The notes beneath the pieces are model-generated. The model did no database searches. It was not told where the DNA came from and saw only the letters and a program-made list of their open reading frames with translations. From NCBI RefSeq assembly GCF_021044935.1, contig NZ_JAJNMP010000002.1:62001-126000 (forward strand): 64,000 nucleotides of DNA, written 5' to 3'. Below are positions 1 to 64,000 of the stretch, in pieces. This DNA comes from Agromyces cavernae. Lineage in GTDB: Bacteria; Actinomycetota; Actinomycetes; Actinomycetales; Microbacteriaceae. Each line of letters begins with the position of its first letter. Within the stretch, counting starts at the first letter, position 1. A program made the translations under genes and the position numbers.

Positions 1-270
1 CTCGGTGCGCACGATGTCGAGGCGGTACCAGTGCAACGACGCATCGGTCTCGAGCGCGGTCGGTCGGGTCGACGGATGCCACGTCGCGAGCAGGTAGCCG
101 GCATCCCCGACGACGAACGCCGAATAGCGCGAACGCATGAGCTGCACCGCGGTCGGAGCATGCACCGACCCGCCGAGGAATGGTCCGCAGCAGGCGCCGA
201 AGACTTCGCCGCTCAGGCAGGGGCAGCGGTCGCCGGGAGCCGGCGCGGGAGGGGTGTCGGCGGTGGGCAT
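1..270 (-). CDS. YchJ-family SEC-C motif protein (3' end outside window)
   Basis: Ninety codons are visible on the minus strand from an ATG at 270; the gene runs off the left edge. The protein begins with a short Pro/Ala-rich stretch followed by CPCLSG and a second cysteine pair in ACCGPFL, which is the SEC-C zinc-binding signature at the start of YchJ (UPF0225) proteins. The following text (LMRSRYSAFVVGD, then TWHPSTRP) matches the conserved YchJ core, in which the chain is predicted to adopt an NTF2-like fold. The function of the family is not established; zinc binding is inferred from the cysteines. It is divergent from the transglycosylase-like gene at 415, with 144 bp between them. This call is read from the sequence by hand and is not a database match. 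Confidence 0.85.
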   Translation of the reverse strand, partial: MPTADTPPAPAPGDRCPCLSGEVFGACCGPFLGGSVHAPTAVQLMRSRYSAFVVGDAGYLLATWHPSTRPTALETDASLHWYRLDIVRTE

Positions 271-414
271 GCCTCAAGTATCGAGGGCCGCGCCCATGGT
301 CTGCACAGGTGAAGCTGAGGAACTGTCCAGTTTCACCCGGCAGAGTGTCTGACTTGTGCCCGCGCTCGGGGGCCGTTCCCCAACACATCACAGCCGAGCG
401 ACCCACTGGAACTC

Positions 415-1245
415 ATGCGCAACGACACCTCAGCCACGCCCGAAACCGAACTCGACTCGCTCCACCCCCGCCGCGGGGCCCGCCGCAGGCGCACGAACCG
501 AAAGCGCCTCGTCATCGCCGGCGCCATCGCCGCGACCGGCCTCATCATCGGAACCGGCTTCACCGTGCAGTCCGCGATCGCAACGCAGGCGGGCATCGAC
601 GCGACCACCGCCCTCACGGATTCGACGGGCCTGCAGCAAGATCAGCTCGGTGCGTACGAGACGATCGCCGCCGCGCGCACGCGCGCGAACGCCGAGGACA
701 CGATCACCGCAGCGAACGCCACGCTGGCCGCCGTCGACGGGAAAGTGGACTCCTCGAGCCTCGCCTCGTCGGTCGCCTCGCTCGGCGAGTACGAGACCCT
801 CCCGGTCGACGACATCGTCTACCTTGCGGCCCAGACGCGCGCCGAGGCGGAGAAGGCCCGGGTCGCCGCAGCCGAGTACGACCGCGTACAGGCCGAGAAG
901 GCGAAGGCGGCTGCCGAGGCGCTCGCACGCCAGAACACGCCCGATGGCGCGAAGGCGGCCGCACGCGAGCTCGGCGCCTCGAAGTACGGCTGGGGCGAGG
1001 GCGAGTTCCAGTGCCTCGTCCAGCTGTGGCAGAAGGAGTCGGGATGGTCGTACACGGCCATGAACGCGTCGAGCGGCGCGACCGGCATTCCGCAGGCGCT
1101 CCCCGGCAGCAAGATGGCCTCGGCCGGCGCCGACTGGCAGACGAACGCCGCGACGCAGGTCGCGTGGGGTCTCGGCTACATCGCCGAGCGCTACGGCAAC
1201 CCCTGCGGGGCGTGGTCGCACTCGCAGGCCGTCAACTGGTACTGA
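415..1245 (+). CDS. Membrane-anchored lytic transglycosylase-like protein
   Basis: 276 residues. A basic N-terminal tail (RRGARRRRTNRKR) is followed by one hydrophobic segment at about residues 30-52, so the protein is probably anchored with its bulk outside the membrane. Residues 55-180 are rich in Ala, Glu and Lys and look helical or coiled-coil. The C-terminal 90 residues form a small transglycosylase (SLT)-like domain: FQCLVQLWQKESGW holds the presumed catalytic Glu near residue 208, followed by SSGATGIPQALPGSKM and GLGYIAERYG. Such proteins are common in Microbacteriaceae and are thought to cleave peptidoglycan, but activity is inferred from the fold signature only. The gene stands alone between a divergent YchJ gene and a convergent nnrE. 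Confidence 0.85.
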   Translation: MRNDTSATPETELDSLHPRRGARRRRTNRKRLVIAGAIAATGLIIGTGFTVQSAIATQAGIDATTALTDSTGLQQDQLGAYETIAAARTRANAEDTITAANATLAAVDGKVDSSSLASSVASLGEYETLPVDDIVYLAAQTRAEAEKARVAAAEYDRVQAEKAKAAAEALARQNTPDGAKAAARELGASKYGWGEGEFQCLVQLWQKESGWSYTAMNASSGATGIPQALPGSKMASAGADWQTNAATQVAWGLGYIAERYGNPCGAWSHSQAVNWY

Positions 1246-1266
1246 TCGGCCGGTGGTCGACCTCGG

Positions 1267-1953
1267 TCAACCGCGCTCGACGAGCGGGGTGAATCGCTCG
1301 AGCTCGTCGCCGAGTCCGAGGTCGATCACGCGCAACTCACCCGCGTAATCGGCGCCGGGCTCGAGCAGCAGCCCGGCCTTCGCCGCGCCGAACGTGACGG
1401 TGACGTCTGCGGCGAGCACGGCCGGGTCGGGCACCGAACCATCGTCGGGATGGATCCCACTCGGCAGATCGACGGCGATGACCATCGGACGGTCGGCCGC
1501 GGACAGCACGGGAAGCACACCGACGACGAGCTCACGTGCGCGACCGCGCAGTACCGGATCGGCGCTCGTTCCGGTGCCCAGGATTCCGTCGATGATCACG
1601 GATGCCCCTGCCGCGAGCCGCGCGATCTGCGCGGGCTCGACCTCGTCGGCGATGCGAACGCCCGACTGCTCGGCCGCCGCGCGTGCCTCGGGGTGCAGGC
1701 GCTGTCCGGTCGGGACGACCTCGACCCGCACGCCCTCGCCCGCGAGTTCGGCGGCGGCGAACAGGGCGTCCCCGCCGTTGTCGCCGGTGCCGGCGAACAC
1801 GAGCACCGATGGCGTCGGGGCCGCCCGCCGAGTGAGCTGCTCGCGCACGACGGCGGCCAGCGCGGCCGCGGCCATGCGCATGAGCGGCTCGCCACGTTCG
1901 AGGTGGGGCTTCTCGGCCGCTCGCACCTGCGCGGCGGTGTACCCGGCGACCAT
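1267..1953 (-). CDS. nnrE: NAD(P)H-hydrate epimerase (YjeF N-terminal domain)
   Basis: 228 residues from an ATG at 1953. An upstream in-frame extension to 2007 exists, but the start at 1953 overlaps the stop of the GNAT gene as TGATG, which fits translational coupling. The protein epimerises damaged NADHX/NADPHX so that a dehydratase can repair it. Visible signatures are AGTGDNGGDALFAAAELA (the nucleotide-binding loop of YjeF_N), VIIDGILGTG and VDLPSGIHPDDG. Many bacteria fuse this domain to the ADP/ATP-dependent dehydratase; here only the epimerase domain is present and no dehydratase lies in the window, so it must act with a separately encoded partner or be a stand-alone form. Confidence 0.92.
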   Translation of the reverse strand: MVAGYTAAQVRAAEKPHLERGEPLMRMAAAALAAVVREQLTRRAAPTPSVLVFAGTGDNGGDALFAAAELAGEGVRVEVVPTGQRLHPEARAAAEQSGVRIADEVEPAQIARLAAGASVIIDGILGTGTSADPVLRGRARELVVGVLPVLSAADRPMVIAVDLPSGIHPDDGSVPDPAVLAADVTVTFGAAKAGLLLEPGADYAGELRVIDLGLGDELERFTPLVERG

Positions 1954-2246
1954 CAGCTCAAGCGTTCGTCGAGCATCGACTGCCGATCGGGATGCCGGTC
2001 GAACCACTCGCCGACGTACCAGCAGCTCGGAACGATGTGGCGGGTCGACGTCGCCTCGACGTCGTCGACCGCGAACTCGACGAGCTCGCCGGCAAGGCCC
2101 GCCCCGCGGTAGGTCGGATTCGTGAACGTACGGGTGAAGGCGACCGCCTCGCCGAGCACTCGGTAGTCGAGCACGCTCGCGATGCCGCCCTCGACCCGCA
2201 GCACGTAACGGCGGGCGTCGGGTTCATGACTGAGTTCCTTGCGCAC
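1953..2246 (-). CDS. Small GNAT-family N-acetyltransferase (YidJ-like)
   Basis: 97 residues from a GTG at 2246. It resembles the short acetyltransferase-like family with the pattern TFTNPTYRGAGLAGELVEFA, where RGAGLAG is the acetyl-CoA pyrophosphate-binding loop, followed by IVPSCWYVGEWFDRHP, a C-terminal block typical of this subfamily. Substrate unknown. A TAGCCT -10-like box ends 6 nt before the GTG, so the transcript is probably leaderless. It is translationally coupled to nnrE downstream (1-nt overlap). Confidence 0.85.
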   Translation of the reverse strand: MRKELSHEPDARRYVLRVEGGIASVLDYRVLGEAVAFTRTFTNPTYRGAGLAGELVEFAVDDVEATSTRHIVPSCWYVGEWFDRHPDRQSMLDERLS

Positions 2247-2252
2247 GCCCTC

Positions 2253-2258
2253 AGGCTA
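2253..2258 (-). promoter_or_regulatory. -10 box (TAGCCT) for the GNAT-nnrE pair
   Basis: On the minus strand TAGCCT ends 6 nt before the GTG at 2246. This puts the expected transcription start at or next to the start codon. No clear -35 is visible. Confidence 0.5.
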
Positions 2259-2270
2259 CGCCGCCCGCGC

Positions 2271-2642
2271 TCAGCGCCCGCGCAGGCGGTCGAGGTCGCG
2301 CCGCTCGCGCTTCGTCGGGCGCCCCGCGCCGCGGTCGCGCGTACCGACCGCCGCCACCGTCTCCCGCGGAGGGGGCGGGGGAGTGCGGTCGTCGACCGCC
2401 TCGGCAGCGAGCGCCGCCGAGACGCGCTTGACGAGAGTGCGCCGCACGACGAGCTGCCGGTCGAACCCCGAGATGCGCACCCGGACCTCGTCGCCCGGCC
2501 GCACAGGTTGCGCCGCCTTCGCCCGCTCACCGTTCACCCGAACATGCCCGGCGCGGCATGCAGCCGTCGCCGCCGAGCGGGTCTTGAACTGCCGCACCGC
2601 CCACAACCACGCATCGATGCGTACCGGTGAGTCGCCGTTCAT
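2271..2642 (-). CDS. hslR: S4-domain RNA-binding protein, Hsp15-like
   Basis: 123 residues from the ATG at 2642. The N-terminal 60 residues form an S4 domain: VRIDAWLWAVRQFKTRS, then RAGHVRVNGERAK. This is the pattern of Hsp15 (HslR), which binds stalled 50S subunits carrying nascent chains and helps recycle them. The C-terminal tail is very basic (RPTKRERRDLDRLRGR), as usual in the family. A -10 box TAGGCT lies 6 nt before the ATG. The function is inferred from Hsp15; other S4 proteins share the fold, but the short length and basic tail favour this call. Confidence 0.88.
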   Translation of the reverse strand: MNGDSPVRIDAWLWAVRQFKTRSAATAACRAGHVRVNGERAKAAQPVRPGDEVRVRISGFDRQLVVRRTLVKRVSAALAAEAVDDRTPPPPPRETVAAVGTRDRGAGRPTKRERRDLDRLRGR

Positions 2643-2648
2643 GTCACA

Positions 2649-2654
2649 AGCCTA
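2649..2654 (-). promoter_or_regulatory. -10 box (TAGGCT) for hslR
   Basis: TAGGCT on the minus strand ends 6 nt before the ATG at 2642, predicting a leaderless mRNA. Confidence 0.5.
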
Positions 2655-2697
2655 CGGCTCATGCCGAGATCCCAGCCGAGTAGGCCATGCTGGAGGA

Positions 2698-3147
2698 GTG
2701 AGTGCGAAGAGCGGCGACGCCTGGGTCGAAGGCCCGAGCGGCGCGCGCTACTGGGGGCGCTACGGCGCGGCGGGCCTGCTCGCCGTGAGCCCGCAGCGCG
2801 AGGTACTGCTGCAGCACCGCGCGCACTGGAGCCACTTCGGCGGCACCTGGGGCATGCCCGGGGGTGCTCGGCACGAGCATGAGAGCGCCATCGACGCGGC
2901 GGTGCGCGAAGCCGGCGAAGAGGCGGGCGTACCGCCCGGCCTGATCGTCGTCCGGTTCACCTCCGTGCTCGACCTGGGCTACTGGTCGTACACCACGGTC
3001 GTCGCCGACGCGACCGAGCGGTTCGAACCGGTCGTCAGCGACCCCGAGAGCATCGAACTCCGATGGATCGCCGTCGACCGGGTGGCGGAGCTCGACCTGC
3101 ACCCGAGGTTCGCCGAGTCCTGGCCCGCGCTCGCCGCGCAGGTCTGA
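2698..3147 (+). CDS. Nudix hydrolase
   Basis: 149 residues from GTG 2698. The Nudix box is complete, running from GARHEHES to REAGEEAGV, and fits G-x5-E-x7-R-E-U-x-E-E-x-G-U with all catalytic Glu residues present. Such enzymes hydrolyse nucleoside diphosphates linked to another moiety; the substrate cannot be told from sequence. The start is uncertain. GTG 2698 sits within a GGAGGAGTG context too close to act as a normal ribosome site, but the upstream TAGGCCATGCT could be a -10 element for a leaderless transcript. An in-frame ATG at 2641 would add 19 residues. It is divergent from hslR. Confidence 0.88.
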   Translation: MSAKSGDAWVEGPSGARYWGRYGAAGLLAVSPQREVLLQHRAHWSHFGGTWGMPGGARHEHESAIDAAVREAGEEAGVPPGLIVVRFTSVLDLGYWSYTTVVADATERFEPVVSDPESIELRWIAVDRVAELDLHPRFAESWPALAAQV

Positions 3148-3252
3148 TCGCCGACGCTCCGGGCGGCGCCAGTGCGGCGAGGCCTCTCGTGGTGTGGCGT
3201 GACCGTGAGGCCGACACACGAGCACGCACCCGGGCCGATTCGCACGGCTCGA

Positions 3253-3258
3253 TAGGAT
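3253..3258 (+). promoter_or_regulatory. -10 box (TAGGAT) for the pgsA-like gene
   Basis: TAGGAT ends 6 nt before the GTG at 3265, which suggests a leaderless transcript for the operon starting here. Confidence 0.55.
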
Positions 3259-3264
3259 CGAGTC

Positions 3265-3888
3265 GTGGCTGGGGAGCGCTCGGGGGAGATCGGTTCGGAG
3301 GTCTGGACGATCCCGAACATCCTGAGCATGCTCCGGCTCGCGCTCGTGCCCGTCTTCCTCGTGTACATCGTGCTCGGCGACTACGTCGTCGCGCTCGTGG
3401 TGCTCGTCGTCGCGAGCCTCACCGACCTGCTCGACGGCTACCTCGCGCGGCGGCTCGGCCAGATCACGCGCCTCGGCCAGCTGCTCGACCCCGCGGCCGA
3501 CCGCCTGTACATCTTCGCCGCCCTCGTCGGCCTCGCCGCGCAGCAGCTGGTCCCGTGGTGGATCGTCGTCGTCATCGTCGCTCGTGACGTGTTCCTCCTG
3601 ATGCTGGGCGTCGTCCTCGCCAACCACGGGTTCGGTCCGCTACCGGTGCACCAGCTCGGCAAGGTCGCGACGTTCGCCCTCTTCTTCGGGCTGCCGGTGA
3701 TCATGCTCGGGCTCGCGTTCCCCGCGATCGCTCCCGTGAGCGAACCGATCGGCTGGGCCATCACGCTCTGGGGTGCGTTCCTCTACTGGTGGGCGGGCAT
3801 CATCTACGCGATCGAGACCTCACGGGCCATCCGTATTCCCCGGGTGGCAGACGACTCTCGATCCGATACGCTGGGAGAAGGAGGTTAG
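3265..3888 (+). CDS. pgsA: CDP-alcohol phosphatidyltransferase (PgsA/cardiolipin synthase family)
   Basis: 207 residues from GTG 3265, with several hydrophobic segments, so it is an inner-membrane enzyme. The complete family signature D-x2-D-G-x2-A-R-x8-G-x3-D-x3-D is visible: DLLDGYLAR, then GQLLDPAADR. The enzyme transfers a phosphatidyl group from CDP-diacylglycerol to an alcohol acceptor, probably glycerol-3-phosphate or phosphatidylglycerol. The exact acceptor is not certain, and the order pgsA - FHA protein - MerR - MerR recalls the M. tuberculosis pgsA2-garA region. The stop codon is directly followed by garA, whose ribosome site AAGGAGG overlaps the 3' end. Confidence 0.88.
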   Translation: MAGERSGEIGSEVWTIPNILSMLRLALVPVFLVYIVLGDYVVALVVLVVASLTDLLDGYLARRLGQITRLGQLLDPAADRLYIFAALVGLAAQQLVPWWIVVVIVARDVFLLMLGVVLANHGFGPLPVHQLGKVATFALFFGLPVIMLGLAFPAIAPVSEPIGWAITLWGAFLYWWAGIIYAIETSRAIRIPRVADDSRSDTLGEGG

Positions 3889-3890
3889 CC

Positions 3891-4412
3891 GTGGCGGATT
3901 CCGACATGACACAGCCCGACGGTGCGAACGAGACGGGAGACGGGTTGTCAACGCCTACCTCAGAGCACGTCGTCGCCGATGCCGACGGCGACACCACGAT
4001 CGGGTTCAGCCGTGACGCTGCGGCGCAGCTCAGCGCGCTCGATGCCGACACGACGGCCGAAGAGCAGGAGGCGATCGCGGCGCTGCCGTCGGGCTCGGCA
4101 CTGCTCATCGTGCGTCGTGGCCCCAACAGCGGTGCGCGGTTCCTGCTCGACACCGATGTGACGGTGGTCGGCCGGCACCCCGATGCCGACATCTTCCTCG
4201 ACGACGTCACCGTCTCGCGCAAGCACGCAGAGTTCGTGCGTCACCGCACGGCGTTCGAGGTCAAAGACCTCAGCTCGCTGAACGGCACCTACTTCGACGG
4301 GGTGCGCATCGAGACCGCTCTGCTGAGCGACGGCGCGGAAGTGCAGATCGGCAAGTACCGACTCACGTTCTACGCATCGCGGCGCGACCTGGCCCCGGTA
4401 GCGAGCGAGTAG
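3891..4412 (+). CDS. garA: FHA-domain regulator, GarA/OdhI homologue
   Basis: 173 residues from GTG 3891, preceded by a strong ribosome site AAGGAGG at 3878-3884. The C-terminal half is an FHA domain with the canonical blocks GRHPDADIFLDD, VTVSRKHAEF and SSLNGTYFDG, followed by EVQIGKYRLTF. In M. tuberculosis (GarA) and C. glutamicum (OdhI) this protein inhibits 2-oxoglutarate dehydrogenase and adjusts glutamate metabolism until Ser/Thr kinases phosphorylate a Thr-Thr pair in the N-terminal tail. A Thr-Thr pair is present here at residues 35-36 (GDTTIGF), so the switch is probably conserved. The tail is about 15 residues longer than in GarA. The gene overlaps the next start as TAGTG. Confidence 0.92.
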   Translation: MADSDMTQPDGANETGDGLSTPTSEHVVADADGDTTIGFSRDAAAQLSALDADTTAEEQEAIAALPSGSALLIVRRGPNSGARFLLDTDVTVVGRHPDADIFLDDVTVSRKHAEFVRHRTAFEVKDLSSLNGTYFDGVRIETALLSDGAEVQIGKYRLTFYASRRDLAPVASE

Positions 4413-5104
4413 TGGCGAGCACCGCTGCGTCGTCGCGCGCGAGCGGCCCAGAACCACTTCTCGGCATCGGCCAGGTGCTCGCGGCACTTCAGCCCGAGTT
4501 CCCCGAGCTGACGCCCTCGAAGCTGAGGTTCCTCGAAGAGCAGCGGCTGGTCTCGCCCGCGCGGACGGCCGCCGGATACCGCAAGTTCTCGCCCGCAGAC
4601 GTCGAACGCATCACGGTTGTGCTCGCCATGCAACGCGACCATTACCTGCCGCTCAAGGTCATCCGCACGCATCTCGAGGCGATCGACGCCGGCGAGACGC
4701 CTGCGCTGCCGGGCGCCACGAGCGCCGCGGCGTTCCTCGGCGCCGCCCGCCGGCTGCGGCGCGACGAGCTGATCGCCGAAGCCCGTGCGACGCGGGCCCT
4801 GCTCGACGACGCGATCTCGGCATCGCTGCTGCCTGCGGCCGAGCACTACGGCGATGAAGCGCTCGGCGTGTTGCGTGCGCTCGTCGCGCTACGAGCCGTC
4901 GGCATCGAGCCCCGACACCTTCGTGGCGTGCGTGCCGCGGCCGAGCGCGAGGCGGCGCTCGTCGAGCGCGCGATCGCCCCGTCGAGGCGCGCCGATGCGT
5001 CGGACAAGGCCCGCGCCGCCGAGCAGGGCCGCGAGCTCGCGGGGCATCTCGAGACCGTGCACTCGAGCGTCGTTCGAGCGACGCTTTCGCGACTCGCGCG
5101 CTGA
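4412..5104 (+). CDS. ftsR: MerR-type regulator, FtsR-like
   Basis: 230 residues from a GTG that overlaps the garA stop by one base. The N-terminal MerR helix-turn-helix region reads LTPSKLRFLEEQRLVSPAR followed by TAAGYRKFSPADVERI; no metal-binding cysteines follow, so this is not a metal sensor. It matches the Rv1828/FtsR group, which in Corynebacterium activates ftsZ and sits beside the GarA/OdhI gene. The C-terminal half is Ala/Arg-rich and helical. Since this window also carries ftsZ, a regulatory link between the two loci is possible but not shown here. Confidence 0.82.
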   Translation: MASTAASSRASGPEPLLGIGQVLAALQPEFPELTPSKLRFLEEQRLVSPARTAAGYRKFSPADVERITVVLAMQRDHYLPLKVIRTHLEAIDAGETPALPGATSAAAFLGAARRLRRDELIAEARATRALLDDAISASLLPAAEHYGDEALGVLRALVALRAVGIEPRHLRGVRAAAEREAALVERAIAPSRRADASDKARAAEQGRELAGHLETVHSSVVRATLSRLAR

Positions 5105-5215
5105 TCGCGCGACACGCCGTGACGTTCGGTCCGATGTGTTTGGCCGGAGACCCCCTCGTCGGTAGCGTTATGCACATGCCGTCGGGGAGCCGGTAGGAGA
5201 GCGAGGGGCGAACAG

Positions 5216-5761
5216 ATGAGTGAGACCGTACCCTCGCGTTACGACCTCGGACTCCTGTTCACCGACGGCCTGCCCGAGTACGAAGACGGCACCGGCTATC
5301 GGGGCGCCGTCGCCGCCCGCGCGGCCGGTATCAGCTACCGTCAGCTCGATTACTGGGCTCGCACGCAGCTCGTCGAACCCACCGTCCGCGGTGCCGCGGG
5401 GTCGGGCTCGCAGCGGCTCTACGGCTTCCGAGACATCCTCGTGCTGAAGCTCGTCAAGCGACTGCTCGACACCGGCATCTCGCTACAGCAGATCCGCACC
5501 GCGGTCACGCAGTTGCGCGAGTCCGGCGTCGAAGACCTGGCGCAGACCACGCTCATGAGCGATGGCGCGAGCGTCTACCTGTGCACCTCCGACGACGAGG
5601 TCATCGACCTCGTCAACCGCGGCCAGGGCGTGTTCGGCATCGCCGTCGGCAAAGTGCTTCGCGAGGTCGAGTCGACACTCGTCGAGCTCGACACCCAGTC
5701 CGCAGACCCCCTCGACGAGCTGGCCGCGCGGCGCGGTGCCAAGTCGCGCAAGATCTCCTGA
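5216..5761 (+). CDS. MerR-type regulator, Rv1830-like
   Basis: 181 residues from an ATG at 5216. The winged-helix part contains AAGISYRQLDYWARTQLVEP and RLYGFRDILVLKLVKRLLD, typical of the actinobacterial MerR regulators that lie close to garA (Rv1830, called ResR/McdR in mycobacteria, linked there to growth and division control). The C-terminal part (VYLCTSDDEVIDLVNRGQG) is a small ligand- or dimer-type domain also seen in that group. The gene is separated from ftsR by 111 bp, which holds a candidate -10 (TAGCGT near 5163) and a GAGAGCGAGGGG ribosome region. It converges on the ParA-like gene downstream. Confidence 0.82.
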   Translation: MSETVPSRYDLGLLFTDGLPEYEDGTGYRGAVAARAAGISYRQLDYWARTQLVEPTVRGAAGSGSQRLYGFRDILVLKLVKRLLDTGISLQQIRTAVTQLRESGVEDLAQTTLMSDGASVYLCTSDDEVIDLVNRGQGVFGIAVGKVLREVESTLVELDTQSADPLDELAARRGAKSRKIS

Positions 5762-5869
5762 TCGCGCGCTTCTCGCTCCCGGTTCGTCACACGGCGTCAC
5801 AGTCGGCGACGACGAATGTGCCTCGTGGAGGGTCATCCGCTCGGTGCTGAATGGTGCGAGAACCGCGCG

Positions 5870-6706
5870 TCAGATGACGTGGGATTCGACCGCGAGCGGT
5901 GCGGCGCCGGCGTACTCGCCGATGCGAGCCGTACGCAGCACCCGGTCGAGCAGCTGGTCGAAGTTCGCCGACATCTCTTCGGCGCTCTCGCCCGGCCACA
6001 TGTGCAGCGGCTTCGCCGCACCTTGCGCCTGCTGCAGCGAGGTGCGCTCGGGCAGCTGCGGCGAGAGCACGAGCGGGCCGAACATGTCGCGCAGCTCTTT
6101 GATGCGGAACTGGTGCTCGAGCGATTGGACGCGAGCGCGGTTGACGATGATGCCGAGCGGCTGCAGGCGGGGCGAGAGGCCGCGGCGGATCTCTTCGATC
6201 GCGCGCAGGGCGCGATCGGCGGCGGCGACCGAGAACAGGCCCGGCTCGGTGACGACGGCGACGCGGTCGCTCGCGGCCCACGCGGTGCGGGTGAGTGCGT
6301 TCAGCGACGGCGCGCAGTCGATGAGCACGAGCTCGTAGTCGGCCTCGACGTTGGCGAGCGCCTCTTCGAGCTTCCAGATGTCGCGGATCGAGGGATGCGG
6401 GCCGTCGTAGTTGATCGCCGAGGGGCTGCCGATCATGACGTCGATCGTGGAGCCGGGGTTCGACCTCGTCCACCCGCTCGGAGCGATCGCCGACCGCACG
6501 ATCTTCTCTTTGGGTGAGGCGAGCACGTCGGCGACATTGAGGTGGCCGGCGACCTGGATGTCCATGCCGGTCGACACGTCGGACTGTGGATCGAGATCGA
6601 CGACGAGGGTACGGACGCCGCGGGCGAAGGCCGCCGACGCCATTCCGAGGGTGACGGTGGTCTTGCCGACGCCGCCCTTCAGCGAGCTGACGGAGAGAAC
6701 GTGCAC
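5870..6706 (-). CDS. ParA/MinD-type ATPase (orphan)
   Basis: 278 residues from a GTG at 6706. The deviant Walker A motif is [10 protein letters not shown] at residues 9-18, with signature Lys 10 and catalytic Lys 15; VVDLDPQSDVSTG and LVLIDCAPSLNAL follow as Walker A' and B elements. This is a ParA-family ATPase of the kind that positions DNA or protein cargo. It has no parB beside it, so it is not the chromosomal ParAB system. It is divergent from pyruvate carboxylase, with 75 bp between the two starts. The partner and cargo are unknown. Confidence 0.88.
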   Translation of the reverse strand: MHVLSVSSLKGGVGKTTVTLGMASAAFARGVRTLVVDLDPQSDVSTGMDIQVAGHLNVADVLASPKEKIVRSAIAPSGWTRSNPGSTIDVMIGSPSAINYDGPHPSIRDIWKLEEALANVEADYELVLIDCAPSLNALTRTAWAASDRVAVVTEPGLFSVAAADRALRAIEEIRRGLSPRLQPLGIIVNRARVQSLEHQFRIKELRDMFGPLVLSPQLPERTSLQQAQGAAKPLHMWPGESAEEMSANFDQLLDRVLRTARIGEYAGAAPLAVESHVI

Positions 6707-6781
6707 GAACAGATACGTTACCTTTACTACTCGGGCGATACCTAAACGTTCGCTGTGCGGATTCCGGTCGGAAAGGCTTGC

Positions 6782-9700
6782 ATGTTCACGAAGATCCTGG
6801 TTGCCAATCGCGGTGAGATCGCCATTCGCGCGTTCCGTGCCGCTGTCGAGGTCGGTGCGAAGACGGTCGCGGTCTACCCCGTCGAAGACCGCAACTCACT
6901 GCACCGGCTGAAGGCCGACGAGGCGTACCAGATCGGCGAGCCCGGGCACCCGGTTCGGGCCTACCTCGACGTGAGCGAGATCATCCGCGTCGCGAAGGAG
7001 TCCGGCGCCGACGCCATCTACCCCGGCTACGGGTTCCTCTCGGAGAACCCCGAGCTCGCTCAAGCTGCCGCCGAGGCGGGCATCGCATTCATCGGCCCGC
7101 CGAAGCACGTGCTCGAGATGGCGGGCAACAAGGTCACCGCGAAGGAGCACGCGATCGCCGCCGGGGTGCCGGTGCTGAAGTCGACGCCGCCGTCGCGCGA
7201 CATCGAGCAACTCGTCGCCCAGGCCGACGAGATCGGATTCCCGGTCTTCGCCAAGGCCGTCGCCGGAGGCGGCGGTCGCGGCATGCGCCGCGTCGACTCG
7301 AAGGACGATCTGCGCGCCGCGCTCGAAGAGGCCATGCGCGAGGCCGACAGCGCCTTCGGCGACCCCACGATGTTCCTCGAGCAGGCAGTGCTGCGGCCCC
7401 GCCACATCGAGGTGCAGGTACTCGCCGACGCCTCGGGCGAGACCGTGCACCTCTTCGAACGCGACTGCTCGGTGCAGCGGCGCCACCAGAAGGTCATCGA
7501 GATCGCGCCGGCGCCCAACCTCTCCGACGACGTGCGGGCGGCTCTCTACCGTGACGCCGTCGCATTCGCGCGATCGATCGGCTACGTGAACGCCGGCACG
7601 GTGGAGTTCCTGCTCGACACCGTCGGCGAGCGTGCCGGCAAGCACGTGTTCATCGAGATGAACCCGCGCATCCAGGTCGAGCACACCGTGACCGAAGAGG
7701 TCACCGACGTCGACCTCGTCGTGTCCCAGATGCGCATCGCGGCGGGGGAGTCCCTCGCCGAGCTCGGGCTCACGCAAGACTCGATCCGCCTGCGCGGTGC
7801 GGCGCTGCAGTGCCGCATCACGACCGAAGACCCGACGGCCGGTTTCCGCCCCGACACCGGCAAGATCACCACGTACCGGTCGCCCGGCGGCGCCGGCATC
7901 CGCCTCGACGGCGGCACGATCAACCCCGGTGCGCAGATCAGCCCGCACTTCGACTCGATGCTCGCGAAGCTCACCTGCCGTGGCCGCGACTACACCGCGG
8001 CGGTCGCACGCGCCAAGCGCGCTCTCGCCGAATTCCGCATCCGGGGCGTGGCGACGAACATCCCGTTCCTCCAGGCGGTGCTCGACGACGCGGCGTTCGT
8101 CGACGGCGACCTCAGCACCTCGTTCATCGACGAGCGCCCGCAACTGCTGCGCGGACGCGTGTCGAAGGACCGCGGCACGAAGATCCTCAACTGGCTCGCC
8201 GACGTCACCGTGAACCAGCCGAACGGCCCGGCGCCCATCAGCGTGAGCCCCGTCGAGAAGCTGCCCGCGATCGACCTCGCACAGCCGGCGCCGTCGGGAT
8301 CGCGTCAGCGACTGCTCGAACTCGGCCCGACCGGCTTCGCCGCCGCGCTGCGGGCGCAGACTCCGGTCGCCGTCACCGAGACGACCTTCCGCGATGCGCA
8401 CCAGTCACTCCTGGCCACCCGCGTGCGCACGAAGGACCTCGTCGCGGTGGCACCGTACGTCGCGCGCCTGACCCCCGAGCTGCTCTCGGTCGAAGCGTGG
8501 GGCGGGGCGACGTACGACGTCGCCCTCCGGTTCCTCGGCGAAGACCCGTGGGAGCGGCTCGCCGCGCTCCGCGAGACGCTGCCGAACATCAACATCCAGA
8601 TGCTGCTGCGTGGTCGCAACACCGTCGGCTACACCCCGTACCCCACCGAGGTGACCGACGCGTTCGTCCGCGAGGCATCCGCAACCGGCGTCGACATCTT
8701 CCGCATCTTCGACGCGCTGAACGACGTCGAGCAGATGCGGCCGGCGATCGAGTCGGTGCTCGAGACCGGGCACTCGATCGCCGAGGTCGCGCTCTGCTAC
8801 ACGGGTGACCTGCTCGACCCGGCAGAAGACCTGTACACGCTCGACTACTACCTGCGCCTCGCTGACCAGATCGTCGACGCCGGGGCACACGTGCTCGCGA
8901 TCAAGGACATGGCCGGTCTCCTGCGGCCCGCGGCCGCAGCCCGCCTCGTCGGCGCCCTGCGTGAGCGGTTCGACGTGCCCGTGCACCTCCACACCCACGA
9001 CACCGCCGGCGGCCAGCTCGCGACGCTGCTCGCAGCGGCCGACGCCGGCGTCGACGCGGTCGACGTCGCGAGCGCGCCGATGGCGGGCACCACGAGCCAG
9101 CCGTCGGCATCCTCGCTCGTCGCCGCCCTCGCCCACACCCCGCGCGACACGGGCATCTCGCTCGACGCAGTCTCCGACCTCGAGCCCTACTGGGAAGCGG
9201 TGCGACGCCTGTACCGGCCGTTCGAGTCGGGCCTGCCCGGACCGACAGGCCGCGTGTACCACCACGAGATCCCCGGAGGGCAACTCTCGAACCTGCGCCA
9301 GCAGGCGATCGCGCTCGGCCTCGCCGACGACTTCGAGCTCATCGAGGACATGTACGCCGCTGCCGACCGCATCCTCGGTCGCGTGCCCAAGGTCACCCCG
9401 TCGTCGAAGGTCGTCGGCGACCTGGCACTGCACCTCGCCGCGGTGAAGGCCGACCCCGCCGACTTCGCCGAGAACCCCGACAAGTACGACGTGCCCGACT
9501 CGGTCATCGGCTTCATGGCCGGCGAACTCGGCGACCTGCCCGGCGGGTGGCCCGAGCCGTTCCGCACGAAGGTGCTCGCCGGCCGCGATGTGCGCATCGG
9601 CGTGACTGAGCTCACCGACGACCAGCGCGCCGCCCTCGAGGCCGACAGCGCGACGCGCCGGGCGACCCTGAACGCGCTGCTGTTCCCGGCCCCGACGCGG

Positions 9701-10186
9701 CAGTTCGAGCAGATCCGCGAGCTCTTCGGCGACCTGTCGGTCGTCGACACGGCCGATTACCTCTACGGCCTGCGGCCCGGCTCCGAGCACGTCGTCGAGA
9801 TCGCCAAGGGCGTGCGGCTCTACGCCGGTCTCGAGGCCATCGGCGAGGCCGACGACAAGGGCATGCGCACCGTCATGACGATCCTCAACGGCCAGTTGCG
9901 CCCGGTGTTCGTGCGCGACCGCGGCATCGTCGTCGAGTCGCGGGCGGCCGAGAAGGCCGATGCCTCGCAGCCCGGCCAGATCGCCGCGCCGTTCTCGGGC
10001 GTCGTCACGTTGCAGGTCGAGGTCGGCGCCGAGATCGTCGCCGGCCAGAGCGTCGCATCGATCGAGGCGATGAAGATGGAGGCCGCCATCACCTCGCCCG
10101 TCGCCGGTGTCGTCGAGCGGGTCGCGATCCCGAAGACGCAGCAGGTCGAGGCCGGCGATCTGCTCGTGGTGGTGCGTGCACGGTAG
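6782..10186 (+). CDS. pyc: Pyruvate carboxylase
   Basis: 1134 residues from ATG 6782, the usual length for the single-chain enzyme that carboxylates pyruvate to oxaloacetate. Domain order is complete. First comes biotin carboxylase (residues about 2-450: KILVANRGEIAIRAF, the Gly-rich loop GGGGRGMRRV, then FIEMNPRIQVEHTVTE). Next is the carboxyltransferase barrel (from about 530: TETTFRDAHQSLLATR, then IKDMAGLL and HTHDT). Last is a C-terminal biotin carrier domain with EAMKMEA, whose middle Lys carries biotin. A nine-codon upstream extension exists, but MFTKILVANRG is the natural start. This is the main anaplerotic enzyme of many actinobacteria. Its stop codon is embedded in a -10 box for the next gene. 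Confidence 0.97.
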   Translation: MFTKILVANRGEIAIRAFRAAVEVGAKTVAVYPVEDRNSLHRLKADEAYQIGEPGHPVRAYLDVSEIIRVAKESGADAIYPGYGFLSENPELAQAAAEAGIAFIGPPKHVLEMAGNKVTAKEHAIAAGVPVLKSTPPSRDIEQLVAQADEIGFPVFAKAVAGGGGRGMRRVDSKDDLRAALEEAMREADSAFGDPTMFLEQAVLRPRHIEVQVLADASGETVHLFERDCSVQRRHQKVIEIAPAPNLSDDVRAALYRDAVAFARSIGYVNAGTVEFLLDTVGERAGKHVFIEMNPRIQVEHTVTEEVTDVDLVVSQMRIAAGESLAELGLTQDSIRLRGAALQCRITTEDPTAGFRPDTGKITTYRSPGGAGIRLDGGTINPGAQISPHFDSMLAKLTCRGRDYTAAVARAKRALAEFRIRGVATNIPFLQAVLDDAAFVDGDLSTSFIDERPQLLRGRVSKDRGTKILNWLADVTVNQPNGPAPISVSPVEKLPAIDLAQPAPSGSRQRLLELGPTGFAAALRAQTPVAVTETTFRDAHQSLLATRVRTKDLVAVAPYVARLTPELLSVEAWGGATYDVALRFLGEDPWERLAALRETLPNINIQMLLRGRNTVGYTPYPTEVTDAFVREASATGVDIFRIFDALNDVEQMRPAIESVLETGHSIAEVALCYTGDLLDPAEDLYTLDYYLRLADQIVDAGAHVLAIKDMAGLLRPAAAARLVGALRERFDVPVHLHTHDTAGGQLATLLAAADAGVDAVDVASAPMAGTTSQPSASSLVAALAHTPRDTGISLDAVSDLEPYWEAVRRLYRPFESGLPGPTGRVYHHEIPGGQLSNLRQQAIALGLADDFELIEDMYAAADRILGRVPKVTPSSKVVGDLALHLAAVKADPADFAENPDKYDVPDSVIGFMAGELGDLPGGWPEPFRTKVLAGRDVRIGVTELTDDQRAALEADSATRRATLNALLFPAPTRQFEQIRELFGDLSVVDTADYLYGLRPGSEHVVEIAKGVRLYAGLEAIGEADDKGMRTVMTILNGQLRPVFVRDRGIVVESRAAEKADASQPGQIAAPFSGVVTLQVEVGAEIVAGQSVASIEAMKMEAAITSPVAGVVERVAIPKTQQVEAGDLLVVVRAR

Positions 10187-10189
10187 GCT
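10184..10189 (+). promoter_or_regulatory. -10 box (TAGGCT) overlapping the pyc stop codon
   Basis: TAGGCT begins with the TAG stop of pyc. It lies 35 nt before the GTG of the next gene, leaving a short leader that contains the ribosome site GAGGAGGGG (10211-10219). Confidence 0.45.
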
Positions 10190-10224
10190 GTCCCGTGGAA
10201 TGGCGCTGATGAGGAGGGGTATCG

Positions 10225-11616
10225 GTGGCTGACGACACGACAGATGACCGAGCCGGGGCACGCCGCGGAGGCGTTGCGCGCACCGCGGCGGCCGGCCACG
10301 GCGAACCCGAGCCGACGACCGGGGCGCATGCGGCGAGGCGTGCGTCCGAGAACCTGAATCTCAGGGTCGACCTCCCGCCGGCGCCGGTGCGCGAGGTGCC
10401 CGAAGACGAGGTGGCCGTCGCGATCGACGACGTCTCGGTGAACCCGACCGCCCTCGTCGACGGCGATTCCACCACCCGATCGGTCGAGGTGATCACCCCG
10501 GCGCTCTCGCACGGCGCCTACCGCAGCGCGGCCCGGCGCGACCCCTCGCCGTACGGTGCGCTCCTCGCGGCCGATGCCTCGCGAGCACGTCGCGAGCGAC
10601 TTCGCGACGAAGCGGCAGCGCAGGTCGCCGTCGTCGAATCCCCGGGCGAGGCGCCGGTTCCCGCCGAAGTGCCCGAGACGCCCGAATCACTCACTCCCGA
10701 CCGCCTGATCGACCTCAACCGAACGACCCGACCTGCGCCGCAGGGCGGGCTGAACCGCCTGGTCTACGAAGCTTCGCTCCACCTCGTGAACCTCGGCGAT
10801 TCGGCCAAGGTGCGCGCGCACAAGGCCCTGAGCCAGCGCATCCAGAAACGGTTCGAGGGCGGCGCCCGGTTCGTCCCGGTGCTCACGCGCAAGGGCGGCG
10901 TCGGCAAGACGACGATCACCGCGCTGTTGGGCATGGCGTTGGCCGACGCCCGCGACGACCGCATCATCGCGATCGACGCGAATCCCGACCGGGGCACGCT
11001 CGCCGAGCGCGTCGACCGGCAGACGCGCGAGACGGTGCGCGACGTCGTCGTCAAGGCATCGTCGATCGGTGGCTACACCGACTTCTCCAAGTTCGTCTCC
11101 CGCGATGAGACACGCCTCGACATCCTCGCCTCCGACACCGACCCCACCCTCTCCGAGGCGTTCGACGACAACGACTACAACGTCGTCGCGGGCCTGGCCG
11201 CGCGGTATTACTCGCTCGTGCTCACCGACTGCGGCACGGGCATCGTGCATTCGGTCATGCGCGCGACGCTGCAGCGCGCCGACTCGATCGTCATCGTCTC
11301 GGGCGGCAGCGTCGACGAGGCGCGTCTCGCATCCGAAACGCTCACCTGGCTCGAGGCGAACGGCTTCGGTGAACTCGTACGCAACGCGGTCGTCGCGATC
11401 AACCTCGCGACGCAGGGCACGCACCTCGTGAAGGTCGACGAGATCGAGGCGCACTTCCAGTCGCGTGTTCGCGAGATCGTGCGCATCCCATACGACCCCC
11501 AGCTCGCCGCCGGTTCCGTGGTGAACTGGAAGGAACTCCGCCCCGTCACGCAGCACGCGGCGCGAGAACTCGCCGCCCTCGTGGTGGAAGGCCTGCCCGC
11601 CGAGCGCGGGCACTGA
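10225..11616 (+). CDS. MinD/ParA-like ATPase with long disordered N-terminus, EspI-like
   Basis: 463 residues from GTG 10225, with a good ribosome site. Residues 1-165 are low-complexity (Ala, Arg, Pro, Glu) and probably disordered. The C-terminal half is a SIMIBI ATPase: [19 protein letters not shown] (deviant Walker A), [16 protein letters not shown], then [12 protein letters not shown]. The combination [16 protein letters not shown] before the ATPase and DANPDRGTL inside it is, from memory, very like EspI (Rv3876) and related ATPases of ESX/type VII loci. No WxG100 or EccC genes are visible in this window, so its role here is open. It is followed 11 nt later by def. Confidence 0.83.
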
Positions 11617-11627
11617 TCGGAGCGCAA

Positions 11628-12119
11628 TTGCCGGAACGTCCCATTCGCCTGTTCGGCGACCCTGTCTTGAAGACCGTCTCAGCCCCCGTCGAACAGGTCG
11701 ACGATCGCGTGCGCGCGCTCGTGACCGACCTCGTCGACAGTGTGCGCGTTCCCGGGCGAGCGGGCGTCGCGGCGTCGCAGATCGGAGTCAACCTGCGCGC
11801 GTTCAGCTACAACGTCGACGGCGAGGTCGGCTACATCCTCAACCCCGAGATCGTCGAGGTCTCGGGCGACAAGCAGTTGATCGACGAGGGGTGCCTGTCG
11901 GTACCCGGTCTCTGGCACAAGACACCGCGCTATCCGTTCGCACGGGTTCGCGGCATCGACCTCGACGGCAACGACATCGAGCTCGCGGGCGACGGACTCA
12001 TGGCGCAAGCCCTGCAGCACGAGGTCGACCACCTCGACGGGTTGCTCTACCTCGACCGTCTCGAGAAGGACGAACGGCGCAGCGCGATGAAGGCCGTGCG
12101 GGAGTCCGACTGGTTCTGA
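11628..12119 (+). CDS. def: Peptide deformylase
   Basis: 163 residues from TTG 11628, 11 nt after the preceding stop. It removes the formyl group from the N-terminal Met of new proteins. All three family motifs can be seen: motif 1 as GVAASQIG (usually GxGLAAPQ, so Pro is replaced by Ser here), motif 2 EGCLSVPG with the metal-binding Cys, and motif 3 QHEVDHLDG with the two metal-binding His and the catalytic Glu. A start at TTG is unusual, but the conserved family N-terminus begins directly after it and no better start is close. A strong hairpin terminator follows. Confidence 0.94.
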
Positions 12120-12173
12120 CGTTCACCGATTCCGGCATCGGCTCACCGATGCCCGGCATCGTGAGCGCGAAGT

Positions 12174-12203
12174 GGGGCTCCGCGGAGAATTCCGCGGAGC
12201 CCC
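12174..12203. terminator. Bidirectional hairpin terminator between def and fadD
   Basis: A perfect 13-bp stem (GGGGCTCCGCGGA at 12174-12186 pairing with 12191-12203) with a 4-nt loop. It lies between two convergent genes. There is no long T tract, as is common in high-GC actinobacteria, where strong GC stems alone can act. Confidence 0.8.
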
Positions 12204-12222
12204 TCTGTCGTCGCTCGGAAGG

Positions 12223-14055
12223 TCAGCTCACGATCGAGTGACCCTCGGTGGCCGGCGCGCCCGAGTACATCGCCTCGATCTGAGGCGAGAAGTCCTCGAG
12301 GATGATGTTGCGCTTGATGCTCATCTTCGGGGTGAGGTGGCCGCTCGCCTCGGTGAACTCGGTCGTGAGGATCGTGAACTTGCGGATCGACTCCGCGCGC
12401 GACACGGTCTCGTTCGCTGCGTCGATCGCTCGCTGCACCTCGGCGTTGACCGCGGGGTTCACGGCCGCCTCGTCGAGCGACATGCCCGCGTCTTCGCCGT
12501 TGTTGTTGAGCCACACGGGCAGCATCTCGGGGTCGAGCGTGACGAGCGCCGAGATGAAGGGCTTCTTGTCGCCCACCACGACGACCTGGCCCACGAGCGG
12601 GTTCGCTCGGATCGGGTCTTCGAGCGCTGCGGGCGAGACGTTCTTTCCGCCCGCGGTGACGATGATCTCCTTCTTGCGCCCGGTGATGGTGAGGAAGCCG
12701 TCTTCGTCGAACGAACCGAGGTCGCCGGTCTTGAACCATTCGCCGTCGAACGACGCGGCCGTCGCCTCGGGGTTGTTCCAGTACTCCTTGAACACGTCGA
12801 TGCCCTTGACCTGGATCTCGCCGTCGTCGGCGAGTCGGATCGAGACGCCCGGCAGCGTAGGGCCGACCGTGCCGATCTTCGACTTCGTCGCGAGGTTCAC
12901 CGTGGCGGGCGCCGTGGTCTCGGTGAGGCCGTAGCCCTCGAGGATCGTGATGCCGAGCGAGTGGTAGAAGTGGCCGAGGCGGGGACCGAGCGGCGCTGAT
13001 CCCGAGACGGCGTACGTGACATTGCCGCCCATCGCCGCACGCAGCTTCGAGTAGACGAGCCGGTCGAACAGCGCGAACTTGACCTTGAGGCCGAAGGGGA
13101 TCTTCTTGCCCTCTTCGAGCAGCGCCGAGTGCTCGACGGCGGCGTCGGCAGCGGCACGGAAGATCTTGCCCTTGCCGCCCGCCTCGGCCTTCTGCTCGGA
13201 GACGTTGTACACCTTCTCGAACACGCGCGGCACCGCGAGCAGGAAGGTCGGCTTGAAGCTGCCGAGCGACGGCAGCAGCTGCTTCGTGTCGGCCTGGTGG
13301 CCCACGCGCACGCCGGCGTGCACCGCGAGCACGGCGATGAACCGCGCGAAGACGTGGGCGGTCGTGATGAACAGGAGCGTCGACGCGCCGGGGGTGTTCA
13401 CGACCTCGTCGAGCGCGACCGCAGCGTTGCGGGAGAGCTCGACGAAGTTCGAGTGGGTGAGCACGCACCCCTTGGGCTTGCCGGTGGAGCCCGACGTGTA
13501 GATGAGGGTCGCGATGTCGGACCCGACGGCGAGGTTGCGGCGCCGCTCGATCTCTTCGTCGGACACGTCGACGCCGGCGGCGGCGAGCTTGTCGAGGTCG
13601 CCGAGGTCGATCTGCCAGGTATTGCGGATCGCGGGGAGCTCGGGGTGCACCTCGTCGAAGCGCGCGAAGTGGTCGGGAGTCTCGACGATCATCGCGACGG
13701 CTCCCGAGTCGCCGAGGTTCCAGCGCACCTGCGTGGGCGAGCTCGTCTCGTACACGGGCACGAGCACTGCGCCGGCGAACCAGGTGGCGAAGTCGACGAG
13801 GGTCCACTCGTAGCGCGTCTTGCTCATGAGCCCGATCTTGTCGCCCGGCTGGATGCCGGCGGCGACGAGGCCCTTGGCGAGCGCGATGACCTGGTCGTAG
13901 AACTCGCGCGTGGTGACGGGGGACCAGCCGCCGTCGGCAGTGGGAAGGGAGAACAGCACCAGGTCGGGCGTCGCGGCGACGCGATCGACGAGCAGGTCGG
14001 TGGCGTTCGCCTGAGGGTCTGGGGCGACCACGGCTGGCGTGGTGAATTCGATCAC
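12223..14055 (-). CDS. fadD15: Long-chain acyl-CoA synthetase (AMP-forming)
   Basis: 610 residues from GTG 14055, with a GGAG ribosome site just upstream. The enzyme activates fatty acids through an acyl-adenylate and then forms acyl-CoA. The P-loop-like AMP motif is YTSGSTGKPKGC, followed by EGYGLTETTAP, a C-terminal TGDLGSFDEDGFLTITGRKK and a GGKNVSP block; together these define the ANL superfamily, FadD15 or bacterial FACL group. The position near glk, plsC and aroG parallels fadD15 (Rv2187) in mycobacteria. It is divergent from the ROK kinase. The gene symbol is by analogy and less certain than the family. Confidence 0.9.
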   Translation of the reverse strand: MIEFTTPAVVAPDPQANATDLLVDRVAATPDLVLFSLPTADGGWSPVTTREFYDQVIALAKGLVAAGIQPGDKIGLMSKTRYEWTLVDFATWFAGAVLVPVYETSSPTQVRWNLGDSGAVAMIVETPDHFARFDEVHPELPAIRNTWQIDLGDLDKLAAAGVDVSDEEIERRRNLAVGSDIATLIYTSGSTGKPKGCVLTHSNFVELSRNAAVALDEVVNTPGASTLLFITTAHVFARFIAVLAVHAGVRVGHQADTKQLLPSLGSFKPTFLLAVPRVFEKVYNVSEQKAEAGGKGKIFRAAADAAVEHSALLEEGKKIPFGLKVKFALFDRLVYSKLRAAMGGNVTYAVSGSAPLGPRLGHFYHSLGITILEGYGLTETTAPATVNLATKSKIGTVGPTLPGVSIRLADDGEIQVKGIDVFKEYWNNPEATAASFDGEWFKTGDLGSFDEDGFLTITGRKKEIIVTAGGKNVSPAALEDPIRANPLVGQVVVVGDKKPFISALVTLDPEMLPVWLNNNGEDAGMSLDEAAVNPAVNAEVQRAIDAANETVSRAESIRKFTILTTEFTEASGHLTPKMSIKRNIILEDFSPQIEAMYSGAPATEGHSIVS

Positions 14056-14126
14056 GGTAGCTCCTTCGGCACCGGGCGTGTCGCGCCGTGGTCGAGTCTG
14101 TGCGCGGCCTCGGCATTGGGGTCGTC

Positions 14127-14135
14127 TACACTCTA
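14127..14135. promoter_or_regulatory. Overlapping divergent -10 boxes between fadD and glk
   Basis: In the 150 bp between the two divergent starts, TACACT (14127-14132, plus strand) overlaps TAGAGT (14135-14130, minus strand). If both are used, the two promoters would exclude each other. No clear -35 elements are visible. Confidence 0.35.
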
Positions 14136-14205
14136 GTCGTTGCTCGCGTCGGCTTCTCGCCCGGGCACGCCCATGCCTCATCCCCCCTGAAAGGCGGCTC
14201 CCCGG

Positions 14206-15156
14206 GTGCACGCGATCGGTATCGACATCGGCGGGACGAAGATCGCCGGAGCGGTCGTCGACGAACTCGGCACGATCGTGCGCAGCGAGCGCGTGCCGAC
14301 TCCCGCAGGCGATGTGGCGAAGCTCGAGGACGCCGTCGTCGCCATGATCACTTCGCTCGCGGCCGACGACGGGGTCGCGGCCGTCGGCGTCGCCGCGGCC
14401 GGGTTCATCGACGCCGCCCAATCGATGGTCTATTACGCACCGAACATCGACTGGCGCAACGAGCCGTTCCGCGAGAAGCTCGAGGCCCGCGTCGGCAAGT
14501 CGGTCGTCGTCGACAACGACGCCAATGCCGCCGGCTGGGCGGAGTTCCGCTTCGGCGCGGGTCGCATGGTGAGCGACATGGTGATGCTCACGATCGGCAC
14601 GGGCGTCGGCGGCGCCGTCGTGGCCGGTGACCGCCTCTTCCGCGGCGGCTTCGGCGCGGGCGCCGAGCTCGGCCACATGCGCGTCGTCCCCGATGGGCTC
14701 GCGTGCGGTTGCGGGCAGCGCGGATGCCTCGAACAGTACGGTTCCGGGCGCGCATTGCTGCGCATGGCGAACGAGGTCGCCGATGCCGGGGGAGTCGGAC
14801 GTGCCCTCGCCCAGGCCCGCGACGAGCACGGAACCCTCGACGGGCGACTCGTCGGTGCGCTCATGATGGCCGGTGACCCCGGCGCGCTGACCGCCCTGCG
14901 CGAACTCGGCCACTGGCTCGGCCAGGCGGCGGCGAGCCTCTCGGCGATCCTCGATCCGCAGCGGTTCGTGTTCGGCGGCGGGGTGGCCGAAGCCGGCGAG
15001 CTGCTGCTCGAGCCGATCCGCGAGGCCTACGCCGAGCACCTTCCGGCTCGCGGCTACCACCCCGAGCCCGACTTCGTCATCGCCGAGCTCGTGAACGATG
15101 CGGGCGTGGTCGGGGCGGCCGACCTTGCGCGGGTGTGGGTCGCCGAGCACGCGTGA
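14206..15156 (+). CDS. glk: ROK-family glucokinase
   Basis: 316 residues from GTG 14206, with AAAGGCGG upstream as a possible ribosome site. The N-terminal phosphate loop is IGIDIGGTKIAGAVVDELG. The zinc-binding ROK signature is CGCGQRGCLEQYGSG, and VVDNDANAAGWAEFRFGAG holds the catalytic Asp and sugar-contacting residues. These features and the length fit ATP-dependent ROK glucokinases of actinobacteria; no DNA-binding domain is present, so it is not a ROK repressor. The sugar specificity is inferred. It is 48 nt upstream of plsC, and a -10 box between them suggests that plsC also has its own promoter. Confidence 0.9.
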   Translation: MHAIGIDIGGTKIAGAVVDELGTIVRSERVPTPAGDVAKLEDAVVAMITSLAADDGVAAVGVAAAGFIDAAQSMVYYAPNIDWRNEPFREKLEARVGKSVVVDNDANAAGWAEFRFGAGRMVSDMVMLTIGTGVGGAVVAGDRLFRGGFGAGAELGHMRVVPDGLACGCGQRGCLEQYGSGRALLRMANEVADAGGVGRALAQARDEHGTLDGRLVGALMMAGDPGALTALRELGHWLGQAAASLSAILDPQRFVFGGGVAEAGELLLEPIREAYAEHLPARGYHPEPDFVIAELVNDAGVVGAADLARVWVAEHA

Positions 15157-15167
15157 CGTGCTGGCGC

Positions 15168-15173
15168 TAGGCT
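15168..15173 (+). promoter_or_regulatory. -10 box (TAGGCT) upstream of plsC
   Basis: TAGGCT at 15168-15173 would give a short leader of about 25 nt, ending in the ribosome region GGGGAAGGGAA before the GTG at 15205. Confidence 0.45.
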
Positions 15174-15204
15174 GAAGTGCTGCGTCAGGGGAAGGGAACG
15201 CACG

Positions 15205-15894
15205 GTGTTCTACTGGATCATGAAGCACCTCGTGGTCGGTCCGATCCTGTTGGCGATCTTCCGACCGTGGATCGTCGGCCTCGAGAACGTGCCGAAGTCC
15301 GGTGCCGTCGTGCTCGCCTCGAACCACCTCTCGTTCATCGACTCGATCTTCCTGCCGCTCGTGGTTCCCAGGCCCGTGGTCTTCCTCGCCAAGAGCGAGT
15401 ACTTCACCGGCAAGGGGCTGAAGGGCTGGGCGACGCGCGTGTTCTTCCAGGCGGCCGGCCAGCTGCCCATCGATCGTTCGGGCGGCAAGGCCTCCGAGGC
15501 GTCCCTGAACACGGGCCTCAAGGTGCTCGCCGACGGCAGCATCCTCGGCATCTACCCCGAGGGCACGCGCAGCCCCGACGGCAAGCTCTACCGCGGTCGC
15601 ACCGGTGTCGCGCGCATGGTGCTCGAGTCGGGTGTCCCAGTGGTCCCCGTCGCGATGATCGGCACGTTGGAAGTCATGCCGATCGGGAAGCGCCTGCCGA
15701 AGGTGCGTCGCATCGGCATCATCTTCGGCGAGCCGATCGACTTCACGCGCTTCGAGGGCATGGAGGGGGACCGGTTCGTGCTGCGCTCGGTCACCGACGA
15801 GCTCGTGTACCGTCTGCGTGGCCTCAGCGGCCAGGAGTACGTCGACGTGTACGCGAGTTCGGTCAAGGAGCAACGGGCCGCGCAGTCGCGGTAG
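15205..15894 (+). CDS. plsC: 1-acyl-sn-glycerol-3-phosphate acyltransferase (PlsC family)
   Basis: 229 residues from GTG 15205. Block I of glycerolipid acyltransferases is SNHLSFIDS, with the catalytic His and Asp in the H-x4-D spacing, and block III is IYPEGTRSPDG. GRTGVARMVLESG and PVVPVAMIG follow as expected. The enzyme adds a second acyl chain to lysophosphatidic acid at the membrane; some members acylate other glycolipids. The gene may act with the neighbouring acyl-CoA synthetase, which provides acyl-CoA. The M. tuberculosis counterpart in the same neighbourhood is Rv2182c. Confidence 0.92.
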   Translation: MFYWIMKHLVVGPILLAIFRPWIVGLENVPKSGAVVLASNHLSFIDSIFLPLVVPRPVVFLAKSEYFTGKGLKGWATRVFFQAAGQLPIDRSGGKASEASLNTGLKVLADGSILGIYPEGTRSPDGKLYRGRTGVARMVLESGVPVVPVAMIGTLEVMPIGKRLPKVRRIGIIFGEPIDFTRFEGMEGDRFVLRSVTDELVYRLRGLSGQEYVDVYASSVKEQRAAQSR

Positions 15895-15971
15895 GCTCGG
15901 AGAGCGGCGGCGCGACGTGCGTCGCCGTTCCGTTTCCGGCGCATTCGCGCCCGACCCTCCAGGACACTCCC

Positions 15972-17342
15972 GTGGTACAGCTCGCCGAGCCCGTCGTCTT
16001 CGCAGATCCCTCCGTGATCGCGGGTCTCGACTATTGGCGCACGCTGCCGATCAAGCAGCAGCCCACCTGGCCAGACCCCGAGGCCGCGCACGCGGCGTCC
16101 GCCGAGCTCGCCACCCTTCCGCCGCTCGTGTTCGCGGGCGAGGTCGACACCATGCGTTCACGACTCGCCGCGGCAGCGCGCGGTGAGGCGTTCCTGCTGC
16201 AGGGCGGCGACTGCGCCGAGACCTTCGCCGGCGCCACCGCCGACCAGATCCGCAACCGCGTGAAGACGGTGCTGCAGATGGCCGTCGTGCTCACCTACGG
16301 CGCCTCGATGCCCGTCGTGAAGATGGGCCGCATGGCGGGCCAGTTCGCGAAGCCCCGCTCGAGCGACACCGAGAAGCGCGGCGACGTGACGCTGCCGGCA
16401 TACCGCGGCGACATCGTCAACGGCTACGACTTCACCTCCGAGTCGCGCACGGCCGACCCGCAGCGACTGATCCGCGGCTACCACACGGCGGCGTCGACGC
16501 TGAACCTCATCCGCGCCTTCACGCAGGGCGGGTTCGCCGACCTGCGTCAGGTGCACTCGTGGAACCAGGGCTTCGCCCAGAACCCGGCGAACGCCCGCTA
16601 CGAATCGATGGCGCGCGAGATCGATCGCGCCGTCAAGTTCATGGACGCGTGCGGCGCCGATTTCGAGGCACTGAAGCACACCGAGTTCTACACGGGCCAC
16701 GAGGGCCTGCTCATGGACTACGAGCGTCCGATGACGCGCATCGACTCGCGCACCGGCACGCCCTACGTCACGTCGGGCCACTTCATCTGGATCGGCGAGC
16801 GCACGCGCGAACTCGACGGCGCCCACGTGGACTTCCTGTCGCGAGTGCGCAACCCGATCGGCGTGAAGCTCGGCCCGACGACGACGCCCGAGGTCATGCT
16901 CGAGCTCGTCGAGAAGCTCGACCCGTACCGCGAGCCGGGCCGCCTGACGTTCATCACCCGCATGGGCGCCGGCAAGATCCGTGAGGCGCTGCCCCCGCTG
17001 CTCGAGGTGATCAAGCGCAGCGACGCCGATCCGCTGTGGGTGACCGACCCCATGCACGGCAACGGCATCACGACCCCGAACGGCTACAAGACGCGGCGCT
17101 TCGACGACGTCGTCGACGAGGTGAAGGGCTTCTTCGAGGCGCACCGCGCCGCGGGCACGCACCCCGGCGGCATCCACGTCGAACTGACGGGCGACGACGT
17201 CACCGAGTGCCTCGGCGGCTCCGAGCAGATCGACGAAGAGACCCTGGCGACCCGCTATGAGTCGCTCTGCGACCCGCGCCTGAACCACATGCAGTCGCTC
17301 GAGCTCGCGTTCCTCGTCGCTGAAGAGCTCGCGGCACGCTGA
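15972..17342 (+). CDS. aroG: 3-deoxy-7-phosphoheptulonate synthase, class II (DAHP synthase)
   Basis: 456 residues from GTG 15972, opening the shikimate pathway by joining phosphoenolpyruvate and erythrose-4-phosphate. It is the plant-like class II type: LLQGGDCAETFAG, VKMGRMAGQFAKPRSS, HEGLLMDYERPMTR, FITRMGAGKIREALPPLL and VTDPMHGNGI are all present. The start is chosen because the family N-terminus (LAEPVVFADPSVIAGLDYWR) begins right there; the ribosome site is weak (AGGA). The 77-bp leader upstream shows a modest hairpin but no Trp- or Phe-rich leader peptide that would mark attenuation. A strong terminator follows, facing the convergent kinase gene. Confidence 0.96.
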   Translation: MVQLAEPVVFADPSVIAGLDYWRTLPIKQQPTWPDPEAAHAASAELATLPPLVFAGEVDTMRSRLAAAARGEAFLLQGGDCAETFAGATADQIRNRVKTVLQMAVVLTYGASMPVVKMGRMAGQFAKPRSSDTEKRGDVTLPAYRGDIVNGYDFTSESRTADPQRLIRGYHTAASTLNLIRAFTQGGFADLRQVHSWNQGFAQNPANARYESMAREIDRAVKFMDACGADFEALKHTEFYTGHEGLLMDYERPMTRIDSRTGTPYVTSGHFIWIGERTRELDGAHVDFLSRVRNPIGVKLGPTTTPEVMLELVEKLDPYREPGRLTFITRMGAGKIREALPPLLEVIKRSDADPLWVTDPMHGNGITTPNGYKTRRFDDVVDEVKGFFEAHRAAGTHPGGIHVELTGDDVTECLGGSEQIDEETLATRYESLCDPRLNHMQSLELAFLVAEELAAR

Positions 17343-17355
17343 GCAGACCGCCCTG

Positions 17356-17386
17356 CCGGGGCATCCGTGAGCGACGGATGCCCCGG
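17356..17386. terminator. Bidirectional hairpin terminator between aroG and the kinase gene
   Basis: A perfect 13-bp stem (CCGGGGCATCCGT at 17356-17368 with 17374-17386) and a 5-nt loop, located between convergent genes. Confidence 0.8.
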
Positions 17387-17438
17387 TGCCGGTCGATCTC
17401 GGAATCCGCCGCTGGTCGGCGCGCGTCGACTCGCAGCG

Positions 17439-19352
17439 CTACGGCTGGAAGTTGACGGTGACCTCTGAGCCGCGCTTGACCTTCTCGCCCGCGACCGGGC
17501 TCTGCGTGCCGGCCACGACGGCACCCTCGAGGAACGGCGGGACGTTCGAGACGACCGTGAAGCCGAGCTCCTCGAGTTGGGTGCGGGCCTGGGCGACCGT
17601 CTGCCCGGTCACGACGTTCGGGACCTCGACGAGGTCGGGACCCTTCGAGAGCGTGAGCACCACCGTGTCGCCCGGGCGCATCGGATCGCTCGTCCAGTCG
17701 GCGGTGACGACCACGTCGACCGGCACCTCGTCGTGGAAGACGGGATCGTTGTAGTCGACCTCGAGGCCGGCATCGGTGAGTCTCGCCTCGGCGTCGCCGC
17801 CAGGTAGCCCTTCGACCGGTGGCACCGGCCCGACCGAGACGACGAGCGTGATCGCGCCGCGTTCGGGGTAGGTCGCACCGAGCGCCGCACCGTCGGCGTC
17901 GAGCGCGGCGATCACGGATCCCGAGGCGACGTCGGCCGAGAACTGCTGTGTCGCCGCGTCGGCGACCGTGAACGCGGCGAGCGCCTCGCGCGCTTCGGCT
18001 TCGGGGGTGCCGACGACTACGGGGACGTCGAGGATCTGGGGCCCTTCGGAGACGTAGAGCGTGACGGTCGAGCCGCGCTGCGCCTGGCTGCCGCCGGGCG
18101 GGTCGGTGTCGGCCACCTGGCCTTCGGGGATCACCGGATCGGTGCGCGAGGAGGGCTCGACCACGAACCCGGCATCTTCGAGTGCCTTCGTCGCCACGTC
18201 TGGGGCGAGCGTCGACGTGTTCGGCACCGTGGCGAACGACCCCGGGCCGGCGCCGAAGTACCACCCGGTCCCCGCGGCCAGGCCGGTGAGCAGCAGCACG
18301 AGCGCGAACAGCCAGTATCCGCGGCGGCGGCGGCGGGCGGCGCTCGTCGAGAGCGCCTCGGTGTCGTCGACCCCGGATGCCTCGTGGGTGGCCGTCGCGA
18401 CGAGCGGGGCGCCGCCCAGCACATGGGTCTCGGCGGTCGCACCGGCGGTCATGGCGGCGACGTCGGGCAGCACCGCTGTGGCCTGGGTGGTGATCGGGAG
18501 GTGCGACGCCCGGATTCCGGGCTCGATCTCGCGCAGGCGATCCAGCATCTCGCGGGCGTCGCGGGGTCGCTCGTCGGGGTCGCGCGACGTCGCCCACGCG
18601 ACGAGTTCGTCGATCTCGGCGGGCACGGCCGGGTTCTTCGAGCTCGGCGCCGGCACGGAGTCGTTGGCGTGCTGGTAGGCGATCTGCATCGGCGCTTCGC
18701 CGACATACGGCTGTTCGCCCGTGAGCATCTCGTACATCATGATGCCGACCGCATATATGTCGCTGCGGGCATCGGCGATGCCGCGGGTGACGAGCTCGGG
18801 AGAGAGGTAGGCGATGGTGCCGAGCAGCGCCTGCCCGGTCGCGGTGTTGGCGCTCGCGGCGCGCGCGAGACCGAAGTCGCTGAGCTTGATGCGACCGTCG
18901 TCGGCGAGCAGCACGTTCTCGGGCTTGACGTCGCGGTGCACGATGCCGGCCTTGTGCGCGGCCGCGAGCCCCGAGAGCACGGCGTCCATGATGTCGACCG
19001 TCTGCTCTGCGGTGAGGCGCTTGTAGTCCTTCAGCAGGTCGCGCAGGGTGATGCCCGGCAGGTACTCCATGACGAGGTACGCCATGTCGGCGTCCTGGCC
19101 CTGGTCGAACACGTTCACGACATTGGGGTGGGCCAGGCGCGCGGCCGAGCGCGCCTCTTGCACGAACCGGGTCTTGAACGTGTTGTCGTCGGCGAGGTGG
19201 CCGTGCATGATCTTGAGCGCCACGCGGCGCTCGAGACGCAGGTCGGTCGCGAGGTACACCGTGGCCATGCCGCCGCGCGCGATCCGCGAGCGCACCTGAT
19301 AGCGGCCGTCGATCAGACGGCCGATCATCGGGTCGACGGGCGCGGTGGTCAC
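17439..19352 (-). CDS. pknL: Ser/Thr protein kinase with PASTA domains (PknL/PknB type)
   Basis: 637 residues from GTG 19352. The kinase domain occupies about residues 15-280: glycine loop ARGGMATVY, catalytic Lys 47 in VALKI, HRDVKPENVLL, SDFGLA and the activation-segment text GTIAYLSPE. A single membrane segment near residues 345-367 (GYWLFALVLLLTGLAAG) separates it from about four extracellular PASTA repeats, which bind peptidoglycan fragments or lipid II; the third repeat is degenerate. Position beside aroG and an Rv2175c homologue matches pknL of mycobacteria, which lacks PASTA repeats there. A TAGACT box 6 nt before the GTG suggests a leaderless mRNA. Confidence 0.93.
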   Translation of the reverse strand: MTTAPVDPMIGRLIDGRYQVRSRIARGGMATVYLATDLRLERRVALKIMHGHLADDNTFKTRFVQEARSAARLAHPNVVNVFDQGQDADMAYLVMEYLPGITLRDLLKDYKRLTAEQTVDIMDAVLSGLAAAHKAGIVHRDVKPENVLLADDGRIKLSDFGLARAASANTATGQALLGTIAYLSPELVTRGIADARSDIYAVGIMMYEMLTGEQPYVGEAPMQIAYQHANDSVPAPSSKNPAVPAEIDELVAWATSRDPDERPRDAREMLDRLREIEPGIRASHLPITTQATAVLPDVAAMTAGATAETHVLGGAPLVATATHEASGVDDTEALSTSAARRRRRGYWLFALVLLLTGLAAGTGWYFGAGPGSFATVPNTSTLAPDVATKALEDAGFVVEPSSRTDPVIPEGQVADTDPPGGSQAQRGSTVTLYVSEGPQILDVPVVVGTPEAEAREALAAFTVADAATQQFSADVASGSVIAALDADGAALGATYPERGAITLVVSVGPVPPVEGLPGGDAEARLTDAGLEVDYNDPVFHDEVPVDVVVTADWTSDPMRPGDTVVLTLSKGPDLVEVPNVVTGQTVAQARTQLEELGFTVVSNVPPFLEGAVVAGTQSPVAGEKVKRGSEVTVNFQP

Positions 19353-19358
19353 GCTCCG

Positions 19359-19364
19359 AGTCTA
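19359..19364 (-). promoter_or_regulatory. -10 box (TAGACT) for the PASTA kinase
   Basis: TAGACT on the minus strand ends 6 nt before the GTG at 19352, the same spacing as at several other genes here. Confidence 0.5.
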
Positions 19365-19432
19365 CGAAAGTCCATATGCCGGGGCCGTTGCAAACGCCGT
19401 CGCCATCCCGATCGCAATGCCATCGTGATGCG

Positions 19433-20650
19433 TCAGCCGAGCTCGGCGAGCCATGCCCGTGCCGAGACCTCCCACTTGGCGTAGTGGTCGGGATGCGCGC
19501 TCAGCTGCACGGCCTGGGCGGCCTCGGTGACGGTCATCGACTCCCAGCCCTCGACGTCGAGCAGTCCGCGCGTGCGTCCAGGATTCGGGTTGGCCTCGCC
19601 CCCGTAGAACGCCGTCGTCGCCCGCACGGGGTCGAGCACCTGATCGACGGTGCCCCAGCCCTCGCTCGGCCGCTGCTGGAAGAGGCCCTGCGAGTCGCGA
19701 TCGCCGCGATGGAGGTTTCTCAGGCTCGATTCCTGCGCGGCGGCGGCGAGCGCCACGACGATCCCCGCGTCGGGAACCCCGAGCCGCCGCCCGGTCTCGA
19801 CGATGATGACCGCGTTCGCGCGCATCTCGTCGGTGAGCGGCACCGTCACCGATGCCACGGGCAGGGCGGTCGCCGGCCGTGGGACGGTGAGCTCCTGGCC
19901 GGGTCGGATCGTGCCCGCGCCGTCGAGCCCGTTGGCGTCGATGAGCTGCGCGACCGAGAGGTCGTGGCGTTCGGCCAGGTCCCACACGGTGTCGCCCGCG
20001 ACGACGACGTGCGTGCCGCCTGCCGTGACCGCCGGCGATGGTGCGGCCGGCGGCGGCACCTCGACCGACGTCGCGACCTCCGTCGACGGAAGCACGATCG
20101 TCTCACCCGGGAAGATGAGCGACTGACGCCCCAGTCCATTTGCGCGCAGGACCAGGTCGAGGTCGAGTCCGTGCTGCTCGGCGATGCCGCTCACCGTGTC
20201 GCCCGCAACGACCGTGTGCTTCGCGATCTCGGCCGCCGGGCTCGGCGGCGGCGCGGCGTGCGATGTGGTGCCCGGCAGCGCGAGGCGCTGCCCGGGGAAG
20301 ATCAGGCTCGACCAGCTCAGTCCGTTCTGCGCGAGCACCTCGGCCGTCGAGAGCCCGTAGCGCTCGGCGATGCCGCTCACCGTGTCGCCGTCGGCGACCA
20401 CGATCTCGGCCGGCACCGCGGTCGCCGCGGCGCTCGAGGCCCGCTTCGCCGCACCGCTCTGCGCCTTGGCCTTCGGCTGGCGCTTCACCTGGTGCGGCGC
20501 GGCGTCGGCCGGCGCCGCGATGCCGAGCGTCACCGCGATCGTGCTCGCGATCGCGAGCGGCAGCGCGAGCGCGCCACGGATGCCGCGTGGTCGGCGTCGC
20601 TCGTCGTCGTGCGTCGTGCGGCCCCCGACGCCGTCGACGTGGTCGACCAT
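19433..20650 (-). CDS. Secreted LysM protein with transglycosylase-like C-terminal domain
   Basis: 405 residues from ATG 20650. A basic N-terminus and a hydrophobic stretch (LALPLAIASTIAVTLGIA, ending in PADAAP) form a signal peptide. Three LysM repeats follow, each with a GDTV core: ADGDTVSGIAERYGLS, VAGDTVSGIAEQHGLD and VAGDTVWDLAERHDLS; they should bind the glycan strands of peptidoglycan. The C-terminal domain contains ALAAAAQESSLRN and DSQGLFQQRPSEGWGT, the pattern of a transglycosylase-like fold in which the Glu of QES is the likely catalytic residue. It is probably a cell-wall hydrolase. It is separated from the kinase gene by 80 bp and divergent from the Rv2175c-like gene. Confidence 0.87.
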   Translation of the reverse strand: MVDHVDGVGGRTTHDDERRRPRGIRGALALPLAIASTIAVTLGIAAPADAAPHQVKRQPKAKAQSGAAKRASSAAATAVPAEIVVADGDTVSGIAERYGLSTAEVLAQNGLSWSSLIFPGQRLALPGTTSHAAPPPSPAAEIAKHTVVAGDTVSGIAEQHGLDLDLVLRANGLGRQSLIFPGETIVLPSTEVATSVEVPPPAAPSPAVTAGGTHVVVAGDTVWDLAERHDLSVAQLIDANGLDGAGTIRPGQELTVPRPATALPVASVTVPLTDEMRANAVIIVETGRRLGVPDAGIVVALAAAAQESSLRNLHRGDRDSQGLFQQRPSEGWGTVDQVLDPVRATTAFYGGEANPNPGRTRGLLDVEGWESMTVTEAAQAVQLSAHPDHYAKWEVSARAWLAELG

Positions 20651-20794
20651 GGTTCCCCCTTCACCGATGCGCACATCGGCCCCTCGCGTCACGGTCGCAC
20701 AGCGGGTGGGGCGAGTCAAACTCCCGCGCGGGGGAGCGGCGACTCGGCGGTCGAGTGCTTTCGTCGCGGCATCCGACATGGCAATCTTGGTTTC

Positions 20795-21133
20795 GTGACC
20801 GATGCCGCCGAGACCACCTGGCTGACTGTTCCCGACCTCGTCGAGCTGACGGGCGAGAGCCCCAGCCGCATCCGCCGCCTCATCGACGATCGACACCTGC
20901 TCGCCGCCCGCGTCGACGGCGTGCTGAAGGTGCCGTCGGTGTTCCTGCGTGATGACGCGCCGGTGCCCGAGCTCCACGGCACCGCGATCGTCCTCGCCGA
21001 TGCGGGATTCAGCGACGCCGAGGCGCTCGACTGGCTGCTCGCCGAGGAAGACAGCCTGGGCACCACGCCGATCGCCGCGCTGCGGGCCGGACGCAAGTCC
21101 GAGGTGCGTCGGGTGGCGCAGGCGCTCGCCTGA
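20795..21133 (+). CDS. Rv2175c-family DNA-binding protein
   Basis: 112 residues from GTG 20795. It matches the Rv2175c group: an N-terminal winged helix-turn-helix (WLTVPDLVELTGESPSRIRR) and a short C-terminal domain ending in GRKSEVRRVAQALA. In M. tuberculosis Rv2175c is phosphorylated by PknL, which blocks DNA binding. Here the gene lies about 1.4 kb from the pknL-type kinase, with the LysM gene between them, so the kinase-substrate pair is probably kept. The target DNA is unknown. Its N-terminal acceptor Thr in the mycobacterial protein may correspond to one of the Thr residues in TDAAETTW. Confidence 0.88.
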   Translation: MTDAAETTWLTVPDLVELTGESPSRIRRLIDDRHLLAARVDGVLKVPSVFLRDDAPVPELHGTAIVLADAGFSDAEALDWLLAEEDSLGTTPIAALRAGRKSEVRRVAQALA

Positions 21134-21174
21134 CCCCGTAACGAGTCGACGTCCGACCGAGCCTCGGGTTCGGG

Positions 21175-21190
21175 GCCGCGCCTTCGCGGC
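21175..21190. terminator. Weak hairpin between convergent Rv2175c-like and prenyl synthase genes
   Basis: GCCGCG at 21175-21180 pairs with CGCGGC at 21185-21190 around a 4-nt loop. The stem is only 6 bp and its right arm reaches to the stop of the convergent gene at 21191, so its role is uncertain. Confidence 0.35.
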
Positions 21191-22303
21191 TCAGTGGGCG
21201 CGCCGAGTGACCGTCTTTGCGAGCTCGCCGAGCTCTTCACGCGCAGCGCGGCTGAGCGGCGCATCTTCGAGCGCGGTCGTCGCGTGCGACACGTTGTCGG
21301 CGATCATGCGCTCGACCTCGTCGACCGCTCCGCACTCGGTGATGGTGCGCTGCAGCATGTTGACCTGCTCGGCGGTGAGCTCGGCGTCTCCGAGCAGTTC
21401 GTCGAGCAGACGGCGCTGCCCCGGTGCGAGTCGCTCGCGGGCGATGGCGACGAGCATCGTGCGCTTGCCCTCGCGAAGGTCGTCGCCGCTCGGCTTGCCG
21501 GTGACCTCTGGGTCGCCGAACACGCCGAGCAGGTCATCGCGCAGCTGGTAGGCGATGCCGAGGGGGAGCCCGAAGTCACGGAGCGCCTCGAGTTGGCCCG
21601 ACGAGGCGCCGGCGATGGCCGCGCCGATGAGCAGCGGTGCCTCGATGCTGTACTTCGCCGACTTGAACGTGATGACGCGTTCGGCGCGCAGCCGCTGCTC
21701 GTCGTCGGGCTTCGTGAGCCAGGCGCGCTCTTCGAGGATGTCGAGGTACTGGCCGGCCGTCACCTCGGTGCGCATGCGCGTGTACTCCCTGCGGGCGGCT
21801 CGAGCGGCACGGCGATCGGCGAGCGGGTCGAGCCCCTCGTCGAGCAGTTCGTCGCTCCACCCGAGCAGCAGGTCGCCGAGCAGGATCGCGGAATCGGTGC
21901 CGAACTCGGCCGCGTCGCCGGCCCAGCCGTTCTCGGCATGCAGTCCCTCGAACAGGCGGTGCGCCGACGGCGCCCCCCGGCGGGTGTCGGAACGGTCGAT
22001 GATGTCGTCGTGCACGAGCGCCGCGGCGTGGAAGAGCTCGAGGGCGGCGGCGGCCGAGACGACCGGGTAGCGATCGTGTCCGCCGTCGGGCTCGAACGGG
22101 TCGAAGGCCTGCCCGCGCACGCCCTCCCATCCCCAATAGCAGAACAGCGCCCGAAAGCGCTTGCCACCGCTGAGAAAGCGCCGTGAGAACCCGTCGAGCG
22201 GGTCGAGGTCGGGGCTGATCGAGCGGAGAATGGAGGTACGTTCGGCGAGGAACTCCTCGATGCGTTCGTGCACCAGATCGACCAGACGGGAACCATGAGC
22301 CAC
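21191..22303 (-). CDS. idsA: Polyprenyl (geranylgeranyl-type) diphosphate synthase
   Basis: 370 residues from GTG 22303. This trans-prenyltransferase elongates allylic diphosphates with isopentenyl diphosphate. The first Asp-rich motif is LVHDDIIDRSDTRRG; the second is QLRDDLLGVFGDP, in which the last Asp of DDxxD is Gly, as often seen in actinobacterial IdsA proteins. Lys-rich contacts are present in SGGKRFRALFCYW. The product length cannot be read with confidence: the residues before the first motif (LELFHAAAL) would allow C20 or somewhat longer chains. Mycobacterial idsA2 (Rv2173) occupies the same place relative to pknL. A -10 box 6 nt before the start suggests a leaderless mRNA. Confidence 0.92.
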   Translation of the reverse strand: MAHGSRLVDLVHERIEEFLAERTSILRSISPDLDPLDGFSRRFLSGGKRFRALFCYWGWEGVRGQAFDPFEPDGGHDRYPVVSAAAALELFHAAALVHDDIIDRSDTRRGAPSAHRLFEGLHAENGWAGDAAEFGTDSAILLGDLLLGWSDELLDEGLDPLADRRAARAARREYTRMRTEVTAGQYLDILEERAWLTKPDDEQRLRAERVITFKSAKYSIEAPLLIGAAIAGASSGQLEALRDFGLPLGIAYQLRDDLLGVFGDPEVTGKPSGDDLREGKRTMLVAIARERLAPGQRRLLDELLGDAELTAEQVNMLQRTITECGAVDEVERMIADNVSHATTALEDAPLSRAAREELGELAKTVTRRAH

Positions 22304-22309
22304 CCGCCT

Positions 22310-22315
22310 AGCCTA
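22310..22315 (-). promoter_or_regulatory. -10 box (TAGGCT) for the prenyl synthase
   Basis: TAGGCT on the minus strand ends 6 nt before GTG 22303. A divergent -10 (22333-22338) lies 17 bp away. Confidence 0.55.
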
Positions 22316-22332
22316 CCGAGGCGAGGCAGGGC

Positions 22333-22338
22333 TAGAAT
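22333..22338 (+). promoter_or_regulatory. -10 box (TAGAAT) for the DUF3040 gene
   Basis: TAGAAT is close to the consensus TATAAT. It leaves a leader of about 33 nt that ends in a GAGGGGA ribosome site before the ATG at 22378. Confidence 0.55.
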
Positions 22339-22377
22339 GGACTCGGATGCGTCGATCCCGAGCCTGAGGGGAATGAG

Positions 22378-22758
22378 ATGCCGCTTTCAGAGCAGGAGCA
22401 ACGTCTTCTCGAGGAGATGGAGCGCAACCTCTATCGCAACGATGCCGACTTCGTGCATGCGGTCGGTGGAGTACGTGGTCGCCGACCCAACTACCGCGCG
22501 ATCGTCCTCGGCGTGCTGCTCGCCGTCGCGGGCGTCGGCGCCCTCATCGCGGGTGTCGCGCTGCAGCTCCTCATCGTCGGCATCGTCGGTTTCGCGCTCA
22601 TGTTCGCCGGCGTGCTCATCGCCATCACCCCCGGGAAGACCGGAGCGGCCGCTCCGGCGCCGACCGAGGCGGCGCAGCAGGGCAAGCGACGCTCGGGCGG
22701 CGGATTCATGGACCGCATGAACGATCGCTGGGATCGCCGTCAGGAGGGCCACGACTAG
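22378..22758 (+). CDS. DUF3040 membrane protein
   Basis: 126 residues from ATG 22378. It opens with PLSEQEQRLLEEMERNLY, the hallmark of DUF3040, an actinobacterial family found upstream of mraZ. Two adjacent hydrophobic segments at about residues 40-80 (VLGVLLAVAGVGALIAGVAL and a second one) form a helical hairpin in the membrane; both ends are probably cytoplasmic. The C-terminal tail is basic and polar. Function unknown. The location next to the division cluster is conserved (compare Rv2169c in M. tuberculosis), which suggests a cell-envelope role, but this is inference from context only. Confidence 0.9.
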   Translation: MPLSEQEQRLLEEMERNLYRNDADFVHAVGGVRGRRPNYRAIVLGVLLAVAGVGALIAGVALQLLIVGIVGFALMFAGVLIAITPGKTGAAAPAPTEAAQQGKRRSGGGFMDRMNDRWDRRQEGHD

Positions 22759-22780
22759 GTCCTCCACCTCGCAGCAGCTG

Positions 22781-22808
22781 AACGGGTCGATCGGATGATC
22801 GGCCCGTT
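22781..22808 (+). terminator. Hairpin terminator after the DUF3040 gene
   Basis: A 12-bp stem (22781-22792 with 22797-22808, one G-T pair) around the loop GGAT, followed by TTCTCGTT. It lies 23 nt after the stop codon and separates this gene from the dcw operon. Confidence 0.65.
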
Positions 22809-22860
22809 TCTCGTTCCCTCCACTTCGCACCACCCCACTCCTCCACTTCGCGCCACATGA

Positions 22861-22886
22861 GCGGGTCGATCGCCGGATCGGCCCGT
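22861..22886 (+). terminator. Second, related hairpin (duplicated unit)
   Basis: An 11-bp stem (22861-22871 with 22876-22886, two G-T pairs) around a GCCG loop. It shares GGGTCGATC and GATCGGCCCGT with the first hairpin, so the two arose by duplication. Confidence 0.55.
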
Positions 22887-23017
22887 TCCGTCGTGTCGAC
22901 CCGCAGGATTCCGCGTCGGGATGGCGGGGGCCGGGGCATCCGCGAGGGATTCCGTTGCGCCCGATCACGCTCTCGCCGTATTCCCAGCGAATTCCCTCCA
23001 CTCCGCTCCACTCGATG

Positions 23018-23032
23018 AATCCGCCGGATTCT
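23018..23032. repeat. 15-bp palindrome
   Basis: GAATCCG and CGGATTC flank a central C, a perfect 7-bp dyad placed 45 bp upstream of the mraZ promoter -35. It could be an operator for an unknown regulator. Confidence 0.4.
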
Positions 23033-23076
23033 CGGGGATTCTGTACCGCACCTCCAACGAAAACGAGCGAATGTCG

Positions 23077-23110
23077 TTGAAGAGTGGATGGGAGTGGAGT
23101 AAAGTGGGGC
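23077..23110 (+). promoter_or_regulatory. mraZ promoter overlapped by three MraZ-type boxes
   Basis: A -35 like TTGAAG (23077-23082), a 17-bp spacer and a -10 like TAAAGT (23100-23105). Three boxes with AGTGG at the same place in consecutive decamers (23081-23090, 23091-23100, 23101-23110) fill the spacer and the -10. MraZ is known in other bacteria to repress its own operon by binding repeats spaced 10 bp apart. Confidence 0.75.
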
Positions 23111-23147
23111 CCACCTGGATCCTGGCCGGAGGAAGGGGGGTGGTGCG

Positions 23148-23579
23148 GTGTTCCTCGGGACGTACGAGCCGAAGCTCGATGAGAAGGGCCGCGTCATTCT
23201 TCCGGCGAAGTTCCGGGACGAGCTCTCGAACGGACTCGTGCTCACGCGGGGGCAGGAGCGCTGCCTCTACGTGTTCAGCGCACGTGAGTTCGAGAGCATG
23301 AGCGACAAGATCCGCCAAGCCCCGGTGACGAGCAAGCAGGCGCGCGACTACATGCGCGTCTTCCTCTCGGGGGCGTCCGCGGAGACCCCCGACAAGCAGC
23401 ATCGGGTCACCATCCCAGCCAATCTCCGCGGTTACGCGGGGCTCGACCGGGACCTCACGGTCATCGGGGCCGGCAGCCGGGTGGAGATCTGGGATGCGGC
23501 GGCGTGGCAGAGCTACCTCGCCGAGCAGGAGGCGGCCTTCGCGGAAACGGCGGAGGAGGTGATCCCCGGACTCTTCTGA
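23148..23579 (+). CDS. mraZ: Transcriptional regulator MraZ
   Basis: 143 residues from GTG 23148, the first gene of the division and cell-wall cluster. It has two AbrB-like swapped-hairpin repeats: [20 protein letters not shown] in the first half and [20 protein letters not shown] in the second, each with the conserved D-x-K/Q-x-R core. MraZ forms a ring that binds repeated GTGG-like boxes upstream of its own gene and controls mraZ-rsmH and division genes in the organisms tested. A good ribosome region (GGAGGAAGGGGG) lies upstream. The operator boxes in the preceding promoter support self-control. Confidence 0.96.
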
Positions 23580-23683
23580 TCCTCGGGCCCCGACTCCCAG
23601 CCGGCCGGGCCTGGTGCACTTCCCCGCATCAGGACGAACGGATGGGGATCGGGACCCGAGGCCCACGAAGACAAGGCGGAACC

Positions 23684-24637
23684 ATGGACATCGAACACAT
23701 CCACACCCCGGTGATGCTCGAGCGCACGCTCGAACTGCTCGCCCCCGCGATCTCCGACGACGGCGCCGTGCTCGTCGACGCCACCCTCGGCATGGGCGGC
23801 CACACCGCCGCATTCCTCGAGCGGTTCCCGAACCTCACGGTCGTCGGACTCGACCGCGACACCGACGCGCTCGGCATCGCACGCGAGCGCCTCGCGAAGT
23901 TCGGCGACCGCGCGCGCTTCGTGCACACGGTCTACGACGGGATCGCCGATGCCGTGCGCTCCGAGGGCTTCCGCCAAGTCCAGGGGGTGCTCTTCGACCT
24001 CGGCGTGTCGTCGCTGCAGCTCGACCGCGCCGAGCGCGGATTCGCCTACTCGAAGGATGCGCCGCTCGACATGCGCATGGACCCGACGAGCGGGCGCACC
24101 GCGGCCGACGTGGTCGCCGAGGCGAGCGAAGACGAGCTGCGGCGCATCTTCCTCGACTACGGCGAAGAGAAGCTCGCCGCCCGCTACGCGCGCGCCATCG
24201 TGCGCGCCAGGGCCGAAGCCCCGATCACGCGTTCGGCGCAGCTCGTGGCCGTCATCCAGGCGGCGACGCCCGTGGCGGTGCAGCGGCAGGGCCATCCGGC
24301 CAAGCGCGTGTTCCAGGCATTGCGCATCGAGGTGAACGAGGAGCTCTCGGTGCTCGAGCGGGCGATGCCCGCGGCCCTCGACACGCTCGCGGTCGGCGGT
24401 CGCATCGTCGTGCTCGCCTACCAGTCGCTCGAGGACCGCATCGTCAAGCGGGTGCTGCAGGCCGCGTCGAGCTCGACGGCACCGGCAGGGCTGCCGATGG
24501 AGCTGCCCGAACACCGCCCGCAGTTCAAGCTCCTCGTGCGGGGCGCCGAGCTGGCGAGCGAGGCCGAGCAGGCGGAGAACCCGCGTGCGAAACCGGTGCG
24601 ACTGCGCGCCGCGGAACGAGTGAGGAGGCCGTCATGA
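23684..24637 (+). CDS. rsmH: 16S rRNA m4C1402 methyltransferase RsmH
   Basis: 317 residues from ATG 23684, with AAGGCGGA as ribosome site. It N4-methylates C1402 of 16S rRNA. The family text is clear: HTPVMLERTLELLAP, the SAM-binding DATLGMGGHTAAFLERFP, VLFDLGVSSLQLDRAERGF, DAPLDMRMDPTSG and VFQALRIEVNEEL. In-frame coding potential extends further upstream to about 23504, but overlaps mraZ and lacks family similarity. The 3' end overlaps the next start as ATGA, so translation is coupled. Confidence 0.96.
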   Translation: MDIEHIHTPVMLERTLELLAPAISDDGAVLVDATLGMGGHTAAFLERFPNLTVVGLDRDTDALGIARERLAKFGDRARFVHTVYDGIADAVRSEGFRQVQGVLFDLGVSSLQLDRAERGFAYSKDAPLDMRMDPTSGRTAADVVAEASEDELRRIFLDYGEEKLAARYARAIVRARAEAPITRSAQLVAVIQAATPVAVQRQGHPAKRVFQALRIEVNEELSVLERAMPAALDTLAVGGRIVVLAYQSLEDRIVKRVLQAASSSTAPAGLPMELPEHRPQFKLLVRGAELASEAEQAENPRAKPVRLRAAERVRRPS

Positions 24638-25242
24638 GTGCAGTGCCGGCCCAGTCCATTCCGGCGCCCGAGCGGGCGCCCGATCGCCTGCGCTGGCTGC
24701 GGCCCGCGCCCGAGGCGGTCCGCCGGGCCAGACCCCGCCTTGCGTACGCGATCATCGCGGTCGCTGGTGTCGCCGCCATCGTCGTGGCGCAGTTGCTGCT
24801 CTCGATCGCGGTCACGCAGGGGGCCTACGAGGTCGACAAGTACCAGATCGACCAGGCGAAGCTCGCACGACAGGAGCAGCAGTTGCGCGAGGACCTCGAC
24901 CGCGTGCAGTCTCCGCAGTACCTCGCGGCGAACGCCGAGGCACTCGGCATGGTGCCGAACGCCAGCCCCGTCTACCTGCGACTCTCCGACGGGGCCGTGC
25001 TCGGCGAGCCGGCAGCCGCCGACGGAGCGCCGGGGGCGACCGCTCCGCTCGTTCCGAACGCGCTGATCGACGGCGTGCCGCTCGTCACCGAGCAGCAGAC
25101 CGAGAAGACTCCGACGCAGGGGCAGAGTCCGGCGCAGGGAAAGGCGCCGGGCGCTGCCGGCAATGCGGGGGAGGCGATCCCCGATCACGCGCCGGCACCA
25201 CCACCGGTCGACGGCACCCTGCCGACACCCGCGACCCACTGA
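24634..25242 (+). CDS. ftsL: FtsL-like septum protein (Rv2164c type)
   Basis: 202 residues from ATG 24634. Cytoplasmic Pro/Arg-rich start, one membrane segment at about residues 38-62 (LAYAIIAVAGVAAIVVAQLL), then a short coiled-coil-like stretch (QIDQAKLARQEQQLREDL) and a long Pro/Gly/Gln-rich tail outside the membrane. Sequence similarity to FtsL is weak, as usual in this family, and the call rests on topology and on its place between rsmH and ftsI. Actinobacterial homologues at this position are thought to join FtsQ and DivIC in the divisome. The proline-rich tail of about 75 residues is longer than in E. coli FtsL. Confidence 0.8.
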   Translation: MSAVPAQSIPAPERAPDRLRWLRPAPEAVRRARPRLAYAIIAVAGVAAIVVAQLLLSIAVTQGAYEVDKYQIDQAKLARQEQQLREDLDRVQSPQYLAANAEALGMVPNASPVYLRLSDGAVLGEPAAADGAPGATAPLVPNALIDGVPLVTEQQTEKTPTQGQSPAQGKAPGAAGNAGEAIPDHAPAPPPVDGTLPTPATH

Positions 25243-25288
25243 CGACCGCAGAAACGCACGAGCCCGACGAACGAGGAACCTGAAGCGG

Positions 25289-27094
25289 ATGAACCGAACG
25301 AGCCGGTACCCGATGCGGCGGATCCTCGTCTTCGCGATCGTGATGGTCGTCCTCGTGGGCGTCTTCGTCGTGAAGCTCGTCGACGTCCAGATCGTCCGGG
25401 CGTCGGCGCTGAACGTGCAGGCGCAGGACGCACGGTCGGTGCCCGTCACGGTCTACGGGGCGCGCGGCGACATCGTCGACGCCAACGGGCAGGTGCTCGC
25501 CGACACCGTCATGCGCTACGACATCGCGCTCTCGCCGAAGCAGGCGGCGAAGGGCCCGGTGACGCGCGAGGTGCCCGATCCGGCCGATCCCGGCAAGACG
25601 ACCGAGGTCGAGGTTCCGCTCGAGCAGGTCGTGGCCGAACTCGGCGCGGTGGTCGGGCTCACCGCCGACCAGGTGCAGGGCATCATCACGTCGGCCATTG
25701 CCGAGAATCCCGACGATGACTTCGAGTACGTCGCGAAGCTCGTCGACACGGCGACGTACGAGGCGGTCAAGAAGCTCGACATCCCGTGGGTCGTCCCCTA
25801 CCAGCACCCGAGCCGCCGCTACCCGAACGGCGCCGTGGCCGGCAACCTGATCGGCTTCCTCAACCCCGACGGCGAGTCGCTCGCGGGTCTGGAGCTCTCC
25901 GAGGACGACTGCCTCGCGAGCGAGGACGGCGAGGTGAGCTACCTGCACAGCCTCAAGGACTGGGTGCGGATCCCGGGCACCGAGGTGGTGCACAAGGAGG
26001 CGCACGACGGCGGCACGCTCCAGCTCACGATCGACGCCGACCTGCAGTTCTTCGTGCAGCGCATCGCCGAGGAGCAGCGCCGGGCCGTCGGCGCAGACTG
26101 GGCGACCGTCACCGTCATGGAGGCCAAGACGGGTCGGCTGCTCGCTGTCGCCGACGTGCCGACGATCGACCCCAATGATCCTGCCGCGACGGCCGTGGCC
26201 GACCGCGGTTCGCGGTCGTTCACCGCGCCGTTCGAGCCGGGCTCGACGTTCAAAGCCCTCACCTCGGCATCCGTCATCAATGCGGGCAAGGGCGACCCGC
26301 TCAGCCGGGTCACCGCCGACTACCGGTACGAACCGTCGAACGGCGCCGACATCAATGACAGCTTCTTCCACGGCCCGACCCCGTACACGATGACCGGCAT
26401 GCTCATCGACTCGTCGAACACGGCGATGTCGATGTTCGGCGAGCGGCTCACCGACCAGCAGCGGTACGACGACATGTTGAGGTTCGGGCTGGGCGAACGC
26501 ACTGAGGTGGGCTTCTCGGGCGAGGAGCCGGGCGACCTGCACGGCGGCCCTGAAGAGTGGGACAACCAGACCAAGTACGCGACCATGTTCGGGCAGGGCC
26601 TCACGACGACGGCCGTGCAGATCGCGAGCGTGTACCAGACGCTCGCGAACGGCGGCGTGCGCATGCCCGTCTCGCTCGTCGACAGCTGTCGCAGTGCAAA
26701 CGGCGAGACCACTGAGACCGAGGCCGAGGGCAGGCGGGTCGTCTCCGAGAAGGCCGCCGACGAGACGACCGCGATGCTCGAGCGCGTGTACGCCGAGGGC
26801 TGGCTCGCCGACAAGTGGAACATCCCCGGCTACCGGGTCGCCGCGAAGACCGGGACGGCGCAGGTTCCCGACGGGCAGGGCGGCTACCTGAGCGGCTATC
26901 TGGTGTCGGTTTCGGGCTTCGCTCCGGCGGATGACCCGGAGTTCGTCGTTTCGGTGAGCATCATGAATCCCGTTAAGATGAACTCGTCCGCCGCATCCGC
27001 GCCCGTCTTCCAAGAGGTGATGAGCCAGGTGCTGAAGAAGTATCGGACCGTTCCATCCGGCGCCCCGGCGCCCGAACTGCCAGCCACCTGGTGA
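25289..27094 (+). CDS. ftsI: Septal peptidoglycan transpeptidase (class B PBP, FtsI/PbpB)
   Basis: 601 residues from ATG 25289. A single N-terminal membrane segment (ILVFAIVMVVLVGVFVVKL) is followed by the PBP dimerisation domain (YGARGDIVDANGQVLA) and a C-terminal transpeptidase domain. All three catalytic motifs can be placed: STFK at residues 319-322 with the nucleophile Ser, SSN at 375-377, and KTG at 520-522. There are no C-terminal PASTA repeats, unlike some Gram-positive relatives. It cross-links new septal peptidoglycan together with FtsW, encoded downstream in the same cluster. Confidence 0.96.
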   Translation: MNRTSRYPMRRILVFAIVMVVLVGVFVVKLVDVQIVRASALNVQAQDARSVPVTVYGARGDIVDANGQVLADTVMRYDIALSPKQAAKGPVTREVPDPADPGKTTEVEVPLEQVVAELGAVVGLTADQVQGIITSAIAENPDDDFEYVAKLVDTATYEAVKKLDIPWVVPYQHPSRRYPNGAVAGNLIGFLNPDGESLAGLELSEDDCLASEDGEVSYLHSLKDWVRIPGTEVVHKEAHDGGTLQLTIDADLQFFVQRIAEEQRRAVGADWATVTVMEAKTGRLLAVADVPTIDPNDPAATAVADRGSRSFTAPFEPGSTFKALTSASVINAGKGDPLSRVTADYRYEPSNGADINDSFFHGPTPYTMTGMLIDSSNTAMSMFGERLTDQQRYDDMLRFGLGERTEVGFSGEEPGDLHGGPEEWDNQTKYATMFGQGLTTTAVQIASVYQTLANGGVRMPVSLVDSCRSANGETTETEAEGRRVVSEKAADETTAMLERVYAEGWLADKWNIPGYRVAAKTGTAQVPDGQGGYLSGYLVSVSGFAPADDPEFVVSVSIMNPVKMNSSAASAPVFQEVMSQVLKKYRTVPSGAPAPELPATW

Positions 27095-27107
27095 GAAAGT
27101 TGGGTTC

Positions 27108-28655
27108 GTGACCGGATCGCCTCCAACGGCCCTCCGGCCGCAGCACCCGAGCCCCCGATCGCTCCGCGGCCTCGCCGATGAGTTCGGGTTCGACGTGCGC
27201 GGCGAGCTCGGCGACCTCGAAGTGACGGGCGTCGGCCTCTCGTCCTCTGCGGCGCGCCCCGGCGATCTCTACGTCGGCGTCCCCGGCCGGAACGTCCACG
27301 GCGCTCAGTTCGCCGCCGCCGCCCGTGAGGCCGGCGCCGTGGCGCTGCTGACCGATGAGGCCGGCGCCGTGCTCGCCGCCGACGTCGGACTGCCGATCCT
27401 CGTGGCGGACGACGCTCGGGCCGCGCTCGGCGACGTCGCCGCGTGGATCCACCGCACTGCCGACAACCCTGCGACGCTGTTCGCCGTCACCGGCACGAAC
27501 GGCAAGACGAGCGTCGTGTACCTGCTCTACGGCATCCTGCGCCAACTCGGCGTGGTGGCCGGGCTCACGTCGACCGCCGAGCGCCGGATCGGCGACGAGG
27601 CGGTCACGAGCTCATTGACCACGCCAGAGGCGAGCGAGCTGCACGCGCTCCTCGCCCGCATGCGCGAGGTCGACGTGCGCGCCGTCGGCATCGAGGTCTC
27701 CGCCCAGGCGCTGTCGCGCCACCGCGTCGACGGCCTCGTGTTCGACATCGCGGGCTTCACGAATCTCAGCCACGACCACCTCGACGACTACGCGACGCTC
27801 GAGGAGTACTTCGAAGCCAAGCTCGAGCTGTTCCGGCCCGGGCGCGCGCGCCGCGGCGTCGTCACGGTCGACTCGGCGTGGGGAGAGCGGCTCGCGATCG
27901 AGGCCGGCATCCCGGTGACGACGCTGACGACCCGTGCCGACGTCGCGGCCGACTGGCGTCTCACCGTGCTCGACGAAGAGGCGGCGTACACGTCGTTCGT
28001 GCTCGAGGGCGCCGACGGCCGTCGGCTCGAGACGCGTGTTCCTCTGCTCGGCTGGTACATGGCGGCGAACGCGGCGCTCGCGATCGTCATGCTCGTCGAC
28101 GCGGGCTACGAGTTCGCCCGCGTCGCCGAGGTGCTCGAGCGCGACGGCGGCATCGATGCGTACATCCCGGGCCGCGCCGAGCGCATCTCGGGCGAGCGGG
28201 GGCCGATCGTGTACATCGACTACGGCCACAGCCCCGACGCGTTCCTGCAGACCCTCGCGGCGATCCGCCGGTTCACGACGGGTCGCGTGATCATGGTCTT
28301 CGGCGCCGACGGCGACCGCGACACCACGAAGCGAGCCGAGATGGGTGCCATCGCGGCCCGCGGTGCCGACGTGGTCGTCGTCACCGACTTCCATCCGCGA
28401 TTCGAAGACCCGGCCGCGATCCGCGCGGCGCTGATCGAGGGTGCCCGAGCCGCGGTGCCCGACCGTGAGATCCACGAGATCGCCGACCCCCGCGAGGCGT
28501 TCCGCGCCGCGCTCGCCCTCGCCGACGAAGGAGATGCGATCCTGTATGCCGGCCCCGGCCATGAGGACTACCACGAGGTGCGCGGCGTGAAGCTGCCCTA
28601 TTCGGCGCGCGAAGATTCGAAGCAGGCGCTCCGCGATGCGGGGTGGCTCGAGTGA
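27108..28655 (+). CDS. murE: UDP-MurNAc-tripeptide ligase MurE
   Basis: 515 residues from GTG 27108. It adds the third amino acid to UDP-MurNAc-L-Ala-D-Glu (or the glycine-carrying variant of some Microbacteriaceae). Mur-ligase signatures: VTGTNGKTSVVYLL with Lys 133 in the P-loop, TTPEASELHALL, and near the C-terminus YIDYGHSPDAFLQ and GPGHEDYHEVRG. The loop that selects the amino acid reads DFHPRFEDP at residues 427-435, where diaminopimelate-type enzymes have DNPR followed by EDP/EEP. So the residue added is probably not meso-DAP; see the finding. Overlaps murF as GTGA. Confidence 0.95.
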   Translation: MTGSPPTALRPQHPSPRSLRGLADEFGFDVRGELGDLEVTGVGLSSSAARPGDLYVGVPGRNVHGAQFAAAAREAGAVALLTDEAGAVLAADVGLPILVADDARAALGDVAAWIHRTADNPATLFAVTGTNGKTSVVYLLYGILRQLGVVAGLTSTAERRIGDEAVTSSLTTPEASELHALLARMREVDVRAVGIEVSAQALSRHRVDGLVFDIAGFTNLSHDHLDDYATLEEYFEAKLELFRPGRARRGVVTVDSAWGERLAIEAGIPVTTLTTRADVAADWRLTVLDEEAAYTSFVLEGADGRRLETRVPLLGWYMAANAALAIVMLVDAGYEFARVAEVLERDGGIDAYIPGRAERISGERGPIVYIDYGHSPDAFLQTLAAIRRFTTGRVIMVFGADGDRDTTKRAEMGAIAARGADVVVVTDFHPRFEDPAAIRAALIEGARAAVPDREIHEIADPREAFRAALALADEGDAILYAGPGHEDYHEVRGVKLPYSAREDSKQALRDAGWLE

Positions 28656-30064
28656 TCGCGCTCACCCTGGCCGAGGTCGCGTCGGCGACCGGCGGCACGC
28701 TGCATCTCGACGAGACGGATGCCTCGCCCCAGACCGTCGTCTCGGGCGCGGTCACGACCGACTCCCGTGAGATCGGCTCCGGGGACGTGTTCTTCGCCAA
28801 GCGCGGGGAGTTCGACGATGGGCACCGCTTCGCACCGGCAGCCGCCGAGCAGGGCGCTGCGCTGCTCGTCGTCGAGCACCCGCTCGACCTCGCCGTGCCC
28901 CAGGTCGTCGTCGCCGACTCGGTCGACGCGCTCGGCGCACTCGCGACCGAGGTCGTGCGCCGGGTTCGCGCGCGCGGTCGGCTCAAGGTCGTGGGTGTCA
29001 CGGGCTCGAACGGCAAGACCACCACGAAGAACCTGCTGCGCGCGATCCTGCAGGGGCACGGCGACACGGTCGCGTCGCGCAAATCCTTCAACAACGAGGT
29101 CGGCGGGCCGATCACCGCGCTCGAGCTCACCGACGACACCGAGTTCCTCGTCGCCGAGATGGGAGCCTCGGCGGTCGGGGAGATCGCGCGTCTCGTGCGC
29201 ATGGCGCACCCCGACATCGGCATCGTGCTGAAGGTCGGGCTCGCCCACGCCGGTGAGTTCGGCGGCATCGAGCGAACCGTGCTCGCGAAGTCAGAAATGG
29301 TGACCGGGCTGGCGGCCGACGAGGTCGCGGTCCTCAACGTCGACGACCCGCGGGTCGCGTCGATGGCCGACCGCACCGCCGCGCGCGTGGTCTGGTTCGG
29401 CCTCGGCGAACGGGCCGATGTGCGTGCGACCGACCTCGTCGTGCACGCACGCGGCACCGAGTTCACGATCACGGCCCCCGATGAGGCATCCGCTCGTGTG
29501 CGTTTCGGGGTGCTCGGCGAGCACCACGTCATGAACGCCCTCGCCGCGACTGCCGCTGCGCTCCAACTCGGGGTGCCGCTCGCCGACATCGTCGACGCGC
29601 TCCAGCAGGTGACCCTCGCCGAACGCTGGCGCATGCAGCTCATGGGCGGCCGCGACGACATCACGATCATCAACGACGCCTACAATGCGAGCCCCGACTC
29701 GATGTCGGCGGCGCTGAAGACGCTCGCGCAGGTCAAGGAGCCGGGAACGCGCACGATCGCCGTGCTCGGCGAGATGAGCGAGCTCGGCGAGTTCTCGGGG
29801 GAGGAGCACGATCGCATCGGCCTCCTCGCGGTGCGGCTCGGCATCTCGCAGCTCGTCGTCGTGGGCCAGGGCGCGAGGCGCCTGCACATCACGGCGATCA
29901 ACGAAGGATCGTGGGCCGGCGAGTCGGCCTACGTCGAGACTGCCGACGAGGCCTTCGACCTCGTCGTGTCCTCCGTGCGCCCGGGCGACACGGTGTTGGT
30001 GAAATCGTCGAACGCGGCGGGTCTGCGTCTGCTCGGCGATCGACTGGGAGAATGGTTCGCGTGA
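28652..30064 (+). CDS. murF: UDP-MurNAc-pentapeptide synthetase MurF
   Basis: 470 residues from GTG 28652, which overlaps the murE stop by 4 nt. It joins D-Ala-D-Ala to the UDP-MurNAc-tripeptide, ending the cytoplasmic stage. Evidence: [19 protein letters not shown] (MurF N-terminal substrate domain), [18 protein letters not shown] (P-loop), [11 protein letters not shown] and the C-terminal [19 protein letters not shown], which is typical of MurF. GTG 28643 is a possible in-frame earlier start but adds only three residues. Overlaps mraY as GTGA. Confidence 0.96.
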
Positions 30065-31158
30065 GAGCACTGTTGACCGCCGGGGCGTTGTCGCTCGCTT
30101 TCACGCTGTTCCTGACCCCGCTCTTCATCCGGCTGTTCACACGGCTCGGCTGGGGTCAGTTCATCCGCGACGACGGGCCGCAGAGCCACCACGTCAAGCG
30201 CGGCACGCCCACCATGGGCGGCATCATCTTCATCCTCGGTGCGCTCTTCGGCTACTTCGGGGCGACCCTGCTCTTCTCGAGCGAGCGTCCGACCGCGTCG
30301 GGCCTGCTCGTGCTCGGCATGATGGTGGGACTCGGCCTCGTCGGCTTCCTCGACGACTTCCTGAAGACCCGCAAGCGGCAGAGCCTCGGACTCGGCGGCT
30401 GGGCGAAGGTGCTCGGGCAGGTGGTCATCGCCGCGGGATTCGCGCTGCTGGCACTGCAGTTCCCGAACGAGATGGGCATCACGCCGGCGAACACGAAGAT
30501 CTCGTTCATCCGTGACCTGCCGCTCGACTTCATGGTGTTCGGCACGGTCGTCGGCATCGTCCTCTACGTCGTCTGGATCTGCCTGATCACCGTCGCCGCA
30601 TCGAACGGCGTCAACGTCACAGACGGGCTCGACGGCCTCGCGGGCGGCGCTTCGATCCTCGCGATCGGGTCGTTCGTCATCATCGGCTTCTGGCAGTTCA
30701 ACCAGTCCCTCTTCAGCCCGAACCTGAATCCGAGCGACGCCTATCGCGCATACGACGTGCGCGACCCCCTCGACATCGCGATCGTCGCGACGGCGATCGT
30801 CGGCGGCCTCATCGGATTCCTCTGGTGGAACACGAACCCGGCGAAGATCTACATGGGCGACACCGGTTCGCTCGCCCTCGGCGGTGCCCTCGCCGCCCTC
30901 GCGATCGTCAGCCACACCGAGCTGCTGGTCATCATCATCGGCGGCCTCTTCGTCATGGAGACCGGCTCGGTCATCGTGCAGCGCGCGTACTTCAAGCTCA
31001 CTCGAGGCAAGCGGATCTTCCTCATGAGTCCGATCCACCATCACTTCGAGCTGAAGGGCTGGGCCGAGGTCACGATCGTCGTGCGGTTCTGGATCATCGG
31101 CGGCCTGTTCGTCGCCGCCGGCGTGGGCGCGTTCTACTTCGAATGGCTGCAGCGCTGA
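30061..31158 (+). CDS. mraY: Phospho-MurNAc-pentapeptide transferase MraY
   Basis: 365 residues from GTG 30061 (an ATG at 30052 would add three). A polytopic enzyme that transfers phospho-MurNAc-pentapeptide to undecaprenyl phosphate, giving lipid I. Family signatures include [38 protein letters not shown] (Asp pair of the active site), [12 protein letters not shown], and the His-rich [15 protein letters not shown]. About ten hydrophobic segments are seen. The stop overlaps the murD start as TGATG. Confidence 0.97.
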
Positions 31159-32699
31159 TGGGCGAAGCCCACGCTTCGAGTGCGGCGAGGCTCGACGCCC
31201 TGACCAGCTGGAACGCCGACTGGGCCGGGCTCAGGGTCGCGGTGCTCGGGGTCGGCGTCACCGGGTTCGCGGCCGCCGACACGCTCACCGAGCTCGGTGC
31301 CGACGTGCTCGTCATCGCGCCCGAGGTCGACGACGACCGGGCGAGGATCCTCGAGGTCATCGGGGCGCGCCTGCTGCGGCATCCGCTCGGCGACGTGCCC
31401 GCCGAGCTCGCGGCGTTCGCACCAGAGGTGATCATCGTGTCGCCCGGGTTCCATCCCGACCACCCGGTCCTCGAGTGGGCCGGCGGTGCCGACGTCGCCG
31501 TCTGGGGCGACATCGAACTCGCCTGGCGCGTGCGCGACAAGGTGAACACCGCCGAGTGGATCCTCGTCACGGGCACGAACGGCAAGACCACGACGGTGCA
31601 GATGACGGCCACGTTCCTCGCCGCCAACGGGTTGCGGGCCGCGCCGTGCGGCAACATCGGCGTTCCCGTGCTCGACGCAGTACGCGACCCGAGCGGCTTC
31701 GACGTGCTCGTCGTCGAGCTCTCGAGCTACCAGCTGCACCACCTGCCGAAGACCGGGCCGGGAGCGCTGCACCCGTGGTCGAGCGTCGTGCTGAACGTCG
31801 CCGACGACCACCTCGACTGGCACGGGTCGTTCGACGCGTACAGGGCGGCGAAGGCGACCGTCTACGAGAACACGAAGATCGCGTGCGTCTACAACCGCGG
31901 AGACGAAGCGACGCGCCGCATGGTCGAGGACGCCGAGGTCGAGGAGGGCGCCCGCGCGATCGGATTCGGGCTGGATGTCCCGGGGCCGAGCGATTTCGGC
32001 GTCGTCGACGGCATCCTCTGCGATCGTGCCTTCCTCGACGACCGCCGCACCTCGGCCCTCGAGATCACGACGCTCGACGAGCTCGAACCGCGCGGCCTCA
32101 CCGCGCCGCACGTCGTCGCGAACATTCTCGCCGCGTCGGCGCTCGCGCGCTCGTTCGGGGTTCCCGTCGCGGTCATCCACGATGCGCTCGGCGAGTTCCG
32201 TCTCGACGCACACCGCATCGAGACGGTGGCCCTTGCCGGGGGCATCCGCTGGATCGACGACTCGAAGGCGACGAACCCGCACGCCGCACAGGCGTCGCTC
32301 GCTGCATTCGGCAAGGTCGTGTGGATCGTCGGCGGCCTGCTGAAGGGCGTCGACGTCGACTCGCTCGTCGCGGCGCACGTCGCACGGCTTCGCGCGGCGA
32401 TCGTGATCGGGGTCGATCGAGCCGCACTCGTCGCGGCGTTCGGCCGACACGCGCCCGAACTGCCCGTGTTCGAGGTCGTCGCGGCCGACACTGATCAGGT
32501 GATGCCCGACGCGGTCGCACTGGCGGCGGCGGTCGCCGAAGACGGCGACACCGTGCTCCTCGCGCCCGCGGCGGCGTCGATGGACCAGTTCGCCGACTAC
32601 GGCGATCGCGGCAGGCGGTTCCACGAAGCGGTCAGATCGATGCTGGGAGGTGAGGCGGATGGCGACTCCGCCCCGCACGACCCGACCGGCCAAGCCTGA
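31158..32699 (+). CDS. murD: UDP-MurNAc-L-Ala--D-Glu ligase MurD
   Basis: 513 residues from ATG 31158. It adds D-Glu to UDP-MurNAc-L-Ala (or Gly). The Rossmann-like N-terminus reads LRVAVLGVGVTGFAAADTL; the ATP loop is VTGTNGKTTTVQMTATF, with SSYQLHHL after it; the C-terminal domain shows IRWIDDSKATNPHAA and LLAPAAASMDQFADYGDRG, the MurD-specific end. An upstream in-frame ATG at 31143 would add five residues, but the TGATG overlap with mraY favours 31158. The 3' end overlaps ftsW by 41 nt. Confidence 0.95.
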   Translation: MGEAHASSAARLDALTSWNADWAGLRVAVLGVGVTGFAAADTLTELGADVLVIAPEVDDDRARILEVIGARLLRHPLGDVPAELAAFAPEVIIVSPGFHPDHPVLEWAGGADVAVWGDIELAWRVRDKVNTAEWILVTGTNGKTTTVQMTATFLAANGLRAAPCGNIGVPVLDAVRDPSGFDVLVVELSSYQLHHLPKTGPGALHPWSSVVLNVADDHLDWHGSFDAYRAAKATVYENTKIACVYNRGDEATRRMVEDAEVEEGARAIGFGLDVPGPSDFGVVDGILCDRAFLDDRRTSALEITTLDELEPRGLTAPHVVANILAASALARSFGVPVAVIHDALGEFRLDAHRIETVALAGGIRWIDDSKATNPHAAQASLAAFGKVVWIVGGLLKGVDVDSLVAAHVARLRAAIVIGVDRAALVAAFGRHAPELPVFEVVAADTDQVMPDAVALAAAVAEDGDTVLLAPAAASMDQFADYGDRGRRFHEAVRSMLGGEADGDSAPHDPTGQA

Positions 32700-33924
32700 G
32701 TCCGCCTCGGGCATCTCGGCCGCCCGCATCCGACTGGGCCGAGTCTTCCGGGTCGAGTCGGCCGACTACTTCCTACTGCTCGGCACGACGCTCTTCCTCG
32801 TGGTCTTCGGACTCGTCATGGTGCTGTCGTCGTCGCTCGTCGAGTCCTACATCGCCGACGGCGGATTCCTCGACCAGGCGATCAGGCAGGCCGTCTTCGC
32901 GGTCGTGGGAATTCCTGCGATGCTGCTCGCGAGCCGCATGCCGGAGCGGTTCTGGATGCGCATCGCGTGGCCCGTGCTGCTCGCCTCGTGCGCGCTGCAG
33001 CTGCTCGTCGTCGCGACGCCGCTCGGCATCGAGGTCGGCGGCAACACGAACTGGCTCGCGATCGGGCCGATCCAGTTCCAGCCGTCGGAGTTCATCAAGG
33101 TCGCGCTCGTCATGTGGCTCGGGCTCATCGTCACGAAGAAGCAGGAGTACCTCGGCGACTTCACGAAGGGGATCCTCCCGATCGTGCTCGTCGGCGGAGG
33201 GGCGATCGGCCTGGTGCTCCTCGGCGGCGACCTCGGCACCGTCATGGTCATGGGCGGAATGCTGCTCGGCGCGCTCTTCCTCATCGGCGTCCGGTTGCGA
33301 CTGCTGCTGTTGCCGATCATCGCCGCCGCCGCCGTGTTCGCCGTCGTCGCGGCCTCGAGCGAGAACCGAATGCGCCGCATCATGTCGTTCCTCGACGCGG
33401 ACTGCGAGGTCGGGGGCACGGGCGACGCGATCAACACCTGTTGGCAGATCCAGCACGGCACCTACGCCCTCGCGAACGGCGGGGTGTTCGGGGTGGGCCT
33501 CGGCAACTCGGCGGCCAAGTGGTCGTGGCTGCCGGCGGCCGACAACGACTTCATCTTCGCGATCATCGGCGAGGAGCTCGGCCTCATCGGCGCGGTCGTC
33601 GTGATCGGACTGTTCGCGCTGCTCGCGGTCGCCTTCGTGCGGGTGCTGCGCTCGGCGCGCACGCCGTTCGCGAAGGCGGCGACCGCGGCGGTGCTCGTGT
33701 GGGTCATCGGGCAGGCGTGTGTCAATATCGGTGTCGTGCTCGGTGTGTTCCCCATCCTCGGCGTTCCGCTGCCGCTCGTCTCCGCCGGCGGCACGGCGCT
33801 GCTCACGACGTTGCTCGCGATCGGCATCGTGCTCTCGGTCGCGCGCGACCCAGGCGCGCCGGCGCGCGCCGCGGCCCGGGTGGCCGCGCGCAAGGCGGCC
33901 AAGGCGGGACGCGCAGCGCGATGA
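32659..33924 (+). CDS. ftsW: Lipid II polymerase FtsW
   Basis: 421 residues from ATG 32659, chosen because GGGAGG at 32645-32650 sits 8 nt upstream; the gene begins within the end of murD. SEDS-family glycosyltransferase with about ten membrane segments. Typical text: VFGLVMVLSSSLVES, NWLAIGPIQFQPSEFIKVAL (the substrate region), GGDLGTVMVMGG with the essential Asp, AKWSWLPAADNDFIFAIIGE and LPLVSAGGTAL. It polymerises glycan strands at the septum together with FtsI. A basic Ala-rich tail (KAAKAGRAAR) ends the protein. Overlaps murG as ATGA. Confidence 0.96.
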   Translation: MATPPRTTRPAKPESASGISAARIRLGRVFRVESADYFLLLGTTLFLVVFGLVMVLSSSLVESYIADGGFLDQAIRQAVFAVVGIPAMLLASRMPERFWMRIAWPVLLASCALQLLVVATPLGIEVGGNTNWLAIGPIQFQPSEFIKVALVMWLGLIVTKKQEYLGDFTKGILPIVLVGGGAIGLVLLGGDLGTVMVMGGMLLGALFLIGVRLRLLLLPIIAAAAVFAVVAASSENRMRRIMSFLDADCEVGGTGDAINTCWQIQHGTYALANGGVFGVGLGNSAAKWSWLPAADNDFIFAIIGEELGLIGAVVVIGLFALLAVAFVRVLRSARTPFAKAATAAVLVWVIGQACVNIGVVLGVFPILGVPLPLVSAGGTALLTTLLAIGIVLSVARDPGAPARAAARVAARKAAKAGRAAR

Positions 33925-35021
33925 CCGTCTACCTGCTCGCCGGCGGTGGCACCGCCGGCCACGTGAACCCCCTGCTCGCCGTCGCCGACCGGCTGCGTGA
34001 ACGCGACCCCGACGCCGACGTGCTCGTGCTGGGCACCGCCGAGGGGCTCGAAGCCCGGCTCGTCCCGGCGCGCGGGTACGAACTGCTCACGATCGCGAAG
34101 GTGCCGTTCCCGCGTCGGCCGAACCGTGCGGCCGTGGCCTTCCCGTCGCGATTCCGGACGTCGATCGCCGACGTGCGACGCATCATCGACGAGCGCGACG
34201 TCGACGTCGTCGTCGGCTTCGGCGGGTACGTGTCGACGCCGGCCTACCTCGCGGCCCGCCGGGCGGGGATCCCGGTCGCGATCCACGAGGCGAATGCGAA
34301 GCCCGGGCTCGCGAACCGGCTCGGCGCCCGCACGGCAGGTGCCGTCGGCGTCGCCTTCGAGGGAACGCCGTTGCCGCACGCCACCGTCGTCGGCATGCCG
34401 CTGCGTCGCGAGATCGAGCAGCTCGATCGCGGCGCCCTCCGCGACGAGGCCGCGGCGTTCTTCGGCCTCGACCCCGCACGCCCTGTGCTGCTCGCGACCG
34501 GCGGATCGCTCGGCGCACGCCGCATCAACCGCACGATGGTCGACAGCGCCGACATGCTGACCGCGGCCGGATGGCAGGTGCTGCACATCACCGGTGCGAA
34601 GTCCGAGGTGACCGACCCCGGCATCGCCGATTACCGCATGGTCGAGTACGCCGACCGCATGGATCTCGCACTCGCGATCGCCGACTTCGCGGTGTCGCGC
34701 GCCGGCGCCGCGACCGTCAGCGAGCTCGCGGCCCTCGGCATTCCCGCCGTCTACGTGCCGTATCCCGTCGGCAACGGCGAGCAGCGGTTCAACGCCGCGG
34801 GTGTGGTCGGAGCCGGGGGAGGCATCCTGGTCGACGATGCGCGGTTCCTGCCCGCGTGGGTGCGCGACGAGCTGGTCCCGCTCCTGGCCGACGCTGCACG
34901 CGTCGACCGCATGGCGCGCGCCGCGACATCCGCCGGCATGCTCGACGGCACCGACCGCATGGTGGCGCTCGTCGACGCCGCGCTCGGCGGGGCAGCCGGC
35001 CGCACGTCGAGCAGCGCGTAA
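33921..35021 (+). CDS. murG: Lipid II synthase MurG (GlcNAc transferase)
   Basis: 366 residues from ATG 33921. It adds GlcNAc to lipid I at the inner face of the membrane. The GT-B signatures are visible: LLAGGGTAGHVNPLLAVADR (first glycine loop), VVGFGGYVSTPAYLAAR, IHEANAKPGLANR, LLATGGSLGARRIN (second glycine loop) and SRAGAATVSELAALGIPAV with the UDP-GlcNAc-binding Glu. Length is normal. About 100 nt and a small hairpin separate it from murC, the only real gap in this part of the operon. Confidence 0.97.
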   Translation: MTVYLLAGGGTAGHVNPLLAVADRLRERDPDADVLVLGTAEGLEARLVPARGYELLTIAKVPFPRRPNRAAVAFPSRFRTSIADVRRIIDERDVDVVVGFGGYVSTPAYLAARRAGIPVAIHEANAKPGLANRLGARTAGAVGVAFEGTPLPHATVVGMPLRREIEQLDRGALRDEAAAFFGLDPARPVLLATGGSLGARRINRTMVDSADMLTAAGWQVLHITGAKSEVTDPGIADYRMVEYADRMDLALAIADFAVSRAGAATVSELAALGIPAVYVPYPVGNGEQRFNAAGVVGAGGGILVDDARFLPAWVRDELVPLLADAARVDRMARAATSAGMLDGTDRMVALVDAALGGAAGRTSSSA

Positions 35022-35032
35022 CGTTGGAGTGA

Positions 35033-35052
35033 GCGGATGTCGCGGCATCCGC
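35033..35052 (+). repeat. Hairpin between murG and murC
   Basis: GCGGATG (35033-35039) pairs with CATCCGC (35046-35052) around a 6-nt loop. It starts 12 nt after the murG stop. It may slow or partly stop transcription, or simply be an mRNA processing point; the stem is short. Confidence 0.4.
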
Positions 35053-35120
35053 CGGATCGACGAATCGGCCCACCGGCCACCCGACCCCCGCAGCGACCGC
35101 ACCCGAGGAAGAACGCTCCA

Positions 35121-36521
35121 GTGACCATCAAGCCCGACCTCACCGCCCAGATCCCCGCCGAGCTCGGCGCCGTGCACTTCGTCGGCATCGGCGGCTCGGG
35201 CATGAGCGGCATCGCGCGGCTCTTCATCGACGCGGGGCATCGGGTCACCGGCTCCGACGTGCGCGACTCCGCGAACATCACGGCCCTGCGCGCGCTCGGC
35301 GCCGAGGTCGCGATCGGCCACGATGCCGCGAACGTCGGAGATGCCGAGGCGGTCGTCGTGACCGGTGCGCTCTGGCAGGACAACCCCGAGTACCAGCTCG
35401 CCCTCGAGCGGGGGCTGCCGGTGCTGCACCGCTCGCAGGCGCTCGCCTGGCTCATCTCGGGGCAGCGGCTCGTGTCCGTCGCGGGCGCGCACGGGAAGAC
35501 CACGTCGACCGGCATGATCATCACCGGCCTGCTCGCGCTCGGCGCCGACCCGAGCTTCGTCAACGGCGGCGTCATCGACGAGCTGGGCGTCTCGTCGGCG
35601 GCCGGCTCCGACGACCTGTTCGTCGTCGAGGCCGACGAGTCCGACGGCTCCTTCCTGCTCTACGACACCGCGGTGGCGCTCATCACGAACGTCGACCCCG
35701 ACCACCTCGACCACTACGGCTCGCGCGACTCGTTCGAACAGGCGTTCGTCGACTTCGCCGATCGCGCGAGCGAACTCGTGGTGATCTCCTCCGACGACGC
35801 GGGAGCGAAGCGGGTCACCGAGCGACTCGCGCACGAGCACGTCGTGACGTTCGGTGAGGCGGCCGATGCCACGGTGCGGGTCCACGACATCCGGACCGAC
35901 GGCCCGGTCTCGTTCGCCGTCTCGTACGAGGGGGCCGTTCACCGGGCGACGTTGCGGATCCCGGGGCGGCACAACGCCATCAATGCCGCGGGCGCGTTCG
36001 CGGTGCTCGTCGGTCTCGGCTTCGACCCCGCGGCATCCCTCGCCGGCATCGCCCGTTTCGCAGGCACGGGCCGACGCTTCGAACTGCACGGCACGGTCGG
36101 CGGCGTGAGCGTCTACGACGATTACGCGCACCACCCGACCGAGGTCGCAGCCGCACTGGCCGCGGCGCGCACCGTCGTCGGCGCGGGCCGCATCATCGCC
36201 GTCCACCAGCCGCACACGTACAGCCGCACCCAGGCGTTCGCGCAGGAGTTCGCCGATGTGCTCGAGCAGTACGCCGACGAGACGGTGGTCCTCGACGTGT
36301 ACGGCGCCCGCGAAGATCCGGTGCCCGGCGTGACCGGCGCACTCGTCAGCGAGCGGTTCACCGACAAGTCGCACGTCGCGTTCGTGCCCGACTGGCAGCA
36401 GGCCGCCGACCTCACCGCGAAGATCGCTCGCGAGGGCGACTTCGTGATCACGCTCGGCTGCGGCGACGTGTACCGCATCGTGCCGCAGCTGCTCCAGTCG
36501 CTCGAGCAGGAGCGCGGATGA
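35121..36521 (+). CDS. murC: UDP-MurNAc--L-Ala ligase MurC
   Basis: 466 residues from GTG 35121, with GAGGAAG as ribosome site about 10 nt upstream. First Mur ligase of the pathway; it adds the first amino acid (L-Ala in most bacteria, Gly in some Microbacteriaceae) to UDP-MurNAc. Signatures: [38 protein letters not shown] (P-loop), [27 protein letters not shown], and the C-terminal [15 protein letters not shown] and [12 protein letters not shown]. No fusion to Ddl is present. Confidence 0.96.
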
Positions 36522-36534
36522 CGGCGGGCCGCCG

Positions 36535-37599
36535 GTGAAGCGGCCGCAGGGATTCGACCGCCCCGCGGCACGTCCGCAGGGCGCCGGTTCGGGTTCCTCG
36601 GCGCCGTCGGCGAAGCGATCGGATGTCCCGTCCGCACCTGCCGCGTCGACGGCGGCCCCGACGCGGGCCGGGGCCCGCACTGCGCGCGGTCGCGAACGTG
36701 CGGCCGATCCCGATCGCGTGACGACCGAACCCATCGACCTCGGTCCATTGCGGCGCACCGCGGGCGAGCCGGCCGCTGGCGGATCGTCCCGGGAGGGTGC
36801 CGCCGAGTCCGATGTCGTCGGAATCCCGGACGACTCGCGCACCGCGAGGCGGGCCCTCTCCGCGGCCGCGCGTGAGCGACGGCGCTACGAACGTCAGGAG
36901 GTGCGGCGCTTCACGAAACGCTCGCGTCATCGCCGGGTCGCGTGGTCGGTGGCCGGGGGAGCGGTCGCACTCGTCACGATCGGCGTCGTCGTGGGCGCAT
37001 ACTCCCCGCTCATGGCACTGAGCGAGGTGCGCGTCGAGGGCGCGCAGCGCATTCCGCCGGCCGACATCGTCGCGGCGTTCGACGACGAGCTCGGCACCCC
37101 CCTGCCGATGATCTCCCGCGACGCCGTGCATGATGCGCTCGCGGACTTCTCGCTCATCGAGACCTATTCGACCGAGACGATCCCGCCGGGAACACTCGTC
37201 GTGCGCATCGTCGAGCGGACTCCGGTCGGCGTCATCGAGGCCGACGGCGGGCTCGAACTCGTCGACGGTGCCGGTGTCGTCATCGAACGGCCGGCCGAGC
37301 GGCCGGAGGGCCAGCCGCTCATCTCGGTCGAGGGCGGCATCGGCAGCGAAGGGTTCCGCGCGGTCGCCGCGGTCGTGCGCAGCCTCCCGGCCGAGGTGCG
37401 AGCGCAACTCGTCGGCGCCTCGGCCGAGACGGCCGACGACGTGCGCCTCGAGCTCGCCGGCGGCGTGCCCGTGGTGTGGGGCGGGGCGAGCGAGTCGGCC
37501 GTGAAGGCGGTCGTGCTCGCGCGGCTCATGGCCGTCGCGCCGCCCGATTCGGTGTCGGGCTATGACGTGTCGTCACCCGAGAGCGCAGTGACGTACTGA
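36535..37599 (+). CDS. ftsQ: Cell-division protein FtsQ
   Basis: 354 residues from GTG 36535, 13 nt after murC. A long cytoplasmic part of about 135 residues, rich in Arg, Ala and Pro, comes before one membrane segment (WSVAGGAVALVTIGVVVGAY). Outside lies the POTRA domain (LSEVRVEGAQRIPPADIVAA) and the FtsQ/DivIB beta domain (TLVVRIVERTPVGVIEADGG). FtsQ connects early and late divisome proteins and forms a complex with FtsL and DivIC/FtsB. The cytoplasmic tail is far longer than in E. coli, which is common in actinobacteria. An ATG at 36518 is out of frame and hits a stop after six codons. Confidence 0.92.
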   Translation: MKRPQGFDRPAARPQGAGSGSSAPSAKRSDVPSAPAASTAAPTRAGARTARGRERAADPDRVTTEPIDLGPLRRTAGEPAAGGSSREGAAESDVVGIPDDSRTARRALSAAARERRRYERQEVRRFTKRSRHRRVAWSVAGGAVALVTIGVVVGAYSPLMALSEVRVEGAQRIPPADIVAAFDDELGTPLPMISRDAVHDALADFSLIETYSTETIPPGTLVVRIVERTPVGVIEADGGLELVDGAGVVIERPAERPEGQPLISVEGGIGSEGFRAVAAVVRSLPAEVRAQLVGASAETADDVRLELAGGVPVVWGGASESAVKAVVLARLMAVAPPDSVSGYDVSSPESAVTY

Positions 37600-37786
37600 T
37601 CGCCCCGATCGCCGACCTGGGTCGACTCCGGTGGCGTTCTCGCGAGCCGGATCGCGACACGCGGGCGCGGCTTGCGGGGGAGTGCGCGGTCGGGCACCTA
37701 CCGTCGAATTCAGGAATTGCATACTCAGCAAAACTTTAACCTTCGACTAGAGGTTCAGGGTTCAGAGTTCGCACGGAAGGCCGGTC
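37600..37786 (+). promoter_or_regulatory. ftsZ leader and control region with tandem heptamers
   Basis: 187 bp with an AT-rich core (about 37705-37760) unlike the surrounding DNA, so a promoter specific to ftsZ is likely. It contains TTGCAT at 37717-37722, an inverted repeat AACCT (37738-37742)/AGGTT (37751-37755), and three tandem heptamers AGGTTCA, GGGTTCA and GAGTTCG at 37751-37771. The ribosome site is CGGAAGG at 37774-37780. No gene is seen. Confidence 0.6.
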
Positions 37787-39001
37787 ATGTCGACAAACCA
37801 GAACTACCTCGCGGTCATCAAGGTCGTCGGGATCGGCGGCGGCGGTGTCAACGCCGTCAACCGCATGATCGAACTCGGCCTGCGCGGGGTCGAGTTCATC
37901 GCGATCAACACCGACGCGCAGGCCCTGCTGATGAGCGACGCCGACGTCAAGCTCGACGTCGGCCGCGACCTCACGCGCGGCCTCGGAGCGGGCGCCGACC
38001 CCGAGGTCGGCCGCCGCGCCGCCGAAGACCACGCAGAGGAGATCGAAGAGGCGCTCGCGGGTGCCGACATGGTCTTCGTCACGGCCGGCGAGGGCGGCGG
38101 CACCGGCACCGGCGGTGCCCCGGTCGTCGCGCGCATCGCGAAGTCGATCGGCGCGCTCACGATCGGTGTCGTCACGAAGCCCTTCGGCTTCGAGGGCAAG
38201 CGTCGGCAGACGCAGGCCGAGCAGGGCGTCGCACGCCTGAAGGAAGAGGTCGACACCCTCATCGTCGTGCCGAACGACCGACTGCTCGAGATCAGCGACC
38301 GCGGCATCTCGATGCTCGAGGCGTTCGCCACCGCCGACCAGGTCCTCCTCGCCGGCGTCCAGGGCATCACCGACCTCATCACCACGCCGGGCCTGATCAA
38401 CCTCGACTTCGCCGACGTGAAGTCGGTCATGCAGGGCGCCGGATCGGCGCTCATGGGCATCGGCTCGTCCCGTGGGGCAGACCGTGCGATCAAGGCGGCG
38501 GAGCTCGCGGTCGCCAGTCCGCTGCTCGAGGCGTCGATCGACGGCGCACACGGCGTGCTGCTCTCGATCCAGGGCGGCTCGAATCTCGGCATCTTCGAGA
38601 TCAACGATGCCGCACGTCTCGTTCAAGAGGCGGTGCACCCCGAGGCGAACATCATCTTCGGGGCCGTCATCGACGACACGCTCGGCGACGAGGTCCGAGT
38701 CACCGTCATCGCGGCCGGCTTCGACGGCGGCGAGCCGAATGCCAAGCCCGTCGAGGCGCGGCGTACGAACTTCGTGCCCGCAGCGGTCGGCGCGACGGTC
38801 GGCGCAGGCTCGGGGCTCGGGGGCGGCTCTGCGCTCGGCAGCGACTCGGCCGCCGACGTCATGGGCGAGATCGATATCGACGAACTCGTCGAGACGGCGA
38901 ACTGGGGCGAGGTCGAGACCACGACGGCCGACCAGATCGTCTCCGACCCCGCGTTCGGCGACGACAGCGACGACCTCGACATCCCCGACTTCCTCAAGTG
39001 A
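37787..39001 (+). CDS. ftsZ: Cell-division GTPase FtsZ
   Basis: 404 residues from ATG 37787. Tubulin homologue that forms the Z ring. The nucleotide loop [12 protein letters not shown], the tubulin signature [13 protein letters not shown], and the T7 loop [13 protein letters not shown] with the catalytic Asp are present. A Gly/Ser/Ala-rich linker follows the core, and the chain ends in DLDIPDFLK, the conserved C-terminal peptide that binds SepF in organisms without FtsA. This fits the absence of ftsA and the presence of sepF downstream. Confidence 0.98.
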
Positions 39002-39032
39002 CCGGGCGCTGCCACGACGGGCGGCGAGGCTC

Positions 39033-39704
39033 ATGAGCGACCTCGCCGACCGTCTCGCCGTCGTGCGTACGAGCATCGCGGAAGCCGCGACCGAAGCCGG
39101 GCGCGAGGCATCCGAGATCACGACGATCGTCGTGACGAAGTTCCATCCGCCGTCGCTCGTCGCAGAACTGGCGGCGCTCGGCGTGCTCGATATCGGCGAG
39201 AACCGCCATCAGGAGGCGCAGGCGAAGGCCGCCGCACTCGAGGGACTCGGTGTTCGCTGGCACTTCGTCGGCCAGCTGCAGAGCAAGAAGGCGAGGCAGG
39301 TGCGCGCATACGCGACGGCCATCCACTCCGTCGACCGTGCCGCGCTCGTCGACGCACTGCGCTCCGACGAGGCGTCCGTCGACTGCTTCGTGCAGGTCAA
39401 CCTCACCGAGGATCCCGGTCGGGGCGGGGTGTCGAGCGAGGGCCTCGAACCCCTCATCGAGCACGTGCTCGCGACGCCCGGCCTCAACCTGCTCGGCCTC
39501 ATGGCGGTCGCACCGCTCGGCGAGCCGGCCCGACCCTCATTCGCCCGGGTGCGGGCGCTGTCGGAGCGCGTGCGGGCGCTCGACCCGACGGCGACCTCGT
39601 TGTCCATGGGGATGTCGCACGACTTTCGTGATGCGATTCTGGAGGGTGCGACACACCTGCGGATCGGAACCGCAATCACCGGGAATCGGCCGGTCGCCGG
39701 TTAA
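39033..39704 (+). CDS. yggS: YggS-family pyridoxal-phosphate homeostasis protein
   Basis: 223 residues from ATG 39033. A single-domain PLP-binding barrel without known enzyme activity that keeps PLP and amino-acid pools balanced. The PLP Lys is in VTKFHPPSLV (TIVVTKF); further blocks are IGENRHQEAQAK, HFVGQLQSKKARQV, CFVQVNLTEDPGRGGV and SMGMSHDFRDAILEGATHLRIGTAI, which binds the phosphate. It always lies between ftsZ and sepF in actinobacteria and many firmicutes, although a direct division role is not established. Confidence 0.94.
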   Translation: MSDLADRLAVVRTSIAEAATEAGREASEITTIVVTKFHPPSLVAELAALGVLDIGENRHQEAQAKAAALEGLGVRWHFVGQLQSKKARQVRAYATAIHSVDRAALVDALRSDEASVDCFVQVNLTEDPGRGGVSSEGLEPLIEHVLATPGLNLLGLMAVAPLGEPARPSFARVRALSERVRALDPTATSLSMGMSHDFRDAILEGATHLRIGTAITGNRPVAG

Positions 39705-39737
39705 CCTCGAAGAGACGGAACACAGACGGAGGCATCG

Positions 39738-40223
39738 ATGTCGAACCCGCTCAAGAAGACCATGGTCTATCTCGGACTCGCCGATGAGGAGTTCGAGACC
39801 GAGAACCAGCAAGCGAGTACGCCGGCCCCCGCCCCTGCGCCCGTCGTGCACGCCGCGCCGGCACCCGCGCCCAAGACCGGTGCAGCGGTGACCCCGTTGC
39901 GCAAGCACCATGTCCAACCGAGCACCCCGCAGGCGGAGATGAACGAGATACTGACCGTCCACCCGCGTCAATACCGTGACGCGCAGGTGATCGCCGAGTC
40001 GTTCCGCGAGGGCGTCCCGGTCATCATCAACCTCTCGCAGATGTCCGACGGCGACGCCCGTCGGCTCATCGACTTCGCCAGCGGGCTCTCGCAGGGGCTT
40101 CACGGCAGGATCGAGCGGGTGACGAGCAAGGTGTTCCTGTTGTCACCCGCGCACGTGGTGGTCTCCGGCGAGGCCGGTGACGCCGAGGGCGACGTCGAGG
40201 CGTCGTTCTTCACGCACGCGTAG
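39738..40223 (+). CDS. sepF: Cell-division protein SepF
   Basis: 161 residues from ATG 39738. The N-terminal [17 protein letters not shown] is the membrane-binding amphipathic helix. A Pro/Ala-rich linker (about residues 28-60) follows, and then the globular FtsZ-binding core from [20 protein letters not shown] to [13 protein letters not shown]. SepF anchors FtsZ to the membrane in actinobacteria, which lack FtsA and ZipA. The C-terminal extension is acidic. The gene is followed after 5 nt by yggT. Confidence 0.96.
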
Positions 40224-40228
40224 CCGCC

Positions 40229-40543
40229 GTGGGCGCGCTGCTGATCGTCTGGAACCTCCTCTACGCGCTGCTCCTCATCTACTTCTTCGTGATGTGGGCG
40301 CGGTTCGTGCTCGACCTCGTGCGCACGTTCAATCGATCGTGGCGGCCGCGAGGGTTCTGGCTCGTCGTGGTCGAGGCCGTCTACAGTGTCACGGATCCGC
40401 CGGTGCGCTTCTTCCGGCGGCTCGTTCCGCCGATCCGCATCGGGCAGGTTGCACTCGATCTCGGGTGGAGCCTCGCGATGCTCGTCGTCATCATCGCCAT
40501 GACCGTCGTGTCATGGCTGGCCGCGGCAGCCGCCGCAGCGTGA
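40229..40543 (+). CDS. YggT-family membrane protein
   Basis: 104 residues from GTG 40229. Two membrane segments (residues about 3-25 and 80-103) flank a loop with the family text YSVTDPPVRFFRRLVPP. YggT proteins are small membrane proteins coded between sepF and divIVA; they are linked to osmotic stress or cell division in some species, but no mechanism is known. The short spacing from sepF suggests co-transcription. Confidence 0.88.
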   Translation: MGALLIVWNLLYALLLIYFFVMWARFVLDLVRTFNRSWRPRGFWLVVVEAVYSVTDPPVRFFRRLVPPIRIGQVALDLGWSLAMLVVIIAMTVVSWLAAAAAAA

Positions 40544-40603
40544 AGATCTGCTGGGATCGCGACAGACCGAGACGCTCGGCTCTCACGTCTCTCAGGATGT
40601 CTT

Positions 40604-40617
40604 TGCTACCGTTAGCA
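40604..40617. promoter_or_regulatory. Candidate promoter/dyad upstream of divIVA
   Basis: TGCTA (40604-40608) and TAGCA (40613-40617) form a 5-bp dyad around CCGT. TACCGT or TAGCAG could serve as a -10. It lies within the 116 bp between yggT and divIVA, so divIVA may have its own promoter. Confidence 0.35.
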
Positions 40618-40659
40618 GAACGTGATCGAACAGTTCGACAGATTTGAGGGTGGGAAGCC

Positions 40660-41334
40660 ATGGCGCTAACTCCGGAAGATGTGGTCAACAAGCGCTTCCA
40701 GGCGACGAAGTTCCGGGAGGGCTACGACCAGGATGAGGTCGATGACTTCCTCGACGAAGTGGTCGTCGAGCTGCGCCGGTTGAACCAAGAGAACGACGAG
40801 CTGCGCCAGCGCGTGGCGGCAGCCGAGGCGCGGGCGTCCGAGTCCGCGGCGGCGCCCGCGGCAGTTCCCGCTCCGACGCCCGCTGCGGTCTACGCCGAGC
40901 CCGCTTCGCCGCCGCCCACCGTGGCCGTGCCGACGCAGGTCGGCCAGGCGCAGTCCGAGCTCGACGAGCAGACGTCGACCACCAACCTGCTGCAGCTCGC
41001 CCGGCGCCTGCACGAAGAGCATGTTCGCGAAGGCGTCGAGAAGCGCGACGCGCTCATCGCCGAGGGCCACGCCACCGCCGCGCGCGTCGTCGCCGAGGCC
41101 GAGGCGAAGCAGCGCCAGCAGATGGGCATCCTCGACCAGGAGCGCCTGTCGCTCGAGAAGCGCGTCGACGAGCTCCGTGCGTTCGAGCGCGACTACCGCC
41201 AGAAGCTGAAGAGCTACATCGAGGGCCAGCTGCGCGAGCTCGACACCGCCGCGCCGGTCTCGGTCTCGGGCAACCAGGGCTTCTCGGCCCCCGCCGAGCA
41301 GCCTGCTCCGACCTTCCAGGGCTTTGGAGGCTGA
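40660..41334 (+). CDS. divIVA: Polar growth protein DivIVA (Wag31)
   Basis: 224 residues from ATG 40660. The N-terminal lipid-binding domain is ALTPEDVVNKRFQATKFREG with YDQDEVDDFLDEV, the classic DivIVA start. The Pro/Ala-rich stretch at about 67-105 separates it from a long C-terminal coiled coil. In actinobacteria this protein marks the poles and directs apical wall growth; a Thr near the phospho-site in mycobacterial Wag31 lies in the same linker region but cannot be assigned here. The 3' end overlaps lspA by 11 nt. Confidence 0.96.
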   Translation: MALTPEDVVNKRFQATKFREGYDQDEVDDFLDEVVVELRRLNQENDELRQRVAAAEARASESAAAPAAVPAPTPAAVYAEPASPPPTVAVPTQVGQAQSELDEQTSTTNLLQLARRLHEEHVREGVEKRDALIAEGHATAARVVAEAEAKQRQQMGILDQERLSLEKRVDELRAFERDYRQKLKSYIEGQLRELDTAAPVSVSGNQGFSAPAEQPAPTFQGFGG

Positions 41335-41953
41335 GCGCGCCGCCAAGGTCGGCACCACAACTGCGCTTCTGGTCCTGGCCGGCGCCGCGATCGCGGCGTA
41401 CGGCCTCGACCAGTTGAGCAAATACCTCGTCGTCACGAACCTCACCGAGGGTGAGATCGTTCCGGTGCTGGGCAGCGTGCTGCAGTGGCAATTCGTTCGC
41501 AATCCGGGTGCCGCCTTCTCGCTCGCGAGCGGCATGACCTGGATCTTCACGATCCTCGCCGCGGGCGTGATCACCTTCATCGTGTGGTTCGCGCGGCGCA
41601 TCCACTCGGTCGCGTGGGCCCTCGTGTTCGGGCTCCTGCTCGGCGGCGTGCTCGGGAACCTCACCGATCGGCTGTTCCGCGAGCCGAGCTTCGGCCTCGG
41701 CCATGTGGTCGACTTCATCGCGACGCCGTGGCTCCTTCCCGCGATCTACAACATCGCCGACATCGCCATCGTCTCGAGCATGGTGCTGTTCATGATCCTC
41801 ACGATCCGCGGCGTCGGACTCGACGGAACGCGCGAGGTCAGGGCGGCGAAGAACCCGGCCGATGCCGCCGACGGAACGAAGCCCGCGGGCGACGCGGCCC
41901 CGGGCGACGGCCCCGCACCGACGGCGAATCCGCAACTCGCGACCGAGGCCTGA
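41324..41953 (+). CDS. lspA: Lipoprotein signal peptidase LspA
   Basis: 209 residues from TTG 41324, a rare start chosen because it overlaps the divIVA end and is followed by the family N-terminus. Four membrane segments are visible. The catalytic Asp pair sits in [11 protein letters not shown] and [24 protein letters not shown] is the conserved third block. It cleaves lipoprotein signal peptides such as that of the OpuCC-type protein in this window. A Pro/Ala/Gly-rich tail of about 40 residues follows the last helix. Overlaps rluD as TGATG. Confidence 0.93.
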
Positions 41954-42873
41954 TGGAGCATCGGTCCCTTCCCGTCCCCGACGGGCTCGACGGAACGCGC
42001 GTCGATGCGGGGCTCGCGAAGCTGCTCGGCTTCTCACGCACGCTCGCGGCCGAGATCGCGTCCGCCGGCGGGGTCCTCGTCGACGGGTCATCCGTCGACA
42101 AGTCCGACCGGTTGCGCGCCGGAAGCTGGCTCGAGGTGAGCTGGGAGCCGCCGCGCACCCTCGAGATCGAGCCGATCGCCGTGCCCGAGCTCGGCATCGT
42201 GCACGACGACGACGATCTCGTCGTCGTCGACAAGCCGGCCGGCGTGGCCGCGCATCCCTCGCTCGGCTGGCACGGGCCGACGGTCGTGGGTGCACTGGCC
42301 GCCGCCGGGTTCCGGATCTCGACGTCGGGCGCTCCCGAACGACAGGGCGTCGTGCACCGGCTCGACGCCGGCACGAGCGGGCTCATGGTCGTCGCGAAGT
42401 CCGAGCGCGCCTACACCGACCTGAAGCGCCAGTTCCACGACCGCGAAGTCGAGAAGATCTACCACACGGTCGTGCAGGGGCATCCCGATCCGCTCGCCGG
42501 CACGATCGACGCGCCGGTCGGGCGTCACCCGCGGTCGGAGTGGAAGTTCGCCGTCACCGCCGACGGCAAGCACGCGGTCACCCACTACGAGACCCTCGAG
42601 GCGTTCCCGTACGCCTCGCTCCTCGAGGTGCATCTCGAGACCGGACGCACGCACCAGATCCGGGTGCACATGGCGGCGCAGCGGCATCCGTGCGCCGGCG
42701 ACGCGATGTACGGCGCCGACCCGACCCTGTCGGCCAGGCTGGGGCTCGAGCGGCAGTGGCTGCACGCGAAGGAGCTCTCGCTCACGCACCCGGGCACGGG
42801 GGAGTGGACCACATTCGAGTCCGACTACCCGGCCGATCTCGCCGCGGCGCTCGAGCTGTTGCGCGGGGACTAG
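41953..42873 (+). CDS. rluD: 23S rRNA/large-ribosomal pseudouridine synthase RluD type
   Basis: 306 residues from ATG 41953. An N-terminal S4 domain ([15 protein letters not shown], then [16 protein letters not shown]) precedes the catalytic domain with [18 protein letters not shown]; Asp 138 in HRLDAGTSG is the nucleophile. Other blocks are ILEVHL-type text ([19 protein letters not shown]) and [14 protein letters not shown]. RluD-type enzymes modify helix 69 of 23S rRNA, but target sites cannot be told from sequence alone. Adjacent lspA-rluD order is common in bacteria. Confidence 0.93.
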
Positions 42874-42889
42874 CGTGGGCGGTCGACCC

Positions 42890-42895
42890 TAGACT
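42890..42895 (+). promoter_or_regulatory. -10 box (TAGACT) for dnaE
   Basis: TAGACT lies 33 nt before GTG 42929, giving a short leader that ends with the ribosome site TGAGGAG (42918-42924). Confidence 0.5.
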
Positions 42896-42928
42896 GGAAG
42901 TCCCGTCGAACCCCCTGTGAGGAGCTCC

Positions 42929-45900
42929 GTGGCCGCCGATTCCTTCGTCCACCTGCATGTGCACAGCGAGTACTCGATGCTCGACGGCGCGGCCAGGGTG
43001 GGCGAGCTCATCCAGGCCGCGAAAGACCAGGGAATGCCCGCGGTCGCGGTCACCGACCACGGCAACGTGTTCGGCGCATACGACTTCTGGAAGCAGGCGA
43101 CCGACGCCGGCATCAAGCCGATCATCGGCACCGAGGCGTACATCACGCCCGGCACGCACCGCGGCGACAAGACCCGCGTTCGCTGGGGTTCCGGCGGCGG
43201 CGACGATGTGTCCGGCTCCGGTGCATACACCCACATGACGCTGCTGTCCGAATCGACAGCGGGCATGCACAACCTGTTCCGCCTCTCGAGCAGGGCGTCG
43301 ATCGAAGGCTATTACTTCAAGCCGCGCATGGATCGCGAGTTGCTGTCGCAATATTCCGACGGGCTGATCGCGACGACCGGATGCCCCTCGGGCGAGGTGC
43401 AGACGCGCCTGCGGCTCGGGCAGTACGACGAAGCCCTGAAAGCGGCATCCGACTACCGCGACATCTTCGGGCGCGACAACTACTTCGTCGAGATCATGGA
43501 TCACGGGCTCGGCATCGAGAAGCGCATCATGGGCGACCTGCTGCGCCTCGCGAACGAGCTCGATCTGCCGCTGGTCGCCACCAACGACCTGCACTACACG
43601 CACGCGCACGATGCCAAGAGCCACGCGGCGCTGCTGTGCGTGCAGTCGGGCTCGACGCTCGACGACCCGAACCGGTTCAAGTTCGACGCCGACGAGTTCT
43701 ACCTCAAGACCGCTGCCGAGATGCGGCACGTGTTCCGCGACCATCCTGAGGCGTGCGACAACACGCTGCTCATCGCCGAGCGGTGCGACGTCGCGTTCAA
43801 TACGAACGCCAACTACATGCCGCGGTTCCCCGTGCCCGAGGGCGAGACCGAAGACACCTGGTTCGTCAAGGAGGTCGACCGCGGCCTCGAGGTGCGCTAC
43901 CCGAACGGCGTCCCCGCCGACGTGCGCAAGCAGGCCGACTACGAGGTCGGCGTCATCCTGCAGATGGGGTTCCCGGGCTACTTCCTCGTGGTCGCCGACT
44001 TCATCAACTGGTCGAAGAACAACGGCATCCGGGTCGGCCCCGGCCGTGGCTCCGGCGCCGGCTCGATGGCCGCCTATGCGATGCGCATCACCGACCTCGA
44101 CCCGCTGCAGCACGGGCTCATCTTCGAGCGCTTCCTGAACCCCGACCGCGTGTCGATGCCCGACTTCGACGTCGACTTCGACGAGCGTCGTCGCGGCGAG
44201 GTCATCAAGTACGTCACCGACAAGTACGGCGACGAGCGCGTCGCCCAGATCGTGACCTACGGCACGATCAAGGCCAAGCAGGCGCTGAAGGATTCGGGTC
44301 GCGTGCTCGGGTTCCCGTTCTCGATGGGCGAGAAGCTGACGAAGGCGATGCCGCCGGCCGTCATGGGAAAAGACATCCCGCTGACCGGGATCCTCGACAA
44401 GAACCATCCGCGCTTCAAAGAGGCCGGCGACATCCGTGCCCTCATCGAGACCGACGCCGAGGCGAAGACGGTCTTCGAGACCGCGCTGGGCCTCGAGAAC
44501 CTGAAGCGCCAGTGGGGCGTCCACGCCGCGGGCGTCATCATGTCGAGCGACCCGCTCCTCGACATCATCCCGATCATGAAGCGCGAACAAGACGGACAGA
44601 TCGTCACGCAGTTCGACTATCCCGCCTGCGAGTCGCTCGGGCTCATCAAGATGGACTTCCTCGGGCTCCGCAACCTCACGATCATCGACGATGCGCTCGA
44701 CAACATCGAGGCCAACCGCGGGTTCCGGCCCGTGCTCGAAGACCTCGACCTCGACGACGCCGAGGCCTACGCGCTGCTGTCGCGCGGCGACACGCTCGGT
44801 GTCTTCCAGCTCGACGGCGGGCCGATGCGATCGCTCCTGCGGCTCATGAAGCCCGACAACTTCGAGGACATCTCGGCTGTCATCGCGCTGTACCGCCCGG
44901 GCCCCATGGGCGCGAACTCGCACACGAACTACGCGCTGCGCAAGAATCGGCTGCAGGAGATCACGCCCATCCACGCCGAGTTCGAGGAGTCGCTGAAGGA
45001 CATCCTCGACACCAGCTACGGCCTGATCATCTATCAGGAGCAGGTCATGGCGATCGCCCAGCGCGTCGCGGGCTTCTCACTCGGTCAGGCCGACATCCTG
45101 CGCCGCGCGATGGGCAAGAAGAAGAAGTCCGAACTCGACAAGCAGTACGAGGGGTTCTCGGGCGGCATGAAGGCCAACGGGTATTCGGATGCTGCGATCG
45201 AGAAGCTCTGGGAGATCCTGCTTCCGTTCTCCGACTACGCGTTCAACAAGGCGCACTCGGCCGCATACGGCGTGCTCAGCTACTGGACGGCATACCTCAA
45301 GGCGCACTTCCCGGCCGAGTACATGGCCGCACTGCTCACGTCGGTCGGTGATGCCCGCGACAAGCTCGCGCTCTATCTCAACGAGTGCCGCCGCATGGGC
45401 ATCAAGGTGCTGCCGCCCGACGTGAACGAGTCGATCGGTTTCTTCGCGGCCGTCGGTGACGACATCCGGTTCGGCCTCGGCGCCGTGCGCAACGTCGGGT
45501 TCAACGTCGTCGACGCGATACGTGCGGCCCGCGAAGAGAAGGGTCGCTTCGAGTCCTTCCACGACTTCCTGAAGAAGTCGCCGCTGCAGGTCGCGAACAA
45601 GCGCACCGTCGAGTCGCTCATCAAGGCCGGGGCGTTCGACTCGCTCGGAGCCACCCGCCGCGCGCTCGTCGAGATCCATGAGGGTGCCGTCGAGTCCGCC
45701 GTCGGTGAGAAGCGCGTGGAGGCGACCGGGCAGGCGGGCTTCGACTTCGACTCGCTGCTCGCCGAGGTCGACGCGCACCCGGTGTCGCTCGTGCCCGACC
45801 GACCAGAGTGGTCGAAGCGCGACAAGCTCGCCTTCGAGCGCGAGATGCTCGGGCTCTACGTCTCCGACCATCCGCTCGCCGGACTCGAGGTGCCGCTCGC

Positions 45901-46444
45901 GAAGCACGCCTCGACGACGATCACCGACCTCATGGGCTCCGATGCGACACAAGACGGCGACACGGTGACGATCGCGGGGCTCGTCACGAGCGTGCAGCAC
46001 CGCATCGCGAAGGCCTCGGGCAACCAGTACGGCATGATCCAGGTCGAGGACTTCTCCGGCGAGATCACCGTCATGTTCATGGGCAAGGCGTACCAGGAAT
46101 TCGCCCCCGGGCTGCAGGCCGACTCGATCGCGGTCGTCCGCGGACGTGTGAGCATGCGCGACGACGGCATGAATCTGCACGCGTTCAGCGTGTTCACGCC
46201 CGAGCTGGGGCAGGGCGATGAGTCGGGTCCGGTCGTCATCTCGCTGCCCGACACTCGTGCGACAACCGACACCATCACCGCGCTCAGCGACGTGCTGATC
46301 CGTCACGCCGGCGACACCGAGGTCCGGCTCCGGCTCATCCGCGGGCGCACGGCGCGCGTGTTCGAGTTGCCGTACCCGGTGCGCGTCACTGCCGACTTCT
46401 ACGGTGAGTTGAAGAGCCTGCTCGGGCCGAACTGCCTCGTGTGA
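42929..46444 (+). CDS. dnaE: DNA polymerase III alpha subunit
   Basis: 1171 residues from GTG 42929, with TGAGGAG 4 nt before it; GTG 42917 is in frame but has no ribosome site. The N-terminal PHP domain keeps its metal-binding text FVHLHVHSEYSMLDG and VTDHGN, so PHP-type proofreading may be active, as shown for mycobacterial DnaE1. The polymerase active site is PDFDVDFDERRRGEV, with Asp 412 and Asp 414 the expected metal ligands. KKSELDKQYEGF, SAAYGVLSYWTAYLKAHFP and a C-terminal OB-fold (VTIAGLVTSVQHR) follow. This is the replicative DnaE1 type by length. Confidence 0.97.
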   Translation: MAADSFVHLHVHSEYSMLDGAARVGELIQAAKDQGMPAVAVTDHGNVFGAYDFWKQATDAGIKPIIGTEAYITPGTHRGDKTRVRWGSGGGDDVSGSGAYTHMTLLSESTAGMHNLFRLSSRASIEGYYFKPRMDRELLSQYSDGLIATTGCPSGEVQTRLRLGQYDEALKAASDYRDIFGRDNYFVEIMDHGLGIEKRIMGDLLRLANELDLPLVATNDLHYTHAHDAKSHAALLCVQSGSTLDDPNRFKFDADEFYLKTAAEMRHVFRDHPEACDNTLLIAERCDVAFNTNANYMPRFPVPEGETEDTWFVKEVDRGLEVRYPNGVPADVRKQADYEVGVILQMGFPGYFLVVADFINWSKNNGIRVGPGRGSGAGSMAAYAMRITDLDPLQHGLIFERFLNPDRVSMPDFDVDFDERRRGEVIKYVTDKYGDERVAQIVTYGTIKAKQALKDSGRVLGFPFSMGEKLTKAMPPAVMGKDIPLTGILDKNHPRFKEAGDIRALIETDAEAKTVFETALGLENLKRQWGVHAAGVIMSSDPLLDIIPIMKREQDGQIVTQFDYPACESLGLIKMDFLGLRNLTIIDDALDNIEANRGFRPVLEDLDLDDAEAYALLSRGDTLGVFQLDGGPMRSLLRLMKPDNFEDISAVIALYRPGPMGANSHTNYALRKNRLQEITPIHAEFEESLKDILDTSYGLIIYQEQVMAIAQRVAGFSLGQADILRRAMGKKKKSELDKQYEGFSGGMKANGYSDAAIEKLWEILLPFSDYAFNKAHSAAYGVLSYWTAYLKAHFPAEYMAALLTSVGDARDKLALYLNECRRMGIKVLPPDVNESIGFFAAVGDDIRFGLGAVRNVGFNVVDAIRAAREEKGRFESFHDFLKKSPLQVANKRTVESLIKAGAFDSLGATRRALVEIHEGAVESAVGEKRVEATGQAGFDFDSLLAEVDAHPVSLVPDRPEWSKRDKLAFEREMLGLYVSDHPLAGLEVPLAKHASTTITDLMGSDATQDGDTVTIAGLVTSVQHRIAKASGNQYGMIQVEDFSGEITVMFMGKAYQEFAPGLQADSIAVVRGRVSMRDDGMNLHAFSVFTPELGQGDESGPVVISLPDTRATTDTITALSDVLIRHAGDTEVRLRLIRGRTARVFELPYPVRVTADFYGELKSLLGPNCLV

Positions 46445-46476
46445 CGTGCCCGAGCGCGTGGCGCCGGGCCGATCGA

Positions 46477-46482
46477 TAGGCT
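46477..46482 (+). promoter_or_regulatory. -10 box (TAGGCT) for hisD
   Basis: TAGGCT ends 9 nt before ATG 46492; the leader is at most a few nucleotides long. No ribosome site is evident, consistent with leaderless translation. Confidence 0.55.
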
Positions 46483-46491
46483 GGAGCGGTC

Positions 46492-47802
46492 ATGCTGAGA
46501 ACGATCGACCTGCGCGCAACCCGTCCATCGCCGAGCGAGCTGCTCGCCCTCGTGCCGCGCGCCGCGACCGATGTCTCGGCGGCGCTCGAGCCCGCACGCG
46601 GGTTGATCGAGGCGGTGCGCGAGCACGGCGAGGCCGCGCTCATCGAGCAGGCTGAGCGACTCGACAGGGTGCGCCCGCCGCACCTTCGGGTGCCCGCCGA
46701 CGAGCTCGAGCGTGCGCGCGATGAGCTCGCCCCCGCGATCCGCGACGCGATCGAGCGCACCATCGAACGGGTTCGCGCGGCGAGTTCCGCGCAGGTCCCC
46801 GCCCCCGAGCGCACCGTGCTCGGCGACGGTGCCGTCATCGAACAGCGCTGGACGCCCGTCGGCCGCGTGGGCCTCTACGTGCCGGGCGGCAAGGCCGTCT
46901 ACCCGTCGAGCGTCGTGATGAACGTCGTCCCGGCCCAGGTCGCCGGCGTACGGTCGATCGCGCTCGCCTCGCCGCCGCAGGCGGCGTTCGGGGGGCGAGT
47001 GCACCCCACCGTCGCGGGTGTCGCCGCGCTCCTCGGCATCACCGAGGTGTACGCCATGGGCGGTGCCGGAGCGATCGGCGCCTTCGCATACGGCGTACCG
47101 AGCCTCGGGCTCGATCCCGTGCAGCGGGTCACCGGCCCGGGCAACGTCTACGTGGCCGCGGCCAAGCGGCTCGTGCAGGGCGTGACCGGCATCGACGCCG
47201 AGGCCGGACCCACCGACATCCTCGTCATCGCCGATGATTCGGCAGACGCCGATTTCGTCGCCGCCGACCTCGTGAGCCAGGCCGAGCACGACGAGCTCGC
47301 GGCAGCCGTGCTCGTCACCGACTCGCCGGCGTTCGCTGCTCGCGTCATCGAGCGACTCGAGGTTCGAGTGGCCGCAACGAAGCACTCGGCTCGTGTGCGC
47401 ACGTCCGTCGAGGGCGTGCAGTCGGCGGTCGTGCTCGTCGACGATCTCGAGCAGGCTGCCGACTTCGCCAACGCCTTCGGCCCCGAGCACCTCGAGATCC
47501 AGGTGCTCGACACCGAGGCGGTGCTCGCCCGCATCGACAACGCCGGCGCCATCTTCGTCGGGCCGTACTCGCCGGTGAGCCTCGGCGACTACGCCGCCGG
47601 CTCGAACCACGTGCTGCCCACGGGCGGGCAGGCCCGCTACGCAGCCGGGCTCTCGGCGGCCACCTTCCTGCGCCCGCAGCAGGTCGTGCGCTATGACGAG
47701 GCGGCGTTGCGCGAGGTCGCGCCGGTGATCGCCGCGCTCTCGGCCGAGGAAGACCTGCCCGCCCACGGCGAAGCGGTCAGGTCGCGGTTCGACCGCGCCT
47801 GA
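46492..47802 (+). CDS. hisD: Histidinol dehydrogenase
   Basis: 436 residues from ATG 46492. It carries out the last two oxidations of histidine synthesis with NAD and zinc. Signatures: GRVGLYVPGGKAVYPSSVVM, VTGPGNVYVAAAKRLV, DAEAGPTDILVIADDSAD, VSQAEHDELAAAVLVT, FGPEHLEIQVLD (catalytic Glu-His pair) and DYAAGSNHVLPTGGQARYAAGLS. The rest of the histidine operon is not in this window, which ends the his connection with nrdR; hisD appears to be transcribed on its own or first of a short unit. Confidence 0.96.
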   Translation: MLRTIDLRATRPSPSELLALVPRAATDVSAALEPARGLIEAVREHGEAALIEQAERLDRVRPPHLRVPADELERARDELAPAIRDAIERTIERVRAASSAQVPAPERTVLGDGAVIEQRWTPVGRVGLYVPGGKAVYPSSVVMNVVPAQVAGVRSIALASPPQAAFGGRVHPTVAGVAALLGITEVYAMGGAGAIGAFAYGVPSLGLDPVQRVTGPGNVYVAAAKRLVQGVTGIDAEAGPTDILVIADDSADADFVAADLVSQAEHDELAAAVLVTDSPAFAARVIERLEVRVAATKHSARVRTSVEGVQSAVVLVDDLEQAADFANAFGPEHLEIQVLDTEAVLARIDNAGAIFVGPYSPVSLGDYAAGSNHVLPTGGQARYAAGLSAATFLRPQQVVRYDEAALREVAPVIAALSAEEDLPAHGEAVRSRFDRA

Positions 47803-47813
47803 CCGCCCGCCAC

Positions 47814-47819
47814 TAGGCT
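47814..47819 (+). promoter_or_regulatory. -10 box (TAGGCT) for nrdR
   Basis: TAGGCT lies 10 nt before ATG 47830; no ribosome site of standard spacing is seen. Confidence 0.5.
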
Positions 47820-47829
47820 TGGGGGCACC

Positions 47830-48303
47830 ATGTACTGCCCGTTCTGCCGCCACCCGGATTCCCGTGTCATCGACTCCCGTACGAGCGACGACGGGCTCTC
47901 GATCCGGCGACGTCGACAGTGCCCCGAGTGCGGCCGGCGGTTCTCGACGACCGAGACGGCGAGTCTCGCGGTCATCAAGCGCAGCGGCGTCATCGAGCCG
48001 TTCAGCCGCGAGAAGGTCGTGCTGGGCGTGAAGAAGGCCTGCCAGGGCCGCCCGGTCACCGATTCCGACCTCGCGGTGCTCGCCCAGAAGGTCGAAGAGA
48101 CCATCAGGTCGACGGGTGCCTCGCAGATCGAGGCGAACGACATCGGGCTGGCGATCCTCCCACCGCTGCGCGAGCTCGACGAGGTCGCGTACCTGCGGTT
48201 CGCGAGCGTGTACCAGGCCTTCGATTCGCTCGACGACTTCGAGGGCGCGATCGAGCAGCTGCGCGCCGAGCATGGCCGGCTTCCCGCGCGGCCCGTCGAG
48301 TGA
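47830..48303 (+). CDS. nrdR: Transcriptional repressor NrdR
   Basis: 157 residues from ATG 47830. A zinc ribbon at the N-terminus ([17 protein letters not shown] with the second Cys pair in [10 protein letters not shown]) is followed by an ATP-cone ([20 protein letters not shown] to [17 protein letters not shown]). NrdR senses ATP and dATP and represses ribonucleotide reductase operons by binding NrdR boxes. No nrd genes are in the window. Length and order of domains are standard. Confidence 0.97.
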
Positions 48304-48330
48304 GCGACGCGTCAGCCCCGACGGCTCCGA

Positions 48331-48336
48331 TAACCT
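48331..48336 (+). promoter_or_regulatory. -10 box (TAACCT) for pyrD
   Basis: TAACCT ends 9 nt before ATG 48346, suggesting a very short or absent leader. Confidence 0.4.
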
Positions 48337-48345
48337 GAGTCCGGC

Positions 48346-49398
48346 ATGTACCGACTCCTCTTCTCCGCGTTCCTGTCCCGAATGGACCCCGAAGCGGCCC
48401 ACCACCTCGCGTTCCGATTCATCCGTGCCCTCCCGACGCTCGGCATCGGCAGGCTCGTCGAGCGATTCACGGGCCCCGATCCCTCGCAGGCGGTCGAGAC
48501 CCTGGGCCTCACGTTCCCGTCGCCGTTCGGCGTCGCCGCCGGCTTCGACAAAGACGGCTACGCCGTGCGGGGCCTCGGCAACCTCGGCTTCGGCCACGTC
48601 GAGGTCGGAACCCTGACCGCGATCGCGCAGCCCGGCAACCCGGCGCCGAGGCTGTTCCGCCTGGTCGGCGATCGAGCACTCATCAATCGCATGGGCTTCA
48701 ACAACGGCGGTGCGGATGCCGCTGCCGGGCGTCTTTCGCGGCTCGCGCGCCGCACGCATCGGCCGGTGCTCGGCATCAACATCGGCAAGAGCCGCGTGAC
48801 CGCGGTCGACGACGCCGTCGCCGACTACGAGCGCAGCGCACGCCTGCTCGCGCCGTACGCCGACTACCTCGTGGTGAACGTGAGCTCCCCGAACACGCCC
48901 GGGTTGCGCGGCCTTCAAGAGCTCGACGCGCTCGCCCCGCTGCTCGAGGCCGTGCGTGCGGTGGCGGGCACGACACCGCTGCTCGTGAAGATCGCGCCCG
49001 ACCTCGACGACGCCGAGGTCGTGCGGATCTGCGAGCTCGTGGTGCGGCTCGGGCTCGACGGCATCATCGCGACGAACACGACGATCTCGCGCGAGGGGCT
49101 CCGTGAAGCGGCATCCATCGTCGCGGGCATCGGCGCAGGAGGGCTCTCGGGAGCGCCGCTCGCGGAGCGATCGCTCGACGTGCTCCGCATCGTGCGCGCC
49201 AACGTGCCGGCAGAGCTCTGCGTGATCTCGGTCGGCGGCATCGAGACCGCGGCCGACGTGCAGGAGCGGCTCGACGCGGGCGCCACCCTCGTGCAGGGCT
49301 ACACCGCCTTCATCTACCGCGGCCCGCTGTGGGCGCGGCACATCAACCGGGGGCTGCGCCGGCTTCGGAGTCAGAGCACTTCGGCCTCGGCGAGCTGA
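48346..49398 (+). CDS. pyrD: Dihydroorotate dehydrogenase (quinone), class 2
   Basis: 350 residues from ATG 48346. FMN enzyme of pyrimidine synthesis that passes electrons to the quinone pool. The N-terminal helical membrane-contact region (FSAFLSRMDPEAAHHLAFR) marks class 2. Further text: SPFGVAAGFDKDG, VEVGTLTAIAQPGNPAPRLF, INRMGFNNGG, YLVVNVSSPNTPGLRGLQ (catalytic Ser), and TLVQGYTAFIYRGP. The 3' end overlaps the convergent App1-type gene by 28 bp. It links respiration to nucleotide synthesis, like the cyd genes further on, but they are not in one operon. Confidence 0.96.
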   Translation: MYRLLFSAFLSRMDPEAAHHLAFRFIRALPTLGIGRLVERFTGPDPSQAVETLGLTFPSPFGVAAGFDKDGYAVRGLGNLGFGHVEVGTLTAIAQPGNPAPRLFRLVGDRALINRMGFNNGGADAAAGRLSRLARRTHRPVLGINIGKSRVTAVDDAVADYERSARLLAPYADYLVVNVSSPNTPGLRGLQELDALAPLLEAVRAVAGTTPLLVKIAPDLDDAEVVRICELVVRLGLDGIIATNTTISREGLREAASIVAGIGAGGLSGAPLAERSLDVLRIVRANVPAELCVISVGGIETAADVQERLDAGATLVQGYTAFIYRGPLWARHINRGLRRLRSQSTSASAS

Positions 49399-50429
49399 TC
49401 GGCGATCCGCGAACCGTCGCTCGCCGACACCCACGGCACGTCGGCACCGTGCTGTTCCGCCTTCGTGCGCCCGCCGGCGAGCACCGCCTCACCCGTCGAG
49501 AGCCGCCGGATCGCGACCGCCGCGACCCGATCGGGATGCTCGGCGGCGAAGCGCGCATACAGTTCCTCATCGTGCTGCCCGTCGTCGCCGATGAGCAGCC
49601 ACCGCATGCCGGGGAACTCGAGGGCGAGCCGACGGAGGTTCTCCTCCTTGTGCGCACGACCGCTGCGGAACCATCGGTCGTGCGTGGGGCCCCAGTCGGT
49701 GAGGAGCAGCGGACCCGCCGGGTAGAGGTTGCGCGAGAGGAACCGCGTGAGCGTCGGCGCGACGTTCCACGCGCCCGTCGAGAGGTAGATCACCGGCGAG
49801 CCGGGATGTGCGCGGGCGAGTCGCTCGAAGAGCACGGCCATCCCGGGGGTTGGGATGCGGGCGTGCTCGTCGAGCACGAAGGTGTTCCAGAAGGCCAGCA
49901 GGGGTCGCGGCAGCGCGGTCACCATGACGGTGTCGTCGACGTCGGAGATGATGCCGAAGTCGACGTCGGGTCCGACGATGCGGATCGGGGCACCGGCGAC
50001 CTGCGAACCCTCGGTGTGGAGCCGGGCCTCGTGCCAACCCGGGGTGAGCGCCACGGGAATGCGGGTGTCGACGACGCCCCCGCGATCGGCGAGCACCTCG
50101 ATGCGTTCACCGCCGATCTCTATGACCACGGGCACGTCCCCGACCGGAACGCTCGTGAAGCTGCGCCAGCCGCGGATGCCCTGTTCGCCGCGTCGCCGAC
50201 GGCGGTTCGACCGCTCGTCGGGCGCCACGGGGCGGCTCAGCAGCACCCGGCAGAAGACGCGCACCCACTCGGTCGACCCGTATCCCGTGTACGGAACGAC
50301 GGTCGGGACGTGACCGCGCCGACGTGCCCAGCGTTCCCTGATGTCGTGGATCCAGTCTTCGATGCGCGCAGCACGGTGACGTACCTGGGGCTCGGGGGAT
50401 CCGGTCGGGTTCGGGGTGCTCGCCGGCAT
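49371..50429 (-). CDS. App1-like phosphatase (DUF2183)
   Basis: 352 residues, minus strand. An N-terminal beta-rich region is followed by a HAD-like domain with the DxDxT-type motif GIISDVDDTVMVTALP (nucleophile Asp in DVDDT), then VIYLSTGAWNVAPTL and LLIGDDGQHDEELY. In yeast App1 this domain has Mg-dependent phosphatidate phosphatase activity, so a role in lipid turnover is possible; bacterial members are untested to my knowledge. The function in this organism is inferred from the family. It overlaps the pyrD end by 28 bp, tail to tail. Confidence 0.85.
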   Translation of the reverse strand: MPASTPNPTGSPEPQVRHRAARIEDWIHDIRERWARRRGHVPTVVPYTGYGSTEWVRVFCRVLLSRPVAPDERSNRRRRRGEQGIRGWRSFTSVPVGDVPVVIEIGGERIEVLADRGGVVDTRIPVALTPGWHEARLHTEGSQVAGAPIRIVGPDVDFGIISDVDDTVMVTALPRPLLAFWNTFVLDEHARIPTPGMAVLFERLARAHPGSPVIYLSTGAWNVAPTLTRFLSRNLYPAGPLLLTDWGPTHDRWFRSGRAHKEENLRRLALEFPGMRWLLIGDDGQHDEELYARFAAEHPDRVAAVAIRRLSTGEAVLAGGRTKAEQHGADVPWVSASDGSRIADQLAEAEVL

Positions 50430-50512
50430 CCACTCAGTCTGTCATGAGGGCGTGTCGGGTCGCGAAACCGCCGATGACCGCGCGTGTGTTCGGAGCCCTC
50501 GGCGCCTCCGAG

Positions 50513-50518
50513 TAGGAT
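50513..50518 (+). promoter_or_regulatory. -10 box (TAGGAT) for the TetR gene
   Basis: TAGGAT lies 23 nt before GTG 50542. The leader includes a strong ribosome site GAGGAGG at 50532-50538. Confidence 0.5.
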
Positions 50519-50541
50519 GAAGCCACAACTGAGGAGGTTTC

Positions 50542-51204
50542 GTGTCCAACGTCGACCTGATCCTTGGGGCCGATCCTGGCCGCAAGCGGGCTGTCCGAAC
50601 CGAGCCGACCCAGCGACGCAGCAGTCAGCGGCTCGACGCGCTGCTCGACGCTGCGGCCGAGATCGTCGACGAGTACACGTTCGAGCGGCTGACGACGCAG
50701 ATGGTCGCTGAGCGTGCAGGAGCGTCGATCGGCACCGTCTACCGGTACTTTCCCGACCGCGTGGCGGTGCTGCACGCCCTGCGCGAGCGCTCGGTGCGCA
50801 GGTTCCGCGAACGCGTCGCCGACGAGCTCGAACGCGCCGATCTCGAGACGTGGTGGTCGGTCATCGATGTCTCGATCGAGGTGAGCGCCGAGATGTACCG
50901 CGATGAACCGGGCTTCAGCGTCGTGCACGCCGCCCAGCGCGAGCTCGCCGAGGACGACATCGAACCCGAGTTGGCGCACCGCATGGCCCGCCTGATCGAA
51001 GCGGAGTTCGGCGGTGACGTCGACCAGGCCGAACTGCGGTTCAGGCTCGGCGTCGCAATGGAGTTCGGGGGCGCCTTGATCAATCGGGCATTCGAGCGCG
51101 ACGGGTCGGGCGACGAGCGCTACATCGAAGAGGCCCGCCGCCTCGTGCACGACTACCTCGCCGAGCACCTCGGCGAGGCGCGCGCCGAGCACCACGCGGC
51201 CTGA
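50542..51204 (+). CDS. TetR-family regulator
   Basis: 220 residues from GTG 50542. The N-terminal helix-turn-helix domain reads RLDALLDAAAEIVDEYTFER, then TTQMVAERAGASIGTVYRYF, where the last part is the recognition helix of TetR proteins. The C-terminal ligand domain is of the common TetR-C type and contains EMYRDEPGFSVVHAA. It stands 96 bp upstream of the osmoprotectant transporter, in the same direction, and may control it; the ligand is unknown. No clear inverted repeat was seen in that gap. Confidence 0.88.
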   Translation: MSNVDLILGADPGRKRAVRTEPTQRRSSQRLDALLDAAAEIVDEYTFERLTTQMVAERAGASIGTVYRYFPDRVAVLHALRERSVRRFRERVADELERADLETWWSVIDVSIEVSAEMYRDEPGFSVVHAAQRELAEDDIEPELAHRMARLIEAEFGGDVDQAELRFRLGVAMEFGGALINRAFERDGSGDERYIEEARRLVHDYLAEHLGEARAEHHAA

Positions 51205-51300
51205 CGACGCGCCGCCCTTCGTGCGTTGCCTCGGCGCGCGAATGGTGTTTGGCTGGAATCCGCCGTTCGAGCGAACGTCGACGACGTGGATTGAGGCAGC

Positions 51301-52113
51301 ATGATCGAGTTCCGAGGCGTGTCCAAGAGGTTCCCCGACGGCACGCTCGCCGTGGCCGACGTCGACATCGTCATCCCGCCTCGCAAGACGACGGTGCTCG
51401 TGGGCTCGTCGGGCTCGGGCAAGACCACGCTGCTCCGCATGATCAACCGCATGGTCGACCCGACGTCGGGACATGTGCTGATCGACGGCACCGACGTCGC
51501 GACCCGCGAACCGGTCGCGCTTCGTCGCAGCATCGGCTACGTGATGCAGAACTCGGGACTCCTGCCGCACCGCACCGTGATCGACAACGTCGCGACCGTG
51601 CCGCTGCTGCGCGGCGAGCGCAGGCGCGACGCACATGCCCGTGCCCTCGAGCTGCTCGACACCGTCGGCCTCGACCGATCGCTCGCCGATCGATACCCGA
51701 GCCAACTCTCAGGGGGGCAGCAGCAGCGTGTGGGTGTCGCGCGAGGTCTCGCGGTCGATCCGAACATCCTGCTCATGGACGAACCCTTCGGCGCCGTCGA
51801 CCCGATCGTGCGCGCCGAGCTGCAACAGGAGCTGCTGCGATTGCAGGGCGAGCTCGGCAAGACGGTGGTCTTCGTCACGCACGACATCGACGAGGCGTTC
51901 CTGCTCGGCGACCAGGTCGTGATCATGCGGCACGGCGGCAAGATCTCCCAGGCCGCCTCGCCGACCGAGATCCTCGCGAACCCAGCCGATGACTTCGTCG
52001 CCGAGTTCGTCGGCGCCGACCGCGGCAAGCGTGCGCTCCACGTGACCGAGGTCGGGGGTCGGCGGGTCGTGTTCGACGGCGATGGCCGTGCAGCGGGAGT
52101 GCTCGCCTCGTGA
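51301..52113 (+). CDS. opuCA: OpuC-type osmoprotectant ABC transporter, ATP-binding subunit
   Basis: 270 residues from ATG 51301. ABC ATPase with Walker A GSSGSGKTTLLRMINRM, Q-loop VMQNSGLLPHRT, signature LSGGQQQRVGVARGL, Walker B ILLMDEPFGAVDP and switch His VFVTHDIDEAF. The NRMVDP text and the FVGADRG end are typical of the glycine betaine/carnitine/choline (OpuC, ProV-like) group. No CBS domain is seen at the C-terminus, unlike Bacillus OpuCA. The stop overlaps the next start by 4 nt (GTGA). Confidence 0.94.
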   Translation: MIEFRGVSKRFPDGTLAVADVDIVIPPRKTTVLVGSSGSGKTTLLRMINRMVDPTSGHVLIDGTDVATREPVALRRSIGYVMQNSGLLPHRTVIDNVATVPLLRGERRRDAHARALELLDTVGLDRSLADRYPSQLSGGQQQRVGVARGLAVDPNILLMDEPFGAVDPIVRAELQQELLRLQGELGKTVVFVTHDIDEAFLLGDQVVIMRHGGKISQAASPTEILANPADDFVAEFVGADRGKRALHVTEVGGRRVVFDGDGRAAGVLAS

Positions 52114-52799
52114 CCTGGCTCTGGTCGAACCTCGACCTGGTCGGCGAACTGATCCTCGTGCACCTGGCGTTGTCAGTGCCGGCGATCATACTGAGTCTCG
52201 TGATCTCAGTCCCGATCGGGTGGCTCGCGCACCGCTACCGGTGGTCACGGGGCGTGCTGCTGTCGCTGTGCGCACTGCTCTACGCGATTCCGTCGCTGGC
52301 GTTGTTCGTCGCGCTCCCGCCGATCACGGGTCTGGGCCTACGGTCGCCCGTGAACCTCGTCATCGCGCTCACGCTCTACGGCATCGCCGTCATCGTGCGC
52401 ACGGCCGCCGATGCCTTCGACTCGGTCCAACCCGAGGTGCGGCAGTCGGCGACCGCGATGGGGTACTCGGCGGCGGGTCGATTCTGGGGGGTCGAACTGC
52501 CGCTCGCCGGGCCCGTGCTCCTCTCTGGGCTGCGAGTCGTCGTCGTCAGCACCGTGAGCCTCGCGACCGTCGGTGCGGTGATCGGCGTGCAGAGCCTCGG
52601 CAGCCTCTTCACCGACGGGTTCCAGCGAGGCATCCAGGCCGAGATCATCACGGGCATCGTCGCGACCATCCTGCTCGCGCTGGCCCTCGACTGGCTGTGC
52701 GTCCTGACCGGGAGGATGCTCATGCCCTGGTCGAGCCCGCGGCGATCGCGGCGGCCTGCGCTCTCCGACGTTCGCTCGATCGAGGCCGATCCCGCATGA
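52110..52799 (+). CDS. opuCB: OpuC-type ABC transporter permease 1
   Basis: 229 residues from GTG 52110. About six membrane segments. The permease signature ATAMGYSAAGRFWGVELPLAGPV, with the EAA-type loop that contacts the ATPase, is clear; it is the OpuCB/OpuCD type found in pairs in these operons. It forms one half of the channel. The stop and next start overlap as ATGA. Confidence 0.92.
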   Translation: MTWLWSNLDLVGELILVHLALSVPAIILSLVISVPIGWLAHRYRWSRGVLLSLCALLYAIPSLALFVALPPITGLGLRSPVNLVIALTLYGIAVIVRTAADAFDSVQPEVRQSATAMGYSAAGRFWGVELPLAGPVLLSGLRVVVVSTVSLATVGAVIGVQSLGSLFTDGFQRGIQAEIITGIVATILLALALDWLCVLTGRMLMPWSSPRRSRRPALSDVRSIEADPA

Positions 52800-53539
52800 A
52801 CCTCTTGTTCGACGCCATCGCGTGGATCCTCGATCCCGCCAACTGGAGCGGGGCGGGCAGCATTCCGCAGCGACTGTGGGAGCACGTGTCGATCACCGCC
52901 GTGGTGCTGGTGATCGCGTCGGCGATCGCGCTCCCCACCGGGGCGCTCATCGGCCACACCGGTCGGGGCCGCGAGCCTGCAGTCCGCGTCTCGGGCGGGC
53001 TTCGCGCGCTGCCGACGCTCGGCGTGCTCACGCTCTTCGGCATCTGGCTCGGCATCGGCCTCACCGCGCCGGTCATCGCGCTCGTCATCCTGGCCGTTCC
53101 GCCGTTGCTCGCGGGTGCCTACGCGGGCTTCGAGTCGGTCGATCGGCGCACGATCGATGCCGCCCGGGCCGTGGGCATGCGCGAGTCGCAGATCGTGGGC
53201 AAGGTCGAACTGCCGCTCGGTTTGCCGATCGTCGTGGGCGGCATCAGGTCGGCCACGCTGCAGATCATTGCCACGGCGACGCTCGCCGCCTACATCGCCG
53301 ACGAAGGCTTCGGCCGATTCATCTTCCAGGGCCTGAGGACCCGCGATTACGCCGAGATGCTCGGCGGCTCGATCCTCGTCATCATCCTCGCCCTCGTCAT
53401 CGACGGCCTGTTCGCGATCATGCAGCGCCTCGTCGTGCCCGCCGGAGTGCGGGCATCCCGTACCAGAGAGCTCCGCTCACGCCCGACCCGGTCGCGAGCG
53501 GTCGTGGGGCAACCCATCACCGAAGGGAATCAGGAATGA
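52796..53539 (+). CDS. opuCD: OpuC-type ABC transporter permease 2
   Basis: 247 residues from ATG 52796. It pairs with the preceding permease. EAA-type text AARAVGMRESQIVGKVELPLGL is present, and LRALPTLGVLTLFGIWLGIG and IIATATLAAYIADEGFGRFI are typical of this subfamily. The cytoplasmic C-terminus is Arg-rich. Overlaps the binding-protein gene as ATGA. Confidence 0.92.
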   Translation: MNLLFDAIAWILDPANWSGAGSIPQRLWEHVSITAVVLVIASAIALPTGALIGHTGRGREPAVRVSGGLRALPTLGVLTLFGIWLGIGLTAPVIALVILAVPPLLAGAYAGFESVDRRTIDAARAVGMRESQIVGKVELPLGLPIVVGGIRSATLQIIATATLAAYIADEGFGRFIFQGLRTRDYAEMLGGSILVIILALVIDGLFAIMQRLVVPAGVRASRTRELRSRPTRSRAVVGQPITEGNQE

Positions 53540-54459
53540 TCACAGCAGGAAGAGGCCGGCTCGTTGCGCTCGCAGCGGTCGCGGTCGGGGCGACAGTGGC
53601 CCTGGCAGGGTGTGCGTCGGGCGATCCGCTCGACGGCGGATCCACGGGCGATGCCTCGGGCGAGACGCTCGTCGTCGGCTCGCAGGACTACTACTCCAAC
53701 GAGATCATCGCCGAGATCTACGCCCAGGCGCTCGAGGCGAACGGCTTCACGGTCGAACTCCAGCCCAGGATCGGTCAGCGCGAGGTGTACATGCCCGAGA
53801 TCGAGAGCGGTGCGATCGACGTGTTCCCCGAGTACACGGGCAACCTGTTGCAGTACTACGTGCCCGACACGACGGCCACGACGAGCGACGATGTCTACGC
53901 CGAGCTCGAGACGTCGCTGCCCGAGGGCCTGCGCGTGCTCGACCAGGCGCCCGCGACCGACCAGGACTCGTACAACGTGACCAAGGAGTTCTCCGACGCG
54001 AACCGCGTCACGAGTCTCGCGGACCTCGCGAGCGTCACAACGCCGCTCACGCTCGGCGGGAACTCCGAGCTTGCAACACGGCCGTACGGTCCTGATGGGC
54101 TGAAGGAGGTCTACGGCGTCGATGTCGAGTTCACGCCGATCGAAGACAGCGGTGGCCCCCTCACCCTCAAGGCGCTGCAGGACGACCAGGTGCAGATCGT
54201 GAACATCTTCAGCGCGAACCCGGCGATCGCGTCGAGCGACCTCGTGACGCTCGAAGACCCCGAGGGGCTGTTCCTCGCCTCGAACGTCGTGCCGGTCGTC
54301 AGTGACAAGGTGACCGACGAGGCCGCAGAGATCATCAACACGGTGAGCGCCGCGCTCACCGCCGAAGACCTCGTCGCGCTCAACGCGCTCAGCGTCGACG
54401 AGCAGCAGTCGTCCGAGCAGATCGCGACCGACTGGCTCGCCGAGAAGTCGCTCTTCTAG
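53536..54459 (+). CDS. opuCC: OpuC-type substrate-binding lipoprotein
   Basis: 307 residues from ATG 53536. It has a lipoprotein signal peptide ending in the lipobox LAGC (Cys 26), so it is processed by LspA and tethered to the membrane. The mature part is the quaternary-amine-binding OpuAC fold: VVGSQDYYSNEIIAEIYAQA, MPEIESGAIDVFPEYTGNL and FSDANRVTSLADLA. It probably binds glycine betaine, carnitine, choline or related compounds; the exact ligand needs tests. Its stop codon lies in a CTAG shared with the stop of the convergent DedA gene. Confidence 0.93.
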   Translation: MITAGRGRLVALAAVAVGATVALAGCASGDPLDGGSTGDASGETLVVGSQDYYSNEIIAEIYAQALEANGFTVELQPRIGQREVYMPEIESGAIDVFPEYTGNLLQYYVPDTTATTSDDVYAELETSLPEGLRVLDQAPATDQDSYNVTKEFSDANRVTSLADLASVTTPLTLGGNSELATRPYGPDGLKEVYGVDVEFTPIEDSGGPLTLKALQDDQVQIVNIFSANPAIASSDLVTLEDPEGLFLASNVVPVVSDKVTDEAAEIINTVSAALTAEDLVALNALSVDEQQSSEQIATDWLAEKSLF

Positions 54460-55226
54460 CGGTCCGCGTCGAGGTTCGAGGGGTCGGGTGCTGCGGCATC
54501 CGACCCTTCCTCGTCGAAGCCGACGTCGAGGTCGTCGATGTCGTCGAGGTCGTCGCTCGAGTCGTCGTCGAGCCGGCCGATGTCATCGATCGCCGCCATG
54601 TGCTTGGCCTCGGAGCGGACGATCAGCTTCTTGAGGCCCCACACGAGGAGGATGAAGGCGGCGATGATGCCGACGAAGAGGTATCCGGCCCAGTGCAGGC
54701 TGTCGCTGAGCTCGCGGTAGCTGCCGGCGGCGAGCGATCCGACCGTGACATAGGCGAACGCCCAGATGACGCAGGCCGGTACGGTCCAGGCGATGAAGCG
54801 CCGGTATCGCATGGTGCTCATGCCGACGGTGAGCGGAATGAGCGAGTGCAGCACCGGCAGGAACCGCGAGATGAAGATCGCCGGCCCGCCGCGACGGTCG
54901 AGGTAGCGCTGGGCACGGTGCCAGTGATCTTCGCCGATCTTGCGGCCGAGCCGCGAATGCAGGATGTGCGGGCCGAACCATCGCCCGAGGGCGAAGCCGA
55001 TGCTCTCGCCGATGAGTGCGCCCGCGATGACGGCGAACGCGAGCGCGAAGTACTCGCCGATGCCGTCGACGGCGGTCGAGGCGACGAGCACGATCGTGTC
55101 GCCCGGCACGATGAGGCCGATGAGCACCGAGGTCTCGAGCATGATGCCGATGCCGGCGAGCAGGGTGCGCATCACCGGGTCGACGCTCTCGACCGTGTCG
55201 AGGATCCAGGTGAGGATCTCGTTCAT
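54456..55226 (-). CDS. DedA-family membrane protein
   Basis: 256 residues from ATG 55226. SNARE-associated/VTT-domain protein with several membrane segments. Typical text: ETSVLIGLIVPGDTIVLVA, GESIGFALGRWFGPHIL, GGPAIFISRFLPVLHSLIPL and GMSTMRYRRFIAWTVPACVI. DedA proteins take part in membrane homeostasis and some move undecaprenyl phosphate across the membrane. The last 50 residues form a strongly acidic tail (DDDSSDDLDDIDDLD) that is unusual and may bind cations or partners. It converges on opuCC with 4-nt overlap. Confidence 0.92.
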   Translation of the reverse strand: MNEILTWILDTVESVDPVMRTLLAGIGIMLETSVLIGLIVPGDTIVLVASTAVDGIGEYFALAFAVIAGALIGESIGFALGRWFGPHILHSRLGRKIGEDHWHRAQRYLDRRGGPAIFISRFLPVLHSLIPLTVGMSTMRYRRFIAWTVPACVIWAFAYVTVGSLAAGSYRELSDSLHWAGYLFVGIIAAFILLVWGLKKLIVRSEAKHMAAIDDIGRLDDDSSDDLDDIDDLDVGFDEEGSDAAAPDPSNLDADR

Positions 55227-55285
55227 CCTTCGAGCGTATCGACGCCGCGGGTGCACCGCGTCACACTGTGGGGGGATTCCGAGGG

Positions 55286-56122
55286 TTACGAGACCGACGG
55301 CGCGAGTCGAGCGAGTCGTGCCTCGAGCATCGCGAGGTCGGGGCTCACTCCGCCCGCGTCGGCGTAGGCACCCGGCTCGCCGCCCGAGCCGACCTGGATG
55401 ATGGCGCGACGGACCGAGTCGTCGCCCGTCGCATGTCGCGCGCCGTCGTCGGCCAGCATCTCGGTCAGCTGGGCGACGGCGCGCTCGGCCCGATTCGCGA
55501 TCGGGAACCAGGGGAGCGCGCTGTGCCAGGCACGGAAGGCGAGGAGTACGAGATGATGCAGCTGGTCGAGGTGCGTGCGCTCGTGCGCGATCACCGCGGC
55601 GAGCTCGTCGGCGCGCAGCGTCTCGACCAGACCGTCGGTGAGCACGGTCGCCGTGCGGATGCCCGGCACGCAGTAGGCGAGCGGCACCGGGTGTGCGAGT
55701 ACCCGGGTGCGGGGTTGCCCGGGGATCGGGTCGCCGAGCAATGCGATGAGGTGGTGCTGGCGACGCCGCTCGCGCTCGGCACGCACTGCGGTGACAGCGA
55801 GGTTGAGTGCGAGGTGCACGGCGAGCCCGGCGGCGAGCGTCAGGGCCGCAAGCTGCACGACGCCGAACCCTGCAGGAATCGGACCTGCGAAGATCGCGGG
55901 AACGAGTGCCGTCCATGCGCCGAACAGTGATCCGGCGGGCGCGGCGCCGAACAGCAGCAGGCTGCCGATCATCGAGACCCCGCCCGCGACGGCGATCGCC
56001 TGCCAGAGCGCGAGGGCGAGGGCGGGGGAGCGAGAAGGCCACGCGGCGCGTGCGAGGGCCACTGGCACCGGCCACGCCAGCGCGAAGGCGAGGATTCCGA
56101 GCAGGACCGCAGCGACGAGCAC
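55286..56122 (-). CDS. M56-family membrane metallopeptidase (BlaR1-like, no sensor domain)
   Basis: 278 residues from GTG 56122. Three or four membrane segments surround a zinc peptidase site AVIAHERTHLDQLHHL (HExxH). It lacks the C-terminal penicillin-binding sensor of true BlaR1/MecR1. Its partner is encoded 2 nt upstream: a BlaI-type repressor. In BlaR1-BlaI systems the protease cleaves the repressor to induce genes; here the inducing signal is unknown. The pair is divergent from cydABDC. Confidence 0.9.
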   Translation of the reverse strand: MLVAAVLLGILAFALAWPVPVALARAAWPSRSPALALALWQAIAVAGGVSMIGSLLLFGAAPAGSLFGAWTALVPAIFAGPIPAGFGVVQLAALTLAAGLAVHLALNLAVTAVRAERERRRQHHLIALLGDPIPGQPRTRVLAHPVPLAYCVPGIRTATVLTDGLVETLRADELAAVIAHERTHLDQLHHLVLLAFRAWHSALPWFPIANRAERAVAQLTEMLADDGARHATGDDSVRRAIIQVGSGGEPGAYADAGGVSPDLAMLEARLARLAPSVS

Positions 56123-56124
56123 GG

Positions 56125-56499
56125 TCAGCCGCGTGCGAGTTCGTCGAGCAGTCGGCGCAGCGTGGCGGCCTCGCCGTCGCTGACGGTGCCGACGAAGCGG
56201 GCGAGGGCGGCGTCGCGGTCGCTCGAGCGGTCGAGGACCTCGTGCATGAGCTCTGCCGTGTGCTCTTCACGTGAGAGCAGCGCGTGGTACCGATGCGGTC
56301 GGGTCTCGCGCGCGCGGCTGACGAATCCCTTGCGCTCGAGCCGTGACAGCACCGTCAGCACTGTGGTCGTGGCCACGGCCTTGCCCGGCTCGCGGCCGCG
56401 CACGGCGAGCGCGTCCCGCAACTCGTTGGCGGTGAGTGCGGCGTCGCTCGACCACAGCACGTCCATCACGGATCGCTCCAGTTCGCCGAGGTTCGCCAT
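56125..56499 (-). CDS. blaI: BlaI/MecI-family repressor
   Basis: 124 residues from ATG 56499. Winged-helix repressor: LGELERSVMDVLWSSDAALT at the start, TTVLTVLSRLERKGFVSR with the recognition helix, and a C-terminal dimer region. In M. tuberculosis the BlaI protein controls a beta-lactamase and, reportedly, ATP synthase genes. Here two TCTAC-N5-GTAGA dyads in the gap towards cydA are likely operators. A TATTCT -10 ends 6 nt before the ATG, with the first dyad at the -35 position, so self-control is likely. Confidence 0.93.
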   Translation of the reverse strand: MANLGELERSVMDVLWSSDAALTANELRDALAVRGREPGKAVATTTVLTVLSRLERKGFVSRARETRPHRYHALLSREEHTAELMHEVLDRSSDRDAALARFVGTVSDGEAATLRRLLDELARG

Positions 56500-56505
56500 A
56501 CAGCA

Positions 56506-56511
56506 AGAATA
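56506..56511 (-). promoter_or_regulatory. -10 box (TATTCT) for blaI
   Basis: TATTCT on the minus strand ends 6 nt before ATG 56499. Seventeen base pairs further upstream lies the arm of operator dyad 1. Confidence 0.55.
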
Positions 56512-56522
56512 TCGCCATCGAG

Positions 56523-56567
56523 AGAAGTGTTCTACGCGCGGTAGAGAAGTGCTCTACGCTCTGTAGA
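56523..56567. promoter_or_regulatory. Twin BlaI-type operators between blaI and cydA
   Basis: Two dyads TCTAC-N5-GTAGA at 56531-56545 and 56553-56567. They lie in a 22-bp direct repeat beginning AGAAGTG (56523 and 56545). The centre spacing of 22 bp equals about two DNA turns. The consensus is like the TACTACA-type BlaI boxes. Confidence 0.75.
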
Positions 56568-56607
56568 AGAACGATTCTCGACGACCGCGGTCGTGAAAGG
56601 GGCATCC

Positions 56608-58020
56608 GTGAACGAGCTGCTCGACCCGCTGCTCCTCGCCCGCTGGCAATTCGGGCTCACCACCATCTACCACTTCCTGTTCGTTCCCCTCACGATCGGT
56701 CTCGCGTCGACCGCCGCGGTATTCCAGACCGCCTGGTACCGCACCGGCAAGGCCGAGTACCTGCGGATCACGCGGTTCTTCGGCGGGATCTTCCTCATCA
56801 ACTTCGCGATGGGCGTCGTGACCGGCATCGTTCAGGAGTTCCAGTTCGGCATGAACTGGTCGGAGTACTCGCGGTACGTCGGCGACGTGTTCGGCGCGCC
56901 GCTCGCCCTCGAGGGCCTGCTCGCGTTCTTCTTCGAGGCCACGTTCATCGGGCTCTGGATCTTCGGCTGGGACAAGCTGCCCCGCGGCCTGCACCTCGCG
57001 ACGATCTGGTGTACGGCGATCGGGTCGATCGTCTCGGCCTACTTCATCATCGCGGCGAACGCGTTCATGCAGAATCCGGTCGGGTTCCAGATCAACGAGG
57101 AGAAGGGCCGTGCCGAACTCGTCGATATCGGCGCCCTGCTCACGAACCCCGTTGCCGTCGCCGCGTTCCCGCACACGATCGCGGCGAGCTTCATGGTCGC
57201 CGCCGGCCTCGTCATCAGCGCGGCGGCGTGGCACCTGGCGCGCAACCAGCACCTCGACACGATGCGGCCCGCCCTGAAGTTCGGCCTCTGGGTGATGGTC
57301 GGTTCGGGCCTGCTCACCACACTCTTCGGCGACCAGCTGAGTCTTGCAATGGTCGCGACGCAGCCGATGAAGATGGCCGCAGCCGAGGCGACGTACGACA
57401 CCGTCTGCGGTGCGGATGCCTCGTTCTCGATCTTCACGCTCGGAACCCCCGACGGCTCGACCGAGCTGTTCTCGATCCGCGTGCCGTACCTGCTGTCATT
57501 CCTCTCGACGCACACCTTCGATGGTTGCGTCGAGGGCATCAACGACCTGCAGGCGCAGTACCAGGAGCTCTTCGGGCCGGGCGACTACACCCCGATCATC
57601 TGGGTAACCTACTGGTCGTTCCGCTGGATGATCGGCCTCGGCCTGGCGCACGTGCTCGTCGCCGTCGTCGGCCTGTGGCTCACCCGCAGGGGACGTCTGC
57701 CGAAGCAGCGCTGGGTGTGGAAGATCGCGATCTGGAGCTTCCCCCTCTCGCTCGCCGCCATGATCGTGGGCTGGGTCTTCACCGAGATGGGGCGGCAGCC
57801 GTGGATCGTGTTCAGCCAGATGTTCACCGAGTCCGCCGTCTCGCCGAACGTGACCGGCCTCGAGGTGCTCATCTCGCTCATCGCATTCACGCTCATCTAC
57901 GGCGCGCTCGCGGTCGTCGAGGTGCGTCTCGTGATCCGCGCCATCAAGAAGGGACCACCCGAGGTCGGCGAGCCAGACCCCGAGACCGGTCGTCACGAAC
58001 CCGCAGCAACGGTGTACTAG
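56608..58020 (+). CDS. cydA: Cytochrome bd ubiquinol oxidase subunit I (CydA)
   Basis: 470 residues from GTG 56608; AAAGGGG lies 5 nt upstream. An in-frame GTG at 56593 would add five codons. The family text FGLTTIYHFLFVPLTIGL contains the heme b595 His (residue 22); HTIAASFMVAAGLVISAAAW holds the heme b558 His; and EMGRQPWIVF is conserved. Total length is that of the short Q-loop group. CydA binds the three hemes of the high-affinity terminal oxidase. The gap to cydB is 6 nt. Confidence 0.96.
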   Translation: MNELLDPLLLARWQFGLTTIYHFLFVPLTIGLASTAAVFQTAWYRTGKAEYLRITRFFGGIFLINFAMGVVTGIVQEFQFGMNWSEYSRYVGDVFGAPLALEGLLAFFFEATFIGLWIFGWDKLPRGLHLATIWCTAIGSIVSAYFIIAANAFMQNPVGFQINEEKGRAELVDIGALLTNPVAVAAFPHTIAASFMVAAGLVISAAAWHLARNQHLDTMRPALKFGLWVMVGSGLLTTLFGDQLSLAMVATQPMKMAAAEATYDTVCGADASFSIFTLGTPDGSTELFSIRVPYLLSFLSTHTFDGCVEGINDLQAQYQELFGPGDYTPIIWVTYWSFRWMIGLGLAHVLVAVVGLWLTRRGRLPKQRWVWKIAIWSFPLSLAAMIVGWVFTEMGRQPWIVFSQMFTESAVSPNVTGLEVLISLIAFTLIYGALAVVEVRLVIRAIKKGPPEVGEPDPETGRHEPAATVY

Positions 58021-58026
58021 GAGGCA

Positions 58027-59037
58027 ATGGACATGGATCTCACGGTGCTCTGGTTCTGGATCGTCGCGTTCCTCTTCGTCGGCTACTTCGTGCTCGACGG
58101 CTTCGACTTCGGCGTCGGAATGTCGCTGCCCTTCCTCGGCAGGGACGACGTCGATCGCCGCGTGCTCATCAACACGATCGGGCCGATCTGGGACCTCAAC
58201 GAGACCTGGGTCATCGTCGCGGGCGCCGCGCTGTTCGCCGCGTTCCCCGAGTGGTACGCCACGCTCTTCTCGGGGTTCTATCTCGCGCTCCTGCTCATCC
58301 TGCTCGCGCTCATCGCGCGCGGCGTCTCGTTCGAGTACCGGCACCAGCGGCCCGAGTCGCAGTGGAAGCAGTGGTTCGACCGCATGATCATCGTGGGCTC
58401 GGCCGTGCCGGCCTTGCTGTGGGGCGTCGCGTTCGCGAACATCGTGCAGGGCGTGCCGCTCGACGCCGACCACAACTTCACGGGGTCGCTCATCGACCTG
58501 CTGAACCCCTACGCGTTGCTCGGCGGTCTCACGACCCTGCTGCTGTTCTTCACGCACGGCGTCGTGTTCGTCTCGCTGAAGACCGAGGGCGACCTGCGCG
58601 AGCGTGCCCGGCGCCTCGCCGCCCGGGCGGGCGTCATCACGATCGTCGTCGCCGCCGCGTTCCTCGTGTGGACCGGGCTCGCGTACGGCAGCCTCTGGTT
58701 CTGGATCCTCGCCGCCGTCGCCGCCGTCGCCCTGATCGCAGGCTGGCTCGCGAATGCACGCGGTGCCGAGGGCGTGGCATTCACGCTCCTCGCGGTCACG
58801 GTCGCCGCCGCCGTGTTCGCGCTGTTCGCGTCGCTCTTCCCCGACGTCATGCCGGCGTCGAACGACCCCGCGAACAGCCTGACGATCGCCAACGCGTCGA
58901 GCTCGACGTACACGCTGACGGTCATGAGCTGGGTGGCGCTCGTGTTCCTCCCGCTCGTGCTCGCCTATCAGGGCTGGACGTACTGGGTGTTCCGCAAGCG
59001 GGTCACGCGGGCATCGATCGAGGCGGCAGTGCACTGA
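58027..59037 (+). CDS. cydB: Cytochrome bd ubiquinol oxidase subunit II (CydB)
   Basis: 336 residues from ATG 58027, with TAGGAGG directly before it. Polytopic (about eight membrane segments). Signatures: FVGYFVLDGFDFGVGM at the start, GPIWDLNETWVIVAGAALFA and GGLTTLLLFFTHGVVFV. It pairs with CydA to form the oxidase. The stop is followed after one base by the GTG of cydD. Confidence 0.95.
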   Translation: MDMDLTVLWFWIVAFLFVGYFVLDGFDFGVGMSLPFLGRDDVDRRVLINTIGPIWDLNETWVIVAGAALFAAFPEWYATLFSGFYLALLLILLALIARGVSFEYRHQRPESQWKQWFDRMIIVGSAVPALLWGVAFANIVQGVPLDADHNFTGSLIDLLNPYALLGGLTTLLLFFTHGVVFVSLKTEGDLRERARRLAARAGVITIVVAAAFLVWTGLAYGSLWFWILAAVAAVALIAGWLANARGAEGVAFTLLAVTVAAAVFALFASLFPDVMPASNDPANSLTIANASSSTYTLTVMSWVALVFLPLVLAYQGWTYWVFRKRVTRASIEAAVH

Positions 59038-59038
59038 C

Positions 59039-60679
59039 GTGAAACCGCTCGATCCGAGGCTCATCCGCCGCTCACGGTCCGCCCGCGCGTTCCTCGTCGC
59101 GGGCGGTGCGCTCGCCTTCGTCCAGGCCGGCGCGATCATCGCGTTCGCCTGGACGCTCGCGACGCTCGTCACGGGACTCATCGACGGCATGCGGATGCCC
59201 CATGCCTGGCCGCTGCTCGGAATGCTCGTGGCCGCGGCATCCGTTCGCGCACTTGCGGCATGGGCATGGGACCTCGTGGGTTCGTCGGGCGCCATGCGGG
59301 TCAAGGCGGAACTGCGCACCGAGTTGCTCACCGCCCTCGAATCGAGGCCGACCGGAGTTCCCGGCTTTCCGACCGCGCGCGTCGCCACGTTGCTCGGGGC
59401 CGGGCTCGACGCGCTCGACGACTACTTCGGCACCTACCTGCCGCAGCTCGTGCTCACCGTCATCGCGACGCCCGTGCTCATCGTCACGGTCTGGATCGCC
59501 GATCCGCTCTCGGGCCTCGTGCTCGTGATCGTGCTGCCGCTCATCCCGATCTTCATGGCGCTGATCGGAATGGCGACCGAGGCCGTGCAACGGCGACAGT
59601 GGCAGAGCCTCGCCTCGCTCTCGAGAGGGTTCCTCGAAGTCGTCGGCGGAATCTCGACGCTCGTCGCGTTCGGCCGTGCCGATCGGCAGGCCGCTCGCAT
59701 CCGCACGGTCACCGACGACTATCGCGCCCGCACCATGAAGGTGCTGCGCATCACCTTCCTCTCGGGCTTCACGCTCGAGTTCGCCGCCAGCCTCTCGGTC
59801 GCGCTCGTCGCCGTGTCGATCGGGCTGCGGCTCGTCGGGGGTGACATGGCCCTCGTGGCGGGGCTGCTCGTGCTCGTGCTCGCGCCCGAGGTGTTCCTGC
59901 CGTTGCGCAACGTCGGCGCCGCCTTCCACGCATCGGCGGCGGGCGTCACGGCGTCGAGCGATGCGTTCGACCTGCTGGCGGCGACACGCGAGCCCCGTGA
60001 CTCCGGTGCCTTCGGGGCGGAGCGCATCGCTTCGACCACCGCGGGGCCGCCCGCCGACGGGCTCGTGATCGTGGGGCTCACCCTGCGGCGCGGCGAGCGG
60101 GTCGTGCTCGACGGATTCGGACTGGAGGCGCGTCCGGGCGAGGTCGTCGCCATCACGGGCGAGAGCGGCTCGGGCAAGTCGAGCCTGTTCGCCGCGCTGC
60201 TCGGCTTCGCCGATGCCGCGGGCGACATCACGCTCGACGGTCGCCGGTTCGAGCCCTTCGACCGGTCGGCGATCGCGTGGGCGGGTCAGACGCCGGCACT
60301 GCTGGCCGGCACGATCGCGACGAATGTGCGGCTGGGCGACGAAGGCGCCGATCTCGCACTGCTCGCCCGTGCCCTCGACCTCGCCGACGTCGAGCTCGAC
60401 CCCGAACGCGCGCTCGGACCAGGGGGTGCCGGACTCTCCGGCGGCCAGGCGCAGCGAGTCGCGACCGCGCGGGCGATCCATCGCCTGCTCGCCCGTGACG
60501 GGCGGCTGCTGCTGCTCGACGAACCGGCGTCGGCGCAGGACGAGGATCGTGAGCTGCGCCTCGGGCGACGGCTGCGTGAGCTCGCCGCCGATGGGCGCAT
60601 CGTGCTCGTGACCACCCACCGCACCGCGATCGTCGAGTCCGCCGACCGGTGCATCGACCTGGCGGTGACGCATGTCTGA
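59039..60679 (+). CDS. cydD: ABC transporter CydD (cytochrome bd assembly)
   Basis: 546 residues from GTG 59039. Half-transporter with an N-terminal membrane domain (six segments) and C-terminal ATPase: Walker A TGESGSGKSSLFAALLGF, signature LSGGQAQRVATARAIH, Walker B LLLLDEPASAQDED and switch VTTHRT. CydDC exports thiols (cysteine, glutathione) or moves heme; it is needed for bd oxidase assembly. Signature Gly and Asp residues are intact. Overlaps cydC by 8 nt. Confidence 0.94.
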   Translation: MKPLDPRLIRRSRSARAFLVAGGALAFVQAGAIIAFAWTLATLVTGLIDGMRMPHAWPLLGMLVAAASVRALAAWAWDLVGSSGAMRVKAELRTELLTALESRPTGVPGFPTARVATLLGAGLDALDDYFGTYLPQLVLTVIATPVLIVTVWIADPLSGLVLVIVLPLIPIFMALIGMATEAVQRRQWQSLASLSRGFLEVVGGISTLVAFGRADRQAARIRTVTDDYRARTMKVLRITFLSGFTLEFAASLSVALVAVSIGLRLVGGDMALVAGLLVLVLAPEVFLPLRNVGAAFHASAAGVTASSDAFDLLAATREPRDSGAFGAERIASTTAGPPADGLVIVGLTLRRGERVVLDGFGLEARPGEVVAITGESGSGKSSLFAALLGFADAAGDITLDGRRFEPFDRSAIAWAGQTPALLAGTIATNVRLGDEGADLALLARALDLADVELDPERALGPGGAGLSGGQAQRVATARAIHRLLARDGRLLLLDEPASAQDEDRELRLGRRLRELAADGRIVLVTTHRTAIVESADRCIDLAVTHV

Positions 60680-62408
60680 TCGAACGACCGAGATGCTGCG
60701 CCGCGCGGTTCCGCGCTTCTCGCGCCTGCTGCCGTCGGTGCTGTTCGGCATCGGCTCGGCGGGGTCGAGCATCGCGCTGCTCGCCTGCTCCGCCTGGCTC
60801 ATCGCGCGCGCCGCGGAACAGCCGCCGGTGCTCTACCTCTCACTCGGCATCGTGGGCGTGCGGGCGTTCGCGCTCGGGCGCGCGGCGTTCCGTTACCTCG
60901 AACGCCTGACCGGGCATGACGCATCCTTCCGACAACTCGCGACGATCCGGGCCGGGGTCTTCGAGCGCCTCGTGCCGATCGCACCCGATGGCCTCGCGGC
61001 AAGTCGGCGCGGCGACCTGCTCGCACGTTTCGTCGACGACGTCGACGAGCTGCAGAACGTGCCCCTTCGTGTCGTGCAACCGGTCGTGAGCGCGGCGATC
61101 ATCCTCGTGCTCGCCGTCGTGGGCGTCGCGTTCATCGCCCCGGAATCGGGGTGGGCGGTGCTCACCTGCCTCGTCGTCGGCATCGGTGCGACACTGCTCG
61201 TGCAGCGCCGCTCGGCGATCCACGCCGAGCGGACTCTCGCTCCGCTTCGCGGCGAACTGCAGGGCGCGATCGTCGAACACGCCCAATCGCTCGACGTGCT
61301 CGTCGCGTTCGACGCGGCCGAGGCCGGCCGCCGGCGCATCGACGCCATCGGGGCCAAGCTCGCGAAGGCGACGCGGGCGCGGGCGGTGGCGAGTGGCGCC
61401 GCCTCTGCCGCGATGGTCGCCGTCGGCGGAATCGCCGTGGCAGCGAGCCTCAGCGCCTCGGCGCCCCTGCTCGCAGCGGGTCGCATCGACGGGCCGACAT
61501 TCGCGGTGCTGTGCCTCGTGCCGCTCGCGATCGCAGAGGTGGCCGGGGCGATTCCCCTGGCCGCCGGCGCGCTGCGACTCGCGCGAGCGAGCGCCGCTCG
61601 CGTCGCCGGCGCCGTGCCCGACGACGTGCCGGCGGGCGTCCCGGTGCCTCCCGCCGCTCCAGGGACGCCTCCGACGGGACATCCGACGCCGGCGATCGAA
61701 CTGCGCGACGTCCGCGCGCACTGGCCGGCGGTCGCCGGTGACGACGACCAGGTCGTCGACGTGCGACCGGCGGCACTCGAGGGCGTCGACCTCTCGATCG
61801 CCCCGGGCGAGCGAGTGCTCGTGCGCGGCGCGTCGGGCGCAGGCAAGACCACGCTCGCGCACGTGCTCGTGCGGTTCCTCGACTACGAGGGGTCATACCG
61901 CATCGGCGGCGTCGAAGCGTCGAGCCTCGACCCCGGCGCCGTGCGGCGCATCATCGGGCTGGTCGAGCAGCGTCCGTGGCTGTTCGACGAGGACGTGCGC
62001 CAGAACCTCCTGTTCGCGAGGGACACTGCGAGCGACACCGAACTGCGCGAGGTGCTCGACCGGGTCGGGCTCGGCGAGTGGCTCGAGGAGCGTGGCGGGC
62101 TCGACGCTCAGGTGGGGGAGCGCGGCAACCTCGTGTCGGGTGGGCAGGCGCAGCGCATCGCCCTCGCCCGCGCCCTGCTCGCCGACTTCCCGGTCCTCGT
62201 GCTCGATGAGCCGACGGCGAGCGTCGATCCCGCACGCGCCGACGCGCTCATCCGCGACATCACGGGTGCGGCGAGCCGATCGGGCCGCTCGGTGGTGCTC
62301 ATCGCCCACGCGGGCGTCGATGAACGGCTCGTCGACCGGGTCGTCTCGCTCGACGCCGGTCGTGTCGTCGACGCAGCACCCCTACCCATCGTCGAATCTC
62401 TCAGGTAA
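60672..62408 (+). CDS. cydC: ABC transporter CydC (cytochrome bd assembly)
   Basis: 578 residues from ATG 60672. Second half of the CydDC exporter. Text GIVGVRAFALGRAAFRYLER in the membrane part is typical of CydC. The ATPase shows Walker A RGASGAGKTTLAHVLVRFLD, Q-loop VEQRPWLFDEDV, signature NLVSGGQAQRIALARALL and Walker B VLVLDEPTASVDP. Completes the operon cydABDC; no further cyd gene follows. Confidence 0.94.
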   Translation: MSDRTTEMLRRAVPRFSRLLPSVLFGIGSAGSSIALLACSAWLIARAAEQPPVLYLSLGIVGVRAFALGRAAFRYLERLTGHDASFRQLATIRAGVFERLVPIAPDGLAASRRGDLLARFVDDVDELQNVPLRVVQPVVSAAIILVLAVVGVAFIAPESGWAVLTCLVVGIGATLLVQRRSAIHAERTLAPLRGELQGAIVEHAQSLDVLVAFDAAEAGRRRIDAIGAKLAKATRARAVASGAASAAMVAVGGIAVAASLSASAPLLAAGRIDGPTFAVLCLVPLAIAEVAGAIPLAAGALRLARASAARVAGAVPDDVPAGVPVPPAAPGTPPTGHPTPAIELRDVRAHWPAVAGDDDQVVDVRPAALEGVDLSIAPGERVLVRGASGAGKTTLAHVLVRFLDYEGSYRIGGVEASSLDPGAVRRIIGLVEQRPWLFDEDVRQNLLFARDTASDTELREVLDRVGLGEWLEERGGLDAQVGERGNLVSGGQAQRIALARALLADFPVLVLDEPTASVDPARADALIRDITGAASRSGRSVVLIAHAGVDERLVDRVVSLDAGRVVDAAPLPIVESLR

Positions 62409-62509
62409 CCTCACCGCAACGGCACTCATCGGGCGCGATCCGAGGCGGTGCCGCTGCGGTGTCCGATCACGGACGCCGAGAGCACAGAACCTCCGACGAA
62501 GGAGCAATT

Positions 62510-64000
62510 GTGAACCATCGAACCCGAACGACGATGAGGGCCGGTGCCCTGCTCGTCGCCGCCGCCGTGTGCGGAGCAGTCGCCATCGCCGTGCCCGCAC
62601 AGGCCGCTGTGGCAACCGACACCTCGGCGCTTCGCGCCGCCGTCACCGTCGAGGGCGTCACGCAGCACCTCGCCGAGTTCCAGGCCATCGCCGATGCGAA
62701 CAACGACAACCGCGCCGCAGGCACGTCGGGACACGACGCCTCCGTCGACTACGTCGAGGGCCTGCTCGACGCAGCCGGGTACATCACGACGCGACAGGAG
62801 TTCTCGTACGAGCGCACCGACTTCGGCGACTCGACACTCGAGCAGATCGGCCCGAACCCCGCGGTCTACGTGCTGGGCGTCGACTACTTCCCGATGGACT
62901 TCTCGGGCGAGGGTGACACCACCGCGTCCGTCACCGCCGTCGACGTGAACCTCGTCGGGGACCGAGCCTCCACGAGCGGCTGCGAGGCGGCCGACTTCGC
63001 CGGCTTCCCGGCGGGTGACATCGCGCTCATCCAGCGAGGCTCGTGCGACTTCTCCGTGAAGGCCGACAACGCGGCCGCGGTCGGCGCAACCGGCGTCATC
63101 GTGTTCAACCAGGGCAACGACGTGCCCGGTGACGACCGCTTCGGGCTGTTCGGGGGCACGCTGGGAGAGCCGGTGCGCGACATTCCGGTGGTGAGCGCGC
63201 CGTTCGCTTTGGGCGAGGAATGGGCGACCACGCCCGGCCTGCAGATGCGTCTCAACCTCGAGGCCGAGGTCGTGCAGGTCACGACTGAGAACCTGCTCGC
63301 CGACACCCCGACCGGTCGCACCGACCGCACGGTCGTCGTCGGCGGACACCTCGACGGCGTCGCAGAGGGCCCCGGCATCAACGACAACGGGTCGGGCACC
63401 GCCGCGATCCTCGAGACGGCGCTGGCGATGGCCGATCTCGAGATCGATCCCGAGAACCGGGTGCGTTTCGCGTTCTGGAGCGGCGAGGAGGACGGCCTCA
63501 TCGGGTCGAGCTTCTACGTCTCGCAGCTCACGCCCGCCGAGATCAAGGGCACCGCGCTGAACCTCAACTTCGACATGGTCGGATCGCTCAACTCGGTGAA
63601 CTTCGTCTACGACGGTGACGGCGACGCGCTCGGCACTGCCGGACCGAACGGCTCCGCGGTCATCGAGGACGTCTTCGTCGACTTCTTCGACAGCCAGGAC
63701 GAGCCGTCGGCGCCCACCGACTTCGACGGCCGCAGCGACTACTTCGGCTTCATCGAGGCGGGCATCCCGGCGGGCGGGCTGTTCACCGGTGCCGAGGGCA
63801 TCAAGACCGAGGAGCAGGCCGAGATCTTCGGGGGGACGGCCGGCGAACCGTACGACCCGTGCTACCACGCGGCGTGCGACACGTTCGACAACATCAACGA
63901 CGAGACGCTGGACCTGATGGCCGACGCGATCGCGCACTCCACCCTGACCTTCGCCGAGACGACCTCCGCGGTCAACGGCACGGCGAAGGGCAACGGCAAG
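62510..64000 (+). CDS. Secreted M28 aminopeptidase with PA domain (3' end outside window)
   Basis: 497 residues visible from GTG 62510, with GAAGGAG as ribosome site. Signal peptide: a basic start followed by AGALLVAAAVCGAVAIAVPA, ending near PAQAA. The first part holds a protease-associated (PA) insert with GDIALIQRGSCDFSVKADNA. The peptidase domain keeps the zinc ligands of Streptomyces griseus-type aminopeptidases: GGHLDGV (His), GPGINDNGSG (Asp), FWSGEEDGLIGS (Glu), LNFDMVGS (Asp) and PCYHAACDT (His). The gene is still open at base 64000, so the C-terminus is unseen. It likely cleaves N-terminal residues of extracellular peptides. Confidence 0.93.
   Translation, partial: MNHRTRTTMRAGALLVAAAVCGAVAIAVPAQAAVATDTSALRAAVTVEGVTQHLAEFQAIADANNDNRAAGTSGHDASVDYVEGLLDAAGYITTRQEFSYERTDFGDSTLEQIGPNPAVYVLGVDYFPMDFSGEGDTTASVTAVDVNLVGDRASTSGCEAADFAGFPAGDIALIQRGSCDFSVKADNAAAVGATGVIVFNQGNDVPGDDRFGLFGGTLGEPVRDIPVVSAPFALGEEWATTPGLQMRLNLEAEVVQVTTENLLADTPTGRTDRTVVVGGHLDGVAEGPGINDNGSGTAAILETALAMADLEIDPENRVRFAFWSGEEDGLIGSSFYVSQLTPAEIKGTALNLNFDMVGSLNSVNFVYDGDGDALGTAGPNGSAVIEDVFVDFFDSQDEPSAPTDFDGRSDYFGFIEAGIPAGGLFTGAEGIKTEEQAEIFGGTAGEPYDPCYHAACDTFDNINDETLDLMADAIAHSTLTFAETTSAVNGTAKGNGK

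Follow-up and report, generated by a model that had tools for sequence, protein, structure and literature searches.

The window, by which we mean the whole 64-kb stretch of DNA that was analysed, carries a gene for a BlaI-type repressor followed by a membrane protease gene, and divergent from these the cytochrome bd genes cydABDC. The two gene rows are separated by a 108-base gap with a G+C content of 54%, compared to 70% for the window. The features of the locus are as follows.

55286–56122, minus strand: BlaR-like membrane HExxH metalloprotease, 278 aa (Pfam Peptidase_M48, E 4.2e-9)
56125–56499, minus strand: blaI, BlaI/MecI/CopY-type repressor, 124 aa (Pfam Penicillinase_R, E 1.1e-23)
56506–56511, minus strand: presumed -10 element of blaI, TATTCT, read by eye, 6 nt 5′ of the ATG
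56522–56565, no strand: 22-bp direct repeat (56522–56543 and 56544–56565), 19/22 identical
56531–56545, no strand: putative operator dyad 1, overlapping the presumed -35 element of the blaI promoter
56553–56567, no strand: putative operator dyad 2, its end 40 nt 5′ of the likely cydA start
56608–58020, plus strand: cydA, cytochrome bd subunit I (Pfam Cyt_bd_oxida_I, E 9e-158)
58027–59037, plus strand: cydB, cytochrome bd subunit II (Pfam Cyt_bd_oxida_II, E 7.6e-111)
59039–60679, plus strand: cydD, ABC exporter for cytochrome bd assembly (NCBIfam TIGR02857, over cut-off)
60672–62408, plus strand: cydC, ABC exporter for cytochrome bd assembly (NCBIfam TIGR02868, over cut-off)

The protease gene begins 2 nt past the blaI stop codon. 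The open frame of cydA, which is 88% identical to cydA of Agromyces lapidis, runs from 56593; the GTG at 56608, preceded by a Shine-Dalgarno-like AAAGGGG, is the likely start. Most of what is known about BlaI-type regulators concerns resistance to antibiotics and copper. The BlaI encoded here is covered over its full length by PF03965 (positions 1–115 of 115, E 1.1e-23, over cut-off) and its nearest solved structure is 2G9W (E 4.4e-17). It contains no cysteine and therefore lacks a Cys-X-Cys metal site. Since it is the single BlaI match in the genome at E<=1e-8, the regulator is unambiguous at this threshold.

A pattern search for exact TCTAC-N5-GTAGA identified TCTACGCGCGGTAGA (dyad 1) and TCTACGCTCTGTAGA (dyad 2) in the blaI–cydA gap and no other site in the window. 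The dyads are spaced by 22 bp, and dyad 1 lies 31 nt from the blaI ATG; the sites are located where a blaI promoter would be expected. Across 300 simulated windows (first-order Markov, composition as in the window), there was one exact site in total and no pair within 60 bp. Twin dyads between blaI and cydABDC are thus far beyond chance. The initial annotation, which described two exact dyads within a 22-bp direct repeat, the second ending 40 nt before the cydA GTG, is borne out on both counts, the repeat identity of 19/22 being counted with the eight-base flank GAGAAGTG included. Its placement of dyad 1 at the blaI -35 element agrees with our reading by eye and was not recovered computationally: a promoter scan of 56450–56650 gave no sigma-70-like pair over threshold, and the -35 and -10 elements are for this reason placed by eye. 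With the -10 element only 6 nt from the ATG, the blaI transcript is presumed to be leaderless.

In A. lapidis and two further genomes of the genus a single dyad is found, also 31 nt from the blaI ATG. The repeat copies, including the eight-base flank, are near-identical, and the three congeners have one dyad each; the twin dyads therefore probably arose when one operator was recently duplicated in tandem, locally in this genome. The duplication looks like a return to the multi-operator layout usual in the family, where 43 of the 59 genomes carrying this BlaI have at least two dyads between blaI and cydA. The twin layout of the initial annotation thus holds here and in most of these genomes, but not in the three congeners. 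The absence of the second dyad from these congeners, and the possibility that a 22-bp repeat is a neutral duplication, would also suit chance repeats. This explanation has practically no probability left, since the frequency of the sites, their place and the motif positions that were not part of the search all exceed chance, and at least one dyad is kept in 4/4 genus genomes examined. Among the arrays that were fetched, neighbouring dyads are 22–25 bp apart in 38 of 61 cases and 42–44 bp apart in 9; spacings mostly of 22–25 bp fit dimers bound on one face of the helix. Within the blaI–cydA arrays of two genomes (G111:C1:2675653 and G021:C1:2541784) we also observed TCTAC-N6-GTAGA, and a six-base spacer may be tolerated.

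The 4.07-Mb genome, of which the window is C3:62001–126000, contains three exact dyads, namely the twin pair and one at C3:361230, which sits 53 bases 5′ of the start of a flavohemoglobin gene (hmp) whose top NCBIfam match is the NO-inducible flavohemoprotein, below its cut-off. Flavohemoglobin detoxifies NO, and cytochrome bd tolerates it. The initial annotation confined the regulon to the blaI–cydA locus, which is too narrow, as a dyad also precedes hmp here and respiratory genes in relatives. At up to one mismatch, a backward-read control pattern was commoner in the whole genome than the motif (137 matches compared to 55), and degenerate-match counts are hence uninformative. The composition of the backward pattern in coding DNA differs; it was dropped as a null, and the same half-sites at other spacer lengths were adopted instead. 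The signal rests on exact sites, spacing, place and co-occurrence. None of the six one-mismatch sites examined in this genome has a respiratory gene downstream: three are intragenic (L187–L189), L184 lies 80 nt 5′ of a glycosyltransferase-like gene, L186 lies 5′ of an MFS-like gene and L185 falls where a glutamine-synthetase-like gene ends, the last three genes being named by eye. Because of this, a regulon wider than cyd and hmp is seen only in the relatives.

To follow the dyads across the family, 150 Microbacteriaceae genomes were sorted by their best BlaI match into those with this BlaI (E<=1e-27, n = 59; the limit was chosen after a gap from 8e-29 to 2e-23 was visible), those with only a more distant BlaI (n = 29) and those with none at E<=1e-8 (n = 62). 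The exact dyad was present in 86 of the 150 genomes: in 57/59 genomes of the first class (191 sites), 22/29 of the second (50 sites) and 7/62 of the third (7 sites). In the N6–N10 controls the numbers of sites per spacing were 19.2, 10.4 and 19.0, respectively. As these controls show no class difference, the excess of dyads is tied to the five-base spacer and to BlaI. The Mann-Whitney test between the classes with this BlaI and without BlaI gave a p value of 8.5e-22, which is too small because the genomes are related. The blaI–cydA locus itself holds dyads in 56 of the 59 genomes with this BlaI and accounts for 117 of their 191 sites; the expected dyads at the blaI locus are missing from G049, G134 and G097. 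After coding of the site classes by hand, 35 of the 191 sites were left with no recurrent or respiratory neighbour, where about 19 are expected by chance from the spacing control. The initial annotation had staked its claim on the dyads not being absent from relatives that keep the gene order, and they persist there: all nine named Microbacteriaceae blaI–cydA loci keeping this order have at least one dyad, in line with the 56/59 genomes.

The tie to BlaI bears on whether some other transcription factor reads the dyads, with BlaI co-occurring by linkage. We regard this as highly improbable, as the dyads track the presence of BlaI and the more distant BlaI genes also have dyads at their own promoters (L013, L016, L163, L167 and L169). 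An argument in its favour comes from hmp. NsrR, a member of the Rrf2 family, regulates hmp, and among the 18 hmp genes found at E<=1e-60 in 17 of the 150 family genomes, 11 have an Rrf2 gene, presumably NsrR, directly upstream. Seven of these hmp genes belong to genomes with this BlaI, and six of the seven carry an exact dyad starting 68–108 bp upstream, the expected dyad being absent at hmp of G084; in the other genomes, none of 11 has a dyad within 400 bp, even at two mismatches (Fisher p 4e-4, relatedness ignored). An Rrf2 gene is next door in 4 of the 6 dyad-bearing cases, so BlaI is unlikely to be the sole regulator of those four hmp genes. The two dyad-bearing cases with no adjoining Rrf2 gene are those of this genome and G001. 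Rrf2 matches over the Pfam cut-off occur in 14 of the 17 hmp-bearing genomes and are absent from this genome, G001 and G056; here, at least, the other factor would not be an Rrf2 protein over cut-off. From this distribution, BlaI may have joined NsrR at hmp in some lineages and replaced it in that of this genome. The sequences themselves show the dyads and where they lie, as well as their co-occurrence with BlaI and the hmp link.

A further point against another factor is the way in which the operator appears to be read. We aligned 194 distinct sites drawn from all three BlaI classes and looked at positions that had not been part of the search. Of the half-sites, 81% have T at -1, 76% have A/T three bases out and 84% have a purine at spacer position 1. 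A purine and a pyrimidine occupy the two spacer ends in 136/194 sites compared to 13/42 control sites of other spacing, these 42 being among the matches listed for other spacers. The 17-mer derived from the 194 sites is TTCTACRNNNYGTAGAA. At up to two mismatches it has 39 matches in this genome (control, 23), with the hmp site as the sole perfect one; dyad 2 departs from it at one position and dyad 1 at two.

The outer base of the half-site was fixed as T in the family-genome search, and the named loci are the only fair sample of it. It is T in all nine named Microbacteriaceae blaI–cydA loci (19 dyads, 38 half-sites) and A in 11/12 half-sites of four Kribbella/Aeromicrobium loci. We take residue 44 of BlaI, from BlaI/MecI structures, to lie in the recognition helix. 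Tyr is absent from this position in the former loci and invariably present in the latter. BlaI proteins with Tyr44 also occur in seven Micromonosporaceae whose cydA has A-type dyads, and in Virgisporangium (Tyr44) an A-type dyad lies by blaI; with loci counted once, the outer base is A in 13/14 half-sites near Tyr44 BlaI genes. Exceptions are two Nesterenkonia (Val44) whose own blaI has one A-type half, Gulosibacter (Tyr44) with a mixed dyad at cydA, a dyad near an Ile44 BlaI (L163) with one A-type half, and Actinomadura, where A-type dyads occur and the nearest BlaI has His44. This covariation between residue 44 and the outer base, seen among related proteins that are not independent, is the pattern that direct reading by BlaI would give.

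The dyads might serve the autoregulation of blaI alone, with cydABDC merely adjoining. The constant 31 nt between the nearest dyad and the blaI ATG in 4/4 genus genomes, where the spacing to cydA varies, agrees with such a role. Nevertheless we consider a purely autoregulatory function very unlikely, because dyads also precede cydA at loci with no adjacent blaI in genomes that have BlaI elsewhere. These include two Nesterenkonia loci (L058 and L064), seven Micromonosporaceae loci and L010, L014, L015, L020 and L021. Of the 67 named cydA loci with no blaI in the fetched stretch, a few of which end at contig edges, 11 have dyads. BlaI was searched in 28 of the 80 named genomes and was found elsewhere in 11/11 genomes with dyads at such a locus, compared to 8/15 checked dyad-less genomes. 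The dyad at hmp is likewise placed for action in trans, and an excerpt of PMC5473688 states that in Mycobacterium tuberculosis the cytochrome bd promoter is bound by BlaI. Six loci, from Micromonospora and Phytohabitans, have blaI, the protease gene and the beginning of a cydA gene one after another on one strand, unlike the divergent layout of the window. When this co-directional stretch was compared with the cydA locus that carries dyads in the same genome, no common 40-mer was present in any of the five pairs compared. The association of blaI, protease and cydA recurs in different orders, which argues for function.

Several other genes adjoin dyads in the relatives. In 9 genomes a dyad lies at the start of a row of phosphoglycerate-mutase-like, TlpA-like and CcdA-like genes (cytochrome-c assembly); all three genes were found in 9/9 loci, TlpA and CcdA being named by eye. 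Dyads also occur by hmp in 6 genomes, by atpB in 4, by ctaC in 3, by pta in 3, by hemA/hemE in 2, by a PLDc_N gene followed by menD in 2 and by an ArsR-like gene in 2, as well as once each by a pyrophosphatase and a PPK2 gene (Pfam).

Further neighbours were also seen. A DUF308 membrane protein is encoded next to dyads in 5 genomes (L011, L153, L155, L156 and L223; at L011 it was assigned only by BLAST cluster) and may be an unrecognised respiration-related protein. A 259-aa protein (L159 and L160) and a 379–382-aa protein (L117 and L119) recur as well; one member of each kind was scanned, and neither the L160 nor the L119 protein has a Pfam match. In two small-genome relatives (L163 and L169) dyads separate the more distant BlaI gene from an adjoining gene for a PCu(A)C copper chaperone, and at L012 a dyad precedes a PCu(A)C-like gene (39% identical). 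The PCu(A)C neighbours would be another link to oxidase assembly.

The product of the gene after blaI was called an M56 partner in the initial annotation. Pfam files this HExxH membrane protease as M48: at E<=0.001 Peptidase_M48 is the only match, with the M56 profile not matched, and NCBIfam gives only a weak HtpX match far below cut-off. The HExxH residues (H180, E181 and H184) are invariant in 14/14 protease sequences. The predicted model is helical (pLDDT 86), and its best structural neighbours are Ste24, a soluble zinc peptidase and BlaR1, all of them weak (best E 0.012, none at or below 0.001). No penicillin-binding sensor domain was detected in the 278-aa protein by Pfam and alignment. 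The protease ends early compared to the 313 residues of that of A. lapidis; the C-terminal membrane helix, the last one in the proteins of A. lapidis and other genera, is missing in the proteases of this genome, G079 and G142. F102 of BlaI is invariant in 14/14 sequences and shares its number with the cleavage point N101-F102 in the excerpt of PMC3305447, a match by residue number alone. By analogy with BlaR1/BlaI, a protease-triggered switch is plausible.

Taken together, we think it very probable that the dyads are operators of the adjacent BlaI for blaI-protease, cydABDC and hmp, with derepression by the protease. The claim that one repressor controls itself, its partner and cytochrome bd is supported in part, by the placement, conservation and co-occurrence of the dyads; its M56 label is not supported. 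What follows on BlaI binding and repression, on co-transcription, on cleavage and on the kind of signal is inferred. BlaI dimers would bind the dyads two helical turns apart on the same DNA face. Once bound, BlaI would prevent transcription from the leaderless blaI-protease promoter and silence the divergent promoter of cydABDC, and it would act in trans on hmp, so that the regulon here would comprise at least cytochrome bd and NO detoxification; in some relatives it would reach other respiratory genes. The membrane protease would cut BlaI, again by analogy with BlaR1/BlaI, and cleavage would lead to derepression when respiration is impaired by NO, low oxygen or a blocked aa3 branch.

The signal might instead be beta-lactams or cell-wall damage, with respiration controlled only within that response. 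The repressor belongs to the same family as that of BlaR1/BlaI. According to an excerpt of PMC5473688, beta-lactam/clavulanate treatment of M. tuberculosis induces blaI-blaR and cydAB together, and as a consequence respiration need not be the primary signal; in the available part of PMC3305447, cell-wall dipeptides are described as able to displace BlaI from its operator. The protease here has no penicillin-binding sensor, which speaks against this alternative; the point is not decisive, as mycobacterial BlaR (Rv1845c) likewise has no extracellular sensor (excerpt of PMC5473688). In addition, neither a beta-lactamase nor a penicillin-binding protein was identified among the 30 dyad-neighbour proteins scanned. 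Overall, we judge a beta-lactam or cell-wall response unlikely.

A broader reading of the operator scheme is that BlaI-type repressors paired with sensor-less membrane proteases act as a dedicated respiration switch in many actinobacteria. With all its parts taken jointly, we put this forward tentatively, as possible though somewhat short of probable. The protease would sense the condition of the membrane or of the respiratory chain (NO, quinone or oxidase failure). The regulon released would consist of genes for cytochrome bd, NO dioxygenase, heme, menaquinone, cytochrome-c assembly, aa3 oxidase and ATP synthase, its make-up varying by genus. Mycobacterial beta-lactamase control would then be a side branch, and BlaI would have taken hmp where NsrR was lost. 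The distribution of the dyads suggests that in a family other than the mycobacteria respiration, together with NO defence, may be the main BlaI target, and that this perhaps holds for a large part of the actinobacteria. If this is true, 'penicillinase repressor' annotations would mislead, and a harmless soil strain could serve to find the input of the sensor-less protease.

A tie of BlaR/BlaI to cytochrome bd is already in print for mycobacteria, and the kind of link is thus known. Citing Sala 2009, PMC5473688 names in the excerpt the promoters of cytochrome bd and ATP synthase as binding sites of mycobacterial BlaI; the regulon of M. tuberculosis BlaI (Rv1846c) is said there to include the cytochrome bd, ATP synthase and blaC promoters, and WhiB4 to repress blaR. 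Control of the ATP synthase operon by BlaI is also reported in parts of PMC5874750, PMC7924339 and PMC12565901, all of which, like PMC5473688, cite Sala et al. 2009. Other regulators are named for mycobacterial cydAB, namely SenX3-RegX3 (excerpt of PMC5874750) and, in M. smegmatis, Crp1 (excerpt of PMC7739888); in the part available of PMC7771538, cydA and blaI are merely co-listed in one expression table. Neither the BlaI–hmp link nor the family-wide respiratory set was found in the literature searched, chiefly excerpts of non-subscription papers. As far as that literature shows, added here are the position of the pair beside cydABDC, the hmp link, further respiratory targets, the covariation of operator and helix, and the family-wide co-occurrence test. 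The genome comparisons would extend the BlaI–respiration link from mycobacteria to another bacterial family.

The system of M. tuberculosis resembles the present one in that it provides the closest solved relative (2G9W), has a sensor-less BlaR and finds a parallel in the atpB dyads of the relatives. It differs in that here blaI and the protease gene adjoin cydABDC, the main target, hmp is added and the neighbours that were scanned include no beta-lactamase gene; the half-sites here have T as their outer base, and for Tyr44 proteins, 2G9W among them, the prediction is A. With BlaI-BlaR1 and MecI-MecR1 of Staphylococcus and Bacillus, the locus shares adjacent genes for a repressor and a membrane metalloprotease, divergent from the target with several operators between them, three operators being described for the bla switch of B. 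licheniformis in an excerpt of PMC3305447. Unlike these systems, it has no penicillin-sensor domain, its targets are respiratory and its operator core is TAC-N5-GTA rather than TACA/TGTA, the form given for BlaI/CopY operators in an excerpt of PMC7253601. CopY, described there as homologous to BlaI with TACANNTGTA as its operator, is also the nearest NCBIfam type (CopY_TcrY is the best match, far below cut-off); however, the BlaI here has no cysteine, and the TACANNTGTA core is not matched, the spacer being one base longer. Finally, as regards control of hmp by NsrR, an Rrf2 gene lies directly upstream of most of the family's hmp genes (11/18), whereas this genome has no Rrf2 match over the cut-off and its hmp is preceded by a BlaI dyad instead.
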